This document shows positions 1 through 64,000 of a DNA stretch of 64,000 nucleotides, one piece after another. Origin of the DNA: Microbacterium maritypicum (GTDB lineage: Bacteria; Actinomycetota; Actinomycetes; Actinomycetales; Microbacteriaceae); assembly GCF_041529975.1 (NCBI RefSeq), contig NZ_CP168030.1, positions 1,984,001 to 2,048,000 of the forward strand. Reading direction: 5' to 3'. How positions within the stretch are numbered: position 1 is the first letter of the stretch; every line of letters starts with the position of its first letter. The notes beneath the pieces were generated by a model that worked only from the letters and a program-made list of their open reading frames with translations, was not told the origin of the DNA and ran no database searches. The position numbers and the translations under genes were made by a program.

Positions 1-523
1 CTGGGATGCGCGATTCAGCGACATCGTTCCGCAGCGCACGCGATCGGACGGCGCACGGGAGTTCCGATACGAGCTCGACCTCGGGGTGCACACGATCCGC
101 GGCACGGGAGTCTCCCTCGCCACCCGCGAGGGACCTGCGGGCGAGCGGACCTCGGCGCTGCTGTTCGACACGGAGGACGCCCTGTCGCCGCTGGGTGCCG
201 GCCGCGGATACTGGCGATACATCCCGACGCCGGAGGGCGTGCGATTCCTGACCGGCTACGACTACGTCCCGGGATGGGGATGGCTCGGGCGCCTGTGCGA
301 CCCGTTCCTCATCCGCCCGTTCGTGTGGTGGCTGACCGCGCGGAGTTTCGACCGCCTGCGGATGTGGGCGGAAGAGGGGACCTCCCCGGAGCAAGCCAGC
401 GGATGGCGGTCGCTGCGCCGCGGATATCGGCCCCGTGCGCGGAACTGTCGATCGCGACCTGCCCGCCGCACCGGGCGCACGATCATGGACGACGCACCGA
501 GATCGCTCGAGGAGATCGCATGA
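1..523 (+). CDS. SRPBCC-like protein, C-terminal part (5' end outside window)
   Basis: The reading frame is open from the left edge, so only the last ~173 codons are present. The visible part has alternating beta-strand-like segments and a final amphipathic stretch (YIPTPEGVRFLTGYDYVPGW, then a helix ending FDRLRMWAEEG), which resembles the C-terminal half of an SRPBCC/START-like ligand-binding fold. The last ~40 residues are Arg-rich and look like a disordered tail. The stop overlaps the start of the next gene by 4 nt (ATGA), so the two are translationally coupled. The following two genes are DUF4166 proteins, a family that I recall occurring beside or fused to SRPBCC and epimerase-like domains. 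The function is unknown, and the family call is tentative because the N-terminus is missing. Confidence 0.6.
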   Translation, partial: WDARFSDIVPQRTRSDGAREFRYELDLGVHTIRGTGVSLATREGPAGERTSALLFDTEDALSPLGAGRGYWRYIPTPEGVRFLTGYDYVPGWGWLGRLCDPFLIRPFVWWLTARSFDRLRMWAEEGTSPEQASGWRSLRRGYRPRARNCRSRPARRTGRTIMDDAPRSLEEIA

Positions 524-1203
524 CGACGTCGACCGGTATCTTCGAGCGCTCGCTCGGAGACGATTTCGCCCGGCTCCACCCGCAGCTCCAGCGTCGCTTC
601 GGGGTCGGCGTCGAGGCCGGGTACGGCTGCATCGGACGCGGCACGATGACGGAGGTGCGTCGTGGCCCCTGGTGGACGCTGCCCTTCCTGCTGATCGGGA
701 CGTTCCGGAACATCCTCTTCCCGGAGCGCGGACGCGATGTCCCGTTCCGGATCGACAACCATGCGTACCTCGATGATTTCGGCCGTGAGACCGTGACGTT
801 CGTCCGGACGATGGAAGTGCGCCCCGGGCGTCGCCGACGCTTCGACGCCACCATGATCTACAGCGATGCCCGCCGTCGAGTGGTCGACTATCTGGGCACG
901 CATCAGCACCTGGCGGTCGACCTCGACCTGGCCGTCACCGACGACGGCGCTCTGCAGCTGACCTCCGGCGAGCAGCGGTTCTACGAGGGGCCTCTCGCCT
1001 TCCGATTCCCGATGCTGTTCAGCGGGCGGGCGCGTCTGCGGGAGAGATACGACGATGAGCAGCAGCGGTTCCTGATCGATCTCGAGATCCACAACGACAT
1101 CCTCGGATTCCTGTTCGGCTACCGCGGCGCGTTCACGTGCGAGTTCGTCGAGGGGCCGGCGCCTGCGACCGTCAAGCCCTATCGTGAGGAGCTTCGCGAA
1201 TGA
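520..1203 (+). CDS. DUF4166 domain protein (copy A)
   Basis: A protein of 227 aa. I start it at ATG 520 because AGGAG stands 6 nt upstream and the start overlaps the preceding stop by 4 nt; the frame is open further upstream, but that would run deep into the preceding gene. The pattern is that of DUF4166: LHPQLQRRF near the N-terminus, a PWWTLPFLL hydrophobic stretch, RDVPFRID, then a beta-rich C-terminal half ending in GFLFGYRGAFTCEF. No catalytic motif is evident. It is followed by a paralogue with another 4-nt overlap. The biochemical role of DUF4166 is unknown to me; the assignment rests on the motif pattern. Confidence 0.75.
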   Translation: MTTSTGIFERSLGDDFARLHPQLQRRFGVGVEAGYGCIGRGTMTEVRRGPWWTLPFLLIGTFRNILFPERGRDVPFRIDNHAYLDDFGRETVTFVRTMEVRPGRRRRFDATMIYSDARRRVVDYLGTHQHLAVDLDLAVTDDGALQLTSGEQRFYEGPLAFRFPMLFSGRARLRERYDDEQQRFLIDLEIHNDILGFLFGYRGAFTCEFVEGPAPATVKPYREELRE

Positions 1204-1865
1204 CGGCCAGGGGCGCCGTCTTCCTCGCCGCGCTCGGCGACGACGCGGAGCGGTTGCACCCGGAGATCCTCGCGCAGATGCGGGTGGAGGCCGAGAGCGA
1301 CAGCGCGGCCGGCGTGTTCTCGGTCGCCGGCAGCCGGTTCGGGCGGCTGACCGCTCTGGGGTACCCGGTGGTGGGACCCGGACTGCTCGTCACGCGTTTC
1401 GCCCGCGATGTCCCGTTCCGGATCGACACGGTGGCCGGCCGATCGCGATCGGGCCGGGCGACCCTCGCCGCCCGGCGGGAGTTCCGGTTTCCCGGGGCGA
1501 TCCAGCACATCTCCGATCGCCTCACGGTGACCGAGCGCCCCGGGATCCTCCACAACGTACTGGGCGTTCGCGGGCGCGTTGAGATGCTCGAGGAGTGCGC
1601 CGTCACGTCGGAGGGCGCCCTGCGGATGCGCTCCCGCGCGGTGGCCCTGCGGGTCGGCAGACACCGGATCACACTTCGCGGCATCCTGCGCCTCGATGTC
1701 GACCTCGTCGACGGCTGGGACGACGCCGAGCAGCGTCGCACCATCGCGATGCGCGCCACGAACCCCGTGCTCGGAACAGTCCTCGAGTACCGCGGTTGGT
1801 ACCGCCACGCGGAGCACACCGACCGCGACGCCGGGGCCGCCCCCGGATCGGGTCAGTACGAGTAG
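1200..1865 (+). CDS. DUF4166 domain protein (copy B)
   Basis: A protein of 221 aa starting at ATG 1200, which overlaps the copy A stop by 4 nt and has GAGGAG about 8 nt upstream. It keeps the copy A landmarks (LHPEIL, then RDVPFRID, then GTVLEYRGWY near the end) but is clearly diverged, so the pair looks like a tandem duplication. A 25-nt stretch around the RDVPFRID codons (1404-1428) is identical to copy A (733-757) even at synonymous sites. The 3' end overlaps the convergent xthA gene by 13 nt. Function unknown; it is probably co-expressed with copy A and the SRPBCC-like gene. Confidence 0.75.
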   Translation: MTARGAVFLAALGDDAERLHPEILAQMRVEAESDSAAGVFSVAGSRFGRLTALGYPVVGPGLLVTRFARDVPFRIDTVAGRSRSGRATLAARREFRFPGAIQHISDRLTVTERPGILHNVLGVRGRVEMLEECAVTSEGALRMRSRAVALRVGRHRITLRGILRLDVDLVDGWDDAEQRRTIAMRATNPVLGTVLEYRGWYRHAEHTDRDAGAAPGSGQYE

Positions 1866-2692
1866 TCGACGACGACCGGAGCGTGATCGCTCCAGCGTTG
1901 GTCGTAGGCCGCCGCGCGGGCGACGTGATAGGTCGCGACGCGCTCGGCGAGTGCCGGCGTGGCGAGGTGGTAGTCGATGCGCCACCCCGAGTCGTTGTCG
2001 AATGCCTGACCGCGCATCGACCACCATGTGTACGGCCCGTCGATCTCGCCGTGGAAGCGGCGGCCGACGTCGACCCACCCGAGGCCCGTGCCGATCGTGC
2101 CGTCGACGGCGGTGATCTCTGCGCCCGACTCGCCGAGGAAGCGGTCGAAGTAGGCACGCTCACGGGGCAGGAATCCGGCCTTCTTGCGGTTGCCACGCCA
2201 GTTCTTGATGTCGAGCTCACGGTGCCCGACGTTGAGGTCCCCGGTGACGAGGGCGAGCGCACCGTCGGCGCCGAGTTCGCCGAGCCGCGTGCCGAACGCG
2301 TCGAGGAACTTCCACTTCTCGTCCTGCTTCGGGGTGTCGGCCTCGCCGGAGTGCACGTACGCGCTCACGACGGTGAGCGGGCGGTCTCCGAGCAGGTAGT
2401 CAGCCTCGATCCAGCGGCCCTTCGAGTCGAAGTCCGCAGCACCGAACTCGGTGCGCGACGCGATGGCCGGCGTACGACTCGCGATGGCGACGCCCGCGCG
2501 ACCCTTGGCGGTGGCCTCGTCGTGCACGAACGACCAGCCGGGCAGCGCGGCTTCGAGGTGCTCGTCCTGCCCGCGCACCTCCTGGAGCGTGAGGATGTCG
2601 ATTCCGGCCTCGTCGAGCCAGCTGCTCATCCCGTTGCGAGCTGCGGCTCGGATTCCGTTGACATTGACCGTGGCGATACGCAGATGAGGCAT
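1853..2692 (-). CDS. xthA: Exodeoxyribonuclease III (AP endonuclease)
   Basis: A protein of 279 aa of the EEP (exonuclease-endonuclease-phosphatase) superfamily. It would cleave abasic sites and remove 3' blocking groups in base-excision repair. Visible motifs are LQEVRGQ (metal-binding Glu), GDLNVGH, and a terminal SDHAPVV with the catalytic Asp-His. Length matches the family. I start at ATG 2692 (MPHLRIATVNVNGIRAA), which puts the usual N-terminus in place and leaves a TAGGCT -10 element 7 nt upstream, a leaderless-type arrangement. An upstream extension of the frame to 2905 would run into the neighbouring BrkB gene. It converges with DUF4166 copy B, overlapping by 13 nt. Confidence 0.95.
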   Translation of the reverse strand: MPHLRIATVNVNGIRAAARNGMSSWLDEAGIDILTLQEVRGQDEHLEAALPGWSFVHDEATAKGRAGVAIASRTPAIASRTEFGAADFDSKGRWIEADYLLGDRPLTVVSAYVHSGEADTPKQDEKWKFLDAFGTRLGELGADGALALVTGDLNVGHRELDIKNWRGNRKKAGFLPRERAYFDRFLGESGAEITAVDGTIGTGLGWVDVGRRFHGEIDGPYTWWSMRGQAFDNDSGWRIDYHLATPALAERVATYHVARAAAYDQRWSDHAPVVVDYSY

Positions 2693-2699
2693 GCTCACA

Positions 2700-2705
2700 A
2701 GCCTA
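2700..2705 (-). promoter_or_regulatory. -10 element of leaderless xthA
   Basis: TAGGCT on the minus strand, 7 nt before ATG 2692, with no Shine-Dalgarno between them. The spacing implies that transcription starts at or next to the start codon. Confidence 0.6.
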
Positions 2706-3911
2706 ACGAGCGCCGCCGACATCCCGATCCGGCCGGTGCAGGTCGGCGATGAGTCGCTGCGCGAAGGGGGTGGGGGAATCCACGGGCGGGGGAGGGGACG
2801 CCTCGAGAGCCGCGAGCTCGTTCTCCGCGGCGCGCAGCGCTCGTCCCGCCGTCCATGCCTGGAACCACGGGGCGGCGTCGCGGGCCTCGCGAGCCTCTCG
2901 CACACGGATCCGTGCCGCGGTGAGCAGGGTCTCGTACTCGATCAGGCGGCGCTCCGCCTCGGTCTGCTCCAGCAGGGGCTGATCCCGGTCCTGCGCGGCG
3001 ACCGCGATCCACGACGAGGCCACCAGCATCACGACGCCGTTGACGCGGAACCACAGCAGGAGGCCGATGAAGATGGCGAAGGTCGCGAGCAGCGGATTCG
3101 ACGGGGTATAGCTCAAAAGGAAACCGGCTCCGTACTGGAGAACGGTCATCGCGCCGCCGCCGAGAAGGGCACCGGGCCAGATGGTCCGCCACTGCAGGGA
3201 CGTCCCTGTGAGGAAGCGGACCATGGCGGCCAGCGCCGTCGACATGATGGCGAACGACACGATGACGGTCGCGATGCGGATGCCGAGGTTCAGCCCGTCC
3301 GAGCCGGAATCCCAGCCCAGCAGACTGAGGAGCCAACTCAACACGGCGGCGCTGGCGGAGCTGAGGAGGGAGCCGACGATCAACGAGACGCCGAAGATCA
3401 GTGCGGCGAGCAGGTCCCGGGCCTTCAGGATGACGTAGCTGCGCCGGTCCGGAGGAAGGCCGAAGATGTCCCTGGTCGCTCGCCGCGAGAACGTCACCCA
3501 GCCGATGGCCGTCCAGATGACGGTTCCGAGGGCGATCAGGCCGGTGATACCCAGGACGTTGGCGGTGCTCGCGGCGACGTCCTGCACCTGTTCCGGCGTG
3601 AAGACGCCCCCCTCGGGGAGGATCAGGTTGGGGATGTACCTGTTGATCATGTCGATCAGACCGTTGACGGCTTCTTCGCTGCCGCCGAGCCAGAGCCCGG
3701 CGATGGCGAAGGCGAGGTAGATCGCCGCGAAGATCGCGAAGAGCGCCTGATAGCTCACGCCCGCAGCGAGCAGGAACCCGTTGCGCTGCAGGAAGTGTCG
3801 CCAGACGCGGACGGGAAACAGGCCGAGAGTGCGCTGCGTGAGTGCGGTCGCGCGCTCGACGGCCGCATCGAGGCGACCGGGCTCGGCCGCGGAGCCATCG
3901 GGTTCAGACAC
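2703..3911 (-). CDS. YihY/BrkB-family inner membrane protein
   Basis: A protein of 402 aa with about six hydrophobic segments between residues ~40 and 310. YihY/BrkB landmarks include FLLAAGVSYQALFAIFA near residue 45 and the late GFLLSYTPSNPLLATFAIFIGLLLWFRVNG block. It was once labelled RNase BN, but the family is a membrane protein of unsettled transport or envelope role. The C-terminal ~80 residues are a charged, Arg/Glu-rich cytosolic helix and a disordered tail. The start is GTG 3911, 6 nt after a TAGGGT -10 element. Its 3' end lies 10 nt from the xthA start and runs over the xthA -10 element, so transcription of this gene passes through the xthA promoter. Confidence 0.88.
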   Translation of the reverse strand: MSEPDGSAAEPGRLDAAVERATALTQRTLGLFPVRVWRHFLQRNGFLLAAGVSYQALFAIFAAIYLAFAIAGLWLGGSEEAVNGLIDMINRYIPNLILPEGGVFTPEQVQDVAASTANVLGITGLIALGTVIWTAIGWVTFSRRATRDIFGLPPDRRSYVILKARDLLAALIFGVSLIVGSLLSSASAAVLSWLLSLLGWDSGSDGLNLGIRIATVIVSFAIMSTALAAMVRFLTGTSLQWRTIWPGALLGGGAMTVLQYGAGFLLSYTPSNPLLATFAIFIGLLLWFRVNGVVMLVASSWIAVAAQDRDQPLLEQTEAERRLIEYETLLTAARIRVREAREARDAAPWFQAWTAGRALRAAENELAALEASPPPPVDSPTPFAQRLIADLHRPDRDVGGAR

Positions 3912-3917
3912 GTCCCC

Positions 3918-3923
3918 ACCCTA
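3918..3923 (-). promoter_or_regulatory. -10 element of leaderless yihY-like gene
   Basis: TAGGGT on the minus strand, 6 nt before the GTG start at 3911. Confidence 0.55.
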
Positions 3924-3935
3924 TCCAAGGGCCGC

Positions 3936-4007
3936 GCGAGGCGAGAGCAGCCGGGGACGTGAGAACAGCCGGAGACGCGTGAACAGGCGGAGACACGAGA
4001 ACAGGCG
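3936..4007. repeat. Four imperfect 18-bp tandem repeats
   Basis: Units at 3936-3953, 3954-3971, 3972-3989 and 3990-4007 share the pattern G(A/G)GACG(T/C)GAGAACAG(G/C)CG with a few substitutions each. They fill the gap between the sdhB stop and the BrkB promoter. The last unit supplies most of the left arm of the sdh terminator hairpin. Confidence 0.75.
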
Positions 4008-4033
4008 GCCCCGGAAGGGAACCGCCTGTTCTC
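3997..4033 (-). terminator. Terminator hairpin downstream of sdhB
   Basis: A perfect 12-bp stem GAGAACAGGCGG / CCGCCTGTTCTC (3997-4008 with 4022-4033) around a 13-nt loop, 23 nt after the sdhB stop on the minus strand. There is no U-tract, which is usual in this kind of genome. Confidence 0.75.
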
Positions 4034-4055
4034 GGATGATGGCCTGCGGGGCGCG

Positions 4056-4823
4056 TCAGGGACGGCCGCGAAGAACCGCCTGCTTGACCTCGGCGATGGC
4101 CTTGGTGACCTCGATGCCGCGCGGGCAGGCCTCGGAGCAGTTGAAGGTCGTGCGGCAGCGCCATACGCCTTCCTTGTCGTTGAGGATGTCCAGACGCACG
4201 GCCGCGTTGTCGTCGCGGGAGTCGAAGATGAAGCGGTGCGCGTTCACGATCGCGGCAGGGCCGAAGTACTGGCCGTCGGTCCAGAACACGGGGCAGGACG
4301 AGGTGCACGCGGCGCACAGGATGCACTTGGTGGTGTCGTCGAAGATCTCGCGGTCGGCGATCGTCTGGACGCGCTCCTTGCCCTTCTCCGGGACGGAGCT
4401 GGCGACGAGGAACGGCTGCACCTCGCGGTACGAGGCGAAGAACGGCTCCATGTCGACGACGAGGTCCTTCTCCAGCGGCAGGCCCTTGATGGCCTCGACG
4501 TAGATCGGCTTCGAGATGTCGAGGTCCTTGATCAGCGTCTTGCAGGCCAGGCGGTTCCGGCCGTTGATGCGCATGGCATCGGAGCCGCAGATACCGTGCG
4601 CGCAGGAGCGGCGGAAGGTCAGCGAGCCGTCGACCTCCCACTTGATCTTGTGCAGCGCGTCGAGGACACGATCGGTGGAGTACAGCTCCACGTCGTAGTC
4701 GACCCAGTGCGGCTCGGCATCGACCTCGGGGTCGAACCGGCGGATGTTGAACGTGACGATGAAGGACTGGATGCCGGTCTCTGCGGTCGTGTCCGCGGGT
4801 GCTTCGGCGATGGCGTTCGACAT
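4056..4823 (-). CDS. sdhB: Succinate dehydrogenase iron-sulfur subunit
   Basis: A protein of 255 aa that carries electrons from the SdhA flavin to the membrane quinone site. The N-terminal ferredoxin domain has the [2Fe-2S] motif RRSCAHGICGSDA with a later Cys in NRLAC (about residues 73-96). The C-terminal domain has CILCAACTSSCPV and CSEACPRG for the [4Fe-4S] and [3Fe-4S] clusters. It is the last gene of sdhCDAB, starts 2 nt after the sdhA stop, and is followed by a strong hairpin. All expected cluster cysteines are present and the length is normal. Confidence 0.97.
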   Translation of the reverse strand: MSNAIAEAPADTTAETGIQSFIVTFNIRRFDPEVDAEPHWVDYDVELYSTDRVLDALHKIKWEVDGSLTFRRSCAHGICGSDAMRINGRNRLACKTLIKDLDISKPIYVEAIKGLPLEKDLVVDMEPFFASYREVQPFLVASSVPEKGKERVQTIADREIFDDTTKCILCAACTSSCPVFWTDGQYFGPAAIVNAHRFIFDSRDDNAAVRLDILNDKEGVWRCRTTFNCSEACPRGIEVTKAIAEVKQAVLRGRP

Positions 4824-4825
4824 GC

Positions 4826-6652
4826 TCAGTACTTCCTCTCCATCGGCGGGTAGTTCAATTCGCCCTGATCGTTCTTCGTGAAGACGACGGGCTTCCAGTC
4901 GAGCTTGATGTGGTCGCTCGGGGTCGACGAGTGCGGGTCACCGGTGAGGTAGGCCATGGTGTGCTTCATGTACTTCTCGTCGTCGCGCGTCGGGAAGTCG
5001 TCGCGCATGTGGCCGCCGCGGCTCTCCTCGCGGTTCTGCGCGGCGTAGACCACGACCTCGGCGATGTCGAGAAGGAAGCCCAGCTCGACGGCCTCGAGCA
5101 GGTCGGTGTTGAACCGCTTGCCCTTGTCGTCGACGTGCACGTTCTTGTAGCGCTCACGCAGCTCGGCGATCACGCCCAGCACGTGCTGCAGCGAGTCGTG
5201 CGTGCGGAAGACCTGCGCGCCCTTGTCCATCTCGTCCTGCAGCGTCTTGCGCAGCACGGCGATGCGTTCGGTGCCCTGGTTGTTGCGCAGGTCCTCGAGC
5301 ATGCCGGAGACGAAGCCGGCGGGGTTCTCGGGGAGGGGCACGAACTCGGCCGTCTTGACGTACTCCACGGCGTTGCGGCCGCTGCGCTTGCCGAACACGT
5401 TGATGTCGAGCAGGGAGTTGGTGCCGAGACGGTTGGCACCGTGCACCGAGACGCAGGCACACTCGCCGGCGGCGTACAGGCCGGGGACGATCGTGTCGTT
5501 GTCGGCCAGGACCTCGCCGTTGTTGTTGGTCGGGATGCCGCCCATGGCGTAGTGCGCCGTCGGCATCACCGGCACCGGCTCGACGACCGGGTCCACGCCC
5601 AGGTACGTGCGGGCGAACTCCGTGATGTCGGGCAGCTTGGTCTCGAGGACCTCGGCTCCCAGGTGCGTGCAATCCAGCAGCACGTAGTCCTTGTGCGGGC
5701 CGGCGCCGCGGCCTTCCGCGACCTCCTGCACCATGCAGCGCGCGACGATGTCACGCGGAGCGAGGTCCTTGATCGTCGGGGCGTAGCGCTCCATGAAGCG
5801 CTCTCCCGAGGCGTTGCGCAGGATCGCGCCCTCGCCTCGTGCGCCCTCGGTGAGGAGGATGCCGAGGCCGGCGAGCCCGGTCGGGTGGAACTGGAAGAAC
5901 TCCAGGTCCTCGAGGGGGAGGCCCTTGCGCCAGACGATGCCGACGCCGTCGCCCGTGAGGGTGTGCGCGTTGGAGGTCGTCTTGAAGATCTTGCCGAAGC
6001 CGCCGGTCGCGAAGATCACGGCCTTGGCCTGGAACACGTGCAGCTCGCCGGTCGAGAGGTCGTACGCGACGACGCCCGAGACCTGGGTCTTGCCGTCGGC
6101 GTCCTTCACCGTCAGCAGGTCGAGCACGTAGAACTCGTTGAAGAAGTTGATGCCGAGCTTGACGCAGTTCTGGAAGAGCGTCTGCAGGATCATGTGGCCG
6201 GTGCGGTCTGCGGCGTAGCAGGCGCGGCGGACCGGGGTCTTGCCGTGTTCTGCGGTGTGCCCGCCGAAACGGCGCTGGTCGATCTTGCCCTCGGGCGTGC
6301 GGTTGAAGGGGAGGCCCATGTTCTCGAGGTCGATGACCGCCTCGATGGCCTCCTTCGCGAGGATCTCCGCCGCGTCCTGGTCGACGAGGTAGTCGCCGCC
6401 CTTGACGGTGTCGAAGGTATGCCACTCCCAGGAGTCCTCCTCGACGTTCGCGAGGGCTGCCGCCATGCCGCCCTGCGCCGCACCGGTGTGCGAGCGCGTG
6501 GGGTACAGCTTGGAGATCACGGCGGTCTTCGCCCCGGGGCCGGCCTCGATGGCCGCCCGCATCCCGGCGCCACCGGCGCCCACGATCACGATGTCGAACT
6601 GGTGGTAGTGCACGCCGTCACGGACGACGGAATCCTGCGTCTCGGTAGTCAC
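4826..6652 (-). CDS. sdhA: Succinate dehydrogenase flavoprotein subunit
   Basis: A protein of 608 aa that oxidises succinate to fumarate with covalently bound FAD. The N-terminal dinucleotide fold reads [14 protein letters not shown]. The FAD-attachment His is in SHTGAAQGG near residue 58, and substrate-site residues appear in [14 protein letters not shown] and [14 protein letters not shown]. Length and domain order (FAD-binding, capping, C-terminal helical) are normal. The gene starts 18 nt after the sdhD stop and is followed within 2 nt by sdhB, so the four genes form one operon. Confidence 0.97.
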
Positions 6653-6670
6653 TTCTTCTTAGCCTTCTTC

Positions 6671-7117
6671 TCAGTTCCCGACCAGTGCGGCGCATTCGCT
6701 CCACAGGACGCTGTCCTCGGTCGCACCCAGGCACGGGTCGAACGTGAAGACGACGAGCGTGCCCAGGATGATGAGCAGGCCGGCGGCGAGCCCGAGGGCC
6801 CAGGTGAGGGCCTTCCGGGCGGTGGTGTTCGTGACGTAGTCGTTCACGATCGTGCGCATGCCGTTGGCGCCGTGGATCAGTGCGAGCCACAGCATCAGCA
6901 CGTCCCACCACTGCCAGAACGGCGTGGCGAACTTGCCGGCGATGAATGCGAAGTCGAGGGCGTGGATGCCCTCGCCGACCATGAGGTTGACGAAGAGGTG
7001 GCCGAAGATCAGCACCACGAGCACGACGCCCGAGGCGCGCATGAAGACCCAGCCCCACTTCTCGAGGTTGACTCCGCGCCGGCGGCGAGCCGGGGCTGCG
7101 ATGGTCTGCGCGGTCAT
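6671..7117 (-). CDS. sdhD: Succinate dehydrogenase hydrophobic membrane anchor subunit
   Basis: A protein of 148 aa with three predicted membrane helices (about residues 25-45, 60-85 and 105-130). It anchors SdhAB and contributes to haem and quinone binding; histidines suited to haem ligation lie in IFGHLF and LIHGANG. The start ATG (7117-7115) overlaps the sdhC stop in a TGATG, so translation is coupled. The frame is open upstream, but that region is the sdhC gene itself. The C-terminal tail after the last helix contains two cysteines. Confidence 0.9.
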   Translation of the reverse strand: MTAQTIAAPARRRRGVNLEKWGWVFMRASGVVLVVLIFGHLFVNLMVGEGIHALDFAFIAGKFATPFWQWWDVLMLWLALIHGANGMRTIVNDYVTNTTARKALTWALGLAAGLLIILGTLVVFTFDPCLGATEDSVLWSECAALVGN

Positions 7118-7551
7118 CAGTGTCCCCCTCCGAATCCGGCGAACGCGAGCATCAGGTGGCGGGGCACGAAGCCGGCCATGATGATGCCCCAGACCAGCAG
7201 CACGCCCCAGAAGAGCTGACGCTGGTACTTGGCGCCCTTCGACCAGAAGTCGACGGCGATGATTCGCAGTCCGTTCATCGCGTGGAACACGATGCCGGCC
7301 ACGAGCACGACCTCGCCGAACGCCATGATGGGGTTCTTGTACGTGCCGATCACGGCGTTGTACGCCTCCGGCGAGACCCTGATCAGTGCCGTGTCGAGCA
7401 CGTGCACCAACAGGAAGAAGAAGATGGCGACTCCGGTGATGCGGTGAAGCACCCACGACCACATGCCTTCGCGGCCCCGATAGAGGGTGCCGCGGGGGGT
7501 CTTGGACGTGGTTTCCGAAATCGACGGTGTCAAGCGAGCGCTCGTGGACAC
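7117..7551 (-). CDS. sdhC: Succinate dehydrogenase cytochrome b556 subunit
   Basis: A protein of 144 aa and the first gene of the sdh operon. It starts with GTG 7551, 6 nt after a good GGGAGG ribosome-binding site, in contrast to many leaderless genes around it. The conserved SdhC motif WSWVLHRITGVAIFFFLLVH is at residues ~31-50, followed by a second His-containing helix (FHAMNGLR). Three membrane helices are predicted. With SdhD it forms the haem b/quinone module. Upstream lies a ~180-bp divergent intergenic region shared with manC. Confidence 0.93.
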   Translation of the reverse strand: MSTSARLTPSISETTSKTPRGTLYRGREGMWSWVLHRITGVAIFFFLLVHVLDTALIRVSPEAYNAVIGTYKNPIMAFGEVVLVAGIVFHAMNGLRIIAVDFWSKGAKYQRQLFWGVLLVWGIIMAGFVPRHLMLAFAGFGGGH

Positions 7552-7605
7552 GGTCGTCCTCCCTGATCGATGTGCGTCGGTCGCATGCGCTGCTCTCGTT
7601 CAAGT

Positions 7606-7628
7606 GTGAGCCTGTCGAAGTCAGGCAC
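7606..7628. repeat. Candidate dispersed REP-like element
   Basis: GTGAGCCTGTCGAAGTCAGGCAC forms a short imperfect hairpin with arms GCCTG and CAGGC. Its GAGCCTGTCGAAG core matches, from memory, a short intergenic repeat common in Microbacteriaceae genomes. Only this copy was noticed in the window. It sits between sdhC and manC. Confidence 0.4.
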
Positions 7629-7718
7629 GCCCGATCGCTGTCCATCCTATTCCTGTCAGAAGACTGGGAGCGACGAAGGGGAGCCTAAGTATCTCGATGT
7701 CGAGAGGTCTCCTCGGGC

Positions 7719-7724
7719 TACCCT
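7719..7724 (+). promoter_or_regulatory. -10 element of leaderless manC
   Basis: TACCCT 6 nt before the GTG start at 7731, with no Shine-Dalgarno. Confidence 0.6.
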
Positions 7725-7730
7725 GGCAGG

Positions 7731-8846
7731 GTGAGCGCACCCATCAAGGATTTCTACGCAGTGATTCCCGCCGGCGGCATCGGCAGCCGGCTCTGGCCGC
7801 TCTCCCGGGCGGACGCGCCCAAGTTCCTGCACGACCTCACGGGTTCCGGGCATTCGCTGCTCCGCGACACCTGGGACCGCCTGGAACCGCTCAGCGGATC
7901 CGACCGGATCGCCGTGGTCACCGGACGCGCGCACCGCGCCGCGGTCGAGGCCGAGCTGCCGGGCATCGCCGACCTCAACGTCTTCCTCGAGTCGGAGCCG
8001 CGGGAGTCGGCCGCCGCGATCGGCCTCGCCGCAGCCATCCTGCACCGACGCGAGCCCGACGTGATCATCGGCTCGTTCAGCGCGGACCATGTGATCCGCA
8101 GCACGCGCGTGTTCGAGTTCGCGGTGCGCGACGCCGTCGAGGTCGCCCGCGAGGGATACATCTGCACGATCGGCATCTCACCCACCGAGCCGGCGATCGG
8201 CTTCGGCTACATCAAGAAGGGCCCGGAGCTCGTGGTCGACGGCGCGCGCGAGGCCGCGCTCGTGGAGAGCTTCGTCGAGAAGCCCGACCTGGAGACGGCG
8301 AAGGAGTACCTCGCCGATCGCGACTACCTGTGGAACGCCGGCATGTTCATCGCGAAGGCGAGCGTGCTGTTGGACGAGCTCGCCGCGAACGAGCCCGAGC
8401 TGCACGCCGGGCTCCTCGAACTCGCCGAGGCCTGGGACGACCGCGAGCTGCGCGGACCTGCGGTCGACCGCATCTGGCCGCGCCTGAAGAAGATCGCCAT
8501 CGACTACGCGGTCGCGGAGCCCGCCGCCCGCCGCGGACGGCTCGCGGTGGTCCCCGGCCATTTCGACTGGGATGACGTGGGTGACTTCGCCTCGCTGACC
8601 AAGCTCATCAACAACGGACGCAAGAACGACCTCGCCGTCCTCGGGCCGAATGCCCGGGTGCTGACCGACGGCGCGAGCGGGATCCTCGTCAGTCAGACGT
8701 CTCGGGTGATCAGCCTGGTGGGCGTCCAGGACATCGTCGTCGTGGACACCCCCGACGCGCTCCTGGTCACCACGGTCGAGCACGCGCAGCGCGTGAAGGG
8801 CGTGGTCGAGTCCCTCAAGCTCACCGGCCGCGGAGACGTGCTCTGA
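7731..8846 (+). CDS. manC: Mannose-1-phosphate guanylyltransferase
   Basis: A protein of 371 aa that makes GDP-mannose from mannose-1-phosphate and GTP, the mannosyl donor for glycolipids, glycans and protein mannosylation. The nucleotidyltransferase signature PAGGIGSRLWPLSRADAPKF is at residues ~13-32, followed by SADHVI and the VEKPD and WNAGMF motifs of the family. It is the short single-domain form without the C-terminal phosphomannose-isomerase cupin. The start is GTG 7731, chosen because the family N-terminus fits and a TACCCT -10 is 6 nt upstream. The gene is monocistronic, with a hairpin following. Confidence 0.93.
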   Translation: MSAPIKDFYAVIPAGGIGSRLWPLSRADAPKFLHDLTGSGHSLLRDTWDRLEPLSGSDRIAVVTGRAHRAAVEAELPGIADLNVFLESEPRESAAAIGLAAAILHRREPDVIIGSFSADHVIRSTRVFEFAVRDAVEVAREGYICTIGISPTEPAIGFGYIKKGPELVVDGAREAALVESFVEKPDLETAKEYLADRDYLWNAGMFIAKASVLLDELAANEPELHAGLLELAEAWDDRELRGPAVDRIWPRLKKIAIDYAVAEPAARRGRLAVVPGHFDWDDVGDFASLTKLINNGRKNDLAVLGPNARVLTDGASGILVSQTSRVISLVGVQDIVVVDTPDALLVTTVEHAQRVKGVVESLKLTGRGDVL

Positions 8847-8854
8847 ACCCTGCG

Positions 8855-8882
8855 CCGATGAGCAGGCGCTTACGCTCATCGG
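8855..8882 (+). terminator. Terminator hairpin after manC
   Basis: A perfect 9-bp stem CCGATGAGC / GCTCATCGG with a 10-nt loop, beginning 8 nt after the manC stop. A short T-rich stretch follows a few bases later. Confidence 0.65.
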
Positions 8883-9006
8883 GTGGCTTGATTTCAGCTT
8901 TGTAACCTTTGGCCAGCGCATCCGCCGCGTACGTGCGCAAAAGGCGAAACAGTAGGTAACTTTGATCGATCCGCGATGGCCGCGGTTTCGTTGAGGGAGG
9001 CATCAG
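8883..9006 (+). promoter_or_regulatory. Leader/promoter region of the nucleoside operon
   Basis: This 124-bp stretch contains the most AT-rich bases nearby (TTTGTAACCTTT at ~8900 and AGGTAACTTTGATC at ~8954). GTAACC and GGTAAC form an inverted pair about 50 bp apart that could bind a regulator. No convincing -35/-10 pair could be fixed. It ends in a clear GGGAGG ribosome-binding site 6 nt before the TTG start at 9007. Confidence 0.4.
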
Positions 9007-10119
9007 TTGACCATCTCCACCACCAAGAAGCTGCTCGGCGCGACGGTCGCCGCGGGCGTCATCTTCGCGCTCGCCGGCTGCGGTCAGGCACCGACCGACA
9101 AGCCCGCGGGCTCCGAGAAGCCGGTCGACTCCGACTTCCTTCCCTGCCTCATCTCCGACGCGGGCGGCTGGAACGACAAGTCGTTCAACCAGTCGGCCAA
9201 GGAGGGCATGGACAGCGCGGCTGACGAGCTCGGCATCAAGCCCCTCGAGTTCGAGTCCGCGAACGACAACGACTACGCGCCGAACCTCGAGACCGCGGTC
9301 TCCGAAGGCTGCTCGCTCATCGTCGCCGTCGGCTTCAAGCTCTCCGCAGCCACGGTCGAGTCCGCGCTCGCGAACCCCGAGATCGACTACGCGATCATCG
9401 ACGACTACGCCGACAACGACTTCGACGGCACCACCGATGCCCCGAACATCAAGCCCCTCGTCTTCGACACCGCGCAGGCGGCCTACCTCGGCGGCTACGC
9501 CGCGGCAGCCTGGTCCGCGCAGAGCGGCGTGAACAAGGTCGGCACCTTCGGCGGCATGCAGATCCCGTCGGTCGCCGTGTTCATGGACGGCTACCAGCTC
9601 GGCGTCGACAAGTACAACGAGGACAAGTCGGCTGCGGTCGAGGTCTTCGGGTGGGACGCCGCGACGCAGAAGGGCTCGTTCACGGGTGGCTTCGACGCGA
9701 ACGACACCGCCAAGCAGACCGCACAGGGCGTGCTCGACCAGGGCGTCGACGTGATCCTCCCGGTCGGCGGTCCCGTCTACCAGAGCGCTGCTGCGGCGAT
9801 CACCGACAGCGGCAAGGACACGCTGATGCTCGGCGTCGACAGCGACCTGGCCGTGGCCGACCCGAACGTGGCCGGCATGACGCTGGTCTCGATCATGAAG
9901 GCGATCGACGTCGCCGTGCATGACGCCACCGTCGCGGCCGCCGCCGGCGAGTTCGACGCAGCGCCGTACGTCGGCACGCTCGAGAACGAGGGCGTCAAGC
10001 TCTCCGGCTTCGGCGACTTCGAGGGCGAGCTGCCCGACGGCCTGCTCGACGAGCTGGCCGAGCTGCAGAAGCAGATCATCGCCGGTGACATCACGGTGGA
10101 GTCCGAGAACTCCCCGTAA
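9007..10119 (+). CDS. BMP-family nucleoside-binding lipoprotein
   Basis: A protein of 370 aa, the extracellular solute-binding component of a nucleoside ABC importer (PnrA/BmpA family). The lipobox LAGC places the lipidated Cys at residue 25, after a hydrophobic signal segment. The mature protein shows the two-lobed BMP pattern, with DAGGWNDKSFNQ near residue 50, the typical ligand-binding start. The start is TTG 9007, fixed by GGGAGG 6 nt upstream and by the length of the signal peptide. It is followed by a strong hairpin that probably lets this gene be expressed above the ATPase and permease genes behind it. Confidence 0.94.
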   Translation: MTISTTKKLLGATVAAGVIFALAGCGQAPTDKPAGSEKPVDSDFLPCLISDAGGWNDKSFNQSAKEGMDSAADELGIKPLEFESANDNDYAPNLETAVSEGCSLIVAVGFKLSAATVESALANPEIDYAIIDDYADNDFDGTTDAPNIKPLVFDTAQAAYLGGYAAAAWSAQSGVNKVGTFGGMQIPSVAVFMDGYQLGVDKYNEDKSAAVEVFGWDAATQKGSFTGGFDANDTAKQTAQGVLDQGVDVILPVGGPVYQSAAAAITDSGKDTLMLGVDSDLAVADPNVAGMTLVSIMKAIDVAVHDATVAAAAGEFDAAPYVGTLENEGVKLSGFGDFEGELPDGLLDELAELQKQIIAGDITVESENSP

Positions 10120-10134
10120 GTCGATACCGGTCCA

Positions 10135-10175
10135 GCACGGGGCGAGTGGTGAGCAGTCTGCCACTCGCCCCGTGC
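10135..10175 (+). terminator. Intra-operon hairpin (attenuator) after the lipoprotein gene
   Basis: A perfect 15-bp stem GCACGGGGCGAGTGG / CCACTCGCCCCGTGC with an 11-nt loop, 15 nt after the lipoprotein stop and 64 nt before the ATPase gene. It could act as a partial terminator or as an RNA 3' end stabiliser that raises the binding-protein:permease ratio. Confidence 0.75.
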
Positions 10176-10191
10176 CGTGGACGGACGATGA

Positions 10192-10231
10192 TTCTCCTGG
10201 ATGACTGTTCTGGATAACTCTTCTGGATAAG
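10192..10231 (+). repeat. Three imperfect 13-bp direct repeats in the ATPase leader
   Basis: Units built on TTCTGGATAA occur at 10192-10205 (variant TTCTCCTGGATGAC), 10206-10218 and 10219-10231, directly before the ATPase gene. ATG at 10188 opens a 9-codon frame (MILLDDCSG, stop ending at 10217) that runs across two of them. Confidence 0.6.
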
Positions 10232-10239
10232 GTGCAGAT

Positions 10240-11754
10240 ATGAAGCTCGAACTTCGCGGCATCACCAAGCGATTCGGTAGCCTCGTGGCCAACGACCACA
10301 TCGATCTGGTGGTCGAGCCGGGGGAGATCCATGCGCTCCTCGGCGAGAACGGCGCGGGCAAGTCCACGCTCATGAACGTCCTCTACGGCCTGTACCAGGC
10401 CGATGAGGGAGAGATCCTCCTCGATGACGGGGTGCAGCGCTTCCGCGGTCCTGGCGACGCGATGGCTGCGGGGATCGGGATGGTCCACCAGCACTTCATG
10501 CTCGTCCCGGTCTTCACCGTGGCCGAGAACGTGATGCTCGGTCACGAGCAGACCAAGGCGCTCGGCAGGCTCGACATCGCGAAGGCGCGAGAGCACGTGC
10601 GCTCGGTCGCCGCCCGCTTCGGATTCGACATCGACCCGGATGCGCTCGTGGGCGACCTGCCCGTCGGCGTGCAGCAGCGGGTCGAGATCATCAAGGCCCT
10701 GTCGCGCGACGCGAAGGTGCTCGTCTTCGACGAGCCGACCGCGGTGCTCACCCCGCAGGAGACCGACGAGCTGATGAACATCATGCGTCAGCTGCGCGAC
10801 GAGGGCACGGCGATCGTGTTCATCACGCACAAGCTGCGCGAGGTGCGCGAGGTGGCCGACAAGATCACCATCATCCGTCTGGGCAAGGTCGTCGGCGAGG
10901 CGTCTCCCACCGCGACGAACGCGGAGCTCGCCTCCCTCATGGTCGGTCGCGCGGTCGAGCTGACCGTGCACAAGGACCCGCCCCGCCTGGGCGAGGGCGG
11001 TTTCGAAGTCAAGGGACTGCGCGTCCTCACCGCCACGGGCGCGATCGTCGTCGACGGCGTCGACCTCGCCGTCCGTCCCGGCGAGGTCCTCGCGATCGCC
11101 GGTGTGCAGGGCAACGGCCAGACCGAACTGGTGGAGGCCATCGTCGGCCTCGCCGCCCGCGTCGAAGGCAGCATCGTGCTCGACGGGAAGGAACTCGTCG
11201 GCAAGAGCGTGCGCGCCATCCTCGACGCCGGCGTCGGCTTCGTCCCCGAGGACCGCACGGAGGACGGGCTGGTCGCCGGCTTCTCCGTCGCGGAGAACCT
11301 CATCCTCGACCGCTCGGACGACCCGGCGTTCAGCCGCGCCGGCACGCTGCGCCGTTCGGCTCTCGACGAGTTCGCCCGTGCGCGCATCACCGAGTACGAC
11401 ATCCGCACGCAGGGGCCGGAGACGCCGGCGGGCACGCTGTCGGGCGGCAACCAGCAGAAGGTCGTCATCGCCCGGGAGATGAGCCGCGACCTGCGGCTCC
11501 TCGTCGCCGCGCAGCCGACCCGTGGCGTGGACGTCGGCTCGATCGAGTTCATCCACAAGCGGATCATCGAGACGCGCGATGCGGGCATCCCCGTGATCGT
11601 CGTCTCCACGGAGCTCGACGAGGTCGCGGCTCTCGCCGACCGGATCGCGGTCATGTACCGCGGCACGATCGTCGGCATCGTCCCCGGAGACACGCCTCGG
11701 GAGACACTCGGACTCATGATGGCCGGAGCGGCCGAAGGGGAGGTGGCCGCGTGA
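10240..11754 (+). CDS. Nucleoside ABC transporter, duplicated ATP-binding protein
   Basis: A protein of 504 aa with two fused ABC ATPase domains, as in RbsA and NupA/YufO. Domain 1 has Walker A GENGAGKST at about residues 41-49, Walker B LVFDEPT, and a relaxed signature LPVGVQQRVEI. Domain 2 has the usual degenerate P-loop GVQGNGQTE and an intact LSGGNQQKVVI. Two active-site classes of this sort are typical of the family. It energises uptake through the two following permeases. The start is ATG 10240; the stop overlaps the next start by 4 nt. No good Shine-Dalgarno is visible (AAGGTGC at best). Confidence 0.94.
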   Translation: MKLELRGITKRFGSLVANDHIDLVVEPGEIHALLGENGAGKSTLMNVLYGLYQADEGEILLDDGVQRFRGPGDAMAAGIGMVHQHFMLVPVFTVAENVMLGHEQTKALGRLDIAKAREHVRSVAARFGFDIDPDALVGDLPVGVQQRVEIIKALSRDAKVLVFDEPTAVLTPQETDELMNIMRQLRDEGTAIVFITHKLREVREVADKITIIRLGKVVGEASPTATNAELASLMVGRAVELTVHKDPPRLGEGGFEVKGLRVLTATGAIVVDGVDLAVRPGEVLAIAGVQGNGQTELVEAIVGLAARVEGSIVLDGKELVGKSVRAILDAGVGFVPEDRTEDGLVAGFSVAENLILDRSDDPAFSRAGTLRRSALDEFARARITEYDIRTQGPETPAGTLSGGNQQKVVIAREMSRDLRLLVAAQPTRGVDVGSIEFIHKRIIETRDAGIPVIVVSTELDEVAALADRIAVMYRGTIVGIVPGDTPRETLGLMMAGAAEGEVAA

Positions 11755-13070
11755 GCGGAGCGACGCCCGGCGCAGGAGATGTGACCAAGGGGATCCCGCC
11801 GCAGGAGCTCGCCACGAGCACCGGCACCGTCCCGCGCGACCCCTCCGACGTGCCGCCGCCTCCGCGCGGAAACCTCATCCTCAAGGAGATCCTCCGCGGC
11901 AACGCCGTCACGACGATCCTCGCGATCGTCCTGGCACTGATCGTGGGCGGCATCCTCATCGCCTTCACGAACGAAGACGTGCAGACGGCCTCGGTGTACT
12001 TCTTCGCGCAGCCGGGCGACACGTTCGTCGCCGCCTGGAACGCCGTGTACAATGGCTACGAGGCGCTGTTCCGCGGAGCGATCTTCAACGCCCGCGGCGC
12101 GGACTTCGCAGCCCAGATCCGCCCGCTGACGAACACCCTCGGCTTCGCGGCTCCGCTGATCGCGGCCGGCCTCGGTGTCGCTCTGGCATTCCGCGTCGGC
12201 CTGTTCAACATCGGTGCCCGTGGGCAGATGCTCATCGGTGTCGCCGTCGCGGCGCTGCTGACCTTCTCGCTCGATCTGCCGATCTGGCTGCACATCCCGG
12301 TGACGCTGATCGCCGGTATCGCCGGCGGTGCTCTCTGGGGCGCCATCGCGGGGCTCATCAAGGCGCGCACCGGTGCGCACGAGGTGATCCTCACGATCAT
12401 GCTCAACTACATCGCGTACTACCTGCTGCTGTGGATGATCCGCACGCCGGGCCTGCTGCAGAAGCCGGGCACCAACCAGGCACTCGGCTCGGCGACGCCG
12501 CAGAGCGCGCAGTTCCCGACCCTGCTCGGTCCGCAGTTCCCGCTGCTCGATCTCGGCTTCGTGATCGTGATCGTCGCGACGCTGTTCGTCTGGTGGCTGA
12601 TCGAGCGCTCGTCGCTCGGCATGCGGATGCGCGCGGTGGGGGAGAACCCCCATGCGGCACGCGCCGCCGGCATCAGCGTGCAGCGCATCTACGTCTACGC
12701 GATGCTGTTCGCCGGAGGCCTGGCGGGTCTCGCCGGCATGAACCAGATCCAGGGCGCCGTCACCACCGGCGTGACCGAGACGATCGACGCCGGCATCGGC
12801 TTCGACGCGATCACGGTCGCGCTCCTCGGCCGCAGCCGTGCGTGGGGCACGTTCGCCGCCGGCATCCTGTTCGGGGCGCTCAAGGCGGGCTCGTTCTCGA
12901 TGCAGGCGCAGGACATCCCGGTCGACATCGTGCTCGTGGTGCAGTCGCTCGTGGTGCTGTTCATCGCGGCGCCGCCGCTGCTGCGGACGGTGTTCTTCCT
13001 TCCGAAGACCGATGCGGAGAAGGCTGCCAAGGCAAGAGCCAAGGCCGCGAAGAAGGCGGTGATGGCATGA
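11751..13070 (+). CDS. Nucleoside ABC transporter permease 1
   Basis: A protein of 439 aa with a ~45-residue polar N-terminal tail followed by about nine membrane helices, of the BPD_transp_2 (RbsC-like) family. The conserved cytoplasmic motif is MRAVGENPHAARAAGIS at about residues 294-310. The start is GTG 11751, overlapping the ATPase stop by 4 nt; the stop overlaps the second permease by 4 nt. The C-terminus is Lys/Ala-rich (AAKARAKAAKKA) and would be cytosolic. With the second permease it forms the heterodimeric pore. Confidence 0.93.
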   Translation: MSGATPGAGDVTKGIPPQELATSTGTVPRDPSDVPPPPRGNLILKEILRGNAVTTILAIVLALIVGGILIAFTNEDVQTASVYFFAQPGDTFVAAWNAVYNGYEALFRGAIFNARGADFAAQIRPLTNTLGFAAPLIAAGLGVALAFRVGLFNIGARGQMLIGVAVAALLTFSLDLPIWLHIPVTLIAGIAGGALWGAIAGLIKARTGAHEVILTIMLNYIAYYLLLWMIRTPGLLQKPGTNQALGSATPQSAQFPTLLGPQFPLLDLGFVIVIVATLFVWWLIERSSLGMRMRAVGENPHAARAAGISVQRIYVYAMLFAGGLAGLAGMNQIQGAVTTGVTETIDAGIGFDAITVALLGRSRAWGTFAAGILFGALKAGSFSMQAQDIPVDIVLVVQSLVVLFIAAPPLLRTVFFLPKTDAEKAAKARAKAAKKAVMA

Positions 13071-14353
13071 TGTCCCTCGTTCAGACCCAGGCCGCCGACG
13101 GCACGGTGCAGCTCGCGACGGTCAAGGAGCGGCACCTCAAAGCGCCGATCGTCCTCGCCGCAGCGACCGCGCTGCTGGCGCTGCTGTTCCTCGCGGTGCC
13201 GCGCTCGGGCACCAGCACGTTCCGCCTCTCCGACCAGTCCTCGGCCCTCTCGCTGCCCGACGTGGCATTGCCGACCGCCTCGACCTTCTGGGTCGTGTTC
13301 GGCATCCTGGTGGTCCTGACCGTCGGTGCCTTCCTCCGGGCATGGACCTACCGCAAGCCCTCGCTGTGGCTGGTCGTGGCCTACGGGGTGCTCGCCGTCT
13401 TCGCATTCCTCGTCTGGGCATCCGCCGGGGGACTCGTGCCGGTCACCAGCCTGCTGTTCGGAGCGGTGTCGCTGTCGGTACCGCTCGTGTTCGGTGCTCT
13501 GGGCGGCGTCATCGGCGAACGCGCCGGTGTCGTGAACGTCGCGATCGAGGGTCAGCTCCTGCTCGGTGCCTTCTCCGCCGCTCTGCTCTCGAGCATCACC
13601 GGCAACCCGTTCGTCGGTCTGATCGGGGCGATGGTGGGCGGCGTGCTGGTCGCCAGCGTGCTGGCCGCGTTCGCGATCAAGTACCTCGTCGAGCAGGTCA
13701 TCGTCGGTGTCGTGCTCAACGTCCTCGTCACGGGTCTCACCGGCTTCCTCTACGGCGCACTCCTCGCACCGAACGAGATGACCTTGAACACCCCCGTCCG
13801 GTTCCCGCGCGTCGAGATCCCGGTGCTCAGCGACATCCCGATCATCGGGCCCGTCCTGTTCAACCAGACGTTCATCGGATACCTGATGTTCATCACCGTC
13901 GCCGTGGTCGCGTGGGGGCTGTACCGCACCCGCTGGGGTCTGCGGCTCCGTGCCGTGGGTGAGCACCCGCAGGCCGCGGACACCGTCGGCATCAAGGTGA
14001 ACCCGACCCGATTCTGGAACGTGCTGCTCGCGGGGGCGATCGCCGGCATGGGTGGTGCGTACTTCACGCTCGTCTCGGTGCCGCAGTTCGGCAAGGACAT
14101 GACGGCGGGACTCGGCTTCATCGCCCTCGCCGCCGTGATCTTCGGCCGCTGGGACCCGATCCGTGCCACGCTCGCCGCGCTGCTGTTCGGCTTCGCGACC
14201 AACCTGCAGAACCTGCTGTCGATCCTGAAGACGCCGATCCCGGGTGAGTTCATGCTCATGCTGCCGTACCTGGTCACGCTGCTCGCCGTGGCCGGATTCG
14301 CCGGGCAGATCAAGGCGCCCGCCGCCGACGGCAAGCCCTACATAAAGTCCTAG
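13067..14353 (+). CDS. Nucleoside ABC transporter permease 2
   Basis: A protein of 428 aa, the partner of permease 1. It has the same fold and the matching loop LRAVGEHPQAADTVGIK, with about nine or ten helices. I start at ATG 13067 (overlapping the previous stop by 4 nt); ATG 13070 is an equally plausible start one codon later. The frame is open far upstream, but that part is the first permease read out of frame. The C-terminal tail is short (KAPAADGKPYIKS). It is followed after 25 nt by cdd with its own ribosome-binding site. Confidence 0.92.
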   Translation: MMSLVQTQAADGTVQLATVKERHLKAPIVLAAATALLALLFLAVPRSGTSTFRLSDQSSALSLPDVALPTASTFWVVFGILVVLTVGAFLRAWTYRKPSLWLVVAYGVLAVFAFLVWASAGGLVPVTSLLFGAVSLSVPLVFGALGGVIGERAGVVNVAIEGQLLLGAFSAALLSSITGNPFVGLIGAMVGGVLVASVLAAFAIKYLVEQVIVGVVLNVLVTGLTGFLYGALLAPNEMTLNTPVRFPRVEIPVLSDIPIIGPVLFNQTFIGYLMFITVAVVAWGLYRTRWGLRLRAVGEHPQAADTVGIKVNPTRFWNVLLAGAIAGMGGAYFTLVSVPQFGKDMTAGLGFIALAAVIFGRWDPIRATLAALLFGFATNLQNLLSILKTPIPGEFMLMLPYLVTLLAVAGFAGQIKAPAADGKPYIKS

Positions 14354-14378
14354 CCGGTCGGAAGAGGAAAGCATCGCA

Positions 14379-14777
14379 ATGACAGACATCGACTGGGATG
14401 AACTGCGCCAGGTCGCCACGGATGCCATGACGAAGGCGTACGCGCCGTATTCGCGTTATCGCGTGGGAGCGGCGGCCCTCGTCGGTGACGGCCGCATCGT
14501 CGCCGGCTGCAACGTCGAGAACGCCTCCTACGGCGTGACCCTGTGCGCCGAGTGCGCCCTCGTCGGCGATCTGCACATGTCGGGCGGCGGCCAGCTCGTT
14601 GCCTTCGTGTGCGTGAACAACGACGGACAGACGATCATGCCGTGCGGACGCTGCCGGCAGCTGCTGTTCGAGCACGCGATGCCGGGCATGCTGCTGGAGA
14701 CCGTCTCCGGCATCCGCACGATCGACGAGGTGCTGCCCGACGCGTTCGGGCCGCGCGACCTGGAGGAAGCACGATGA
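14379..14777 (+). CDS. cdd: Cytidine deaminase
   Basis: A protein of 132 aa, the tetrameric small form that converts cytidine and deoxycytidine to uridine and deoxyuridine. Zinc ligands and the catalytic Glu are visible in NASYGVTLCAEC (Cys-Ala-Glu) and MPCGRCRQ (the Cys pair), so this is the three-cysteine type. The ATG follows GAGGAAAG at a good distance. The stop overlaps deoA by 4 nt. Its place straight after the importer shows that it acts on imported pyrimidine nucleosides. Confidence 0.95.
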   Translation: MTDIDWDELRQVATDAMTKAYAPYSRYRVGAAALVGDGRIVAGCNVENASYGVTLCAECALVGDLHMSGGGQLVAFVCVNNDGQTIMPCGRCRQLLFEHAMPGMLLETVSGIRTIDEVLPDAFGPRDLEEAR

Positions 14778-16066
14778 CTGTTGAGCCCTTCGACGCGGTG
14801 GACGTGATCCGCGCCAAGCGCGACGGCGGTGCGGTCCCCGAGGCGGCGCTGCGGTGGATGATCGACGCGTACACCCGCGGCTACGTCTCCGACGCGCAGA
14901 TGGCCTCGTTCGCGATGGCGATCTTCCAGCGCGGGATGGAGCGCGATGAGATCCGCGTACTGACCGACGCGATGATCGCATCGGGGGAGCGGATGAGCTT
15001 CGCCTCGCTCGGCAAGAAGACCGTCGACAAGCATTCCACCGGCGGCGTCGGCGACAAGATCACCCTGCCGCTCGCCCCGCTGGTCGCGTCGTTCGGCGTC
15101 GCCGTCCCGCAGCTCAGCGGTCGCGGACTCGGCCACACCGGCGGCACGCTCGACAAGCTCGAGTCGATCCCCGGCTGGCGCGCCGCCCTCAGCAACGAGG
15201 AGATGTTCGCGCAGATGCAGGGCGATGTCGGCGCGGTCATCTGCGCCGCGGGTTCGGGTCTCGCGCCCGCCGACAAGAAGCTGTACGCCCTCCGTGACGT
15301 CACCGGCACGGTCGAGGCGATCCCGCTGATCGCGTCGAGCATCATGTCGAAGAAGATCGCCGAGGGCACCGACGCGCTCGTGCTCGACGTGAAGTTCGGC
15401 TCCGGCGCTTTCATGCAGGACATCGACCGCGCCCGCGAACTCGCGCGCACGATGGTCGCGCTCGGTACCGACTCCGGCGTGGCCACGACCGCGCTCCTCA
15501 CCGACATGAACGTGCCGCTCGGACTCGCGATCGGCAACGCCAACGAGGTCCGCGAATCCGTCGAGATCCTCGCCGGCGGCGGCCCCGCCGATGTCCGCGA
15601 GCTGACCCTCGCCCTGGCACGGGAGATGCTCGCCCTCGCCGGACAGCCGGATGCCGACGTGGAAGCCGCGCTCGACGACGGCCGCGCGATGGACACCTGG
15701 AAGGCGATGATCCGCGCCCAGGACGGCGACCCCGATGCGGCGCTGCCGACCGCACGGGAGACGCACGTCGTGACTGCCCCGGCCGACGGGGTGATGACGC
15801 GCATGGACGCGCTGCCGTTCGGTATCGCCGCCTGGCGGCTCGGAGCCGGTCGCGCCAGGGCCGAGGATCCGGTGATCTTCGAGGCGGGGATCGACCTGCA
15901 CGCCAAGCCCGGTGACCGCGTCGTCGCGGGGCAGCCGCTGTTCACCCTCTCCGCTGCCGACGACGCACGCTTCGGCCGGGCTCTCGATGCTCTCGAGGGC
16001 TCGTGGGAGATCGGCGACGAGGCTCCGGCGGCCGGTCCCATCGTGCGCGAGCGCATCACGGCGTGA
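14774..16066 (+). CDS. deoA: Thymidine (pyrimidine-nucleoside) phosphorylase
   Basis: A protein of 430 aa that splits thymidine or uridine with phosphate into base and (deoxy)ribose-1-phosphate. The family signature SGRGLGHTGGTLDKLE is at about residues 113-128, and the phosphate-site block KHSTGGVGDK is at 80-89. The order is a helical alpha domain, an alpha/beta domain and a C-terminal PYNP_C domain. ATG 14774 is chosen because it overlaps the cdd stop by 4 nt and gives the family's usual N-terminus. It feeds pentose-1-phosphate to a mutase; a candidate mutase is encoded at 31147-32820. Confidence 0.95.
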   Translation: MTVEPFDAVDVIRAKRDGGAVPEAALRWMIDAYTRGYVSDAQMASFAMAIFQRGMERDEIRVLTDAMIASGERMSFASLGKKTVDKHSTGGVGDKITLPLAPLVASFGVAVPQLSGRGLGHTGGTLDKLESIPGWRAALSNEEMFAQMQGDVGAVICAAGSGLAPADKKLYALRDVTGTVEAIPLIASSIMSKKIAEGTDALVLDVKFGSGAFMQDIDRARELARTMVALGTDSGVATTALLTDMNVPLGLAIGNANEVRESVEILAGGGPADVRELTLALAREMLALAGQPDADVEAALDDGRAMDTWKAMIRAQDGDPDAALPTARETHVVTAPADGVMTRMDALPFGIAAWRLGAGRARAEDPVIFEAGIDLHAKPGDRVVAGQPLFTLSAADDARFGRALDALEGSWEIGDEAPAAGPIVRERITA

Positions 16067-16077
16067 CTCGCGACCGC

Positions 16078-16083
16078 TAGCCT
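16078..16083 (+). promoter_or_regulatory. Possible internal promoter before add
   Basis: TAGCCT matches the -10 elements seen elsewhere in the window and overlaps the 50-bp deoA-add gap. Here there would be a ~30-nt leader with a GAGAGGA ribosome-binding site, unlike the leaderless genes. Confidence 0.35.
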
Positions 16084-16116
16084 GAACTGAGCACATCCGC
16101 GACCGAGAGGATCACC

Positions 16117-17232
16117 ATGTCGATCGATGCGAACGGCGACGTCACGCTGCAGGGCGTCTCCCTGCGGAGCCTCCCGAAGGTGTCGCTGCACGACCACCTC
16201 GACGGCGCTCTGCGCCCCTCGACGATCCTCGAGCTCGCGGACTCCATCGGCCTCGAGGTCCCGGAATCCACGCCCGCAGCCCTCGGGAAGTGGTTCGCGA
16301 AGCAGAGCGATTCCGGTTCGCTGGTCGAGTACCTCAAGACGTTCGACCTGACCACCGCCGTGATGCAGACCCAGGAAGGGCTCACCCGCGTCGCGCGCGA
16401 GTTCGTCCAGGATCTCGCGGCCGACGGCGTGGTCTACGGCGAGGTTCGCTGGGCTCCGGAGCAGCATCAGGCGCAGGGCCTCACGCTCGAGCAGACCGTC
16501 GAAGCCGTGCAGCAGGGCATCGAGGAGGGCGAGGACGCGGCGGATCGCGACGGTCGCAGCATCCGCGTCGGCCAGCTCATCACGGCGATGCGCCACACCG
16601 ACCGGGCACGCGAGATCGCGGAGCTCGCGGTCGCCTTCCGCGGTCGTGGCGCCGTCGGCTTCGACATCGCCGGCCCGGAAGACGGCTTCCCGCCGTCGAA
16701 CCACCGCGCGGCGTTCGACTACCTCGCCGACAACTTCTTCCCGGTGACCGTGCACGCGGGTGAGGCCGCAGGGCTCGCGTCCATCCGCTCGGCGCTGATC
16801 GACGGTCGCGCGCTGCGCCTCGGCCACGGCGTGCGCATCGCCGAAGACCTCCAGGTCGTCACGCAGGAGGGCGACGAGGTGCAGGTGCAGTTCGGCGACC
16901 TGGCCCGTTGGGTGCGCGACCGCGAGATCCCGCTCGAGCTGTCGCCGTCGTCGAACCTGCAGACCGGTGCGATCGCCGCGTGGGGCGACACCCTGGCCGA
17001 CCATCCGTTCGATCTGCTGTACCAGCTCGGGTTCTCGGTGACGGTGAACGTCGACAACCGCACGATGAGCGCCACCTCGCTGACCCGCGAGCTCGCCCTG
17101 CTCGTCGAGACCTTCGAGTACGACCTCGACGATCTCGAGACGTTCCAGTTCAATGCGGCTGCGGCCGCGTTCCTCCCCGTCGAGGAGCGGGAGGAGCTCG
17201 TCGAGTTGATCGCCGAGGGATTCGACATCTGA
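16117..17232 (+). CDS. add: Adenosine deaminase
   Basis: A protein of 371 aa of the metal-dependent amidohydrolase family that converts adenosine and deoxyadenosine to inosine forms. Metal ligands are in LHDHLDGALRP (residues ~23-33). HAGEAAG holds the third metal His and the catalytic Glu region, and LGHGVRI and ELSPSSN follow in order. The start is ATG 16117, with GAGAGGA upstream. It completes the salvage set in this operon; the inosine it makes would be the substrate of PunA, encoded ~16 kb away. The next gene starts 2 nt after its stop. Confidence 0.95.
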   Translation: MSIDANGDVTLQGVSLRSLPKVSLHDHLDGALRPSTILELADSIGLEVPESTPAALGKWFAKQSDSGSLVEYLKTFDLTTAVMQTQEGLTRVAREFVQDLAADGVVYGEVRWAPEQHQAQGLTLEQTVEAVQQGIEEGEDAADRDGRSIRVGQLITAMRHTDRAREIAELAVAFRGRGAVGFDIAGPEDGFPPSNHRAAFDYLADNFFPVTVHAGEAAGLASIRSALIDGRALRLGHGVRIAEDLQVVTQEGDEVQVQFGDLARWVRDREIPLELSPSSNLQTGAIAAWGDTLADHPFDLLYQLGFSVTVNVDNRTMSATSLTRELALLVETFEYDLDDLETFQFNAAAAAFLPVEEREELVELIAEGFDI

Positions 17233-17234
17233 CC

Positions 17235-18350
17235 GTGGCCTCCGGGGGGAGACGGCGCGGGGGCGTCGCGGGAATCATCATCGCTGCGGTGATCGTCGTC
17301 GTGGGCGGTGGCTTCGCGGCATACGTCTGGCTGAACCATGCACCGGCCGAGGCCGAAGCGAAGCCGACACGGACACCGACTCCGGTCGAGACCGTGGTCC
17401 CGCTGACACCGGCGGAGCAGCTCATCGCGGATGCCGATGATCCGCTCGCCTGCGCGGTGACGTTCACGGGCGAAGGGGTTCCGGCCGACCCCCAGCTGCA
17501 GCGGCAGGACGGTCTGTACCAGGCGCTCCCGATCCCGGCACTCGCCGGTCGTGTGTTCGCCGGCTGGTACGCGACGGCGGCGGATGCCGCGGCCTACACC
17601 GTCGCCGCACGGGTGAACGGCGCGGACCCCGTCGTCTGCGACCAGCAGCAGGTCGAGCTCTTCGCCGCCTGGAAGACGCCGGAGCAGAACGCGGCCGAGG
17701 GCGTGCAGGTCCCGATCCTCATGTACCACCAGTTCACGGCGAATCCCGAGGGGGAGTCCGGCTGGCTGCGCGGCAACTACGCCTACATCGGCGACTTCGA
17801 CGCGCACATGAACCACATCGCGACGACGGGCTTCTACCTGCCCACCTGGGACGAGCTGAGCGCCTTCATCGACGGTCGGCTCTCGCTGCCCGCGCGGAGC
17901 GTGATCATCACGGATGACGATGCCGACCAGACCTGGTTCGACCTCGGGGCCCCCGTCGTGGCGAAGCACAAGCTGCTCGCGACGTCGTTCATGGTGACCG
18001 CCTACCGCTCCGACCCGCCGCCGTCGATCCACGTACTGCGCCGCTCGCACACGCACGACATGCACAAGGCGGGCGATAACGGTGACGGGCTGATGGTGAA
18101 CGGGACCGCGGATCAGATCGCCGCCGACCTCAACCTCTCCGGCGACACTCTGGGCGTTCGCGAGGTCATCGCCTATCCGTTCGGGCACTACAACGACACC
18201 GCCAAGCAGGGCGTCCGGCAGGCCGGCTACGAGATGGCACGGACGATCGAACCCGGGTTCGTCACCATCGGCACCGACAAGCTCGCCCTCCCCGTGGTGC
18301 GCATCGACTACGGTATGGGCCTGGACGCCCTGGTGTCGCGCATCGGCTGA
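17235..18350 (+). CDS. Membrane-anchored polysaccharide deacetylase with an InlB-repeat-like domain
   Basis: A protein of 371 aa. The N-terminus is a basic stretch and one membrane helix (residues ~10-33), then a Thr/Pro linker. Residues ~75-155 resemble an InlB B-repeat/Flg_new unit (CAVTFTG ... FAGWYATAADAAAYT ... VELFAAW). The rest is a NodB-type deacetylase: PILMYHQF, the Asp pair in ITDDDADQT, a metal-His cluster SHTHDMH, and IAYPFGHYN. It would act on a cell-wall or surface glycan outside the membrane. The start is GTG 17235, just 2 nt after add, so it is probably transcribed from the nucleoside operon although its role looks unrelated. Confidence 0.85.
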   Translation: MASGGRRRGGVAGIIIAAVIVVVGGGFAAYVWLNHAPAEAEAKPTRTPTPVETVVPLTPAEQLIADADDPLACAVTFTGEGVPADPQLQRQDGLYQALPIPALAGRVFAGWYATAADAAAYTVAARVNGADPVVCDQQQVELFAAWKTPEQNAAEGVQVPILMYHQFTANPEGESGWLRGNYAYIGDFDAHMNHIATTGFYLPTWDELSAFIDGRLSLPARSVIITDDDADQTWFDLGAPVVAKHKLLATSFMVTAYRSDPPPSIHVLRRSHTHDMHKAGDNGDGLMVNGTADQIAADLNLSGDTLGVREVIAYPFGHYNDTAKQGVRQAGYEMARTIEPGFVTIGTDKLALPVVRIDYGMGLDALVSRIG

Positions 18351-18364
18351 CGGTGTCGAAGCGG

Positions 18365-18370
18365 CAGGAT
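18365..18370 (+). promoter_or_regulatory. Weak -10 element of leaderless pfkB-like gene
   Basis: CAGGAT 6 nt before ATG 18377. It keeps the A2 and T6 positions of the -10 hexamer. It lies just after the deacetylase stop. Confidence 0.4.
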
Positions 18371-18376
18371 GGTCGC

Positions 18377-19240
18377 ATGCCCGACTCCGTCTTCATCGCC
18401 GGTCCCGCCTCGTGGAACACGATCGTCGTTCTCGACCGGCTTCCCGAGCCGGTGCCCCACATGCAGTTCGCCGAGGAGACGTGGGCGACCGTCGGCGGCA
18501 CGAGTGCCGGAAAGGCGCTGAGCCTCACCGGGCTCGGGCGTGCGACGCAGCTCTATGCCCTCGCCGGACCCGACGAGGAGGGCGGCCGCGTGCGTGCGGC
18601 CCTCGATGGTGCGAGGGTGCGAGTGCGCTGGGGTCAAGGAGCCACCGAGCGGCATCTGAACCTCATGACCCGCGCGGGAGCCCGGGTCTCGCTCTACCTG
18701 TCGTCGCCGGAGGCGACCGCGGGCGAGGACGATGCCTGGGTGCGCGAGCGGATGGGGGAGGCGGCGGTGATCGTGCTCGACCTCGCCGCCGAACCGCTGC
18801 GGCTCCTGCCGATGGCGCGCGAGACCGGAGTCCCGATCTGGGTCGACGTGCACGACTACGACGGTGAGGCCGAGTTCCACCGCCCGTTCCTGGCGGCGGC
18901 GGACGCGGTGTTCTGCAATGCGGATCGCCTCCCGGACCCGGTCGCATTCCTGCACTCCCGCATCGCCGCCGGTGCCTCACTCGCCGTGTGCACGCTCGGG
19001 GCCGAGGGCGCAGTGGCCGTGGATGCGGAGGGGGTCGAGTATCGGGTGGCGGCCGTGCCCGTCGAGGTCATCGACACGAACGGTGCGGGCGACGCTTTCC
19101 TCGCGGGCGTGCTCGACGCGCGCCTGGACGGCGCGGGAGTCGGCGCGGCACTCGAGGTGGGCGCCCGGACAGCCGCTACCGTCCTCCGTTCGCGACACCT
19201 GCATCCGCTGTTGGATGCGGTCATCGACGCGGGGGAGTGA
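18377..19240 (+). CDS. PfkB-family carbohydrate/nucleoside kinase
   Basis: A protein of 287 aa of the ribokinase fold. The C-terminal signature with the catalytic base is DTNGAGDAFLAG at about residues 228-239. The N-terminal substrate-binding region is degenerate (VGGTSAGKALSLTGLG in place of the usual GG...N.A), so the sugar specificity cannot be read. I prefer ATG 18377 (MPDSVFIAGPASWNTIVVLD) because the family beta-strand starts there; GTG 18353 would add eight residues. Lying after the nucleoside operon, it could be a nucleoside or ribose kinase, but this is only inference. It converges on the alpha/beta hydrolase with 3 nt between stops. Confidence 0.82.
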   Translation: MPDSVFIAGPASWNTIVVLDRLPEPVPHMQFAEETWATVGGTSAGKALSLTGLGRATQLYALAGPDEEGGRVRAALDGARVRVRWGQGATERHLNLMTRAGARVSLYLSSPEATAGEDDAWVRERMGEAAVIVLDLAAEPLRLLPMARETGVPIWVDVHDYDGEAEFHRPFLAAADAVFCNADRLPDPVAFLHSRIAAGASLAVCTLGAEGAVAVDAEGVEYRVAAVPVEVIDTNGAGDAFLAGVLDARLDGAGVGAALEVGARTAATVLRSRHLHPLLDAVIDAGE

Positions 19241-19243
19241 GTC

Positions 19244-19990
19244 TCAGGGCGCGACCGGCGCGAGGAACTCCTCGGTGAGTCGCGTGACCTCGTCGTGCAT
19301 CTCGTCCGTCGAGATCGTCGGGGTGCCGTCGCCGTCCTGCGGGCCGTAATCCCCGAAAGATGCGTGCGATGCGCCGTCGATCTCCACCATCTCGGCGTCA
19401 GCGGGCAGCAGGTCGCGCGCGTCTGCGATCTTCTCCGGAGTGGAGAGGCCGTCTTCGCCGCCCGAGATGCTGAGGACCGGAAGGCCGCTGTCCGACACGT
19501 CGGTCGCGCAGTACGAGCCGAACAGCACCAGCGCGTCGGCATCCGCTGCGAGCTGGCAGGCACGGACGCCCCCGAGCGAGTGCCCGCCGACACCCCAGAC
19601 ATCGATATCCGGGGCGACCGAGGTGAAAGCGTCGAGTCCGCGCGGGTCGAAGAAGGCCAGGTTCAGCCAGGGGCGGGTGATCACGACCGTGGTTCCCTCC
19701 TCGGCGAGCCCCTGGAGGATGGCCGCGTAGGCCCACGGGTCGACCTTGGCGCCGGGGATGAAGACCAGGCCGAGATCCGAGTCGCCGTCGGCGGGGGCGA
19801 GCACGATGCCCTCGTCCGCGTCGGTGACGGTGATCGCGGGGTTCTCCCGTACGCTCGCGAGCGGCTCCGGCTCGGCGGCCATGACACCGATCTGCGTGTA
19901 CGCGAGGACGCCGACCACCGCCAGCACCAGCACGATCGCGAGACTCCACAGCACACGTTTCAGGACCCGGCGGCCACGCTTCTTCTGCAC
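19244..19990 (-). CDS. Membrane-anchored alpha/beta hydrolase
   Basis: A protein of 248 aa with a Lys/Arg-rich N-terminus and one membrane helix (about residues 12-33). The rest is an alpha/beta-hydrolase fold: oxyanion-region VFIPGAKVD, nucleophile elbow GGHSLGG (Ser at about residue 135), an acid in GGEDGLS, and a catalytic His in GASHASFG. The catalytic domain would face outside. The substrate is unknown; it may be an esterase or lipase-like enzyme. The start is GTG 19990, 6 nt after TAGCGT, a -10 element whose first three bases are the stop codon of the upstream epimerase gene. Confidence 0.85.
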   Translation of the reverse strand: MQKKRGRRVLKRVLWSLAIVLVLAVVGVLAYTQIGVMAAEPEPLASVRENPAITVTDADEGIVLAPADGDSDLGLVFIPGAKVDPWAYAAILQGLAEEGTTVVITRPWLNLAFFDPRGLDAFTSVAPDIDVWGVGGHSLGGVRACQLAADADALVLFGSYCATDVSDSGLPVLSISGGEDGLSTPEKIADARDLLPADAEMVEIDGASHASFGDYGPQDGDGTPTISTDEMHDEVTRLTEEFLAPVAP

Positions 19991-19996
19991 GGATCA

Positions 19997-20002
19997 ACGC
20001 TA
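19997..20002 (-). promoter_or_regulatory. -10 element of leaderless hydrolase gene, sharing the epimerase stop codon
   Basis: TAGCGT on the minus strand, 6 nt before GTG 19990. Bases 20002-20000 are also the TAG stop of the upstream epimerase-like gene. Confidence 0.55.
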
Positions 20003-20965
20003 CCCCGCGTCACCACGCTTCCGGGCGACGGCCGGGTGCGTGCGGAGATACTCCTCGAAGGCCTCCCGCGTCGTGCGGCGCGGGGTGTAGCCGAACTCCT
20101 CCTTCAGCCGACGGTTCGCCAGCACCGGGCGGTACCGGAGGAACGGGACCTTCTCCGGTCCGTGTGGGGTGAGGCGCAGCGTCCGTCCGATCCGCAGTGC
20201 CGTCGACAGCGCCCACGCGGGCAGCACGAGCTGCGGCTTGCCGAGACGAGCGGCGATCTCCGGCACCGTCATCCGCCCGTCACCCGCGACGTTGAAGATG
20301 CCGGCCGGGCCGTCGGTCGCCGCCCGCACCATCGCGGCCGCCACGTCGTCGACCCAGACGAAGACGAAGGGCGACTCCGAGCCGGCGATGCGAAGGATCC
20401 GCCGCACGTCCCAGAGCGCGGTGATCTGGTTGCGCACGGTCGGACCGAGGATCGTGCCGATGCGGAAGATCACCTGGTCGAGCTCGGGGTGGGTACGCCG
20501 GTGCTCGGCCAGCATCTCCTCGACCAGCCGCTTGTGCCGGGCGTACGGGAACGCGTCGTTGCCTCGAAGCGGCTGGTCCTCGTCGATCCACTCCGGGTTG
20601 TCGGAGTGATAGCCGTACGCGGCGCCCGAGCTGGAGACCACGATGCGGCGGACTCCCGCCTCGACGCACGCGGCGAGGACGTTGGCGGAACCGGTCACAT
20701 CGACGCGGTACTCCAGATCGACGTCGTGGCCGGGATTCACGATCGCCGCGAGGTGCACGACCGTGTCGATGCGGTGCTGCCGCAGCACCGGGGCGATCGC
20801 CGCCGCATCCGTCACATCCAGCGCGGCATCGATGATGCCCGCGCGGGGTGCGCCCGCTCGCAGATCCGCGGCGACCACGATATCGACGTCGTCTCGCGCA
20901 GCGAGCGCCAGCGCCACGTGCGAGCCGAGGAAGCCGCTGCCGCCCGTGATCAGCACCCGGGGCAT
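20000..20965 (-). CDS. NAD-dependent epimerase/dehydratase family protein (extended SDR)
   Basis: A protein of 321 aa of the extended short-chain dehydrogenase family. The NAD(P)-binding motif GGSGFLGSH is at residues 8-16, the catalytic Ser region is SSSGAAYGY, and the Tyr-Lys pair is YARHK. The substrate is not readable; the family includes sugar epimerases and also hydroxysteroid or aldehyde-type reductases. ATG 20965 overlaps the symporter stop by 1 nt (TGATG), so it is the third member of a coupled FMO-symporter-SDR operon. That context favours a small organic substrate over a nucleotide sugar, but this is inference. Confidence 0.87.
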   Translation of the reverse strand: MPRVLITGGSGFLGSHVALALAARDDVDIVVAADLRAGAPRAGIIDAALDVTDAAAIAPVLRQHRIDTVVHLAAIVNPGHDVDLEYRVDVTGSANVLAACVEAGVRRIVVSSSGAAYGYHSDNPEWIDEDQPLRGNDAFPYARHKRLVEEMLAEHRRTHPELDQVIFRIGTILGPTVRNQITALWDVRRILRIAGSESPFVFVWVDDVAAAMVRAATDGPAGIFNVAGDGRMTVPEIAARLGKPQLVLPAWALSTALRIGRTLRLTPHGPEKVPFLRYRPVLANRRLKEEFGYTPRRTTREAFEEYLRTHPAVARKRGDAG

Positions 20966-21915
20966 CAGGCGGCCTCGACGGTCGCGGGGCCGCTCGCGTC
21001 GCCGGTGCTCGATCCCGTGCGCTTCCTGGTATGCCGGGCCCAGAGTCCGGCCAGGACGAGGCCGGCGACGATGTCCCAGATGCCCCACCACCCGGCCACG
21101 ATCGCCATGCCGCCGAGGCCGTCGAAGAACAGGAACACCAGGCCCAGCCCGAGGCCGGCGTTGCGGATGCCGACTTCGAAGGTCATGGCCTTGCGCTCGC
21201 GGGTGCCGAGCCCGCCCACCACAGCAGTGCCGTAGCCGAGCGCGAGCGCCACCGCGTCGTGCACCGCGACCACCAGCAGGATGATGCCGAGCACCTGCAC
21301 GAACACCGCCCAGTTGCCGACGAGGGCGGCGATGATGAAGCCGAGCAGGGCGATCAGGCTGAACCACTTCACGAACGGCTGCACGCGGGCGCTGAACCGG
21401 GGTGCCTTCGCACGGAGGAGCAGGCCGAGGGCGAAGGGGAGACCGACGATGAGGAGGATCTCCAGGAGCATCCGCCACGGGTCGAGCGTGATGTCGCGCA
21501 GCAGAGTGCGAGCGGTCGGATGCAGCGAGGCCCAGAAGGTGATGCTCAGCGGCATCGCGACGATGTAGATGAGGTTCCCCACCGCGGTGAGCGACACCGA
21601 GAGGGCGACGTTGCCCCCGGCGCGATGCGTCAGCACCTGGGAGATGTTCCCCGGCGGGCAGCAGGCCACGAGCAGCATCCCGAGCGCCATCGACGGCGGC
21701 ACGGGGAGCACGAGCGTCAGCAGGAACGTCGCGATCGGCAGCAGGAGCAGCTGGGCGAGGATCGCGATCGCGAACGGCTTCGGATGCTTCGCCACGACGC
21801 GGAAGTCGCTCGGTGAGGTGTCCAGCGCGATGCCGAACATGATGAGGCCGAGGACCACGTTGAGGATCGTCAGCGTGCCGGGCGTGAACGAGAGGACGAC
21901 GTCGTCGACGTTCAT
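20965..21915 (-). CDS. Bile acid:sodium symporter family transporter
   Basis: A protein of 316 aa with about nine or ten membrane helices and the family landmarks CCPPGNISQVLTHRAGGNVALSV (residues ~84-106) and the late FEVGIRNAGLGLGL motif, both part of the crossing helices that bind sodium and substrate. It probably carries an organic anion such as a steroid, terpenoid or keto acid. ATG 21915 overlaps the monooxygenase stop by 4 nt and its own stop overlaps the SDR start, so the three proteins are translationally coupled. The C-terminal tail is short and polar. Confidence 0.88.
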   Translation of the reverse strand: MNVDDVVLSFTPGTLTILNVVLGLIMFGIALDTSPSDFRVVAKHPKPFAIAILAQLLLLPIATFLLTLVLPVPPSMALGMLLVACCPPGNISQVLTHRAGGNVALSVSLTAVGNLIYIVAMPLSITFWASLHPTARTLLRDITLDPWRMLLEILLIVGLPFALGLLLRAKAPRFSARVQPFVKWFSLIALLGFIIAALVGNWAVFVQVLGIILLVVAVHDAVALALGYGTAVVGGLGTRERKAMTFEVGIRNAGLGLGLVFLFFDGLGGMAIVAGWWGIWDIVAGLVLAGLWARHTRKRTGSSTGDASGPATVEAA

Positions 21916-23204
21916 GCCGCGGCCTCCAGTGCACTCTTCTCGCGCCGCACGGCGCCCCGGTAGGCGTCTTTGTTGACGTAGTACGCCATCCGGTCGAGGC
22001 CCAGGTAGTGATAGCCGCCCGTGACATCGGGCCACGCCGTTCCCGTGACCCGGTCGCGGAAGCGGGCGGCGCGGGTGGGATCGGTCTCCACCGCGTCGAG
22101 GTAGGCGGCGAGCAGCTCCGCCTGTTCGTAGCGACCCTGCCAGCCGATGCCGGACGCCTCGATCATGCCCATCACGTAGAGGCCGTTGAACGAGGCGGGG
22201 AAGACGTTCAGGAAGAGCCGTGGCGAGGCTCCCTGCCAGTGCAGGTGCTCCCGGTCGACGAACGGATAGTCCAGGGTGTAGCCGGTGGCGAGCAGCACGA
22301 GGTCGTACTCGTCGGCGCTGCCGCCGCGGAAGTGCACCGTCTGCCCGTCGAAGCGGTCGATGTCCGAGCGGATGCGCAGGTCGCCCTGGCCCAGGTGGTT
22401 GAGGATCAGGGTGTTCACGATCGGATGAGACTCGTAGATGCGGTAGTTCGGCTTCGGGAACCCGAACCGCACGGGGTCTCCCGTGAACGCCCGCAGGACG
22501 CGGCTGTCGACCGCCTGCTTGATGCGCGCCGGCAGCGGGCGGCCCTGGTTGAGGGTGTCGCTGGGCTTGCCGAACAGGTAGCGGGGCACGAAGTAGTACC
22601 CGCGTCGCACGCTCATGTCGACGGACACGGCGTGATGCACGGCATCCACAGCGATGTCGCAGCCCGAGTTCCCGGCGCCGATCAGCAGCACGCGCTTGCC
22701 GCGCAGCTGTTCCGGGGACTTGTACGCGCTGGTGTGCAGCAGTTCGCCCGAGAACTCCCCACGGAACGTCGGCACGTTCGGCTCGGCGAGGGTCCCGTTG
22801 GCGAGGACGACGCCGGCGTACCAGCGCGTGTCCGTGCCGTCGGGGCCCGAACTGGTCAGCTCCCAACCGCCGTCGCGAGGCTCGAGGCGGGTGACGCGCG
22901 TGTCGAACCGGAACAGGCCGGTGAGTGCGAAGTGGTCGGCGAAGTCGTCGAAGTACTCCTTCAGCACCCGGTGGCCGGGGTAGTCGACCCGCGAGCGCAT
23001 CGGGAACTCGGCGAACTCCGTCGTGGTGCGCGAGGAGATCAGATGCGCGGACTCGTACATCGTGCTGCGGGGATTGGTGATGTCCCAGAGGCCGCCCACG
23101 CTGTGCGAGGCCTCGTAGCCGTCGACCACGATTCCGCGCTTCTGCAGCGCACGCGCCGCGGCCAACCCCGATGGACCCGCGCCGATCACGGCGTATCTGT
23201 TCAT
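21912..23204 (-). CDS. Flavin-containing / Baeyer-Villiger-type monooxygenase
   Basis: A protein of 430 aa with two dinucleotide-binding motifs: GAGPSGLAAARAL at residues ~8-20 for FAD and LLIGAGNSGCDIA at ~170-182 for NADPH. Between them is the FMO/BVMO identifying motif FSGELLHTSAY (F-x-G-x3-H-x3-Y). It would insert one oxygen into a carbonyl, N or S centre. It leads the operon with a symporter and an SDR, suggesting import and oxidation of one compound class. The start is ATG 23204; the C-terminal tail is Lys/Glu-rich. The substrate is unknown. Confidence 0.9.
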   Translation of the reverse strand: MNRYAVIGAGPSGLAAARALQKRGIVVDGYEASHSVGGLWDITNPRSTMYESAHLISSRTTTEFAEFPMRSRVDYPGHRVLKEYFDDFADHFALTGLFRFDTRVTRLEPRDGGWELTSSGPDGTDTRWYAGVVLANGTLAEPNVPTFRGEFSGELLHTSAYKSPEQLRGKRVLLIGAGNSGCDIAVDAVHHAVSVDMSVRRGYYFVPRYLFGKPSDTLNQGRPLPARIKQAVDSRVLRAFTGDPVRFGFPKPNYRIYESHPIVNTLILNHLGQGDLRIRSDIDRFDGQTVHFRGGSADEYDLVLLATGYTLDYPFVDREHLHWQGASPRLFLNVFPASFNGLYVMGMIEASGIGWQGRYEQAELLAAYLDAVETDPTRAARFRDRVTGTAWPDVTGGYHYLGLDRMAYYVNKDAYRGAVRREKSALEAAA

Positions 23205-23231
23205 GCTGCTCCCCGCACGTCAGTGTGCTCG

Positions 23232-23274
23232 AAAAAACGCCCCGCTCACCGATCGTAATGGGTGGGCGGGGGCG
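23232..23274 (-). terminator. Intrinsic terminator of the mtl operon
   Basis: A GC-rich hairpin (23238-23250 with 23261-23274, one bulge and one G-T pair) is followed on the minus strand by six T residues (23237-23232). It lies 16 nt after the mtlD stop and is the only classical hairpin plus U-tract terminator I found in the window. Confidence 0.85.
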
Positions 23275-23289
23275 TCGAGTTCCGCGAGG

Positions 23290-24447
23290 TCAGGCGGCTC
23301 CGAGGTGCTGCTGACGAGCGGCGACGGCTTCCCGGATGGCCGTGAACAGCGGATGCTCGGGGTCCAGGCCCGTGGTGCGGGCGGTGAAGGCGGCGGGCTC
23401 CTCCGTGCGCAGCAGCTGCTGGAGCTCCGCCGACTGCTCGTCGGCCGGATCGTCGAACTCCAGTGCTGCCGACACGGCCGCCACGAGAGCCACGGTCGGC
23501 AGGCCGCGCTCCGCAGCCATCGCCGCTGGTCCCACGAAGCGCTCGTGCCGCGAGATCTTGCGCAGCGGCTGCCGTCCCACGCGCTGCACCGTGTCGACGA
23601 GCGCAGGATTGCGGAACCGCTCGAGGATCGTGGCGCGATACGCCGCGAGGTCGGCGGGGTCGAGCCCGTGCTCGGCGACCAGTACAGCCGAGGTCTCCTC
23701 CAGCGCGGCCGAGACGCTCGCCGCGATGGCCGGGTCGGCCAAGGCATCCGAGATCCGTTCGATCCCTGCGCGGGCGCCGAAGTAGGCCGTCGCGGCGTGC
23801 CCCGTGTTCACCGTGAAGAGCTTGCGCTCGATGTACGGCGCCAGGTCGTCGACGAAGTGCGCGCCGGGGACGGCCGGCAGTGCCCCGCCGAATGGACCCG
23901 ATTCGATCGCCCATTCGAAGTAGGGCTCGACCGTGACGTCGACCCCGCCGTCTGCAGGCTGTGCCGGCACGATGCGATCGACAGCCGTGTTCGCGAAGAC
24001 CGCGCGGGGGAGCAGCACCTCGGCATCCGCTCCCGCCGCCGTCGCGATCTCCTGGCGGAGCAGGTCGGTGGCGCCGATCGCGTTCTCGCAAGCCATGACC
24101 TGCAGAGGCGCGGCATCGGGGGAACGGAGGGCGAGTCCGGCCACGATCGACGGCGCCACGAACCGCAGCACCGTCGGGCCGACCGCGGTCGTGACGACAT
24201 CGGCCGTCGCGACCTCCTCCGCCACGGCGGCGGGATCGGTGCGGCTGTTGACGGCTCGGAAACCGGTGACGACATGGTCGGTCCCTCCGGGGCCGGCCTC
24301 GTGCACGGTGTACGAGTCGACCGCGTTGATCGCGTCCACCAGAGCATCGGCGACGTCGGAGAACACGACCTCGTATCCGCCCTGGCGGAGCAGCAGCCCG
24401 ACGAAACCGCGCCCGATGTTGCCCGCCCCGAAGTGGACCGCCTTCAT
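23290..24447 (-). CDS. mtlD: Mannitol-1-phosphate 5-dehydrogenase
   Basis: A protein of 385 aa that oxidises mannitol-1-phosphate to fructose-6-phosphate with NAD. The N-terminal [16 protein letters not shown] is diagnostic of MtlD. The polyol-dehydrogenase catalytic region includes [12 protein letters not shown], containing the active-site His, in the C-terminal domain. Length is normal. It is the last gene of the mtl operon; its ATG overlaps the mtlF stop by 4 nt and an intrinsic terminator follows. Confidence 0.96.
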
Positions 24448-24878
24448 CCCTCGTTCACCTCCGAGAGGAGGGCGTAGAGCTCCTCCGGGGTCTGTGCTGC
24501 GGAGAGCCGGGCCACGTCGTCCTCCTCGGAGAACAGGATCGCGATCCGGGAGAGGATCTCCAGGTGCTCGTCACCGATCCCGGCGATGCCGATCACGAAG
24601 GTCGCGGAATCGCCTGCCCAGTCCACACCGCCGTCGTAGCGGACGACCGACAGGGCCGAGGCGAGGATGGCGTCCTTCGCGTCGTTGGTGCCGTGCGGGA
24701 TCGCGAGACCGTTGCCCATGAACGTCGACACGGTCTCCTCGCGCTGCCGCATCGCGTCGACGTAGGCGGGGGTCACGGCTCCGGCGGCGACGAGGATGTC
24801 CGTGGCCTCCTGGAGCGCCTCGTCCCGCGTCGCCCCGCCGGGGTGGATGCGGACCTGCTCGGGGGTGAGAACGCTCAT
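24444..24878 (-). CDS. mtlF: PTS mannitol transporter subunit IIA
   Basis: A protein of 144 aa that accepts phosphate from HPr and passes it to the IIB domain of MtlA. The phosphorylated His is in [10 protein letters not shown] at about residue 65, and the family motifs [10 protein letters not shown] and the late [11 protein letters not shown] are present. It is a free-standing IIA, as in Gram-positive mtlAFD systems. Both ends overlap neighbouring genes by 4 nt. Confidence 0.95.
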
Positions 24879-26503
24879 TCTGTGTCCTTTCGCTGTGCCC
24901 GCACCATCTCGACGACCTCTTCGTAGCGGGGCGAGTTCATGAAGTTGTCGACCGACACATGGACCGAGTTCGGCGACTTCGCCGTGGCGCGCTCGGTGAG
25001 CTGCTGCTGCGTGATCACCACGTCGGCCGTTCCATCGAGGTTCGCGATGGCCTGGTTGGTGACGTTCACGTCCTCGATGCCGGCCTTCTTGAGCTTGTTG
25101 CGGAGGACGCTGGCGCCCATCGCGGACGAGCCCATACCGGCGTCACACGCGAACACGATCCGCTCGATCGGTGCGGCGGCGACGGCGGTCGCGCTCGGCA
25201 CCGCATCCGTCGCAGCGGGCGCGGCCGATGCCGTCGAGGTTCGCAGCGCATCCATCGCCGCGGACGACTTGCCCTTGTTCGCCTCGGTCTGTGCGATCGC
25301 GTCGCCGAAGGTGTCGCCCTCGGCCTCGAGGTCGCGCTTGTGGGAGGCCCGCAGGAACGCGGCTGTGAGCAGGAAGGTCACGGTCGCGGCCAGCACGACC
25401 GACAGGTAGACCACCAGCAGGTTCGCGAATCCGCCCGCAGCCGGTGCGACGGCCGCGGCGGTGACCGCGATGATGCTGCCCGGCGCCGCGGGGAAGGCGA
25501 GTCCGCCGTTCAGCAGCATGTTCGTCGTCACGCCGGTGGCCCCACCCGCGATGAGCGCGATGATGGTGATCGGCTTGCTCAGCGCATACGGGAAGTAGAT
25601 CTCGTGGATGCCGCCGAAGAACTGGATGATCGCCGCTCCCGGAGCGGACGCCTTCGCCGCACCGACGCCGAAGAAGCTGAACGCCAGCAGCAGTCCGATG
25701 CCGGGGCCGGGGTTCGCCTCGATGAGGAACAGGATCGACTTGCCGGTCTCCTCGACCTGCTGGAGACCGAGGGGGGTGAACACTCCGTGGTTGATGGCGT
25801 TGTTGAGGAACAGCACCTTGGCCGGCTCGACGACGACCGAGAGCAGCGGCAGCAGCTGAGCGTCGACGAGCCAATCGACGACCTTGCCCAGGAAGGTGCT
25901 CACACCGAGGATCACCGGACCGAACACGAAGAAGCCGATGATCGCGAGCAGCATTCCGAGGATGCCGGCGGAGAAGTTGTTCACCAGCATCTCGAAGCCC
26001 GGGCGGATCTTCCCTTCCCACAGCTTGTCCATCTGCTTGGTGATCCAGGCCGCGAGCGGGCCCATGATCATGGCGCCGAGGAACATCGGGATGTTGGTGC
26101 CGACGATCACGCCCATCGTGGCGATGACGGCGACCACGCCGCCGCGCTCGCCGTAGATCATGCGTCCGCCGGTGTTGGCGATCAGCAGGGGCAGCAGGTA
26201 CGTGACCATCGGCCCGACCAGGCCCACGTACTGCGGGAAGGTGGCGCCGTCCTCGGTCTGTGCCAGGGTCGTCATCGCACCCTCCCAGCCGACGAGATCG
26301 GCGTTGCCGAAGCCACCGAGCAGGTCGGAGACCGGGTGCCACCACCCGAGCCAGCCGACGGCGATGAAGAGCATCGTGATGAAGCCCCAGGCGATGAAGG
26401 CCGCGATGTTCGGCATGATCATGCCGGAGAGGAAGGTGCCGAAGCGCTGCACTCCTACGCGGAGGCCACCGGGTTTGGTGGCGGCAGGTGACGTCGTCGT
26501 CAT
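24875..26503 (-). CDS. mtlA: PTS mannitol transporter subunit IICB
   Basis: A protein of 542 aa. The membrane IIC domain (residues ~15-350) has MPNIAAFIAWGFITMLF, GGRMIYGERGG and GGIHEIYFPYAL, all typical of mannitol IIC. A polar Ala-rich linker (about 385-440) leads to the IIB domain, where the phospho-Cys is in ACDAGMGSSAMGAS near residue 454. There is no IIA domain; that function is encoded by mtlF. The start ATG 26503 overlaps the ptsI stop by 4 nt; the frame stays open upstream only because it shadows ptsI. Confidence 0.95.
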   Translation of the reverse strand: MTTTSPAATKPGGLRVGVQRFGTFLSGMIMPNIAAFIAWGFITMLFIAVGWLGWWHPVSDLLGGFGNADLVGWEGAMTTLAQTEDGATFPQYVGLVGPMVTYLLPLLIANTGGRMIYGERGGVVAVIATMGVIVGTNIPMFLGAMIMGPLAAWITKQMDKLWEGKIRPGFEMLVNNFSAGILGMLLAIIGFFVFGPVILGVSTFLGKVVDWLVDAQLLPLLSVVVEPAKVLFLNNAINHGVFTPLGLQQVEETGKSILFLIEANPGPGIGLLLAFSFFGVGAAKASAPGAAIIQFFGGIHEIYFPYALSKPITIIALIAGGATGVTTNMLLNGGLAFPAAPGSIIAVTAAAVAPAAGGFANLLVVYLSVVLAATVTFLLTAAFLRASHKRDLEAEGDTFGDAIAQTEANKGKSSAAMDALRTSTASAAPAATDAVPSATAVAAAPIERIVFACDAGMGSSAMGASVLRNKLKKAGIEDVNVTNQAIANLDGTADVVITQQQLTERATAKSPNSVHVSVDNFMNSPRYEEVVEMVRAQRKDTE

Positions 26504-28191
26504 GATGTCGTCTCTTTCTTGTGAAGGGGGAGTTCCGAGGCGAGCATCGCCACGGCGGTTCGGGCGGAGGAGGCATCGTCGGCGGCCAGGGCGGCCTCGG
26601 CGAGGCTCCGCGCCTCGGACGGGGTGCGTTCGGAGAGCGCGTGTCGCACATCGGCCAGTGCTGGGGGCGCCATCGAGAGACTCGTGGCGCCGAGACCGAC
26701 CAGCACGACGGCGAGGAGCGGATCTGCGGCGGCCTCGCCGCAGATGCCGACCGGCTTGCCCAGGCGGGCACCGGCATCGCCGACCTCGCGCACCAGGCGG
26801 AGCACGGCCGGATGCCAGGGGTCCTGGAAACCGGCGACCGAGCCGAGCATCCGGTCGGCCGCCATGGTGTACTGCGTGAGGTCGTTCGTGCCGATCGAGG
26901 CGAAGTCGGCGTGCGCGAGCACGCGGTCGGCCAGCAGGGCGCTCGCCGGGATCTCGACCATGACACCTGCGGTCTGCAGTCCGTACTCGCGGGCGAGCCC
27001 CGTGAAGTAGATCGTCTCCTCGACGGTGGCCACCATCGGAGCCATCACCCACAGGTCGGCGTCGGTCTCGGCGTCGGCTTCGGCCAGGGCGGTCAACTGC
27101 TCGCGCAGGATGTCCTCGCTCGCGCGCAGCGCCCGGAGGCCCCGCAGCCCCAGCGCCGGGTTCTCCTCGTGCGCGTCGTTGAGGAACGCCAGCGGCTTGT
27201 CGGCGCCGGCATCGAGCATCCGGACCACGACCTTCTTGCCGGGAAAGGCCGCCAACAGCTCGCGGTACGACTCGCGTTGCTGGGCGATGGTCGGCGCCTG
27301 TGCCGAGGAGAGGAACAGGAACTCGGTGCGGAACAGCCCGACGCCCTCGGCCCCCCGAACGACCGCATCGGCCGCATCTGCGGGCTTCCCCAGGTTCGCG
27401 AGCAGCGCGACAGGTGTGCCGTCGGCGAGGGCGCCGGGAGTGGGAGGAGCGGTGTCGGCCGACTGGCGGGCAGCGGCGCGCTGAGCTGCGCGGTCCTTCT
27501 CGTCCTCCGTCGGTTCGCGGGTGACCACGCCGCTGGCGGCATCGACGATCACCGTCTCGCCCGTGACGAGCTGCGTCCCGTCCGCGACGCCGACGCCGAC
27601 GATCGCGACGATACCCTTCTCCCTCGCGAGGATCGCGGTGTGGGAGGTCGGCCCGCCGTCGGTCGTGATCAGAGCGAGCACCTGATCCAGGTCCAGGAGT
27701 GCGGTGTCGGCCGGGGCGAGGTCGCGGGCGACCAGGACGAACGGGTGTCCCGGGTTCGGGACGCCGGGCGCATCGACGCCGCGCAGGTGCGCCAGGACGC
27801 GCTGCGCGATGTCGTCGAGATCGGCGGCGCGCTCGCCGAGGTACCCTCCGACGGCCTCGAGTGTGGCGCGGAAACCTGCGAACGCATCGTGCACCGCCCA
27901 TTCGGCGGTCGCCCCGGCGTCGATCCGCTCGTCGACCTCCTCCTGGAGCGTCGGATCCTCGGCGATCATCGCCTGCGCTTCCAACACATCCTGTGCGGCA
28001 CCGCCTGCCGCCTCACCGCGCTCGTTCAGTTCGCGGGCGACCGTCGCGACCGCCTCGCGTACTCGCGCGCGTTCGGTTTCGGCGCCCACCGTGCTCGGGG
28101 TGTTCTCCGGAGCCGGCATCGCCTCGGCCATGCGGACGACCGGTCCCTGGGCCACACCCAGACCGATGCCCACCCCGCGCAGCTCGCTCAT
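26500..28191 (-). CDS. ptsI: PTS enzyme I (phosphoenolpyruvate-protein phosphotransferase)
   Basis: A protein of 563 aa that starts the phosphate chain by moving phosphate from PEP to HPr. The phospho-His is in GGPTSHTAILAREKG at about residue 184. The C-terminal PEP-binding barrel shows FRTEFLF, MVEIPA and the SIGTNDLTQY block with the active-site Cys region ICGEAAADP. Finding the general PTS protein inside a mannitol operon suggests that this strain's PTS is built around few sugars. Both junctions are 4-nt overlaps. Confidence 0.96.
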   Translation of the reverse strand: MSELRGVGIGLGVAQGPVVRMAEAMPAPENTPSTVGAETERARVREAVATVARELNERGEAAGGAAQDVLEAQAMIAEDPTLQEEVDERIDAGATAEWAVHDAFAGFRATLEAVGGYLGERAADLDDIAQRVLAHLRGVDAPGVPNPGHPFVLVARDLAPADTALLDLDQVLALITTDGGPTSHTAILAREKGIVAIVGVGVADGTQLVTGETVIVDAASGVVTREPTEDEKDRAAQRAAARQSADTAPPTPGALADGTPVALLANLGKPADAADAVVRGAEGVGLFRTEFLFLSSAQAPTIAQQRESYRELLAAFPGKKVVVRMLDAGADKPLAFLNDAHEENPALGLRGLRALRASEDILREQLTALAEADAETDADLWVMAPMVATVEETIYFTGLAREYGLQTAGVMVEIPASALLADRVLAHADFASIGTNDLTQYTMAADRMLGSVAGFQDPWHPAVLRLVREVGDAGARLGKPVGICGEAAADPLLAVVLVGLGATSLSMAPPALADVRHALSERTPSEARSLAEAALAADDASSARTAVAMLASELPLHKKETTS

Positions 28192-28469
28192 CCGGCGGCG
28201 TCCTGGTCATGGTCGGTGGTGAGGAGCTCGGTGAGCGTGTCCAGCACGCCTTCGGCCCCGTCGCCGTCGGCCGTCAGGGTCACGTAGTCGCCGTACTCGA
28301 TCGCGAGCGAGATCACGCCGAGGATGCTGGCGGCATTGACCGGTTTGCCCGAGTCCTTCGCGATCGTCACGGCGAGGCCCGAGTCCTTGGCCGCCTGTGC
28401 GAACAGCTTCGCGGGGCGGGCGTGCAGTCCGTGGGAGGAGCCGATCCGTACGGTGCGGGTGGCGGTCAT
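28188..28469 (-). CDS. ptsH: PTS phosphocarrier HPr
   Basis: A protein of 93 aa that shuttles phosphate from enzyme I to IIA domains. The active-site His is in SSHGLHARPA (His at about residue 16). The regulatory-Ser position is occupied in NAASILGVISLAIEYG, so HPr kinase-type control is sterically possible, although no kinase gene is seen here. The C-terminal tail is acidic. Second gene of the mtl operon, with 4-nt overlaps on both sides. A second, diverged HPr is encoded at 30881-31144. Confidence 0.95.
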   Translation of the reverse strand: MTATRTVRIGSSHGLHARPAKLFAQAAKDSGLAVTIAKDSGKPVNAASILGVISLAIEYGDYVTLTADGDGAEGVLDTLTELLTTDHDQDAAG

Positions 28470-28783
28470 GATGTTCCTTTCGGGGTGTCGCTGGCGGCGG
28501 CGAGGATCGATCGGGCGAAGTCGAGGGTGCGGGATCCGTCACGGTCGGAGAAGACGTCATCAGGAAGCACGGCGACGGGCGCTTCCACGCTGCGGCGCAT
28601 CGCCTCGAGCCGGTCACCGAGATGCGGACCGACGAGGACGAGGTCGTGGTCGGAGCCGGCGACGGAACTCTCGGTGCCCGCCACGGCATCCCAGCCGAGA
28701 CCGGCCGCTGTCGCCGCAGTGCGGAGCCGCAGTGCGACGAACGTGCTCGACGCGCCGGCGCCGCACACCACGAGGATCCTCAT
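28466..28783 (-). CDS. Orphan PTS IIB protein, lactose/cellobiose type
   Basis: A protein of 105 aa and the first gene of the mtl operon. The N-terminus MRILVVCGAGASSTFVALRL is a P-loop with the phospho-Cys at residue 8, as in lactose/cellobiose-class or small IIB domains. There is no IIC of that class nearby, and the mannitol IICB has its own IIB, so it looks redundant for transport. It may be a phosphate relay to the divergent MtlR, or a remnant of another PTS; neither can be settled from sequence. Its stop overlaps the HPr start by 4 nt. Confidence 0.8.
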   Translation of the reverse strand: MRILVVCGAGASSTFVALRLRTAATAAGLGWDAVAGTESSVAGSDHDLVLVGPHLGDRLEAMRRSVEAPVAVLPDDVFSDRDGSRTLDFARSILAAASDTPKGTS

Positions 28784-28844
28784 CGATTCCCACCTTCCTG
28801 AGAACAGTCTGGGAACAAGGAGGGGTGCCGCACCAACAGGTTCC

Positions 28845-28880
28845 TTTCCGCCCGGGCGGAACCCCGGTTTCCGCCCGGGG
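28845..28880. promoter_or_regulatory. Candidate MtlR operator: 16-bp palindrome plus a second half-site
   Basis: A perfect palindrome TTCCGCCCGGGCGGAA (28846-28861) is followed by TTTCCGCCCGGGG (28868-28880), a copy of the left part offset by 23 bp. They sit in the middle of the 166-bp gap between the divergent mtl operon and mtlR, the usual place for an activator site. Confidence 0.55.
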
Positions 28881-28949
28881 ATGCCGGCATGCTGACATCA
28901 TGGAGACCACGTCGAGACAGTGCGGTCACAAAGCGGGAAGGGGAGGATC

Positions 28950-30872
28950 ATGTCGCGCCAGCGCCAGGACCTGCTCCTCACCGCTCTGCTGCGCCAGGAG
29001 GGGTGGGCGACGGCTGCCAGCCTCGCCGATCTGCTCGGGGTCACGCCCCGCAGCATCCGGTCGTACGTGGCAGCGCTGAACGCACGGACCCCGGGGGCCG
29101 GCGTGATCGAATCCGGCCCGGCCGGGTATCGCGCAGGATCCGGTGCCCGCGGTGCGCTCCGGATGCGCCAGACCGGCGAGTCCGCGCCCCGCGATCGTCT
29201 GCACACGCTCGTGCGGCTGCTGCTCGACGAGCCCGCCGGGATCGACGTGTTCGACACGGCCGACGAGCTGCACGTGAGTGAGGCGACTCTCGAGGCGGAC
29301 CTGGTCAGGGTGCGCAGTCTGCTCGACGGCACCGAACTCGCGCTCGAGCGCGACCGCGAGAGGGTGCGACTGCGAGGGAACGAAGCCGCCCAGCGGCGCC
29401 TGCTCAGCAGACTCGCGCACGACGAGATGGATGACGCCTCCTTCCATCCGGAGACCTTCCGGCGTGCCCTGTCGAGGTCTGCGGTGGCCGCCAGCGCGGT
29501 CGGTCCGTTCAAGACGTCACTGGTGCGGGAACTCGGCGAGCTCGGCTACTACGTGAACGAGCTCGCGATCGCCGACGTGCTGCTGCACATCGCGATCGCC
29601 GCCGAGCGGGTGGCCGCGGGGCACGCCCTCGAGTCGTCGCCGGCGGGTGCCCGGGAGGAGATCCCGCGGGTGGGTGCCGTCATCGCCCGGCTCGCCGCCG
29701 AGCACTTCGACGTGGTCCTCGGCGACGGCGACAGCGGTCACCTCGCCTCCCTGGTCCTGACCCGGATCGTCGCGCCGGGGGAGGACGCGACGAGAGCGGT
29801 CGCGCGCAGCGGTGTGGACCCGGCTGTCGAAGCCGCGGTCCGGGCGGAGATCGCCCGCGCCGCCGAAGACTTCCAGGTCGATCTGGTGGACGAGACCTTC
29901 GTCCTCCGACTCGCCCTGCACGTGCAGAACCTGCTGCGGCGGGCCGAGGAGAGCGCACTGACGCGCAACCCGCTCACCCGCTCGCTCAAGACGACGTATC
30001 CGATGATCTTCGAGGTGGCGGTCTCGATTGCGAGCGGGCTCCACGACCGCGTCGGCACACCCATCCACGACGATGAGATCGCCTACATCGCCATGCACGT
30101 CGGCGGGCGACTCGAGCGCAGTCGCAAGGCGGAGTCGATCCTGACGGCCACGATCGTCTGCCCCGGCTACCAGGAGCTGCACGAGCTGCTGCGCTCGAGC
30201 GTCGACCGCTCACTCGGCTCGGCGATCGAGGTCACGACCGTCGTCACCAACGTCGATCCCGACTGGACCTCCTTCGACACCGATCTCGTCCTGAGTACGA
30301 TCGAACCGGGGGATGCGGGCGACCGATTCGTCCGCATCCAGCCGTTCCTGACGGACGCCGACGTCGACCGCATCCAGCAGGCCGCCGCACGCGTCCGCCG
30401 CGGGCGACGCCTCACCCGCCTACGCGGCGAACTCGCGCGCTACTTCCTGGCCGACGCCTACGTCTTCCCGTTGCCGGATGAGGGGGAGGAGGCGATCATC
30501 AGGCGTCTCGGTGGTCTCCTGGTGCGGGCGGGACTGATCGGCGAGGACTACGTCGAGAACACGATCGTGCGCGAGCGGATGTCGTCGACCGCCTTCACGG
30601 ATGCGCTCGCGGTGCCGCACGCGCTGCAGATGACGGCGACCCGCACGGCCATCGCGATCGGTGTGGCGGACGGCTCTGCCGCGTGGGGCGGCGGTCGCGT
30701 GCAGGTCGTCGCGCTCGCCGCGTTCAGCGAGAGCGACCGGGCGGCGTTCCAGACGGTGTTCGAGCAGCTGGTCGAGGTGTTCAGCGAGCGCGAGAGCGTC
30801 CAGCGCATCGTCCGCAGGGGCACCACGTTCGAGGCCTTCCTCGACGAGCTCGTCGCGGTGATCGACGGCTGA
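28950..30872 (+). CDS. mtlR: MtlR-type PTS-regulated transcriptional activator
   Basis: A protein of 640 aa with the MtlR/ManR order: an N-terminal HTH (residues ~1-60, with ATAASLADLLGVTPRSIRSYV), a second HTH-like region, PRD1 (~180-290), PRD2 (~300-400, with HDDEIAYIAMHVGGRLER), a IIB-like domain (VCPGYQELHELL, Cys retained) and a C-terminal IIA-like domain with a phospho-His in ALAVPHALQM. Such proteins are activated or inhibited by PTS phosphorylation. The start is ATG 28950, 2 nt after a GGGGAGGA-type site. It is divergent from the mtl operon, which it presumably activates in response to mannitol. Confidence 0.92.
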   Translation: MSRQRQDLLLTALLRQEGWATAASLADLLGVTPRSIRSYVAALNARTPGAGVIESGPAGYRAGSGARGALRMRQTGESAPRDRLHTLVRLLLDEPAGIDVFDTADELHVSEATLEADLVRVRSLLDGTELALERDRERVRLRGNEAAQRRLLSRLAHDEMDDASFHPETFRRALSRSAVAASAVGPFKTSLVRELGELGYYVNELAIADVLLHIAIAAERVAAGHALESSPAGAREEIPRVGAVIARLAAEHFDVVLGDGDSGHLASLVLTRIVAPGEDATRAVARSGVDPAVEAAVRAEIARAAEDFQVDLVDETFVLRLALHVQNLLRRAEESALTRNPLTRSLKTTYPMIFEVAVSIASGLHDRVGTPIHDDEIAYIAMHVGGRLERSRKAESILTATIVCPGYQELHELLRSSVDRSLGSAIEVTTVVTNVDPDWTSFDTDLVLSTIEPGDAGDRFVRIQPFLTDADVDRIQQAAARVRRGRRLTRLRGELARYFLADAYVFPLPDEGEEAIIRRLGGLLVRAGLIGEDYVENTIVRERMSSTAFTDALAVPHALQMTATRTAIAIGVADGSAAWGGGRVQVVALAAFSESDRAAFQTVFEQLVEVFSERESVQRIVRRGTTFEAFLDELVAVIDG

Positions 30873-30880
30873 TCCGCGTC

Positions 30881-31144
30881 TCACGCCCGAGGCGCGAGCA
30901 CCTCGGCGAGCTGATCCAGCACGTCGTCCGCGGTGTCGGACGCCGCCGTCTCGAGCACGACCGCGTCACCGGACGAGATCCCGAGGTCCATGACCGCCAG
31001 CACGCTGCTCAGGTCGACGGTCGTGCCGTCGGCGGTGCGCAGGGTCACCGGAGCTCCGTGCGACTGCGCGAGTCGCACGAGCTCGGCCACCGGCCGGGCG
31101 TGCGCGCCGTTGTGCGCGCTGACGATCAGGCGTCGGGTGGGCAT
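30881..31144 (-). CDS. Second HPr-family phosphocarrier protein
   Basis: A protein of 87 aa, clearly HPr-like but diverged from the HPr at 28188: the active-site motif is HNGAHARPV in place of HGLHARPA, and the Ser46 region is DLSSVLAVMDLGISSG. The phospho-His is kept. It lies 2 nt after a phosphosugar mutase gene and so probably belongs to the punA-mutase transcript, converging on mtlR with 8 nt between stops. It may serve a regulatory branch, as NPr or Crh do in other bacteria, or be a spare for the PTS; the context does not decide. Confidence 0.85.
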   Translation of the reverse strand: MPTRRLIVSAHNGAHARPVAELVRLAQSHGAPVTLRTADGTTVDLSSVLAVMDLGISSGDAVVLETAASDTADDVLDQLAEVLAPRA

Positions 31145-31146
31145 GC

Positions 31147-32820
31147 TCAGGAGCGCTCGTCGAGCAGGGCGCGCACTCCCGCCTCGAGCTCGGCCACGGC
31201 ACCGCGTGCGGCGTCGGCGGAGTCCGCTCTGGCGTCGATGTAGACCTTGAGCTTCGGTTCGGTGCCGCTCGGTCGGACGATGACGCGCGAGCCGTCGCCG
31301 AGGCGATACCGCAGCACGTCGCCGGAGGGCTGTCCCGGTGCCGCCTGCAGCAGGTCTTCGGCCGACGTGATGCTGCGTCCGGCGATGTGTGTCGGCGGCA
31401 GCGAGCGCAGCGCGAGCATGACATTGCCGATGACGGCGAGATCCTCGACGCGCACCGAGACCTGGCCGCTGGCGAAGTGCCCGTACGTCTCGCCCAACTC
31501 ATCGAGCAGATCGACGAGCGTGGCCCCGCGGTCTCGCGCCTCGGCGGCGAGTCCGAGCACGGCGACCGCCGCGGACACTCCGTCCTTGTCGCGCACGGTC
31601 TCGGGGTTCACGAGGTACCCGAGCGCCTCCTCGAATCCGAAGACGATGCCGGGGGCGCGGGAGATCCACTTGAATCCGGTCAGGGTCTCGTGGAAGTCGA
31701 GTCCGTGGTGAGCGGCGACGGCACCCAGTCCGGGCGACGACACGAGCGAGCAGGCGAGCGACGCTCCGGGGGTGCCGGCCGCGGTGCGGGCGGCCCTCGC
31801 GCCGAGCAGGAGCCCGACCTCGTTGCCCGTCAGACGACGCCAGCCGTCCGCGGCGGAGTCGTCGGGAACTGCGACGGCGAGGCGGTCGGCGTCGGGGTCG
31901 TTGGCGAGGATGAAGTCCGCTTTCACGCGGCGGGCCCGCGCGAAGGCGAGGTCCATCGCCCCCGGCTCCTCGGGATTCGGGAACGAGACGGTGCGGAAGG
32001 TCGCATCGGGCGTGAGCTGCTCGTCGACGACGAACGGCTGGGGGTAGCCGGCGTCCCGGACGATGCGCGACAGTGTCTCCCAGCCCACCCCGTGCATGGC
32101 GGTGTAGACCCACCGCATGCCGGAGGATCCGGCAGGTGCGGGAGCGACGGCGGCGGTGGCCGCGATGTAGGCCTCGACGACGTCCTCGCCGGCGGTCTCG
32201 TAGGCCGTGGAGCGGGGCAGCGCCGCCACGGAGCCGGTGTCGGCCGTGCGCTGGATGTGCGCGGCGATCTCGGCATCCGCGGGGGAGACGATCTGCGAGC
32301 CCTGGTCGGCGCCTCCCAGATACACCTTGTAGCCGTTGTCGTTCGGCGGGTTGTGGCTCGCGGTCACCATCACGCCGGCGTCCGCGCCGAAGTGACGGAC
32401 GGCGAAGGCGAGCACGGGGGTCGGCAGCAGGCGGGGCAGCAGGATCGCGTGCAGACCGGCGCCGGCGAAGAGTTCGGCGGAGTCCGTGGCGAACACTCGG
32501 GAGTTCCGGCGACCGTCGTAGCCGATCACGACGGTCGGGGTGTGCCCGGGAACCGCCTTCTCGCGCAGGTACGCGGCGAATCCCGCGGCCGCCTGTGCCA
32601 CGAGGACGCGGTTCATCCGGTTGCTCCCCGCGCCGAGCTCGCCGCGGAGGCCGGCGGTTCCGAACTCGAGGCGCGCACGGAACCGGTCGTCGAGTTCCGC
32701 GACGGCGGCGCCGTCCCCGCCGGAGGCTCGAGTGATCAGACCGGCGAGCTCGTCGCGGGTCTCGTGATCGGGGTCCTGTCGCAGCCAGGCGCGCGCCTGT
32801 GCGAGCCGCTCCTCGCTCAC
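31147..32820 (-). CDS. Phosphosugar mutase, PGM2/phosphopentomutase-like
   Basis: A protein of 557 aa of the alpha-D-phosphohexomutase superfamily. Motifs in order are GTAGLRGELG, the phosphoserine loop TASHNPPNDNGYKVY (about residues 152-166), the metal loop NDPDADRLAV, the sugar loop GFEEALGY and the phosphate loop RPSGTEPK. The longer N-terminus and GTAGLRG block resemble the PGM2/YhxB group, where phosphopentomutase activity is known. The start is GTG 32820, overlapping the punA stop by 4 nt. Coupling to punA supports a role in converting (deoxy)ribose-1-phosphate to the 5-phosphate, though glucose or mannose phosphates remain possible. Confidence 0.9.
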   Translation of the reverse strand: MSEERLAQARAWLRQDPDHETRDELAGLITRASGGDGAAVAELDDRFRARLEFGTAGLRGELGAGSNRMNRVLVAQAAAGFAAYLREKAVPGHTPTVVIGYDGRRNSRVFATDSAELFAGAGLHAILLPRLLPTPVLAFAVRHFGADAGVMVTASHNPPNDNGYKVYLGGADQGSQIVSPADAEIAAHIQRTADTGSVAALPRSTAYETAGEDVVEAYIAATAAVAPAPAGSSGMRWVYTAMHGVGWETLSRIVRDAGYPQPFVVDEQLTPDATFRTVSFPNPEEPGAMDLAFARARRVKADFILANDPDADRLAVAVPDDSAADGWRRLTGNEVGLLLGARAARTAAGTPGASLACSLVSSPGLGAVAAHHGLDFHETLTGFKWISRAPGIVFGFEEALGYLVNPETVRDKDGVSAAVAVLGLAAEARDRGATLVDLLDELGETYGHFASGQVSVRVEDLAVIGNVMLALRSLPPTHIAGRSITSAEDLLQAAPGQPSGDVLRYRLGDGSRVIVRPSGTEPKLKVYIDARADSADAARGAVAELEAGVRALLDERS

Positions 32821-33650
32821 AGGGCCTCGACCACCCTGGCCAGGAGCGCCGAGATCACCGGTTCGGCCTCGCGGCCCGCCTCGATCACCTCGGCATGGCT
32901 GAGCGGGGTCTGCTGGATCCCGGCAGCCAGGTTCGTGATGAGGGAGAACCCGAGGATCTCCATGCCGGCCTCGCGGGCGGCGATCGCCTCGAGAGCGGTC
33001 GACATGCCGACGATGTGTCCGCCGATGTGCTTCGCCATCTGCACCTCGGCCGGGGTCTCGTAGTGCGGGCCGCGGAACTGGGTGTACACGCCCTCGTCGA
33101 GCATCGGGTCGATGCTGCGCGCGATGTCGCGGAGGCGCTTCGCGTACAGGTCCGTCAGGTCGACGAAGGTCGCTCCCTCGAGCGGGGAGTCGGCGGTGAG
33201 GTTGATGTGGTCGCTGATCAGCACCGGCTGGCCGGGCGTCCACGTCTCGCGGATGCCTCCGGCGCCGTTCGTGAGCACCATGATCTTGGCCCCCGTGGCG
33301 GCGGCGGTGCGGACGCTGTGCACGACGCGACGGACGCCGTGGGCCTCGTAGTAGTGGGTGCGGGCGCCGATGACGAGGACGTTCTTGCCCCCGGGCGTGC
33401 GGATGCTGCGGAGCGTGCCGACGTGTCCCTCCAGCGCGGGCTTCGAGAACCCGGTCACCTCGGTGGCGGGGATCGTCGCGACGGTCTCGCCGATGATGTC
33501 GGCGGCCTTGCCCCAGCCGCTGCCGAGGGTGAGGGCGATGTCGTGATTCTCGACTCCGGTCAGACGCGCGATGTCGGCGGCGGCCTGGGCGGCGACCTCG
33601 AACGGGTTCGCGGTCGGGTCATCGAGAGGATTGCTGTGCGTTTCGGGCAT
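32817..33650 (-). CDS. punA: Purine-nucleoside phosphorylase
   Basis: A protein of 277 aa of the trimeric PNP family that phosphorolyses inosine and guanosine. Motifs include LTLGSGWG (phosphate-binding), GARTHYYEAHG, the NGAGGIR loop, QFRGPHYETPAEV with the substrate-binding Glu/Tyr, and GMSTALEAIAAREAG with the Met that contacts the sugar. The start is ATG 33650, 6 nt after TAGAGT, so leaderless. It heads an operon with the phosphosugar mutase and the second HPr, and would use inosine from adenosine deaminase. Confidence 0.94.
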   Translation of the reverse strand: MPETHSNPLDDPTANPFEVAAQAAADIARLTGVENHDIALTLGSGWGKAADIIGETVATIPATEVTGFSKPALEGHVGTLRSIRTPGGKNVLVIGARTHYYEAHGVRRVVHSVRTAAATGAKIMVLTNGAGGIRETWTPGQPVLISDHINLTADSPLEGATFVDLTDLYAKRLRDIARSIDPMLDEGVYTQFRGPHYETPAEVQMAKHIGGHIVGMSTALEAIAAREAGMEILGFSLITNLAAGIQQTPLSHAEVIEAGREAEPVISALLARVVEAL

Positions 33651-33656
33651 GGATCC

Positions 33657-33662
33657 ACTCTA
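33657..33662 (-). promoter_or_regulatory. -10 element of leaderless punA
   Basis: TAGAGT on the minus strand, 6 nt before ATG 33650. Confidence 0.6.
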
Positions 33663-33694
33663 GGAAGGTGCAGGCTCCGGGGCCAGGATTGCGG

Positions 33695-33700
33695 AAGAAT
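33695..33700 (+). promoter_or_regulatory. -10 element of leaderless lpdA-like gene
   Basis: AAGAAT 7 nt before ATG 33708. It is divergent from the punA promoter within a 57-bp gap. Confidence 0.45.
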
Positions 33701-33707
33701 GGGTTGC

Positions 33708-35147
33708 ATGTCTTCCACCACTTTCGAGCGCACTCAGCGCGTCGCCGTCCTCGGCGGCGGTCCCGGCGGTTACGAGGCGGCTCTCGCGGCCGCTCAGCTC
33801 GGAGCGGAGGTGACCCTGGTCGAGCGGGTGGGAGTCGGCGGATCGGCCGTCCTCACCGACGTCGTGCCCTCCAAGAGCCTGATCGCGACGGCTGATGCCG
33901 CAGTGGCCATCTCCGAGGCGAGCGACCTCGGGGTGAACTTCTACGCGAAGGGGGAGAACGGCAAGCCGCTCAAGCCCGAGATCGCGATCAACCTCGCCGC
34001 CGTCAACAAGCGTCTCATCGCGCTCGCCGGGCAGCAGTCCGAGGATATGCGGGCGACTCTGCTCGAAGCCGGCGTCCGGATCCTCTCCGGGCACGGGCGC
34101 CTCGAGGGTCCCACCGCGATCGTGGTGTCGACGGGCGAGAAAGGCACCGACTTCGACCGCGTCGAGGCCGACACCATCGTCGTGGCCGTGGGGGCGTCGC
34201 CCCGTGAGCTCGATTCCGCGAAGCCCGACGGCAAGCGCATCCTCACGTGGACGCAGCTGTACGACATGAAAGCGCTGCCGGAACACCTCATCGTCGTGGG
34301 CTCCGGCGTCACCGGCGCGGAGTTCGCCTCCGCCTACATGAACCTCGGCGCCAAGGTCACGCTCATCTCCAGCCGCGAGCAGGTGCTTCCCGGTGAGGAC
34401 AAGGATGCGGCGAGCGTCCTGGAGAAGGTGTTCAAGCGCGGCGGGATGCAGGTGCTCTCGAAGTCCCGTGCCGACAAGGTCGAGGCCACGAAGGAGGGCG
34501 TGACCGTCACGCTGTCCGACGGTCGCACGGTCGAGGGGAGCCACTGCCTCATGGCGGTGGGCTCGATCCCGAACACCGCGGGGATCGGCCTGGAGGAGGC
34601 CGGCGTCGAGCTCGACGACTCGGGTCACGTGCGGGTGAACAAGGTCGCGCGCACCTCGGTGCCCAACGTCTACGCGGTCGGGGACTGCACGAACTTCTTC
34701 CCGCTCGCCTCGGTCGCATCCATGCAGGGGCGCACGGCCGTCTTCCACGCGCTCGGTGACATCGTGATCCCGCTGGAACTCATCAAGATCACCTCGAACA
34801 TCTTCACCGCTCCGGAGATCGCGACGGTCGGATACGGGGTGAAGGACGTCGAGGACGGCGTCGCGGACGGCATGGTCTACAAGCTCCCGCTCGCGGCCAA
34901 CCCCCGCGCCAAGATGATGGGCATCAAGGACGGCTTCGTCAAGCTCATCGCCCGCAAGGGATCCGGCACCGTCATCGGCGGCGTGATCGTGGCCCCGAAG
35001 GCCTCCGAGCTGATCTATCCGATCGCTGTGGCGGTCGAGCGTCGCCTCACGGTCGACCAGGTCTCGCGGGTGTTCGCGGCATACCCGTCGCTCTCGAGCA
35101 GCATCACCGATGCCAGCCGGGCGATGCACCTCGTGAACATCTCCTGA
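33708..35147 (+). CDS. NAD(P)H-quinone dehydrogenase, LpdA (Rv3303c)-like flavoprotein
   Basis: A protein of 479 aa with the pyridine-nucleotide disulfide oxidoreductase fold: FAD motif LGGGPGGYEAALAAAQ, NAD motif VVGSGVTGAEFASAY, a second FAD contact VYAVGDCTN, and a C-terminal dimer domain. The place where true lipoamide dehydrogenases have C-x4-C reads GVGGSAVLTDVVPSKS, with no cysteines, and the terminal His-Glu pair is also missing (AAYPSLSS). This is the pattern of mycobacterial LpdA, a quinone reductase, so it should not be named dihydrolipoyl dehydrogenase. Length is normal. Confidence 0.9.
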   Translation: MSSTTFERTQRVAVLGGGPGGYEAALAAAQLGAEVTLVERVGVGGSAVLTDVVPSKSLIATADAAVAISEASDLGVNFYAKGENGKPLKPEIAINLAAVNKRLIALAGQQSEDMRATLLEAGVRILSGHGRLEGPTAIVVSTGEKGTDFDRVEADTIVVAVGASPRELDSAKPDGKRILTWTQLYDMKALPEHLIVVGSGVTGAEFASAYMNLGAKVTLISSREQVLPGEDKDAASVLEKVFKRGGMQVLSKSRADKVEATKEGVTVTLSDGRTVEGSHCLMAVGSIPNTAGIGLEEAGVELDDSGHVRVNKVARTSVPNVYAVGDCTNFFPLASVASMQGRTAVFHALGDIVIPLELIKITSNIFTAPEIATVGYGVKDVEDGVADGMVYKLPLAANPRAKMMGIKDGFVKLIARKGSGTVIGGVIVAPKASELIYPIAVAVERRLTVDQVSRVFAAYPSLSSSITDASRAMHLVNIS

Positions 35148-35158
35148 GACACCGGACG

Positions 35159-35198
35159 ACGAGAAAGGCGCCCCACCTCGGTGGGGCGCCTTTCTCGT
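35159..35198. terminator. Bidirectional terminator between the lpdA-like gene and the carboxylase alpha gene
   Basis: A perfect 19-bp inverted repeat ACGAGAAAGGCGCCCCACC / GGTGGGGCGCCTTTCTCGT around TC, 11 nt after one stop and 9 nt after the convergent one. The outer AGAAAG/CTTTCT gives a short U-rich end in both directions. Confidence 0.85.
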
Positions 35199-35207
35199 AG
35201 GCGGGGA

Positions 35208-36974
35208 TCAGCTGATCGTGAGCAGCTGGTGTCCGGCGGAGACCGTCAAACCGGCATCCGCGTTGATGTTGCCGATGATGCCGTCCTTGTGCGCCTGCAG
35301 CGGCTGCTCCATCTTCATCGCCTCGAGCACGACGACGAGATCGCCCTTGACGACCTGCTGACCGTCTTCGACGGCGATCTTGACGACCGTGGCCTGCATG
35401 GGCGACTTCACCGCGTCGCCGGATGCGCCCGCGTTGGCCGTGGTGGCGTGGCTGCGCCGCGACGGCGGCACGACGGCGGGGCGACCCGCGGTGCCCGGAG
35501 CGACCGCCACGCGGTCGGGCAGGCTCACCTCGAGGCGCTTGCCGGAGACCTCGACGACGACGGTGTGGCGCGACTCGCCGGCGGCCGGCGACTCGAGCTC
35601 GCCGTCCCACGCGGGGATGTCGTTGACGAACTCGGTCTCGATCCAGCGGGTGAAGATACCGAACTCGCCGTTCTCGGCCGTGAATGCCGGGTCGCGGACG
35701 ACCTTGCGGTGGAACGGGATGACGGTGGGGAGACCGGCGACCTCGAACTCGTCGAGTGCGCGGCGGGAGCGCTCCAGCGCCTCCGCCCTGTCCTTGCCGG
35801 TCACGATGATCTTCGCGAGCAGCGAGTCGAACGCGCCCGAGACCGAGTCGCCGGCGGTGACGCCGGAGTCGAGGCGGATGCCGGGACCCCCGAAGGTCTT
35901 GAAGACGTGGATCGGACCGGGCTGGGGGAGGAACCCGCGACCGGGGTCCTCGCCGTTGATGCGGAACTCGATGGAGTGGCCCTGCGGCTTCGGGTCGTCG
36001 TAGTCGATGGTGCCGCCGGCCGCGATGCGGAACTGCTCGCGCACCAGGTCGATGCCGGTGACCTCTTCGGAGACCGGGTGCTCGACCTGCAGGCGGGTGT
36101 TCACCTCGAGGAACGAGACCGTGCCGTCGGCACCGATCAGGAACTCGCAGGTGCCCGCACCGACGTATCCGACCTCCTTGAGGATGGCCTTCGACGCCGA
36201 GTAGAGCAGGTCGTTCTGCTCCTCGGTCAGGAACGGTGCAGGAGCCTCTTCGACGAGCTTCTGGTGGCGGCGCTGCAGCGAGCAGTCGCGCGTGGAGATG
36301 ACGACGACGTTGCCCTCGGCATCGGCCAGGCACTGCGTCTCGACGTGGCGCGGCTTGTCGAGGTACTTCTCGACGAAGCACTCGCCGCGACCGAAGGCGG
36401 CGACGGCCTCGCGGGTGGCCGACTCGAACAGCTCGGCGACCTCGTCGAGCTCGCGGGCGACCTTGAGGCCACGTCCGCCGCCGCCGTATGCCGCCTTGAT
36501 GGCGATCGGGAGGCCGAACTCCTTCGCGAAGGCGATGACCTCGTCGGCTCCGGCCACGGGACCGGGGGTTCCGGGCGCGAGGGGAGCGCCGACCTTCTCG
36601 GCGACGTGACGCGCGGTCACCTTGTCGCCGAGGGCCTCGATCGCCTCGGGCGACGGACCGATCCAGGTCATCCCCGCGTCGATGATGGCGCGGGCGAACT
36701 CGGCGTTCTCGGCGAGGAACCCGTAGCCGGGGTGCACGGCGTCGGCACCGGCGCGGCGGGCGATGGAGAGGATCTTCTCGATCTGCAGGTACGTCTCGGC
36801 GCTGGTCGAGCCGCCGAGCGCGTACGCCTCGTCTGCGAGACGGGAGTGCAGGGCATCACGATCCTGGTCGGCATAGACGGCGACCGACGCGATCCCGGAG
36901 TCTCGAGCGGCGCGGATGATGCGTACGGCGATCTCGCCGCGGTTGGCGACGAGCACCTTGGCGATAGCAGGCAT
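35208..36974 (-). CDS. Acyl-CoA carboxylase alpha chain (biotin carboxylase + BCCP)
   Basis: A protein of 588 aa. Residues ~1-450 are the ATP-grasp biotin carboxylase ([18 protein letters not shown] at the start, [11 protein letters not shown] for ATP, ATP-grasp [10 protein letters not shown]). After a linker, the last ~75 residues are the biotin carrier domain with the biotinylated Lys in EAMKMEQPL. It carboxylates biotin and pairs with the beta (43649-45238) and epsilon (43410-43652) chains to make malonyl- or methylmalonyl-CoA. I start at ATG 36974 ([14 protein letters not shown]), 7 nt after TAGGCT; an earlier in-frame start adds an unlikely extension. Confidence 0.95.
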
Positions 36975-36981
36975 GGTTGCC

Positions 36982-36987
36982 AGCCTA
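36982..36987 (-). promoter_or_regulatory. -10 element of leaderless carboxylase alpha gene
   Basis: TAGGCT on the minus strand, 7 nt before ATG 36974. Confidence 0.6.
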
Positions 36988-37013
36988 GCGAGAAGGCCCT
37001 CGATCCCTTTGAC

Positions 37014-37053
37014 GACTCCCCACAAGAAAGTGGGGGAAACGTGGAGGGGAGTC
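37014..37053 (-). terminator. Hairpin(s) after maf with two alternative foldings
   Basis: GACTCCCC (37014-37021) can pair with GGGGAGTC (37046-37053), or the shared C-run can form an inner stem CCCCAC / GTGGGG (37018-37023 with 37030-37035) around AAGAAA. It begins right at the maf stop. Confidence 0.55.
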
Positions 37054-37691
37054 TACGACCACAGATCCGTCCATCGGACGCCGAGCTCCGCGGCCAGGCG
37101 CCGCACGGTCGACAGGGACATGCCCACGACGGTCGAGGGATCGCCGTCGACCCGGGTGATGAAGGCGCCGCCCAGACTGTCCACGGTGAAGGCTCCCGCC
37201 ACGTGCAGCGGCTCGCCCGAGGCCACGTAGGCCGTGATCTCCGCGTCGCTCACGTCTTCGGCGAAGGTCACCGCCGCCTCGGCGACGGCGGTCGCCTCGA
37301 CGGGCTCCGCGCCGGGAACGACCCGGAACACCGAGTGCCCGGAGTGCAGGATGCCGGTCGCGCCGCGCATCTCCTCCCACCGCCGGGTGGCCTCCTCCGC
37401 GGTGTACGGCTTGCCGTAGACCCGCCCGCCGAGCGCGAACATCGAGTCACCGCCGATCACGAGACCGTCGAACTCGCCCTCCTCTGCGAGACTGCGGGCG
37501 ACCGCTGCGGCCTTGGCGCGGGCGAGGAGCAGCACCAGCTCGGCGGGGGCGAGCGCGGCGCCGCGTTCGGCCTCGGCGGCTGCGGCGACGGCATCCTCGT
37601 CGACATCGGGAGAGAGGGTGAGCGGCTCGATCCCCGCCTGCCGCAGCAGCATCAGTCGGGCGGGAGAGGTGGAGGCGAGGCAGACGCGCAT
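37053..37691 (-). CDS. maf: Maf-like nucleoside triphosphate pyrophosphatase
   Basis: A protein of 212 aa that hydrolyses non-canonical or pyrimidine NTPs to monophosphates and pyrophosphate, a house-cleaning enzyme also linked to septum formation. The N-terminal LASTSPARLMLL, the GGDSMFALGG catalytic Asp region and the late SLGGAFITRVDGDPSTVVG loop are typical. I choose ATG 37691 (MRVCLASTSP) because the family starts there and TACGGT is 7 nt upstream; GTG 37700 would add three residues. It is divergent from the methyltransferase gene with just 23 bp between start codons, the two -10 elements overlapping. Confidence 0.92.
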   Translation of the reverse strand: MRVCLASTSPARLMLLRQAGIEPLTLSPDVDEDAVAAAAEAERGAALAPAELVLLLARAKAAAVARSLAEEGEFDGLVIGGDSMFALGGRVYGKPYTAEEATRRWEEMRGATGILHSGHSVFRVVPGAEPVEATAVAEAAVTFAEDVSDAEITAYVASGEPLHVAGAFTVDSLGGAFITRVDGDPSTVVGMSLSTVRRLAAELGVRWTDLWS

Positions 37692-37698
37692 GTCCACC

Positions 37699-37704
37699 AC
37701 CGTA
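37699..37704 (-). promoter_or_regulatory. -10 element of leaderless maf, overlapping that of the divergent gene
   Basis: TACGGT on the minus strand, 7 nt before ATG 37691. It shares bases 37703-37704 with TATCCT of the plus-strand gene. Confidence 0.55.
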
Positions 37705-37708
37705 TCCT
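37703..37708 (+). promoter_or_regulatory. -10 element of leaderless methyltransferase gene
   Basis: TATCCT 6 nt before ATG 37715. Confidence 0.6.
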
Positions 37709-37714
37709 CGAAGA

Positions 37715-38962
37715 ATGACTTCCTCCGCAGCCGACGTGCTCGAACTCGACATCACCGGCATCGCACACGGGGGCACCTTCGTCGCCCGCCATGAGGGCCG
37801 CGTGGTCTTCGTCTCCGATGCGATCCCCGGGGAGCGTGTCCGTGCCAGGGTGATCGCCCCGCAGGAGGGCGCGGACGCCTCCACCCGCAGCTTCTGGCGG
37901 GCCGAGACGATCGAGGTCCTCGACGCGTCGGAGCATCGCCGTCCGCACATCTGGGCCGAGGCCGATCTCTCCCGGGATCCGGCGGACCGCCCGGGCGGAG
38001 CCGATCTCGGCCACATCGACCTCGGGTACCAGCGGGTGCTCAAGCGCCAGGTGCTGACGGAGGCGCTCGACCGGTTCGCGGGATCAGGTCTCGTCGCTCC
38101 CGAGATCGAGGCCGTCGACTCCGGTGACGGCACCGGCTGGCGCACCCGCGTCACCCTGCACGTCGACGAGTCGGGTGAGGTCGGTCCGTTCGCTGCGCGC
38201 AGCCACCGCGTGATCCCCGTCACCAGCTACCCGCTCTCGCGTCCCGCCATCGCCGAGGCCGCACTTGCCCTGCACGGCGAGGCGCCGGGACGCATCGAAC
38301 TCGTCGAACCGGCCGACGGCCGAGTCCGCGTCATCCGGCGGGAGGAGACCGAGCGGCCGGCGAAGGTCGCTCGCGGCTTCCGTCGCCGCCCGACACCGGA
38401 AGTGATCGAGGAGGTCGTCGGCGACCGCCGCTTCCAGGTCGATGCGACGGGATTCTGGCAGGTGCACCCGCGCGCGGCGTCCGTGCTCGACGCCGCGGTC
38501 TACGGCGTGCTCGAGGGGCACGTCGACGAGCAGAAGACGCACTACGACCTCTACGGCGGTGTCGGACTCTTCGCTGCGACCCTCGCCGACCTCGGCGGCT
38601 CCGACATCGTCACGGTCGAGTCGAGTGCGCGGGCCACCCAGCACGCAGCCGCCAACCTCGCCCCGCTCGATGTGAAGGCCGTGACCGCGCGCGTGGATCG
38701 CTTCCTCTCCACGCAGAAGAGCGGTGGGCGCACCGGAGCCGTCATCCTCGACCCGCCGCGTGCCGGGGCCGGGCGCCAGGTCGTCGAGGCGGTGCACGCC
38801 CTCGCGCCGGAGGCCATCGCGTACGTCGCGTGCGACCCGGTGGCCCTCGCCAGAGACCTCGGGACGTTCCGGACCCTCGGGTGGAAGGTCGACCGGCTGC
38901 GCGGCTTCGACCTCTTCCCGCACTCGCACCACTTCGAGGTCGTCGCGCTCCTCACCCGGTGA
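37715..38962 (+). CDS. TrmA/RlmD-family class I SAM-dependent RNA methyltransferase
   Basis: A protein of 415 aa. Residues ~5-65 form a TRAM-like RNA-binding beta-barrel (VLELDITGIAHGGTFVAR). The Rossmann methyltransferase domain has YDLYGGVGLFAATLA for SAM binding, LDPPRAGAG, and the catalytic Cys in YVACDPVALARD at about residue 370. It would make 5-methyluridine in rRNA or tRNA. The Cys cluster that binds [4Fe-4S] in RlmD is absent. Which RNA site it modifies cannot be told from sequence. The start is ATG 37715, leaderless. Confidence 0.9.
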   Translation: MTSSAADVLELDITGIAHGGTFVARHEGRVVFVSDAIPGERVRARVIAPQEGADASTRSFWRAETIEVLDASEHRRPHIWAEADLSRDPADRPGGADLGHIDLGYQRVLKRQVLTEALDRFAGSGLVAPEIEAVDSGDGTGWRTRVTLHVDESGEVGPFAARSHRVIPVTSYPLSRPAIAEAALALHGEAPGRIELVEPADGRVRVIRREETERPAKVARGFRRRPTPEVIEEVVGDRRFQVDATGFWQVHPRAASVLDAAVYGVLEGHVDEQKTHYDLYGGVGLFAATLADLGGSDIVTVESSARATQHAAANLAPLDVKAVTARVDRFLSTQKSGGRTGAVILDPPRAGAGRQVVEAVHALAPEAIAYVACDPVALARDLGTFRTLGWKVDRLRGFDLFPHSHHFEVVALLTR

Positions 38963-38990
38963 CCGATCCCGGCCGCCGCCGGGTACTCAC

Positions 38991-38996
38991 TAGGCT
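38991..38996 (+). promoter_or_regulatory. -10 element of leaderless response regulator gene
   Basis: TAGGCT 6 nt before ATG 39003. Confidence 0.6.
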
Positions 38997-39002
38997 GGGT
39001 GG

Positions 39003-39662
39003 ATGAGCAGGGTCGCACTCATCGACGATCACGAGTCCGTTCGCCTCGGCCTCGAGGCCGCGTGCGCGCGTGATTCGCAGACGGTGGTGTTCTCCGGCAG
39101 CACGGTCGTCTCCTACCTCGAGTGGCGAGTGGCCTCCGCGTCCGCTCCGGCCGACGTGGTCGTGCTCGACCTCACTCTCGGTGACGGGTCGACCGTGACG
39201 GAGAACGTGACCTCGCTCGTGAACGACGGGGCGAGCGTCGTGATCCACAGCGTGGCCGACCGTCCCGCAGCAGTGCGCGAGGCGCTCTCGGCCGGCGCCG
39301 CCGGCGTCGTCAGCAAGTCATCCGCTCTCGACGACGTGTTGGATGCGATCCGCACCGTCGCCCAGGGCGAAGCGCTCAACAACGTCGAATGGGCCAGCGC
39401 CGTCGACGGCGATCGGGCGTTCGCCGACGCGCAGCTCTCCACTCGCGAGCGCGAGGTGCTCCGGCTCTATGCCACGGGACTGCCGCTGAAGGCGGTCGCC
39501 GAACGTCTCGGCGTCGCCTACTCCACGGCCAAGGAGAACATCACCCGCGTCCGCGTGAAGTACGTCGAGGTCGGTCGTCCGGCACCCACCAAGGTGGACC
39601 TCCTCCGTCGGGCGATGGAGGACGGGATCGTCGCGGCCGACGGGGCGGCGAGTGCCCGCTGA
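39003..39662 (+). CDS. NarL/FixJ-family response regulator
   Basis: A protein of 219 aa with a receiver domain (acidic pair in ALIDDHESVRLGLE, phospho-Asp in VVVLDLTLGDG near residue 57, Lys in GVVSKSS) and a LuxR-type HTH near residues 145-205 (LSTREREVLRLYATGLPLKAVAERLGV). It is the first gene of a three-gene unit with a histidine kinase and a further membrane protein, both linked by overlaps. It presumably activates targets when phosphorylated by the adjacent kinase. The signal is unknown. Confidence 0.92.
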   Translation: MSRVALIDDHESVRLGLEAACARDSQTVVFSGSTVVSYLEWRVASASAPADVVVLDLTLGDGSTVTENVTSLVNDGASVVIHSVADRPAAVREALSAGAAGVVSKSSALDDVLDAIRTVAQGEALNNVEWASAVDGDRAFADAQLSTREREVLRLYATGLPLKAVAERLGVAYSTAKENITRVRVKYVEVGRPAPTKVDLLRRAMEDGIVAADGAASAR

Positions 39663-40887
39663 TCCGCTCAGCATCCGCGATGCCTGGAGCAAGATCCCCT
39701 CGCCCGGCAGCGCGGACACCGAGTTCGAGCGCTTCACCGGCAAGCGAATGGAGCGGATCCTCGCGATCGTCGTGGCGATCGGCTCTGCTGCGCTCGGCGT
39801 GCAGGCTCTGATCGCCGCGCTGAGCTCTCCGTTGCGTACCGATGCGGCGGATGCCGTGATCCTGGCCGCGGTCTTCGTGCCCCTGGCGGCGATGCTCGCC
39901 GCGTGTCTGATCGGGCGCGGTGTCCGCCTCTTCTCCGGCGTCTTCGCCGTGATCTACGTCCTGGCCCTGGCCGCATGGCCGACCGTCGTCGATCCGACCG
40001 ACAAGAGTGCGGGGGATCAGCCGTGGATATTCTTCCTCGTCAACGTCGGCGTGGTCGCGGCGATGCTCGCGTTCCCCCTGCGACTCCAGTTCGCCTGGGC
40101 GGCGGGGATGCCGTTCGTCTACGGGTACGTCCGACTCGTCCAGGGCGAGTTCTCGCGGGAGTTCTGGGTGACGACCGCGTTCGATGTGTCGTTCACGCTG
40201 ATCCTGGGCGTGGTCATGATCTCGCTCGGCTGGATGTTCCGCTCGGTCGCGGCCGGCGTGGACGAGGCCAGAGGTCAGGCGGTCTCGTCGTACTCGACCG
40301 CCGCCGCTGCTGCTGCCGCAGAGGAGGAGCGGGTGGCCATGTCGGCACTCATGCACGACAGCGTCCTGGCTGCGCTGATCGCCGCGGAGCGCGCCGAAGG
40401 CGATCGGGCGAAGGAGCTCGCTGTCGCGATGGCGCGCGAAGCGCTCACCCGGCTGGCGAACACCGAAGCCGCGGTGGCGCAGGAGGGGAGTGATGAGCCG
40501 ATCGGGACGGCGCAGATCGTGGTGGAGCTGCGTCGAGCGCTCTCCGAACTCGGCGCCGACGCGATCGTCGAGGAGCGGGGCGGGATCGGGCTGATTCCCG
40601 GTCGCGCGGCCCGGGCCCTGGTGCTCGCCGCGCGTCAGGCCATCGGCAACGCCGTCGCACATGCCGGCGGGCGCGGCCTGCACATCGTCGCCGAGGGGCA
40701 CGGCGACGAGGGGATCGCCGTCACGGTGTCCGACGCCGGGCCGGGTTTCGACGTCGAGAGCATCGGGGCGGATCGTCTCGGCATCCGGGCGTCCATCCTC
40801 GCTCGCATGGCCGGCGTCGCGGGCACCGCGGAGATCCGATCCGACGAGCACGGCACGATCGTGGTCCTGGGCTGGGAGCGCTCGTGA
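39652..40887 (+). CDS. Sensor histidine kinase, HisKA_3-like
   Basis: A protein of 411 aa with about six membrane helices in residues ~38-200, then a cytosolic kinase core. The phospho-acceptor His is in SALMHDSVLAALIAAER (residue ~235). The ATPase domain keeps the N-box AIGNAVAHAGG, G1 DAGPGFD and G2 DRLGIRASI. GTG 39652 overlaps the response regulator by 11 nt, so the two are coupled partners. There is no obvious extracellular sensor domain; sensing is probably within the membrane. The next gene overlaps its stop by 4 nt. Confidence 0.9.
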   Translation: MPADPLSIRDAWSKIPSPGSADTEFERFTGKRMERILAIVVAIGSAALGVQALIAALSSPLRTDAADAVILAAVFVPLAAMLAACLIGRGVRLFSGVFAVIYVLALAAWPTVVDPTDKSAGDQPWIFFLVNVGVVAAMLAFPLRLQFAWAAGMPFVYGYVRLVQGEFSREFWVTTAFDVSFTLILGVVMISLGWMFRSVAAGVDEARGQAVSSYSTAAAAAAAEEERVAMSALMHDSVLAALIAAERAEGDRAKELAVAMAREALTRLANTEAAVAQEGSDEPIGTAQIVVELRRALSELGADAIVEERGGIGLIPGRAARALVLAARQAIGNAVAHAGGRGLHIVAEGHGDEGIAVTVSDAGPGFDVESIGADRLGIRASILARMAGVAGTAEIRSDEHGTIVVLGWERS

Positions 40888-41891
40888 ACCGCACCGTCCG
40901 CAGCGTCGCCACCTCGCTCGCCGTCGGGTTCGCGCTGTACTTCGTCGCGCGCGGTATCTGGTGGATCGAGCAGCCGACCGCACCGCTGGCGATGGTCCTC
41001 GCGATCGGTCTCTACCTCGTCGTCGTCAACATCGCGATCCTCGGCAGCGCCACTACGGTGCGGATGCCGTTGTGGTCGGCCGTGCTCGCGCTGCTGGCCA
41101 GTGCCGTCATCCCGGCGCTGGTGACGTTCGCGCTCGACCCCGCCGACCGCACTGCACCGTTCGCCACCTGGTACATCGGCGCACTCGGCCTGCTCGGGGT
41201 CGTGTGCGTCGTCCGTCGTCGGTTCCTCGTCGGCTGGGCGACGCTGGCGGTCCTGGTGGCGGCGACGTCCGCCTATCTCGGCCTCGGTGTCGCGTTGAGC
41301 CTCGGTCTGGTGGGCTCGATCATGTGGGTCGTCGTCGCCCGTCTGCTCGTGATGTTCTGGGATCGCGCGGTCCGCGACACGGAACGCCTCGCCGAGATCC
41401 AGCAGGCGGTCTCGGCCTGGCACGCCACGCAACGGGTGCGTCAGCGTGAACGGCGCCTGCGCACGCAGTTCGCTCTGGCTGTCGCGGGGCCCGTCCTGAG
41501 CCGTGTGGTGGCGTCTCGCGGGTCGTTGGACGATCAGGAGCGCCTGGATGCCCGTCTGGCCGAGGGGCGACTGCGGGATGAGCTGCGCGGTGCGGATCTG
41601 CTCAACGATGCGGTGCGGAATGCGATCGACAGCGCGCGTCGACGGGGCGCGGTCGTGACGGTGTTCGACGAAGGCGGCTTCGACGGCATCGACGAGGCGC
41701 GACGGGTCGAGATCCGGGATGAGCTGGCCGCCGTGCTCATCCGTGCCCGGAGCGCTCGCCTCATCATCCGTTCGGCTCGTGATCCTCGCGTCGCCGTGAC
41801 CGTGGTCGGCCGCGCCGGCACTCGCTCCTCCGGCGACGATGATTCCGTCGACCTGTGGCACGAGATCCTGCGGGACGCCGCCGCGGTCTGA
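40884..41891 (+). CDS. Membrane protein with a kinase-like but motif-poor cytosolic region
   Basis: A protein of 335 aa starting at GTG 40884, overlapping the kinase stop by 4 nt. It has about six helices in residues ~8-155, similar in layout to the kinase before it, then a ~180-residue charged cytosolic part. That part has a coiled-coil-like stretch (DRAVRDTERLAEIQQAVSAW) and a segment LRDELRGADLLNDAVRNAIDSARRRGAVV, but no clear H-box, N-box or G-boxes. It may be a degenerate kinase or an accessory sensor that modulates the two-component pair. I do not recognise a named family. Confidence 0.75.
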   Translation: MNRTVRSVATSLAVGFALYFVARGIWWIEQPTAPLAMVLAIGLYLVVVNIAILGSATTVRMPLWSAVLALLASAVIPALVTFALDPADRTAPFATWYIGALGLLGVVCVVRRRFLVGWATLAVLVAATSAYLGLGVALSLGLVGSIMWVVVARLLVMFWDRAVRDTERLAEIQQAVSAWHATQRVRQRERRLRTQFALAVAGPVLSRVVASRGSLDDQERLDARLAEGRLRDELRGADLLNDAVRNAIDSARRRGAVVTVFDEGGFDGIDEARRVEIRDELAAVLIRARSARLIIRSARDPRVAVTVVGRAGTRSSGDDDSVDLWHEILRDAAAV

Positions 41892-41933
41892 CCCCCACCG
41901 ACGCGGCGCGCCGCCCCTCGGCTCCGGTGGGGG
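41892..41933 (+). terminator. Terminator hairpin after the two-component operon
   Basis: A 9-bp perfect stem CCCCCACCG / CGGTGGGGG (41892-41900 with 41925-41933), starting at the base after the stop codon. The 24-nt loop is itself GC-rich and self-complementary. Confidence 0.65.
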
Positions 41934-41963
41934 AGGAGACCGGAGTCGAGGCGGTAGAGAGTG

Positions 41964-41996
41964 GGCGAGGGGCGGCGTATCCGCCTGCCCCTCGCC
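41964..41996. terminator. Second hairpin in the gap before the ROK gene
   Basis: A 10-bp perfect stem GGCGAGGGGC / GCCCCTCGCC (41964-41973 with 41987-41996) around a 13-nt loop. It may back up the first terminator. Confidence 0.55.
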
Positions 41997-42042
41997 GTGC
42001 GGACAGTTACCCGAAAACCGTCCGCTGGTGGCCGATCAGCGT

Positions 42043-42060
42043 CTGTCTACCCTGGGACAG
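42043..42060 (+). promoter_or_regulatory. Candidate -10 element within an inverted repeat upstream of the ROK gene
   Basis: TACCCT (42048-42053) lies between CTGTC and GACAG. If it is used, the ROK mRNA would have a ~110-nt leader. The rest of the gap (to 42158) shows an AT-rich patch (TAGGTATTTT at ~42121) but nothing else I can assign. Confidence 0.35.
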
Positions 42061-42158
42061 AGAGACCAGCCGAACGCGAAGCGTCTCATTCAGTCTGAGG
42101 GTTCTTCCAATCGTTGTCTGTAGGTATTTTGGGGGACACGATTTCCCCGCCGATGGGG

Positions 42159-42164
42159 GATCAT
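42159..42164 (+). promoter_or_regulatory. Weak -10-like element before the ROK start
   Basis: GATCAT 6 nt before ATG 42171. It keeps only A2 and T6 of the hexamer, so it is much weaker than the other examples. Confidence 0.3.
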
Positions 42165-42170
42165 TGGACG

Positions 42171-43403
42171 ATGGGAACGCGCCGGGGCACGAATCTTCCG
42201 CGGATGGGCGACTTCAATCAGTCCGTCGTGTTGGAGGCCATCCGTCAGTCCGGTGAGGGGTCGAGCCGGATCGAGCTCGCCGCAGCGACGGGTCTGTCGG
42301 CGCAGACCGTCACCAACATCACGCGGCGGCTGCTCGATGAAGGCCTCATCCGCGAGGCCGGGCGCACGATCAACGGACCGGGCAAGCCGCGCGTCACGCT
42401 GCGGCTCGTCGCGGACAGCCGCTTCTCGGTCGGTGTGCATCTGGATCCCGCCCTCATGACTTTCGTGCTCCTCGACCTGTCCGGTGCGGTCGTGCGGCGT
42501 GTCGGCGTGCGCACCCCGGCCATGGAACCTCCTCGGATCGTCCAGGCCATGGCGGCGACGGTCGACGCGCTCATCACGGTCTCGGGCATCGACAGGGCAT
42601 CGATCGCCGGTGTCGGGGTCGCGGCGCCCGGCCCCCTCGATGCGGAGAAGGGCACCGTGATCGACCCGCCGAAGCTGCTCGGCTGGAACCGCGTGCCGCT
42701 TCGCTCCGTGCTGGCCGAGGCGATCGGCCTCCCGGTGGTACTCGAGAAGGACACGACCGCCGCCGCGGTGGGCGAGCTCTGGACGCGGAGGGCGTCGGCC
42801 GACGACTCCTTCGTGTTCGTGTATCTGGGCACGGGTATCGGGGCGGCGCTGGCCAGAGACGGGGAAGCCGTCCCCGGAAGCACCCGCAACATCGGAGAGA
42901 TCGGACACCTCATCGTCGATCCGGACGGACCGCCGTGCACGTGCGGCTCCCGTGGGTGCGTCGAGGTCGTCTGCACGCCGCAGGCGATCGTCGCGCAGGC
43001 GGAGCGGGCGGGAGTGTTCCGCGACGATCGTGAGCTCAGCGATGTCGAGGCGGTGGACGCGCGTTTCACGGAGCTGTGTCAGCGGGCGGCTGACGGCGAT
43101 GAGCTCGCCGACGGTGTGCTGACGCGGGCCGCGGCGCACATGGCGGTGCTGACGGCCGGGCTGACGAACATGCTCGACGTGGACCGTGTGGTCTTCGGTG
43201 GCCCATTCTGGTCGCGGCTGGCCGAGGTCTACCTGCGGGAGATCCCCGACCGGCTCGAACGGGCGAGCGCCACACGTGCGGTGCGCTCGCTGCCCGTGGA
43301 CGGGACGGTCGTCGGTGACGATGTCGCCGCTGTGGGGGCCGGCTGCGTGGTACTCGACTCCGTGCTCAGCCCGCGAGCATCGGCGCTGCTGCTCGACCAC
43401 TGA
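42171..43403 (+). CDS. ROK-family transcriptional regulator
   Basis: A protein of ~410 aa with an N-terminal winged HTH (QSVVLEAIRQSGEGSSRIELAAATGLSAQTVTNITRRLLDEG) fused to a ROK sugar-kinase-like domain. The ROK signature includes GVAAPGPLD, GTGIGAALA and the zinc motif CTCGSRGCVE near residue 260. Such NagC/XylR-like proteins repress sugar-use genes and respond to sugars. No adjacent sugar operon is present: the carboxylase epsilon gene converges on it, with 6 bp between. The start could be ATG 42171 or ATG 42153; I prefer 42171 from family N-termini. Confidence 0.88.
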   Translation: MGTRRGTNLPRMGDFNQSVVLEAIRQSGEGSSRIELAAATGLSAQTVTNITRRLLDEGLIREAGRTINGPGKPRVTLRLVADSRFSVGVHLDPALMTFVLLDLSGAVVRRVGVRTPAMEPPRIVQAMAATVDALITVSGIDRASIAGVGVAAPGPLDAEKGTVIDPPKLLGWNRVPLRSVLAEAIGLPVVLEKDTTAAAVGELWTRRASADDSFVFVYLGTGIGAALARDGEAVPGSTRNIGEIGHLIVDPDGPPCTCGSRGCVEVVCTPQAIVAQAERAGVFRDDRELSDVEAVDARFTELCQRAADGDELADGVLTRAAAHMAVLTAGLTNMLDVDRVVFGGPFWSRLAEVYLREIPDRLERASATRAVRSLPVDGTVVGDDVAAVGAGCVVLDSVLSPRASALLLDH

Positions 43404-43409
43404 TCCCGA

Positions 43410-43652
43410 TCAGCCGGAGAATCGTCCCCAGGGGATGTCTCGACGCAGCGGACGACGGAGCGGGCGCTGCGTGCGGGTCCAGGCCGAGACCGACGGCTCC
43501 TCGACGACGGCGTCCGCCGCCTCGGCGGCGTACGCCTCGCTGATCACCGCGATGAGTGCGGCGAGTTCCTCTTCGGTGGCGGCTCCACGGGTGATCTCGA
43601 GCATCGGCGCGACGTCCCCTGATGCTGCGTCCTGCGTGTCGTGCGCGGTCAC
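43410..43652 (-). CDS. Acyl-CoA carboxylase epsilon subunit
   Basis: A protein of 80 aa. The C-terminal half has the epsilon-subunit pattern: [22 protein letters not shown] followed by an Arg/Pro/Trp-rich tail (SAWTRTQRP ... DIPWGRFSG). In actinobacteria this small subunit bridges and stimulates the beta-alpha complex. Its ATG overlaps the beta-chain stop by 4 nt, consistent with stoichiometric translation. The N-terminal ~16 residues are polar and probably disordered. Confidence 0.9.
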
Positions 43653-45238
43653 AGCGGGATGTTCCCGTGCTTCTTCGGCGGCAGCTCCGCACGCTTGCCG
43701 CGCAGAGCACGCAGCGCCTTCGCGATCGAGACGCGGGTGTTCGCGGGCTCGATGATGCCGTCGAGCTCGCCGCGCTCCGCCGCGAGGAACGGCGACGCCA
43801 CGTCGTAGGTGTACTCGTTCGCGAGGCGGGTGCGCACGGCGGCGACGTCTTCGCCGGCCTCCTCCGCCCTCTTGATCTCACCGCGGTACAGGATGTTGAC
43901 GGCACCCTGGCCGCCCATGACCGCGATCTCGGCGGTGGGCCAGGCGAGGTTCACGTCGGCGCCGAGCTGCTTGGACCCCATCACGATGTAGGCGCCGCCG
44001 TAGGCCTTGCGCAGGATGACGGTGACCAGCGGCACGGTGGCCTCGGCGTACGCGTAGAGGAGCTTCGCACCGCGCCGGATGACGCCTTCCCATTCCTGGT
44101 CGGTGCCCGGCAGGTAGCCGGGCACATCGACGAGGGTGACGATCGGGATCGAGAACGCATCACAGAAGCGCACGAACCGGCTGGCCTTCTCTCCGGCCTC
44201 GATGTTGAGCGTTCCGGCCATCTGCGACGGCTGGTTGGCGATGATGCCGACCGAACGTCCCTCGATGCGGCCGAAGCCGATCACGATGTTCGGGGCGAAC
44301 AGCGGCTGCACCTCGAGGAAGTCGCCTTCGTCGACGATGTGCTCGATCACCGTGTGGATGTCGTAGGGCTGGTTCGTCGAGTCCGGCACGATCGTGTTCA
44401 GCGTGCGGTCGGCGTCGGTGGTCTCGAATTCGAAGGTGCTCTCGTACGAGGGCAGCTCCGCCATGTTGTTGTCGGGGAGGAAGCTGAGGAGCGTGCGCGC
44501 GTAGTCGATCGCATCGTCCTCATCCTCGGCGAGATAGTGCGAGACGCCGGAGCGGGTGTTGTGCGTGTACGCGCCGCCGAGCTCCTCCATACCCACGTCC
44601 TCGCCGGTGACGGTCTTGATCACGTCGGGTCCGGTGACGAACATCTGGCTGGTCTTGTCGACCATGATGACGAAGTCGGTGAGTGCCGGCGAGTACACAG
44701 CTCCTCCGGCGGCCGGGCCCATGATGATGGAGATCTGCGGGATGACTCCGGAAGCGCGGGTGTTCAGGCGGAAGATCTCGCCGTACTTGCCGAGCGCGAC
44801 GACACCCTCCTGGATGCGTGCGCCGCCCGAATCGAGGATGCCGATGCACGGCATGCCTCCGGAGAGCGCGAACTCCATGATCTTGATGATCTTCTCGCCG
44901 GCGACCTCGCCGAGCGATCCGCCGAATGTCGAGAAGTCCTGGGAGTACACCGCGACGGTGCGTCCGTTGATCGTGCCGACGCCGGTGACGACGGAGTCGC
45001 CGTAGGGACGGGAGCGGTCCATGCCGAACGCGGTCGTGCGGTGGCGCACATACTCGTCGAATTCGACGAAGCTCCCGGGGTCGACGAGCAGTTCGATGCG
45101 CTCGCGGGCGGTCATCTTGCCCTTGGCGTGCTGCTTCTCCTTCGCCTTCGCTTCCGCGTCGACGACGGCTTCCGTGTAGCGAGCGCGCAGATCCGCGATC
45201 TTGCCGGCGGTGGTAAAGAGGTCGGGCTTGTCCGTCAC
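43649..45238 (-). CDS. Acyl-CoA carboxylase beta chain (carboxyltransferase)
   Basis: A protein of 529 aa with N- and C-terminal crotonase-like carboxyltransferase domains. It moves carboxylate from biotin on the alpha chain to acetyl- or propionyl-CoA. Visible landmarks are [15 protein letters not shown], the oxyanion-type GGARIQEGV, and the later [13 protein letters not shown] and [12 protein letters not shown] blocks of AccD5/PccB-type proteins. I choose GTG 45238 ([16 protein letters not shown]) because the family begins there and TAGGGT lies 7 nt upstream; a longer frame adds an unlikely Arg-rich leader. The epsilon gene follows with a 4-nt overlap. Confidence 0.94.
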
Positions 45239-45245
45239 GGATTCC

Positions 45246-45251
45246 ACCCTA
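45246..45251 (-). promoter_or_regulatory. -10 element of leaderless carboxylase beta gene
   Basis: TAGGGT on the minus strand, 7 nt before GTG 45238. Confidence 0.55.
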
Positions 45252-45325
45252 GCGTCGGGGCGACGCGCTCCGTTGGATGCTCGGCACAACGGGTCGGTCG
45301 ATCCTTTGGCGATGAACGCGCGAGC

Positions 45326-46285
45326 TCAATGCCCGCCGGGGTCCGGTTCCTGCTCGTGGTCGGTCTCCTCCAGTGCCGGATCGTTTTTGGGCGAGCGGCC
45401 GAGGGAGAGCGCTTTGCGACCGACCCACTCGACACCGCGGACTGTCGTCCCGGCAGCACCGGCCACCGCCGTGCCGGCGTACCGGGCGCCGCGCAGCACG
45501 CGCAGTTCGACCTTCTCGGCGCCGGGAACGGGCTCCAGCTCGAACGGGAGATCGATCGGAGCTGCACCGAACGCCCGATGCGATGTGGTGAGCACGCGAC
45601 GACCGAGGATGTGGTTTCCGGCCCCGCCGATCGCCGCCCCGATGCCGAACGGCAACGCTTTGCCGATGATCGACGCTCCGCCCTTCGCGGCGAACTGCTT
45701 CACGAACATGCTCTTGAGCTGGTCGACCAGGGGGCCGACGGCGGCGCGGGGCAGCGACTTCGTGACCAGCTCGCCCCAGTACGACGATCTGCTCCCGCCG
45801 CGCCCGGCCATCTGCCCCGCCAGTTGCCCGACCAGGTCGACGCCCTCCTTGCCCAGCATCAGGGTCATCACGAGAGCGCGTGCGCGATCGGGGTTGGCGA
45901 CCGCGATGCCGTGCACCTCGGCGACCGACTGCGCGAAGAGCGCCGTCGACTCCACGAAACCCACGGTCTCGACGCCCGAGAGTGCCAGGGTCACGCCGGT
46001 GCCGATGCCGGGGACGACCGCGGTCGCTCCCACTGCCGCCCCGCCCGTGGTCACGGCAGCGAGGTAGCGTCGCTCGAGGATGCGGATGATCTCGGCGGGC
46101 GTCGCGTGCGGGTTGCGCAGGCGGATGCCGCGGATGTGCGCGAGCACGAGCGGGCGCTGGATCGACAGCACGCGGTCGAGCCCCCGCACCATCATCGGAT
46201 GCTCCGGGGATCCGGCGGGAGGCACGCCCTTGTCCCACGGAGCATCGTCCGGCAGGGAGTGGATCTTGTGCACCTTGGGGGTCAT
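45326..46285 (-). CDS. Uncharacterised actinobacterial protein with a Gly/Ala-rich hydrophobic core
   Basis: A protein of 319 aa that I cannot place firmly. A hydrophilic N-terminus (with ILERRYLAAVTTGG) leads to a Gly-rich amphipathic region AAVGATAVVPGIGTGVTLALSG (residues ~83-104) and a second one (IIGKALPFGIGAAIGGAGNHILGRRVL, ~205-231). The arrangement recalls EcsC-type membrane-associated proteins, but no signature is certain. The C-terminal ~30 residues are charged and disordered. The start is ATG 46285, 6 nt after TAGGAT, so it has its own leaderless promoter downstream of the nucleotidyltransferase terminator. Confidence 0.7.
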   Translation of the reverse strand: MTPKVHKIHSLPDDAPWDKGVPPAGSPEHPMMVRGLDRVLSIQRPLVLAHIRGIRLRNPHATPAEIIRILERRYLAAVTTGGAAVGATAVVPGIGTGVTLALSGVETVGFVESTALFAQSVAEVHGIAVANPDRARALVMTLMLGKEGVDLVGQLAGQMAGRGGSRSSYWGELVTKSLPRAAVGPLVDQLKSMFVKQFAAKGGASIIGKALPFGIGAAIGGAGNHILGRRVLTTSHRAFGAAPIDLPFELEPVPGAEKVELRVLRGARYAGTAVAGAAGTTVRGVEWVGRKALSLGRSPKNDPALEETDHEQEPDPGGH

Positions 46286-46291
46286 GCGGCG

Positions 46292-46297
46292 ATCCTA
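46292..46297 (-). promoter_or_regulatory. -10 element of the leaderless gene at 46285
   Basis: TAGGAT on the minus strand, 6 nt before ATG 46285. Confidence 0.55.
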
Positions 46298-46318
46298 GGG
46301 AGTCAGCCCGCGAAAACG

Positions 46319-46356
46319 CCGAAAGCCCGTCCCCACGACGGGGGCCGGGCTTTCGG
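46319..46356 (-). terminator. Terminator after the nucleotidyltransferase gene
   Basis: An 11-bp perfect stem CCGAAAGCCCG / CGGGCTTTCGG with an inner CCCC/GGGG extension, 8 nt after the stop on the minus strand. Confidence 0.8.
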
Positions 46357-46364
46357 GAATCGGG

Positions 46365-47057
46365 TCAGACGAAGAGGTTCGCCCGCTCGAGGTCTTCTGC
46401 GAAGTCGACCTCGACCGCGTACAGGTCAGAGACGTCCATCGGCTCGAGGAGGAGACCGTCCTCGGCGATGGCCAGCTCGAGACCGCGCTCGAAGTAGTCC
46501 TGATCCTCGACGCGCTGCAGCTGGCGCATGAACGCCTTCTTGTGCGCGGAGGAGATGTAGTTGATGCCCACGGCCTCACCCAGACCGCCCTTGACGGTCT
46601 TGGACAGCTCGTTGATGAAGCCCTCGGCGGTGACCGTGTACTTCACCTCTTCGTCGCTGACCTTGGAGGTGTTGACGGTGACGAACGACTGATCGCGCTC
46701 GATGAAGGCGGCGGCACGACCGAGGATCATCGGGTCGAACACCACGTCGCCGTTCATCCACAGCACGCCACCCTTGCCGGTCGCGCCGAGGGCGCGCAGC
46801 AGGCTCTTCGACGTATTGGTCTCGTCGTAGCGCTCGTTGTGGACGTAGTTGACGGCGGGGAAGGCGTCGATGATGGTCTCGGCGCGATAGCCGACCACTG
46901 TGGTGATGCGCGCGTCCGAACCGAAGGCGGCGCGGATGTTGTCGTGCTGCTGGCCCATGATCGTGCGGCCGTCGCTCAGTTCGGTGAGCGGCTTCGGCAG
47001 CGCTCGGCCGAGGCGCGAGCCCATGCCGGCGGCGAGGATGACGGTCTGAAGAGTCAC
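46365..47057 (-). CDS. Sugar/choline-phosphate nucleotidyltransferase-like protein
   Basis: A protein of 230 aa of the GT-A-like nucleotidyltransferase fold. The N-terminal VILAAGMGSRLGRALPKPLTEL holds the NTP-binding loop, and WMNGDVVFDP gives the metal Asp. Size and the late DVSDLYAVEVDFAEDLERAN suggest the phosphocholine cytidylyltransferase/LicC-like group, which makes CDP-choline or similar activated alcohols, rather than full-length sugar pyrophosphorylases. The start is GTG 47057, 5 nt after AGGAG, so this gene has a normal leader. It is divergent from the ABC exporter genes. Confidence 0.82.
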   Translation of the reverse strand: MTLQTVILAAGMGSRLGRALPKPLTELSDGRTIMGQQHDNIRAAFGSDARITTVVGYRAETIIDAFPAVNYVHNERYDETNTSKSLLRALGATGKGGVLWMNGDVVFDPMILGRAAAFIERDQSFVTVNTSKVSDEEVKYTVTAEGFINELSKTVKGGLGEAVGINYISSAHKKAFMRQLQRVEDQDYFERGLELAIAEDGLLLEPMDVSDLYAVEVDFAEDLERANLFV

Positions 47058-47292
47058 GAGTGCTCCTAAAGGAAGTTGTGTTCACGGTCGATTCACCGAC
47101 CAGACACTTCGTCGTGCCGAGTTCATGGTAGCGAGGCAGCCTGGGAAGCCCCGGGTCGGGGAGCCTCCCGTTGTCATTTCGTGATCGAGTACACACCGGA
47201 CGCACAGGCTCGCCCTCCGGGCCCATTGTGTCGGATCTGAGGGTTCGTCGGTGAATGTTGCGCGGCGGCCTTGGCATGCGGCTCCCCATTGA
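47058..47292. other. Divergent intergenic region, nucleotidyltransferase/ABC exporter
   Basis: About 235 bp with no gene that I can support. It holds the AGGAG site of the minus-strand gene at its left end and several short GC-rich inverted repeats (for example around 47140-47165), but no clear -35/-10 pair for the minus-strand gene. Confidence 0.5.
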
Positions 47293-47298
47293 TACCGT
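47293..47298 (+). promoter_or_regulatory. -10 element of leaderless ABC ATPase gene
   Basis: TACCGT 6 nt before the GTG start at 47305. Confidence 0.55.
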
Positions 47299-47304
47299 AG
47301 GACG

Positions 47305-49104
47305 GTGACTTCCTCCCCTGACGACCGCGCCGCCCAGGTGGACGAGACCGAGACCGCGCCGCCGAAGGCATCGACGAAGCCTGTGGCGAAGACGACTGCC
47401 GCGAAAACGACGCCCGCGAAGACCGCTGCTGCGAAGTCGACGGCTGCGAAGACCGCTGCTGCGAAGTCGACCGCTGCGAAGACCGCTGCTGCGAAGTCGA
47501 CCGCTGCGAAGACCGCTGCTGCGAAGTCGACTGCTTCCAAATCGACCGCCGCGAAGACCACTGCCGCGAAGAAGCCCGCCGGGAATCGCGCTCCGGCGAA
47601 ACCTGCCGCCTCGAAGATGGCTCCTGCCAAGAGGCCCGCCGCCACGACGACGGCGAGATCGGCTGCAGAGCAGGCGGCACCGACCGCTGAGGTCGTCGTG
47701 GAGCCTCTGAAGAACGCCATGCTCGATCGATCCGCGTCGAACGCCGCTCCGAAGCGCACGTCTGCGACGGCCCGCACGGCCGCGGCGAAGAACACGGCCG
47801 CACGTGCCGCGGCGACGAAGCCCGCCGCGGGGACGACGGCATCGGCGAAGTCCGCGGCAGCGAAGACCGCCGCAGCGAAGACCGCCGCAGCCAAGACCGC
47901 CGCAGCGAAGACGGCGGCGGCCAAGACTGCGGCCGCGAAGACCACGGCCCGGTCGACGACCGCGAAGACGGCGGCAGCGAAGACGGCGGCAGCGAAGACG
48001 GCGGCGGCGAAGGCTGCCGCGGAGAAGGCTGCCGCTGCCGCCGCGGAGGCCGAGACGGTTGCCGCCACCGCAACGCCCGTCGTCGAGCCGGCGCCGGCTG
48101 GCGACCAGACGGCTCCCGTCGAGTCCGCTTCGGCGATCGAACCCGCCCCCGCATCCGAGGAACCGGTGCGCGGTGAGGTAGAGGCACCCGCGGTGACGGC
48201 GGCAGACGACGTCGCTGTACCGACCGAGGTCGAGGTCGAGGTCGAGTCGGAGCGCGAAGCGACGTCGGTCGAGGTCGTCGAAGCCGTGGTCGACTCCGAC
48301 GACGCGGCCTCCGACGCGGTCGGCGCAGCCGACAGCACGTCCGACGGCGAGGCGATCAGCATCCGCGGTCTCGTGAAGCAGTTCGGCGACAATCGTGCCG
48401 TCGCCGGAATCGACCTGACAGTCCCGGCCGGGTCGTTCTACGGCGTCGTCGGCCCCAATGGCGCCGGTAAGACCACCACGCTCTCCATCGTCGCCGGTCT
48501 GCTGCGCGCCGATGAGGGCAGCGTCGTGATCTGCGGAATCGATCAGGCGGTGCAGCCGCAGGCGGCGAAGCGAATGATGGGCGTGCTGCCCGACCGGCTG
48601 CGCACGTTCGACCGGCTCACCGGCCGCCAGCTCCTCTACTACTACGGGCTTCTGCGCGGGCTCACGGCCGATGTCATCGAGAAGCGTGCGGCTGACCTCG
48701 CTCGTGCCTTCGATCTCGGCGACGCGCTCAGCCGAGTGGTCTCGGACTATTCGGCTGGCATGACGAAGAAGATCATGCTCGCGGGGGCCATGATCCATTC
48801 GCCGCGCGTCCTCGTGCTCGACGAGCCGTTCGAATCGGTCGATCCGGTCTCGTCCGCGGTCATCCTCGACATCCTGCGCGCCTACGTCTCACACGGCGGC
48901 ACCGTCATCCTCTCCAGCCACGGCATGGACCTGGTCGAGCGCGTCTGCTCGCGTGTGGCCATCATCGTCAACGGTGAGGTGCTCGCAGAAGGAACGATCG
49001 ACGAGGTGCGCGCAGGTCAGACCCTCGAAGCGCGCTTCGTAGAGCTCGCCGGATCCAGTGGAGAGGTGGAGGGGCTCGAGTGGCTGCACACGTTCTCCGA
49101 CTGA
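47305..49104 (+). CDS. ABC ATPase with a long histone H1-like Lys/Ala-rich N-terminal extension
   Basis: A protein of 599 aa. Residues ~20-255 are low-complexity Lys/Ala/Thr/Pro repeats (units such as TAAAKS and AAAKT), like the tails of histone H1 or mycobacterial HupB. Residues ~256-350 are the opposite, acidic and Val/Glu-rich. The ABC domain begins at ~351: Walker A GPNGAGKTT (~383-391), signature YSAGMTKK (~482), Walker B LVLDEP (~505) and the switch His in SSHGMD. The signature is of the drug/ABC-2 exporter type. The next gene, its membrane partner, overlaps by 25 nt. GTG 47305 follows a -10 element by 6 nt. The frame is intact across the junction, so this is a real fusion, not a chance read-through. 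Confidence 0.88.
   Translation: MTSSPDDRAAQVDETETAPPKASTKPVAKTTAAKTTPAKTAAAKSTAAKTAAAKSTAAKTAAAKSTAAKTAAAKSTASKSTAAKTTAAKKPAGNRAPAKPAASKMAPAKRPAATTTARSAAEQAAPTAEVVVEPLKNAMLDRSASNAAPKRTSATARTAAAKNTAARAAATKPAAGTTASAKSAAAKTAAAKTAAAKTAAAKTAAAKTAAAKTTARSTTAKTAAAKTAAAKTAAAKAAAEKAAAAAAEAETVAATATPVVEPAPAGDQTAPVESASAIEPAPASEEPVRGEVEAPAVTAADDVAVPTEVEVEVESEREATSVEVVEAVVDSDDAASDAVGAADSTSDGEAISIRGLVKQFGDNRAVAGIDLTVPAGSFYGVVGPNGAGKTTTLSIVAGLLRADEGSVVICGIDQAVQPQAAKRMMGVLPDRLRTFDRLTGRQLLYYYGLLRGLTADVIEKRAADLARAFDLGDALSRVVSDYSAGMTKKIMLAGAMIHSPRVLVLDEPFESVDPVSSAVILDILRAYVSHGGTVILSSHGMDLVERVCSRVAIIVNGEVLAEGTIDEVRAGQTLEARFVELAGSSGEVEGLEWLHTFSD
47416..47535 (+). repeat. Tandem 30-bp coding repeats (Lys/Ala-rich block 1)
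   Basis: Three nearly identical 30-bp units at 47431-47460, 47461-47490 and 47491-47520 with half units on both sides, encoding AKSTAAKTAA. The second and third are identical and the first differs at one base, pointing to recent expansion. Confidence 0.85.
47857..48015 (+). repeat. Tandem 15-bp coding repeats (Lys/Ala-rich block 2)
   Basis: About ten 15-bp units encoding AAAKT, interrupted once at 47945-47960 by ARSTTAK codons. Units differ mostly at third positions (GCC/GCG/GCA), so this block is older than block 1. Confidence 0.8.
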
Positions 49105-50645
49105 GAGTCGCGCTCCTCTTCGGGGCGCTGCGCAGCGATCGTCGGGTTCGGATGCTCGTGATGCTCGCAGCGGTCGTCGCCGTCACGGTCATCGTCTGCC
49201 TCGCGATCTTCAGCCTTGCCGATGCTCCTGTTCCCGTCGCCCGCGCGGTCACGGTGCTCGGCGGGGCCGCCCTGCTCGTCGGCTTCCTCGTGGGCCCGAT
49301 CCTCGTCGGCGCGGTCGACCAGCTGGATCCCCGTCGGTTCGCGGTCTTCGGCGTGGACGAACGCCAGATGCCCTGGGTGCTCACGCTGGCGGCCTTCGTC
49401 AGTGTGCCCAGCCTGGCGCTGCTCGCCGTCTACATCAGCGTCTGCATCGTCGCGGTCCAGGCGGGAACGCCGTGGCCGCTCGCCATCCTGATGACGCTCC
49501 TCGGCGTCGTGACGACCGTGCTCGTCTCCCGGATCGGTATGGCGGTCAACGCCCTGCTGCTCCCCGAGCGTCGCTCGCGCGAGCTCACCGCGCTGTTCGC
49601 GCTCGCGCTGCTGGTGATCGCGTTCCCCGTCGCGGTGTTCCTCGGGTCCCTGCGCTGGGACGGTCTCGTCCCCGACTCTCTGGCGACGCTGTCGACGGTG
49701 CTCGGGTTCAGTCCGTTCGCCGCGGCGCCTGCCTTCCTCTTCTCGTCCGCTGCAGGAGGGACGGCATCGGCGTGGGTGAGCGGCATCGTGGCGGTCCTCA
49801 CCGTCGGCCTCCTGTGGGTCGCCTGGTCGTGGCTCGTGCGTCGCCTGCTCACGACGACCGAGCGCCCCGTCACCTCGCGAGAGCGCACCGGGCTCGGTTG
49901 GTTCGGTCTCCTGCCGTCCAACGCGTTCGGCGCGATCGCCGCCCGCAGTCTCGTGTACTGGCTCCGGGATCGCCGGTACATCATGAACATCATCGTCGTG
50001 CCGGTCGCCGGGGTGCTGACGGTGCTTCCTCTCATCGTCGCGGGCGTGCCCGTCGAGGTCGCCGCCCTGGTGCCCGTCCCGGTGATGGCGCTCTTCTTCG
50101 GCTGGCTGCCGCACAACGACGTCGCCTACGACTCGACGGCTCTGTGGACCCACGTGGCGAGCGGGGTGCGCGGGCTTCCCGATCGCCTCGGTCGCCTGGT
50201 TCCGGTTCTGCTGGTGGCTGTTCCCGTCCTCGCGATCGCCACGCCGCTGTCGCTCCTCTTCATCGGCGACTGGAGCCTCCTGCTGCCGCTCGGGGGGCTT
50301 GCGGCGAGTCTGCTGTTCTCGGCGCTCGGCATCTCGAGCATCGTCTCGGTCGTGGCCCCGTACGCGGTCTCCCGGCCCGGTGACAGCCCTTTCCAGCAGC
50401 CGCAGCGGCCCAGCTCGCGAGGCACGTGCGGCCCGGCGGCCGCTTTCCTCGGAGCGATCGTGGTCAGCATCCCGACCGCCTGGCTGTTCGCGGCCACGGT
50501 CCTCGAGGGGTCGGCCTATGCGCCGGCGACGTTCTGGGTCGGGCTCCTCGTCGGGCTCACCGTGCTGGCAGCGGGAGCGGTCATCGGCGGCCGCATCTTC
50601 GAGCGCAGCGGCGAGAGGCTGATGGAGTTCGTCGAGACCGCGTGA
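49080..50645 (+). CDS. Multi-spanning ABC exporter membrane protein
   Basis: A protein of 521 aa with about 12 hydrophobic segments and large loops near residues 255-300 and 415-445. It starts with GTG 49080 inside the ATPase gene (25-nt overlap), so the two are coupled and should form one transporter. Length and layout resemble the actinobacterial ABC-2-like double-unit permeases (two groups of six helices). No substrate-specific motif is visible. A loop reading SRPGDSPFQQPQRPSSRGTC separates the last helices. Together with its ATPase it is more likely an exporter than an importer, since no binding protein is encoded. Confidence 0.82.
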   Translation: MAAHVLRLRVALLFGALRSDRRVRMLVMLAAVVAVTVIVCLAIFSLADAPVPVARAVTVLGGAALLVGFLVGPILVGAVDQLDPRRFAVFGVDERQMPWVLTLAAFVSVPSLALLAVYISVCIVAVQAGTPWPLAILMTLLGVVTTVLVSRIGMAVNALLLPERRSRELTALFALALLVIAFPVAVFLGSLRWDGLVPDSLATLSTVLGFSPFAAAPAFLFSSAAGGTASAWVSGIVAVLTVGLLWVAWSWLVRRLLTTTERPVTSRERTGLGWFGLLPSNAFGAIAARSLVYWLRDRRYIMNIIVVPVAGVLTVLPLIVAGVPVEVAALVPVPVMALFFGWLPHNDVAYDSTALWTHVASGVRGLPDRLGRLVPVLLVAVPVLAIATPLSLLFIGDWSLLLPLGGLAASLLFSALGISSIVSVVAPYAVSRPGDSPFQQPQRPSSRGTCGPAAAFLGAIVVSIPTAWLFAATVLEGSAYAPATFWVGLLVGLTVLAAGAVIGGRIFERSGERLMEFVETA

Positions 50646-50673
50646 CGACCGCCCGCGGCGTCTTCGACGCCGC

Positions 50674-50679
50674 TAGACT
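50674..50679 (+). promoter_or_regulatory. -10 element of leaderless DUF3039 gene
   Basis: TAGACT 6 nt before ATG 50686. Confidence 0.6.
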
Positions 50680-50685
50680 CTCGGG

Positions 50686-50952
50686 ATGAGTACTCCGCTG
50701 GACAGCCCCGATCAGGGCGGCGTGGCAACGCTTGATCGCGAACTGGAAGAGCTTCTCCGCGAGGAGAATCTCGAGCCGGGCGACCACGAGCGCTTCTCGC
50801 ACTACGTGAAGAAGGACAAGATCCTCGAGTCCGCGATCACCGGGAAACCGGTGCGGGCACTGTGCGGCAAGAAGTGGACGCCGGGTCGCGACCCGGAGAA
50901 GTTCCCGATCTGCCCCACGTGCAAGGAGATCTACGAGTCGATGATCGGCTGA
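50686..50952 (+). CDS. DUF3039 small zinc-ribbon-like protein
   Basis: A protein of 88 aa. The C-terminal half, ALCGKKWTPGRDPEKFPICPTCKEIY, carries Cys at three positions (C, then C-x2-C) together with HYVKKDK upstream, a likely single zinc site. It matches DUF3039, a small conserved actinobacterial family of unknown function. The N-terminal 35 residues are acidic (ELEELLREENLEPGDHERF). It is monocistronic with a leaderless start and converges on pncB with 2 nt between stops. Confidence 0.88.
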   Translation: MSTPLDSPDQGGVATLDRELEELLREENLEPGDHERFSHYVKKDKILESAITGKPVRALCGKKWTPGRDPEKFPICPTCKEIYESMIG

Positions 50953-50954
50953 CG

Positions 50955-52280
50955 TCAGTCGGCTTCGACGTACACGGTGGGAATCGCCGGGTCGGACTTG
51001 CTGAGCGCGAGAGCGCGCACCGGCAGTTCCTCGCGCACGCGCAGGTGGTGCGCTCGCGCGGCCGCCGTCCCCTCCGCGCCCTCGTGGGCGGTGTCGATGT
51101 CGCCGGCCTCGACGAAGGTCACCTGAAGCGCACGGCCGTCGGGGTGCTCGTCGGGCGTGTCCAGTTCCTCGAAGCCGTCGGAGACGACGACGGTCTCTGC
51201 GGTCGCGACGCCGTCGACCACGGTGCGGAACGCCGCCTTGCGGCCGCCGTACGAGGCCTTGTCGGCAGACGCCTTCGCCACCCCGATCCACGACCCGTCG
51301 GCATCCTGCCGTGCGACGAGCTTGTAGACCATGCTCGCCGTGGGGTATCCGGAGCCGGTGACCACGGATGTGCCGACACCGTAGGCATCGACCGGTGATG
51401 CGGCGAGAGCCGCGATGGCGTACTCGTCGAGGTCGCTGGTCACGGTGATGCGTGTGTGGGCGGCACCGAGCTCGTCGAGCTGTGCGCGCACATCCGCGGC
51501 GACGATCGGAAGGTCGCCGGAGTCGATGCGCACACCGCCGAGACGGGGGCCGGCGACGCGGATCGCCGTCTCGACGCCGGTGCGGATGTCGTACGTGTCG
51601 ACGAGCAGCGTGGTGTCGGCGCCCATGCTCGCCACCTGGGCGCGGAACGCCTCCTCCTCGGTGTCGTGCAGCAGCGTCCACGAGTGGGCGGCCGTGCCCA
51701 TCGTGGGAATGCCCCAGCTCCGCCCGGCTTCGAGGTTGCTCGTCGCGCCGAACCCCGCGATGTAGGCGGCGCGGGCTGCGGCCACTGCTGAGCGTTCGGC
51801 CGCACGTCGCGAACCCATCTCCGCCAGCGGACGCTCGCCCGCCGCGATGCTCATCCGCGCGGCGGCGGTCGCGACTGCTGAGTCGTGGTTGAGCACGCTG
51901 AGCGCCAGCGTCTCCAGGACCACCGCGTCGGCGAACGTCCCCTCGACGGTGAGGATGGGGGAGCCGGGGAAGTACAGTTCACCCTCGCGGTAACCGCGGA
52001 TCGATCCGGTGAACCGGTAGTCCTCGAGGTACTTCAGCGACTCGGCGTCCACGACCTGCGCGTCACGCAGGAAGCGCAGCTCCTCCTCACCGAAGCGGAA
52101 CTCGCGCAGCAGCCCGAGAAGGCGACCGGTGCCGGCCACCACGCCGAACCGGCGACCGCCGGACAAGCGGCGGGAGAACAGTTCGAAGACGCTGGGACGG
52201 AAGGCCGTCCCGTCCCGGAGGGAAGCGGCGAGCATCGTCAGCTCGTAGCGGTCGGTGAGCAGCGCCGTCGACGTGGTCAT
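50955..52280 (-). CDS. pncB: Nicotinate phosphoribosyltransferase
   Basis: A protein of 441 aa that makes nicotinate mononucleotide from nicotinate and PRPP in NAD salvage. N-terminal [18 protein letters not shown], the FEL(F)SRRL motif, [13 protein letters not shown], and the barrel block [21 protein letters not shown] (residues ~245-265) are all typical. The start is ATG 52280, 6 nt after TAAGCT, a -10 element that lies inside an inverted repeat. It is divergent from murI with 63 bp between start codons. Confidence 0.94.
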
Positions 52281-52281
52281 G

Positions 52282-52299
52282 CGCTCAGCTTACTGAGCG
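52282..52299. promoter_or_regulatory. Inverted repeat over the pncB -10 element
   Basis: CGCTCAG-CTTA-CTGAGCG (7-bp arms) covers the pncB -10 TAAGCT (52287-52292, minus strand) and ends 18 nt from the leaderless start. A repressor bound here would block pncB. Alternatively it is a chance palindrome. Confidence 0.45.
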
Positions 52300-52329
52300 T
52301 GCTGATGCGCGCGTCGGGCCGCGCGCGGG

Positions 52330-52335
52330 TAGGCT
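52330..52335 (+). promoter_or_regulatory. -10 element of leaderless murI
   Basis: TAGGCT 8 nt before ATG 52344. Confidence 0.5.
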
Positions 52336-52343
52336 GGGGAGTC

Positions 52344-53174
52344 ATGAACGACGCGCCGATCGGGATCTTCGACTCCGGTGTCGGCGGGCTCACGGTGGCG
52401 CGGGCCATCCGCGCCCAGCTGCCCCGAGAGTCCTTCGTCTACATCGGCGACACCGCGCACTCCCCGTACGGCCCCAAGCCGATCGCCGACGTCCGCCGCT
52501 ACTCGCTCGAGGTACTCGACACACTTGTCGACCAGGGTGTGAAGATGCTCGTGATCGCGTGCAACACGGCGTCGGCGGCGATGCTCCGTGACGCGCGCGA
52601 GCGATACGACATCCCCGTCGTCGAGGTCATCGGCCCCGCCGTGCGCCGAGCCGTCTCCACGACGCGCAACGGGCGGGTCGGCGTCATCGGCACGGTGGGC
52701 ACCATCGGATCCCGGGCCTACCAGGACATGCTCGAGGTGAACGAGAGACTGCGGGTCTTCACGGCGGCCTGTCCGCGGTTCGTCGAGTTCGTCGAAGCGG
52801 GGATCACGGGTACGCCCGAGGTCCTCGCGGTCGCCGAGGAGTACCTCGCCCCGTTGCGGAACGCGGACGTGGACACGCTCGTGCTCGGGTGCACGCACTA
52901 TCCGTTCCTCCGCGGTGCCATCAGCTATGTCATGGGAGAGGGCGTCACCCTCGTCTCCAGCGACGACGAGACCGCAGGCGACGTGTACCGCCAGCTGGTC
53001 AGAGGCGACCTCCTGGCGTCGCCCGACGCGACGGCGACCTACGTCTACGAGGCCACCGGAGCCTCGGCCGATGAATTCACGGCATTGGCCAACCGGCTCA
53101 TGGGTCGTGAGGTCCGCGACGTGCAGCTCGTGCAGACCGGCGTGATCCCCCTTCCCCGCATCGCCTTCGAGTAA
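52344..53174 (+). CDS. murI: Glutamate racemase
   Basis: A protein of 276 aa that supplies D-glutamate for peptidoglycan. The two catalytic cysteines are in [12 protein letters not shown] (~residue 73) and [13 protein letters not shown] (~185). [14 protein letters not shown] and [11 protein letters not shown] complete the signature. I start at ATG 52344 ([15 protein letters not shown]), as the family does. It heads a murI-rph-rdgB row, with a small hairpin in the 53-bp gap before rph. Confidence 0.95.
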
Positions 53175-53182
53175 GGCCTCCT

Positions 53183-53204
53183 CGAATCGTCCTGACTCGA
53201 TTCG
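53183..53204 (+). terminator. Small hairpin between murI and rph
   Basis: A 7-bp perfect stem CGAATCG / CGATTCG with an 8-nt loop, 8 nt after the murI stop. It is weak and may be a processing or partial termination site. Confidence 0.4.
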
Positions 53205-53227
53205 TCCACCCCGACCGAGAGAAGCAC

Positions 53228-53965
53228 ATGACCGAAATCGTCCGCGTCGACGGCCGTTCCACCGACCAGCTGCGAGAGATCACCATCGAGCGCAACTGGA
53301 GCGCGCACGCCGAGGGGTCCGCCCTGATCAGCTTCGGCGGCACGAAGGTGCTGTGCACCGCCTCCTTCACCAACGGCGTCCCGCGCTGGCTGACCGGGAA
53401 GGGCAAGGGATGGGTGACGGCCGAGTACTCGATGCTCCCGCGTGCGACGAACAGCCGCAACGACCGCGAGAGCGTCAAGGGGCGTATCGGCGGTCGCACA
53501 CACGAGATCTCCCGCCTCATCGGCCGCGCGCTGCGCGCCGTCGTCGACACCAAGGCACTCGGTGAGAACACGATCGTGATCGACTGCGATGTGCTGCAGG
53601 CAGACGGTGGCACGCGCACCGCAGCCATCACGGGCGCGTACGTAGCGCTGGCCGACGCGATCGAGTGGGGTCGGGAGAAGAAGTTCATCGGCAAGAACTC
53701 CACGCCGCTGCTCGACTCCGTGGCCGCCGTGTCGGTGGGGATCATCGATGGCGAGCCCATGCTCGATCTGGCATACACCGAGGATGTCCGCGCCGAGACC
53801 GACATGAACGTCGTGGTCACCGGGCGCGGGCTCTTCGTCGAGGTGCAGGGCACCGCCGAGGGAGCGCCGTTCGACAAGCGCGAACTCGATGCGCTGCTCG
53901 AGCTCGGCGTGGCCGGCTGTGAGGATCTGAAGGGCAAGCAGCTCGCCGCGCTGGCGGGGGAGTGA
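53228..53965 (+). CDS. rph: Ribonuclease PH
   Basis: A protein of 245 aa, a phosphate-dependent 3'-5' exoribonuclease that trims tRNA 3' ends. Typical blocks are [13 protein letters not shown] at the start, [31 protein letters not shown], the GRALRAVVD helix, and [19 protein letters not shown] with the phosphate-site residues. Length matches the hexameric family. GAGAGAAG lies a few bases before the ATG. It is followed immediately by rdgB, a pairing common in actinobacteria. Confidence 0.96.
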
Positions 53966-53967
53966 CG

Positions 53968-54561
53968 ATGCAGGTCGTCCTCGCGACCCACAACGCCCAC
54001 AAGGTCGCGGAGTTCCAGCAGATCGTGGCGCAGGCGCGTCCTGACCTCGAGGTCGTCGGCTACGACGGACCCGAACCGGTCGAAGACGGAGTCACCTTCG
54101 CCGAGAACGCGCTGATCAAGGCGCGGGCGGCGTCCGCGCACACCGGACTCGCGGCCCTGGCTGACGACTCCGGGATCTGCGTCGACGTGCTCGGCGGCTC
54201 TCCCGGAGTCTTCTCCGCCTACTGGGCAGGACAGAAGAAGGATGCCGCGGCGAACCTCGAGCTTCTGCTCGATCAGCTGCGCGATATCGCTGACCCGCAC
54301 CGGGCCGCGCACTTCACCTCGACGATCGCTCTGGTTCTGCCGGATGGACGCGAGCATGTCGTGGAGGGGCGCTGGCCTGGGCGCCTCGCGCACGCGTCGT
54401 CGGGCGACGGCGGCTTCGGATACGACCCGATCTTCATCCCGGACGGGCAGCCGGAAGGGCAGGAGCGGACCGTGGGTGGCTTCTCCGCGGACGAGAAGCA
54501 GTCGCAGTCGCATCGGGCCCGCGCTTTCGCCGAACTGCTGCCGCTGCTCGGCGCGCTCTGA
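53968..54561 (+). CDS. rdgB: dITP/XTP pyrophosphatase
   Basis: A protein of 197 aa that removes deaminated purine triphosphates. The substrate loop is LATHNAHKVAEFQQI, the metal-binding acidic region is FAENALIKARAA ... LADDSGICVDVLGGSPGVFSAYW, and the base-recognition block is DGGFGYDPIFIPDG. I prefer ATG 53968, 6 nt after GGGGGAG; GTG 53962 would overlap the rph stop and add two residues. It is the second house-cleaning NTP pyrophosphatase in the window, with maf. Confidence 0.95.
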   Translation: MQVVLATHNAHKVAEFQQIVAQARPDLEVVGYDGPEPVEDGVTFAENALIKARAASAHTGLAALADDSGICVDVLGGSPGVFSAYWAGQKKDAAANLELLLDQLRDIADPHRAAHFTSTIALVLPDGREHVVEGRWPGRLAHASSGDGGFGYDPIFIPDGQPEGQERTVGGFSADEKQSQSHRARAFAELLPLLGAL

Positions 54562-54596
54562 CGTCGCACGGTCCTTCAGTGAACCGCAGATGACGG

Positions 54597-54610
54597 TGAG
54601 AATCGTTACC
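54597..54610. promoter_or_regulatory. Fur/Zur-box-like sequence upstream of the CDF gene
   Basis: TGAGAATCGTTACC resembles the half-palindromic core of actinobacterial Zur/Fur boxes (TGANAATNNTTNNCA-like). It lies ~58-71 bp upstream of the likely transcription start of a metal exporter, a position suited to an activator. Confidence 0.35.
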
Positions 54611-54614
54611 CTTC

Positions 54615-54626
54615 CCGACTAGTCGG
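54615..54626. promoter_or_regulatory. 12-bp palindrome upstream of the CDF gene
   Basis: CCGACTAGTCGG is a perfect palindrome placed just upstream of the -35 zone of the CDF promoter. It may be a second operator; otherwise it is unexplained. Confidence 0.4.
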
Positions 54627-54647
54627 AACCGGGCTTCCGGCCCGGTT
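54627..54647 (+). terminator. Hairpin between rdgB and the CDF gene
   Basis: An 8-bp perfect stem AACCGGGC / GCCCGGTT with a 5-nt loop, directly after the palindrome at 54615 and overlapping the -35 region of the next promoter. Confidence 0.5.
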
Positions 54648-54655
54648 TCCCGGTC

Positions 54656-54661
54656 TAGCCT
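54656..54661 (+). promoter_or_regulatory. -10 element of leaderless CDF exporter gene
   Basis: TAGCCT 6 nt before ATG 54668. Confidence 0.6.
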
Positions 54662-54667
54662 GGGGGC

Positions 54668-55588
54668 ATGCACGATCACGCACCCGCTGCCGGCGGCATT
54701 CGTTCAGCCAGTAGTCGACGCCTGCTGGCGATCTCGTTGTCGCTCACCGCGACCGTGATGGTCGTGCAGGTCGTCGGTGCGATCCTGACCGGATCGCTCG
54801 CGCTCCTCGCGGACGCCGCCCACATGTTCACGGATGCGTCCGCCCTCGTCATCGCGCTGATCGCGGCGACGGTGGCGGCACGCCCGGCCGATGACCGGCG
54901 CACCTTCGGCTATCAGCGCGCCGAGGTGTTCGGGGCGCTGATCAACGCCGTGATCCTGATCGCCCTGGCGACCTGGGTCGCCGTCGAGGGAATCGGGCGG
55001 CTCGTGAACCCGGGCGAGGTCGAGGTCGCCGGCGGGCTCATGCTGGTCGTCGCCGTGGTCGGCCTGTTCGCGAACGCCATCTCGATGTGGCTGCTGAGCC
55101 GCGCGCAGCGGACGAGCATCAACGTGCGCGGCGCATATCTCGAGGTGATGGGCGACCTGATCGGATCGGCGGCTGTCATCGTCGCGGCCATCGTCATCCT
55201 CCTCACCGGATGGATGCCGGCGGACGCCATCGCCTCGCTCTTCATCGCCGCGATGATCCTCCCGCGGGCGATCACGCTCCTGCGCGAGGTCTTCTCGGTC
55301 CTCGCCGAGTCCGCGCCGAAGGGGACCGCTGTCAGCGACATACGGACGCACCTGCTCGGCTATGCGGGTGTCATCGGCGTGCATGACGTCCACGTCTGGC
55401 AGCTGACCCGAGGCGCCCCGGTCTTCACGGCCCACGTGAGCGTCGATCCGCAGTTGCTCGCCGACGGACGGTCGACGCAGCTGCTCTCCGACATGCAGGC
55501 GTGTCTTGCCGATCACTTCGATGTCGCGCACTCGACGTTCCAGATCGAGCCGGCCGAGCAGTCCGACTGCGAACCGCATCACGCCTGA
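54668..55588 (+). CDS. Cation diffusion facilitator (zinc/cobalt-type) exporter
   Basis: A protein of 306 aa with six membrane helices and a cytosolic C-terminal domain. Metal-site residues are visible as ALLADAAHMFTDASAL in helix 2 (residues ~42-57) and EVMGDLIGSAAVIVAA in helix 5 (His replaced by Glu/Met-flanked Asp, as in several CDFs). The C-terminal domain ends in DCEPHHA, a His/Cys-bearing tail. It expels divalent metals by proton exchange. The leaderless start is clear. Upstream sequence contains a Zur-like box and a palindrome that may give metal control. Confidence 0.9.
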   Translation: MHDHAPAAGGIRSASSRRLLAISLSLTATVMVVQVVGAILTGSLALLADAAHMFTDASALVIALIAATVAARPADDRRTFGYQRAEVFGALINAVILIALATWVAVEGIGRLVNPGEVEVAGGLMLVVAVVGLFANAISMWLLSRAQRTSINVRGAYLEVMGDLIGSAAVIVAAIVILLTGWMPADAIASLFIAAMILPRAITLLREVFSVLAESAPKGTAVSDIRTHLLGYAGVIGVHDVHVWQLTRGAPVFTAHVSVDPQLLADGRSTQLLSDMQACLADHFDVAHSTFQIEPAEQSDCEPHHA

Positions 55589-55610
55589 GCCGCCGTGACG
55601 AGCGAGTTGG

Positions 55611-57587
55611 TCAGACCTCCACGACGATGTCGTCCGGCTCTTTGTCCGGGCGCAGTCCGCGCCACCGTGCGTGACGGAGCACTCCGTCCGGGGTCCAGTT
55701 CGCGAACTCCACCTCGCCGACGAGCTCAGGACGCACCCAGAGCGCATCGGACGCATCGGGGGCCGGCACACCATCGAGGGGAACGGTCTTCACGCGCAGA
55801 GGTTCGAGGCGAGTGAGAAGGTCGCGCAGGATGCGGTCGGTGAACCCGGAGCCCACGCGGCCGACGTAGCGGAGCCGAATCGATCCATCGACGCCGCGCG
55901 CCGGTTCGGGCACCGCCAGCAGCAGAGAGCCGAGGGTGCTCTCCCTGTCGCCTTTTCCCGGGCGGATGCCGACGATCACGGCCTCCTGCATCCGGGTGTG
56001 CTTGAGCTTCAGCCAGGACGGGCTTCGTTGCCCCGGGCGGTAGCGGGACTGCGGATCCTTGACCACGACCCCCTCGAGTCCGAACTCCCGGCTCGCGGCC
56101 AGGGCAGCATCGACGTCGTCGAAGACCGGCGGGAGCTGGACGGGAGCGTCGAGGTCGGCGATCACGTCTTCGAGCAGTGTGCGCCTTTCCCGCAGCGGCA
56201 TTCCGGTGAGGTCATGACCGTCGAGGCGCAGCAGATCGAACAGCATGTAGACGATCGGCGTGCGGATGACCTCACGCTCGATCTCACGCGGCCGCGTGAG
56301 GTGCATGCGGTTCTGCAGCAGCGAGAAGCTCGGTCGCCCGTGGCCGTCGAACGCCACGATCTCCCCGTCCACGACGGCGTCCGTGACAGGGAGGAACGGC
56401 GCACCATCCGCTGTCAGTTCGGGGTAGCGGGCGGTGATATCGGTGCCGCGACGTGCGTGCAGCAGCATCCGCCCGTCCGCCCACGTGCCCATCGCGCGGA
56501 TGCCGTCCCACTTCACCTCGACCCAAGAGGCGTCGCTCAGCGCGCGCGCGACTCCGGGCGTGCCGTTCTCCGCGAGCATCGGTGCGAGCGTGGCGGCGGT
56601 GCTGTCGGTCGCCGGGATCGGTCCGCTACGCGGATGGCGCGAAGATCGACGCGGCGATGTCGTCGCCGCGGGCGGCGGCGTCGGCGTCGACTCGATGGCG
56701 AGGGGTCGAAGGCTCGCGAGAGGATCCATGCCCGAAGCCGACCTGTCCAGAACCTGTTCGAAGTCGAGCTGCGCCAGGGCGGGGTCGTCGAGCTCCTCCC
56801 AGGTGCGAGGGGCGGCGACCCAGGGGCGTGCGCGACCACGAAGGGAGTAGGGCGAGATGGTCGTCTTCTTGCCGTTGTTCTGGCTCCAGTCGAGGAAGAC
56901 CTTCCCCCCGCGCACCGCCTTCGACATGACGCTGGTGGCGAGGTCGGGGTGATCGTTCTCGATCAGGCGCGCGAGCTCCTTCACGACGGCGGAGATCTCG
57001 TCGCTGGTCTGCTCGCCCGGCAGAGCCGCGTAGAGGTGGATGCCCTTGCTCCCGCTCGTCACAGGGAACGGATCGAGTCCCATGTCGGTCAGGATGACGC
57101 GGGCGAACCGGGCGACCTCGGCGCACTGCGCAAGACCCACCCCGGGCCCGGGATCGAGATCGAGGACGAGACGATCGGGGCGACCGGGCAGCCCGTCCGG
57201 GGCGAAGCGCCATTGCGGCACGTGCAGTTCGATCGCCGCGACCTGGGCGAGCCACACCAGGGTGGGCACGTCTTCGACCAGCGGATACTCTTTCGGTCCG
57301 TCGGAGTGCTGGATCGCCTGCCGCGGAATCCACTCGGGTGCCCCGGGTTCGAGCTGTTTCGTGAAGAACGCATCGGCCGGAGCATCCTCCGTCCCGACGC
57401 CCTCCACCCAGCGCTTGCGCGTGACCGGTCGCCCGTCCAGGAGGGGGAGCAGAAGAGGAGCGATGGTGCTGTAGTAGGCGATGACCTCGCCCTTGGTGGT
57501 GCCGGTCTCGGGATAGACGACCTTGTCGAGGTTCGTCACGCGCAGACGACGGCCGCCGACCTGCACGACCTGCCCCTGTCCGACCAT
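55611..57587 (-). CDS. ligD: LigD-type polymerase-ligase (no nuclease domain)
   Basis: A protein of 658 aa. Residues ~1-290 are the primase-like polymerase domain (LVLDLDPGPGVGL, TSGSKGIHLYAA, KVFLDWSQNN). A Pro/Thr/Arg linker (~305-350) leads to the ATP-dependent ligase domain with the nucleotidyl Lys in VEVKWDGIRAMG (~368) and an OB-fold with LKHTRMQEAVIVG. The 3'-phosphoesterase domain of mycobacterial LigD is missing, and the order Pol-Lig is kept. It would fill and seal double-strand ends held by Ku, encoded divergently next to it. I start at ATG 57587, 6 nt after TACGCT; a GTG at 57638 would run into the ku promoter. Confidence 0.92.
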   Translation of the reverse strand: MVGQGQVVQVGGRRLRVTNLDKVVYPETGTTKGEVIAYYSTIAPLLLPLLDGRPVTRKRWVEGVGTEDAPADAFFTKQLEPGAPEWIPRQAIQHSDGPKEYPLVEDVPTLVWLAQVAAIELHVPQWRFAPDGLPGRPDRLVLDLDPGPGVGLAQCAEVARFARVILTDMGLDPFPVTSGSKGIHLYAALPGEQTSDEISAVVKELARLIENDHPDLATSVMSKAVRGGKVFLDWSQNNGKKTTISPYSLRGRARPWVAAPRTWEELDDPALAQLDFEQVLDRSASGMDPLASLRPLAIESTPTPPPAATTSPRRSSRHPRSGPIPATDSTAATLAPMLAENGTPGVARALSDASWVEVKWDGIRAMGTWADGRMLLHARRGTDITARYPELTADGAPFLPVTDAVVDGEIVAFDGHGRPSFSLLQNRMHLTRPREIEREVIRTPIVYMLFDLLRLDGHDLTGMPLRERRTLLEDVIADLDAPVQLPPVFDDVDAALAASREFGLEGVVVKDPQSRYRPGQRSPSWLKLKHTRMQEAVIVGIRPGKGDRESTLGSLLLAVPEPARGVDGSIRLRYVGRVGSGFTDRILRDLLTRLEPLRVKTVPLDGVPAPDASDALWVRPELVGEVEFANWTPDGVLRHARWRGLRPDKEPDDIVVEV

Positions 57588-57593
57588 GCAGCC

Positions 57594-57599
57594 AGCGTA
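57594..57599 (-). promoter_or_regulatory. -10 element of leaderless ligD
   Basis: TACGCT on the minus strand, 6 nt before ATG 57587. Confidence 0.55.
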
Positions 57600-57645
57600 G
57601 TCAAGGGTCTGGCCGCGACGGTGTCGGCTGGTGTTCACTGGTCAC

Positions 57646-58455
57646 ATGAGAACGATCTGGAAGGGCGCGCTGACGTTCGGCCTCGTGAACGTGCCGGTCA
57701 AGGTGTACTCCGCGACCGAGGACCACGACGTGCCGCTGCATCAGGTGCACGAGAAGGACGGCGGGCGCATCCGCTACCAGCGCACCTGCGAGGTGTGCGG
57801 TGAGACGGTGGCATACGCCGACATCGACCGCGCCTACGTCGAGGAGGGGCAGACCGTCGTGCTCACCAAGGACGACCTCGCAGCCCTCCCTGCGGAGAAG
57901 AGCCGGGAGATCGACGTGGTCGAGTTCGTCCCGTCCGACCAGGTCGATCTGCTCACGCTCGACAAGCCGTACTACCTCGAGCCCGACTCGAAGTCTCCCA
58001 AGGCGTACGTTCTGCTGCGGAAGACCCTGGAGCAGACCGACCGCACCGCGATCGTGCGGTTCACGCTACGACAGAAGACGAGGCTGGCGGCGCTCCGCGT
58101 GCGGGGCAAGGTGCTCGTGCTGCAGACGCTCCTGTGGGCCGACGAGGTGCGCGAAGCCGAGTTCCCCGCGCTGGACGAGGACGTGCGGATCTCGAAGAAG
58201 GAGCTCGAGCTCTCGGCATCGCTCGTCGACAGCTACTCGGCCGATTTCGATCCCGAGGAGTTCGTGGACGAGTACCAGAAGGAGCTGCGCACCCTCATCG
58301 ATGCGAAGATCGAGGCAGGCGACACGTTCGATGTGGCCGAGACCTTCGGCGAAGCCGAGAAGGCAGCCGAGGGCGGCGAGGTCATCGACTTGATGGAGGC
58401 GCTCCGCGCCAGCGTCGCGCGCACCAAGGAGGAACGCGCCAAGAACGCGGGCTGA
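57646..58455 (+). CDS. ku: Ku protein, non-homologous end joining
   Basis: A protein of 269 aa, the homodimeric DNA-end-binding ring protein. The start MRTIWKGALTFGLVNVPVKVYSAT is characteristic, with the later HQVHEKDGGRIRYQRTCEVCG and LVDSYSADFDPEEFVDEY segments of the bridge and C-terminal arm. The C-terminus is of ordinary length, with a short Lys-rich end. I start at ATG 57646. There is no Shine-Dalgarno; TTCACT 6 nt upstream is a poor -10, so its promoter is less sure than that of ligD. It shares a 58-bp divergent gap with ligD. Confidence 0.95.
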   Translation: MRTIWKGALTFGLVNVPVKVYSATEDHDVPLHQVHEKDGGRIRYQRTCEVCGETVAYADIDRAYVEEGQTVVLTKDDLAALPAEKSREIDVVEFVPSDQVDLLTLDKPYYLEPDSKSPKAYVLLRKTLEQTDRTAIVRFTLRQKTRLAALRVRGKVLVLQTLLWADEVREAEFPALDEDVRISKKELELSASLVDSYSADFDPEEFVDEYQKELRTLIDAKIEAGDTFDVAETFGEAEKAAEGGEVIDLMEALRASVARTKEERAKNAG

Positions 58456-58460
58456 GAGGT

Positions 58461-58482
58461 CGGCGCCGCGGTGACGGCGCCG
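58461..58482. terminator. Terminator hairpin between ku and the DedA gene
   Basis: An 8-bp stem CGGCGCCG / CGGCGCCG with a 6-nt loop, 5 nt after the ku stop and 5 nt before the end of the convergent gene. Confidence 0.6.
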
Positions 58483-58487
58483 GGAAC

Positions 58488-59267
58488 TCAGTGCTTGCCG
58501 TCGCCGTCCAGGTCGGGCGCGCGGTCGAACACGTCGGCGTCCAGGACAAGCTCCTGCGCCTCTTCGGCATCCGTCACGACGTCTTCACCGGCCGCTGCAG
58601 CCTTCTTCGCCTTGTGGCGCTCGGAGAGATAGTGCCAGAGGGTCACGAGCGCGGTGCCGCCGACCGCGGCGAGGAGGATGAGGTCGATGTAGCTCTCGAC
58701 GAACTCGGCGACCGGCGGGATGAACCCGATGAGGTAGCCGAACATCGTGAGCCCGAATCCCCACAGGACCGCACCGATCAGGTTGTAGAGCGTGTACTTG
58801 CGCCACGGCATGTGGCCGACGCCGGCGGCGACGGGAGCGAAGGTCCGCACGATCGGTACGAAGCGCGCGAGGATCACGGTGATGCCGCCGAAGCGCTCGA
58901 AGAAGGCGTTCGTGCGTTCGACGTTCTTCTTACTGAAGAGGCCCGACTCCTTGCGCTCGAACACCGCGGGTCCGCCCTTGTGGCCGATGACGTATCCGAC
59001 CTCTCCGCCGACGAACGCGGCGAGGCCGATGAGGAGGGCGACCCACCAGACGCTGATGCCGAAGACGCCGTGCTCCGAGCCCGCGATCGGGTGCGAGAGA
59101 AGTCCTGCGATCACGAGGAGGGTGTCGCCGGGGAGCAGGAATCCGACGAGCAGACCCGTCTCCGCGAAGACGATGAAGCACACGACGAGCAGTGCCCACG
59201 GCCCGGCGGTCCCGATGATCGTGGCGGGGTCGAGCCAGGGGATGAGAGCGGTCGGCGCGTGCAGCAT
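58488..59267 (-). CDS. DedA-family membrane protein
   Basis: A protein of 259 aa with the SNARE-associated/VTT fold: FAETGLLVGFLLPGDTLL (residues ~35-52), GGEVGYVIGHKGGP, the reentrant-loop motif ARFVPIVRTFAPVAAGVGHMPWRKY (~125-149) with its conserved Arg and Pro, and late helices. DedA proteins move lipids such as undecaprenyl phosphate or phosphatidylethanolamine across the membrane. The C-terminal ~45 residues are acidic and end in DGDGKH. I take ATG 59267; GTG 59279 would add four residues. Longer starts overlap the tRNA gene upstream. Confidence 0.9.
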   Translation of the reverse strand: MLHAPTALIPWLDPATIIGTAGPWALLVVCFIVFAETGLLVGFLLPGDTLLVIAGLLSHPIAGSEHGVFGISVWWVALLIGLAAFVGGEVGYVIGHKGGPAVFERKESGLFSKKNVERTNAFFERFGGITVILARFVPIVRTFAPVAAGVGHMPWRKYTLYNLIGAVLWGFGLTMFGYLIGFIPPVAEFVESYIDLILLAAVGGTALVTLWHYLSERHKAKKAAAAGEDVVTDAEEAQELVLDADVFDRAPDLDGDGKH

Positions 59268-59332
59268 GGTTTCGAGCACTGGGGGAGTCCCGTCGGTCGT
59301 GATTGGTCGGCGGTAGAACAGAGCGATGTCGT

Positions 59333-59352
59333 GGCGGCCTGAGATGGCCGCC
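59333..59352 (-). terminator. Hairpin downstream of tRNA-Leu
   Basis: GGCGGCC / GGCCGCC (59333-59339 with 59346-59352) with a 6-nt loop, 11 nt after the tRNA 3' end on the minus strand. Confidence 0.6.
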
Positions 59353-59363
59353 GTCGTCTCTCG

Positions 59364-59445
59364 TGCGGAAGGTGGGACTTGAACCCACACGCCCTGGGGC
59401 ACAGGAACCTAAATCCTGCGTGTCTGCCAATTCCACCACTCCCGC
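59364..59445 (-). tRNA. tRNA-Leu, anticodon UAG
   Basis: An 82-nt class II tRNA. The acceptor stem pairs GCGGGAG with CTTCCGC (one G-T), and the discriminator base is A73, as leucine tRNAs need. The anticodon arm is CAGGA-TTTAGGT-TCCTG, giving anticodon TAG (reads CUA). The D-loop GGAATTGGCAGAC and T-loop GGGTTCAAGTCCC are canonical. The variable arm is of class II length. The 3' CCA is not encoded, as is normal in actinobacteria. Confidence 0.95.
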
Positions 59446-59456
59446 GCGGTGGAATC

Positions 59457-59462
59457 AGTCTA
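59457..59462 (-). promoter_or_regulatory. tRNA-Leu promoter -10 element
   Basis: TAGACT on the minus strand, 11 nt before the tRNA 5' end, with CAGACA 18 nt further upstream as a possible -35. Confidence 0.55.
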
Positions 59463-59530
59463 CTGACCGCTGAAACCGCGTGTCTGGGGATCAGCCCGCA
59501 GTTCGCCCCCGCCGACCGACGGGCCGCGCC

Positions 59531-59746
59531 TCACGCGTGAGGAGCCGAGGGTGGGATGCCGGGCTCCGACGGGTTCGGCGCGAGAGGTTCTTCGGGGTTG
59601 GGCGCCAGCGGCTCCTGGGGGTTCGGCGCCAGCGGCTCTTGGGGGTTTGGGGCCAGTGGCTCTTCCGGGTTGGGGGCGAGCGGCTCATCGGGGAAGAGCG
59701 GAGAGGGCTCGTCGGGGTTCGACGGGGACGGAGTGGTCTCGGTCAT
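59531..59746 (-). CDS. Small proline-rich repeat protein
   Basis: A protein of 71 aa starting at ATG 59746, 7-8 nt after AAAGGA. Residues 23-62 are five copies of LAPNP(E/Q/S)EP, and the N-terminus has two related units (NPDEPSPLF, PDEPLAPN). It has no signal peptide and no hydrophobic segment, so it should be cytosolic and extended. The 24-bp units differ mostly at third codon positions, while the amino acids are kept, which argues that this strand is the coding one. Family and function are unknown to me. It could be a linker-like or crowding-related protein. Confidence 0.7.
   Translation of the reverse strand: MTETTPSPSNPDEPSPLFPDEPLAPNPEEPLAPNPQEPLAPNPQEPLAPNPEEPLAPNPSEPGIPPSAPHA
59561..59680 (-). 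repeat. Five 24-bp coding tandem repeats
   Basis: Each unit encodes LAPNPxEP. Differences between units are mainly synonymous (for example CTG/CTC and CCG/CCC/CCA). Confidence 0.8.
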
Positions 59747-59923
59747 GTCGGTGTCCTTTCGCTGAAATCACGTCACGCATCGCCGAGTCGAGCAGGGTGC
59801 GGCCACGGTGTCTGCTCCCTTGCGCGACGGCGACGGATGTGGTGAGGGTCGTGCTGAGGCGGCGCTCCCGGCGGTCCCCAAGATGGCTGTGGATAACTTC
59901 GGAGCCGCCCGGCGGATTGTTGC
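59747..59923. other. Divergent intergenic region before the tad locus
   Basis: About 180 bp with no gene. It carries the AAAGGA site of the Pro-rich gene at its left end. TGTGGATAACTTCGG at ~59889 is an AT-richer patch that could be part of the tad promoter. Nothing else could be assigned. Confidence 0.45.
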
Positions 59924-59929
59924 GAGGAT
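59924..59929 (+). promoter_or_regulatory. Weak -10-like element before tadA
   Basis: GAGGAT 6 nt before the GTG start at 59936. It could also be read as a poor ribosome-binding site. Confidence 0.35.
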
Positions 59930-59935
59930 GCCGGG

Positions 59936-61078
59936 GTGAGTCATCCTTCCGCCCTTGTCGCCGAACGTGTGCGGATGCGTCTCCGATCCGAGGGGATCGA
60001 TCCCACCGTCGATCCGGACTCGGCGTGGCGGATCACTCACGCGGAGGTGCGTCGTCATGACGACCGCGCCCTCGCGCGGGGGGAGGCCCTGATCGAGGAC
60101 GAGGCGGCGTGCGTCCGCGAGGTGCTGGCATCCCTTAGCGGATTCGGGGCGCTGCAGCCCCTGCTCGACGATCCCGTGGTCGAGGAGATCTGGCTGAACG
60201 GCTCCGGCCACGTGCACGTGGCTCGCGAGGGCGTAGCGGAACGGACCCGGCTGCGACTCGACGAGATCGCGGTGCGCGATCTCGTCGAACGGATGCTGCA
60301 GTCCACCGGACGACGTGTGGACATCAGTCAGCCGTTCGTTGACGCGTCGCTGCCCGACGGCTCGCGTCTGCACGTGGCCATCGCCGATGTCGTGCGAGGG
60401 TCGTGGGCCGTCAACATCCGCAAGTTCCTGCCGAAGTACCGGTCGCTCGAGGCATTGACACGTCAGGGCATGATGCCCGCCACCGTCGCGGAGACCTTGC
60501 GGGGCGCGATGCACGACGGTCGCAGTGTGATCGTCTCAGGAGCGACGCATGCCGGCAAGACGACCGTGCTCGGGGCGCTGCTGGACTCGTGTGCCGGGTC
60601 GCAGCGCATCGTGACGGTCGAGGAGACCTTCGAGCTGGCCGTCGACGGCCCCGACCTCGTCGCGCTCCAAGGGCGTCAGGCCAGCCTGGAAGGCACAGGC
60701 GAGATCACCCTGCGCCGTCTGGTCAAAGAAGCGCTGCGCATGCGGCCGGATCGGCTGGTGGTCGGTGAGGTGCGCGACGCCGAGGCGCTCGATCTGGTGC
60801 TCGCGCTCAACACCGGCGTCCCCGGTGCCTGCACCGTACACGCGAGCTCCGCCACGGAGGCGCTCGAGAAGCTGAGCATCCTGCCGTTGCTGGCCGGCCG
60901 GAACATCGATCGCGGATTCATCGCTCCTGCGCTCGCGGCGTCGGTCGATCTCGTGGTGCACTGCGTCCGCGACCGTGCCGGGGAACGGCGGGTGCAGGAG
61001 ATCATCGCTCCCACCGGCGACGTCGATGACGGACGCATCCGAACCACCCGGATCTATCAGGCCGAGGTCGCGTCGTGA
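59936..61078 (+). CDS. tadA: Tad pilus ATPase, TadA/CpaF family
   Basis: A protein of 380 aa that drives assembly of Flp-type pili. An N-terminal helical domain with DDPVVEEIWLNGSGHVHV is followed by the secretion-ATPase core: Walker A SGATHAGKTTVLGAL (~200-214), Asp box region VTVEETFEL, Walker B MRPDRLVVGEVRDAEAL, and a His box CTVHASSATEAL. It is shorter than many CpaF proteins because the N-terminal extension is reduced. The stop overlaps tadB by 4 nt. The start is GTG 59936. Confidence 0.93.
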   Translation: MSHPSALVAERVRMRLRSEGIDPTVDPDSAWRITHAEVRRHDDRALARGEALIEDEAACVREVLASLSGFGALQPLLDDPVVEEIWLNGSGHVHVAREGVAERTRLRLDEIAVRDLVERMLQSTGRRVDISQPFVDASLPDGSRLHVAIADVVRGSWAVNIRKFLPKYRSLEALTRQGMMPATVAETLRGAMHDGRSVIVSGATHAGKTTVLGALLDSCAGSQRIVTVEETFELAVDGPDLVALQGRQASLEGTGEITLRRLVKEALRMRPDRLVVGEVRDAEALDLVLALNTGVPGACTVHASSATEALEKLSILPLLAGRNIDRGFIAPALAASVDLVVHCVRDRAGERRVQEIIAPTGDVDDGRIRTTRIYQAEVAS

Positions 61079-61932
61079 CGTTCCTCCTCGGGGCGGTCCT
61101 CGCGGCCGGAGTGCTCCTGTGCGCGTCTCCGTGGCTGTGGCCACCGAGACCGGACGCCGCCCCGACGGCCCCCAAGGCGCGACTGATCCGTTTGAACGCC
61201 GAGGCGGGGTTCGACAGTCTCTCGGCGCGCGCGCTCATCGCCGTGATCATGGCCGCCGGGCTCATCGCCGCCTCCACCGCATGGCTGCTGACCGGACTCC
61301 CCATCCTCGTGCTGCTCGCCGCGTCGGCGGGAGCCTTGACGCCGATCATGTTCCTGCGCGGAAGGCGGCTGCGGCTGCGCCGGCTGCGTCGGCAGCTGTG
61401 GCCCGACGTCTGCGACCTTCTGATCGCGTCGATCCGCGTCGGACTCTCCCTCCCCGATGCCGTGGCGAGCCTGGCCGAGTCCGCGCCCACGATGCTGCGG
61501 CCCGCGTTCGGCGTGTTCGCCAAAGACCTGCAGTCGAGCGGTCGATTCGAGACGAGCCTCGATCGGCTGAAGACGTCGTTGGCGGACCCGATCGGCGATC
61601 GCATCGTCGAGACCCTGCGGATGGCGCGTCAGGTCGGCGGCACCGAGCTGGTCGGGGTGCTCCGCGCGCTCTCCACCTCCGTGCGGGCGGATGCCGCGCT
61701 ACGCGGAGAGGTCGAGGCGCGACAGTCGTGGATTCGTGGCGCAGCCGTCCTCGGCGCGATCGCGCCGTGGGTCATCCTCAGCCTGCTCGTCATGCGGCCG
61801 GAAGGGGCATCGGCGTACGGCACACCGGAAGGCGTGATCGTCATCTGCGTCGGTGCGGGGGTCTCGGTCATCGCCTTCCAGATCATGGTCCGCATCGGGC
61901 GGCTCCCGGAACCTCGGCGGTGGTTCGGGTGA
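61075..61932 (+). CDS. tadB: Tad pilus inner-membrane protein, TadB-like (T2SS F family)
   Basis: A protein of 285 aa with two N-terminal membrane helices (~5-20 and ~55-85), a cytosolic T2SSF domain (LIASIRVGLSLPDAVASLAES, ~119-139), and two C-terminal helices. It would form the membrane platform with TadC. GTG 61075 overlaps the tadA stop by 4 nt; the stop overlaps tadC by 4 nt. Motifs and order are those of reduced actinobacterial tad clusters. Confidence 0.9.
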   Translation: MTFLLGAVLAAGVLLCASPWLWPPRPDAAPTAPKARLIRLNAEAGFDSLSARALIAVIMAAGLIAASTAWLLTGLPILVLLAASAGALTPIMFLRGRRLRLRRLRRQLWPDVCDLLIASIRVGLSLPDAVASLAESAPTMLRPAFGVFAKDLQSSGRFETSLDRLKTSLADPIGDRIVETLRMARQVGGTELVGVLRALSTSVRADAALRGEVEARQSWIRGAAVLGAIAPWVILSLLVMRPEGASAYGTPEGVIVICVGAGVSVIAFQIMVRIGRLPEPRRWFG

Positions 61933-62867
61933 GCGGGTTCTCGGCCCTCGCCTGTGCCGTTCTCGTCGGTGGCGGCTTCGCCGTCGGGGTGCTGAGCATC
62001 CTCGCCGGCCTCCCGCGCTGGCGGGCCGCTTCACTGAGCGTGCGGATCGGCCCCTACGTGCGAGAGGTGGTCCCGGATGAGGACCTCCCACGGGGTGTTC
62101 TCCCGCTCGCGGGCACACTGCCCGCGAACGCCCGAACTCTGTGGGGCGGGCTGCGGGACGTGTTCGAGCGCATACTCGGAGGCGGAGAGGTGCTTCGGCG
62201 GCGGCTCTCCCAGGCCGGTGTTTCGATGGAGCCGGCGACGTTCCGTGGCAGGCAGTTGGGCTGGGCGCTCGCCGGCATCGGGGCCGGCGCCGTCGTTCTG
62301 ATCGTGCTCGCCCTGACCGGACGGCTGTCCGTTCCCACAGGCGTCATGCCGTTGCTGTGCGGCGCCGCCGCCGCGACCGCGTACGATCTGCAGCTGTCGG
62401 CACGGGCCAAGGCGCGCCGCGTGCGTCTCACCGATGAGCTTCCGACGACCCTGGAGTTCCTGGCCCTGTGCCTGTCGGCAGGCGAGGGGTTCCTCGATGC
62501 TCTGCGTCGTGTGGCCGCTGTCGGCTCCGGCGAGCTGACCGGCGAGCTCCGTGGCGTCGTGGTCGCGGTCGGCACCGGGTCGCCGCTCGCCGATGCGCTG
62601 ACCGAGATGGCGAGACGCCTCGACCTGACCGCGCTGTCACGTGCCGTCGACCAGGTGATCGCCGCCCTCGAGCACGGGGCACCGCTCGCCGCCGTGCTGC
62701 ATGCGCAGGCGGGAGACGCACGGGAAGACGCGAAGCGAACGCTCATCGAACAGGCAGGGCGCAAGGAGATCCTGATGCTGCTGCCGCTCGTCTTCCTCAT
62801 CCTCCCGCTGTCGGTGCTGTTCGCCGTCTACCCGGGACTCTTCATCCTCCGACTCGGTATCGGCTGA
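61929..62867 (+). CDS. tadC: Tad pilus inner-membrane protein, TadC-like (T2SS F family)
   Basis: A protein of 312 aa that pairs with TadB. It has an N-terminal helix (~5-25), a helix pair near 110-150, the T2SSF domain (LALCLSAGEGFLDALRRVAAV, ~178-198), and a C-terminal helix EILMLLPLVFLILPLSVLFAVYPG. The start is GTG 61929, overlapping the tadB stop by 4 nt; longer frames upstream shadow tadB. The stop lies within a 13-bp tandem duplication. Confidence 0.88.
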   Translation: MSGFSALACAVLVGGGFAVGVLSILAGLPRWRAASLSVRIGPYVREVVPDEDLPRGVLPLAGTLPANARTLWGGLRDVFERILGGGEVLRRRLSQAGVSMEPATFRGRQLGWALAGIGAGAVVLIVLALTGRLSVPTGVMPLLCGAAAATAYDLQLSARAKARRVRLTDELPTTLEFLALCLSAGEGFLDALRRVAAVGSGELTGELRGVVVAVGTGSPLADALTEMARRLDLTALSRAVDQVIAALEHGAPLAAVLHAQAGDAREDAKRTLIEQAGRKEILMLLPLVFLILPLSVLFAVYPGLFILRLGIG

Positions 62868-62890
62868 TCGGCCATGATGATCGGCCATGA
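62865..62890 (+). repeat. Tandem 13-bp duplication after tadC
   Basis: TGATCGGCCATGA occurs twice in direct succession (62865-62877, 62878-62890). The first copy contains the tadC stop codon, and the second ends at the ribosome-binding site of the next gene. Confidence 0.8.
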
Positions 62891-62900
62891 AAGGACGACC

Positions 62901-63131
62901 ATGTTTGCACCTTCACTGGACACCCGTCACCGACAGGGCACCCGGCGACGCTGGTGGCGCTCTGCAGCGAGCCGCGTCGACGCGTTCGCCCGCGACGAGA
63001 CCGGAGACGTACCCGGCTGGGTGCTCGTCACGCTGATGACCGCCGGATTGGTCGTCTTGATCTGGGCTGTGGCCGGTCCGGCGCTGACCACCCTGTTCGA
63101 GCAGGCGATCCAGCGCGTCTCCGGGCTCTGA
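62901..63131 (+). CDS. Small Flp-pilin-like membrane protein
   Basis: A protein of 76 aa. A basic N-terminus (RHRQGTRRRWWRSAASR) ends in DETGDVPGW, followed by a single hydrophobic helix VLVTLMTAGLVVLIWAVAGPAL and a short tail. The place, size and Glu/Asp-Thr-Gly before the helix suggest the major Flp-type subunit or a DUF4244-like tad protein, but the usual G/AE-Y processing motif is not seen. I choose ATG 62901, 6 nt after AAAGGA; ATG 62874 is a weaker alternative. Confidence 0.75.
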   Translation: MFAPSLDTRHRQGTRRRWWRSAASRVDAFARDETGDVPGWVLVTLMTAGLVVLIWAVAGPALTTLFEQAIQRVSGL

Positions 63132-63132
63132 C

Positions 63133-63534
63133 ATGCGCGTCGCGCGGGCACTGGCCGACGAACGCGGATCCAGCCCTGTCGAGTTCCTCCTGGTCGGCAC
63201 GCTCCTGACCGCACTGACGCTCGGAGTCCTCCAGCTCGCGCTCGCCGTGTACGTGCGCAACGTGGTCCACGACGCGGCCGTGGAGGGCGCGTATCACGCG
63301 GCCCTCGCCGACACGACTCAGGAGGAGGGGATCGAGCGCACCCAGGTGGTCATCACCCGGGCGATCGGTGCGTCGTATGCCGAAGACGTCCGGATCGGCT
63401 CCTCGGGCGCTCGAGGGCAGGAGACCGTCGACGTTCGAGTGCGCTCGACCTTCCCTCTGCTCGGACTGATCGGCGTACCTTTCGCGATGGAGGTGGAGGC
63501 GCATGCACCGGTGGAGGCGTTCGGTGATCGATGA
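63133..63534 (+). CDS. TadE-like minor pseudopilin 1
   Basis: A protein of 133 aa with the TadE pattern: DERGSSPVEFLLVGTLLTALTLGVLQLALAVYVRNVVHDAAVEGA, where Glu of PVEF lies five residues or so after a Gly, followed by one helix and an extracytoplasmic domain. It is a minor pilin of the Tad system. ATG 63133 starts 1 nt after the Flp-like stop. The next gene overlaps its 3' end. Confidence 0.85.
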   Translation: MRVARALADERGSSPVEFLLVGTLLTALTLGVLQLALAVYVRNVVHDAAVEGAYHAALADTTQEEGIERTQVVITRAIGASYAEDVRIGSSGARGQETVDVRVRSTFPLLGLIGVPFAMEVEAHAPVEAFGDR

Positions 63535-63958
63535 CGCCGGTTCCGCGGCGCTCGAGTTCATCACCGTCGGCGTGATCCTCCTGGTGCCGATGATCTACCT
63601 CGTCGTCGCACTCGGAACGATCCAGGAGCAGATTCTCGGAGCGGGGGCGGCCGCTCGCCACATCGCCCGCGCCATCGCGCAGGCTCCCGACGCCGCGTCG
63701 GCCGCGGCACGCGGCGACGTCGTGCTCGCACAGGTGATCGACGAGTACGGGCTCGATGCCGGCGCGGTCGATCTCACACTCTCCTGTCGCCCCACGGGCA
63801 CCGAATGCCCTTCTGCCGGAGCGACGATCATCGTCACCGTCGCCACGCGGGCGCGACTCCCGCTGGTGCCGGAGATCCTCGCCTTGGATCGATCCACCGC
63901 GGTGCCCGTGCAGGCGCAATCCGTGCAGAAGATGTCGAGGCTGTGGGGCTCGGAGTGA
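63503..63958 (+). CDS. TadE-like minor pseudopilin 2
   Basis: A protein of 151 aa (ATG 63503) with DDAGSAALEFITVGVILLVPMIYLVVALGTIQEQILGAGAAAR, again the processing-type Gly/Glu motif and one helix. The extracytoplasmic part carries two cysteines (LSCRPTGTECP) that could form a disulfide. GTG 63524 is an alternative start that would put less overlap on the preceding gene. The stop overlaps the next start by 4 nt. Confidence 0.82.
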   Translation: MHRWRRSVIDDAGSAALEFITVGVILLVPMIYLVVALGTIQEQILGAGAAARHIARAIAQAPDAASAAARGDVVLAQVIDEYGLDAGAVDLTLSCRPTGTECPSAGATIIVTVATRARLPLVPEILALDRSTAVPVQAQSVQKMSRLWGSE

Positions 63959-64000
63959 GCGGCCGCAGTATGCGCGGAGCGCGGGCGGCCGGCATGGGCG
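63955..64000 (+). CDS. Start of a further tad-locus gene (cut by the window edge)
   Basis: GTG 63955 overlaps the preceding stop by 4 nt, and the frame (MSGRSMRGARAAGMG) is open to the end of the window. A basic N-terminus at this position of the cluster is what a TadG-like or TadE-type secreted protein would have. Too little is visible for a firm call. Confidence 0.5.
   Translation, partial: MSGRSMRGARAAGMG

Follow-up and report, generated by a model that had tools for sequence, protein, structure and literature searches.

Why should the ATPase of an ABC exporter begin with a long tail of lysine- and alanine-rich repeats resembling those of histone H1, followed by an acidic segment? This question is raised by a gene of Microbacterium maritypicum, which we analysed in a window of 64,000 nt (positions 1984001-2048000 on one 3.9-Mb contig; coordinates below refer to the window unless a contig or locus is named). 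Translation of the open reading frames confirmed what the sequence-only reading of this DNA had claimed, namely that a single frame joins the Lys/Ala tail, the acidic segment and a complete ABC domain: the frame at 47305-49104 (+) is GTG-initiated, runs without interruption and encodes 599 residues (Table 1). The closest named database relatives belong to Microbacterium, several of them to M. oxydans. The same reading had described a basic tail of about 235 residues; the basic repeats are present, but they form two tracts split by a hydrophobic island that contains AEVVVEPLKNAM. Net charges are +17 in the first tract (K19 R3 D3 E2), +18 in the second (K15 R4 E1) and −23 in the acidic segment (K0 R2 D8 E17). 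Within residues 1-245, the by far commonest spacing from one lysine to the next is 5 residues (24 intervals), and at the DNA level tandem 15/30-bp repeats are located at 47386-47572 and 47845-48012. A search of the 3.9-Mb genome with the exact DNA pattern for AK[ST]AAAK[ST]A, in which Ser was allowed as TCN only, gave seven overlapping matches, all inside the ATPase gene, and none on the other strand. A long open reading frame on the opposite strand (46576-48798) is, in our reading, a mechanical consequence of the tail repeats. The tail is probably disordered, judging from its composition and from a poor structure model (mean pLDDT 54.4, with parts of the ATPase domain low too), in which the acidic segment has mostly low pLDDT and a helix is predicted with low confidence at residues 200-252.

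Table 1 Features of the tailed ATPase locus, in window coordinates
Feature	Position	Strand	Details
Extended −10 box, predicted leaderless promoter	47289..47298	+	TTGATACCGT, 6 nt before GTG
Basic tract 1	47305..47649	+	residues 1-115, Lys/Ala/Thr repeats, 15/30-bp DNA repeats
Short hydrophobic island, non-basic	47650..47730	+	residues 116-142, AEVVVEPL motif
Basic tract 2	47731..48033	+	residues 143-243, AAAKT repeats
Acidic Val/Glu/Pro-rich segment	48034..48339	+	residues 244-345
ABC ATPase domain and stop codon	48352..49104	+	residues 350-599
Permease, 521 aa	49080..50645	+	25-nt overlap with ATPase gene
DUF3039 small protein, usual third gene	50686..50952	+	PF11238, 109.4 bits

The domain that follows the tail is a regular ABC transporter ATPase. 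It matches PF00005 with 83.8 bits against a cut-off of 25 and carries Walker A at residue 383, a SAGM-type signature at 483, Walker B at 502 and the switch histidine (LSSHG) at 536; the core residues of the catalytic motifs are invariant across 40 aligned sequences, the window's protein included. Its best NCBIfam match is the DrrA-type family TIGR01188 (198.3 bits for the full length, 202 for the domain alone), below the curated cut-off of 312.45 for that subfamily. Scores were likewise too low for the ribosome-associated ATPase RbbA (NF033858, 136.2 bits against 1050) and for the histone H1-like family HC2 (PF07382, 21.7 bits against a gathering score of 40). Of the histone H1-like tail proposed for this ATPase, the in-frame fusion has been retained, but not membership of HC2. 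A Pfam scan of the whole ATPase protein at E up to 0.1 detected none of the FHA families, and the protein was not classed with the FHA-ABC exporters of the Rv1747 type, as no FHA domain lies N-terminal to the ATPase.

Is the tail translated at all? For comparison, we assembled 96 Microbacteriaceae loci (30 from one search and 66 from further searches) and a named set, 80 loci whose genomes are named, of which 79 contain the ATPase (the stretch fetched for L172 lacks it); the two sets partly overlap, with five identical tails in common. In 85 of the 96 loci, an in-frame start codon is preceded at 6-7 nt by a TGnTAnnnT box, which occurred at none of 580 later in-frame starts of these loci; in the named set it was found in 74 of 79 loci and at none of 711 internal in-frame starts. 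Among the 11 family loci lacking the full box, four have a TAnnnT box without TG (L047, L051, L068, L086), three have a frame that continues past the end of the retrieved sequence or contig (L025, L026, L042), and four showed no box before a start codon (L037, L065, L066, L105). Such a box has a counterpart in M. tuberculosis, for which PMC3898074 describes leaderless mRNAs as common and reports that 73% of primary start sites have a TANNNT box, centred 7-12 bp upstream, with only 7% of those boxes carrying a TGN extension. A sigma-70 consensus promoter with −35 and −10 elements was not found at 47000-51000, a search that is silent on promoters consisting of a −10 element only. The tail frame remains open in divergent orthologues. 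In eight close pairs, which are not independent of each other as three species groups are involved, tail pN/pS was 0.32-0.75 and thus below 1 in every pair, while a +1-frame control gave 0.73-1.05 and was higher in all eight; these pairs were obtained after lowering the cut-off on ABC nucleotide identity from 0.93 or more, which had given two pairs, to 0.89. Since the ATPase domains of the same pairs showed values of 0.009-0.09, constraint on the tail is weak.

An untranslated tail with an internal start just before the ATPase domain could have explained how database relatives are recorded: by a pattern test, 67 of the 120 listed have the conserved start, and the remaining 53 have an annotated or truncated sequence that opens within the tail. 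These short starts were presumably chosen by software: the first residue of P0036 (357 aa), for instance, corresponds to a Met inside P0047 (635 aa), a nearly identical protein, and according to PMC9581028 gene-start disagreements in Actinobacteria genomes average about 10% of genes. The public record P0243 comprises 250 aa against 419 aa from the leaderless start of L036:2500-3756, and P0254 comprises 322 aa against 863 aa from the leaderless start of L032, each on what is seemingly the same contig; a start-calling fault is likely for both tailed ATPases. The observation that the sequence-only reading had itself named as damaging, a conserved start near residue 345, was looked for and did not appear. 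Within the 180 nt that precede the ABC domain, an in-frame start with a Shine-Dalgarno-like motif was found in 33 of 154 loci, compared to 32 of 154 in the +1 frame, so no in-frame excess marks a start just before the domain. Together with the coding-type pN/pS, these counts render a noncoding or internally started tail highly improbable. As the leaderless-start box is found only at residue 1 and is absent from later in-frame starts, the tail is almost certainly translated.

How widespread is the tail? Among 32 Microbacterium loci with a located start, the extension has a median length of 304 residues (range 10-459), and among 53 loci of other genera the median is 236 (range 3-719). At least 100 residues were counted in 72 of these 85 loci; the tail is nearly lost in five (3, 10, 32, 34 and 48 residues) and hence dispensable in some species. 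In the named set, the median is 345.5 (range 90-571), with at least 100 residues in 73 of 74 loci. Genus labels are those of the search tool, and L036, counted under other genera, seems to be filed publicly as Microbacterium; the named relatives of its ATPase domain alone include Leifsonia, Mycetocola, Plantibacter, Cryobacterium, Naasia and Humibacter. Outside the family the picture differs. Of 31 loci from other families of the order, 27 have a boxed start, and the leaders behind these 27 starts are at most 73 residues long, have a mean Lys fraction of 0.001 and contain no 50-residue window above +1. Untailed paralogues showed a boxed start in only 6 of 18 loci, with leaders of at most 37 residues, so that a start was located in 33 of the 49 pooled loci. 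When several boxed starts were present, the one nearest to the domain was used, which biases this count towards short leaders (an alternative start of L221 gives 81 residues).

A tree was built from ATPase and permease together (79 sequences, 776 columns). In it, 34 members of the tailed lineage, taken from the 96 family loci and including short-tailed ones, form one clade, supported by 0.998 in the unrooted FastTree tree and by 100/100 in IQ-TREE. The re-rooted tree prints 0.154 for this clade, which we take to be a label moved by re-rooting, given the unrooted value and the IQ-TREE support. Hence, the tail is carried by a family-specific gene lineage. At least six changes across a tail threshold of 100 residues occurred on the 34 tips, a sample enriched for short tails. 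Untailed paralogues fall into two groups among the other families. One untailed paralogous ATPase-permease pair (G000:C1:833298-834035, L102) is 56% identical in the ATPase domain and places outside the tailed clade. L215-L217, which were fetched as paralogues and whose permease is hardly similar, were left out of both tree and leader count; L212, L221, L225 and L227 entered the leader count and were left out of the tree. The sequence-only reading had considered the architecture as a candidate for something undescribed. A complete ABC ATPase with basic tail and acidic segment is indeed what we found, but it is widespread across Microbacteriaceae and no peculiarity of one gene. The suggestion of that reading to look for conservation among Microbacteriaceae orthologues has a divided answer: start signature and charge order are conserved, whereas length and sequence evolve fast.

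The tail sits on a locus of almost constant gene order. The membrane partner that the sequence-only reading had described as overlapping the 3' end of the ATPase gene is present, its frame opening within that gene, and the same 25-nt overlap was found in 62 of 64 family loci having a permease (66 family loci examined). A DUF3039-like sequence lies downstream in 63 of these 64 loci and in 68 of 68 named loci with full flanks, and the order ATPase, permease, DUF3039 is nearly fixed across family loci. Upstream, a sequence like the divergent gene at 46365-47057 (−), which we take to be nucleotidyltransferase-like, was detected in 61 of 66 family loci and in 56 of the 68 named ones. The permease matched no Pfam family at E up to 0.1, and its profile had no sequence match to any PDB chain at E up to 1. 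In a predicted model, its C-terminal half has an ABC-2/type V fold resembling CcmB, ABCG and NosY among the fold matches listed, so that the pair, with this predicted permease fold beside the ATPase gene, is classed as a type V (ABC-2) exporter. Hydropathy points to some 12 helices, and comparing the two halves gave a local score of 66, but an internal duplication was rejected, as the profile comparison of the halves was empty (hhalign probability 0.1, E-value 0.49). We know of no comparable tail on Rv1218c. Among the listed fold matches over both halves of the modelled permease is the mycobacterial efflux pump Rv1217c-Rv1218c (PDB 8k1m-8k1p), to which the likeness over the full length is predicted with high rmsd. 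Two loci stand out: L084, a Microbacterium locus with a 10-residue tail, is the sole permease-bearing family locus without a detected downstream DUF3039, and in L079 the ATPase tail is retained while the permease frame breaks shortly after its start and continues in unrelated sequence.

We then ask what is conserved in a tail whose letters hardly align. Tails of at least 30 residues were scored for charge blocks, defined as 50-residue windows of +6 or more (basic) or −6 or less (acidic). Both blocks are present in 27 of 31 Microbacterium tails (shuffle mean 4.9) and in 28 of 52 tails of other genera (shuffle mean 7.0), and in 53 of the 55 tails having both, the basic block precedes the acidic one (exceptions: L034, L041). 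In the named set, 70 of 74 tails have both blocks, with the basic block first in all 70 (shuffle mean 20.1, maximum 27). For sequence charge decoration (SCD), 92 of 100 distinct Microbacterium tails and 32 of 49 others gave z < −3 against shuffles. As the loci are related by descent, these block and charge counts are not independent events. The pattern has exceptions: four of the 31 Microbacterium tails and four of the 74 named-set tails have an acidic block only, and among the 52 other-genus tails 14 have only a basic block, three only an acidic block and seven neither, so that the acidic block is absent in 21 and the basic block in 10. Lysine outnumbers arginine in Microbacterium tails (551:354) in contrast to the ATPase domains (207:598), while tails of other genera contain a slight excess of arginine (727:771; ATPase domains 446:917). 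A balance between the two kinds of charge was considered and not found in Microbacterium, where basic and acidic residue counts are uncorrelated (rho −0.01, 100 distinct tails); in other genera they correlate (rho 0.73), both tracking length.

Linear motifs are confined to parts of the family, and we stress that both patterns below were written after the sequences had been seen. Of 102 distinct Microbacterium tails, 62 contain the island class [DEG]-Phi-[VI]-Phi-[EP]-P (shuffle mean 1.1, maximum 5), compared with none of 49 tails of other genera. The pattern [IVL]PP[RKM]PPLP is present in 39 of 156 distinct tails, and no linear motif shared by the whole family was found among the distinct tails. 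Long tails of other genera carry a Trp-containing island before the acidic part (VWSKRWPF in L032 and L109, VFSKKWPF in L056), which is possibly a membrane- or partner-binding peptide. As far as the sequences tell, it is the charge pattern that is conserved in the tail, and not the letters beyond subclade motifs.

What could such a tail be good for? The computation establishes a family-wide, fast-evolving, charge-segregated extension on a three-gene locus; this architecture, unlike any mechanism, is well supported. At a probability of roughly 40%, we tentatively favour an electrostatic arm by which type V (ABC-2) exporters are clustered or tethered. The Lys/Arg blocks would bind anionic surfaces, such as the inner membrane leaflet, the acidic blocks of neighbouring arms or other polyanions, in a sequence-nonspecific, electrostatic manner, and thereby cluster exporters or hold them at particular places. 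Where present, the acidic block beside the ATPase domain would shield the catalytic site from the basic block and also offer a partner in trans. Since exporters of this type have two ATPase subunits, each transporter would display two cytoplasmic arms. The start signature at residue 1, the prevalence of tails of at least 100 residues, the basic-first order and charge segregation, the lysine excess of Microbacterium tails over their ATPase domains and the restriction of the tailed lineage to one clade, with short and nearly Lys-free leaders elsewhere, all fit an electrostatic arm. It is less easily reconciled with the tails that lack one block, the acidic-only tails of Microbacterium and the named set, the slight arginine excess in other genera, the uncorrelated charges in Microbacterium, the weak constraint and the near-losses. 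A more far-reaching version, which we consider doubtful, is that the paired arms form a block-polyampholyte scaffold, family-wide and FHA-free, that would collect exporters into patches resembling condensates, or else anchor the membrane to polysomes or the nucleoid.

The strongest rival to the electrostatic arm is a largely neutral expansion, which we regard as possible though rather unlikely: GC-rich 15-bp repeats would have expanded by slippage, the charge order would be inherited instead of selected, and the passenger would be tolerated since the N-terminus of the ATPase points away from the working surfaces. The tandem DNA repeats, the spread of extension lengths from 3 to 719 residues, the repeated crossings of the 100-residue threshold in a sample enriched for short tails and the tail pN/pS are what such a process might leave behind, and short Ala/Pro-rich leaders already exist outside the family. 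Against a mere passenger stand the tails of at least 100 residues in 72 of 85 loci, the basic-then-acidic order that persists despite poor alignment of the tails and pN/pS values that, in each of the eight albeit non-independent pairs, stay under both 1 and the +1-frame control. Composition also bears on the matter: linker and flanking regions of ABC transporters are described in PMC13257379 as more disordered than the domains, with GC content shaping the linkers. In our view, such a bias should favour Arg and not the Lys of Microbacterium tails, whose enrichment would therefore oppose the expected GC pressure. Alternatively, the basic tracts might act as a polyanion tether, of the kind already suggested by the sequence-only reading, that links the exporter to the nucleoid or to ribosomes by binding DNA, rRNA or polyphosphate; this appears unlikely to us. 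According to the review PMC7398561, Ku and HupB depend on Lys-rich tails for their interaction with DNA, and topoisomerase I owes its processivity to lysine repeats; the two best of three sub-threshold HC2 matches in the genome are topoisomerase I- and trigger factor-like C-terminal tails, and L036 has a tail of the KKPAAKKPAAK type. However, the ATPase gene is not among these genome matches and stayed below the HC2 gathering score when scanned directly, its tail has mostly single lysines every five residues instead of KK pairs and therefore a lower charge density, and the acidic block could compete for the basic tracts. The genome's KKAPAKKAP C-terminal tails lie at G000:C1:1664905 (L118) and 2260795 (L119), on proteins read as topoisomerase I and trigger factor. 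The sequence-only reading had further offered a fold-back switch; in the form considered here, the acidic stretch would fold onto the basic tracts until a polyanion or phosphorylation opens the pair and alters ATPase activity. Strong charge segregation, conserved charge order and the correlated counts of other genera, although both track length, would suit such a switch; it is weakened by the single-block tails of other genera (14 and 3 of 52) and by the charge balance that is not conserved in Microbacterium, and we consider it improbable.

Returning to the electrostatic arm, its nearest functional precedent is Rv1747 of M. tuberculosis, another ABC exporter from an actinobacterium in which a disordered segment on the cytoplasmic side precedes the ATPase domain. 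The N-terminal module of Rv1747 condenses in vitro, enhanced by phosphorylation and, as suggested in PMC9312465, through nonspecific electrostatics; the protein forms membrane nanoclusters, but the same source leaves the link to condensation open for the full-length protein. In Rv1747, the linker lies between two FHA domains and a transmembrane domain is part of the same chain, in contrast to the tailed ATPase with its terminal Lys/Ala tail, separate permease and lack of an FHA match. The tails of topoisomerase I, HupB/HupS and Ku share Lys-rich repeats resembling histone H1 (PMC7398561), but they are C-terminal and sit on DNA-binding proteins, whereas the exporter tail is N-terminal, sparser in Lys and followed by an acidic block. 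In the open-licence PMC literature, we found neither a Lys-rich or disordered tail on an ABC ATPase nor a block polyampholyte precedent, which is weak evidence of absence.

Tails are usually judged by alignment; here, charge order outlasts the alignment of letters. Our counts also indicate an annotation fault, given the many listed relatives that start, or are cut, inside the tail. The system is a membrane exporter found in a common environmental genus; its many natural length variants, several near-losses among them, provide a ready test of whether the charge pattern alone is selected and whether it organises transporters. If the scaffold interpretation were true, the tail would be a charge-coded organiser on an ABC transporter without an FHA domain.
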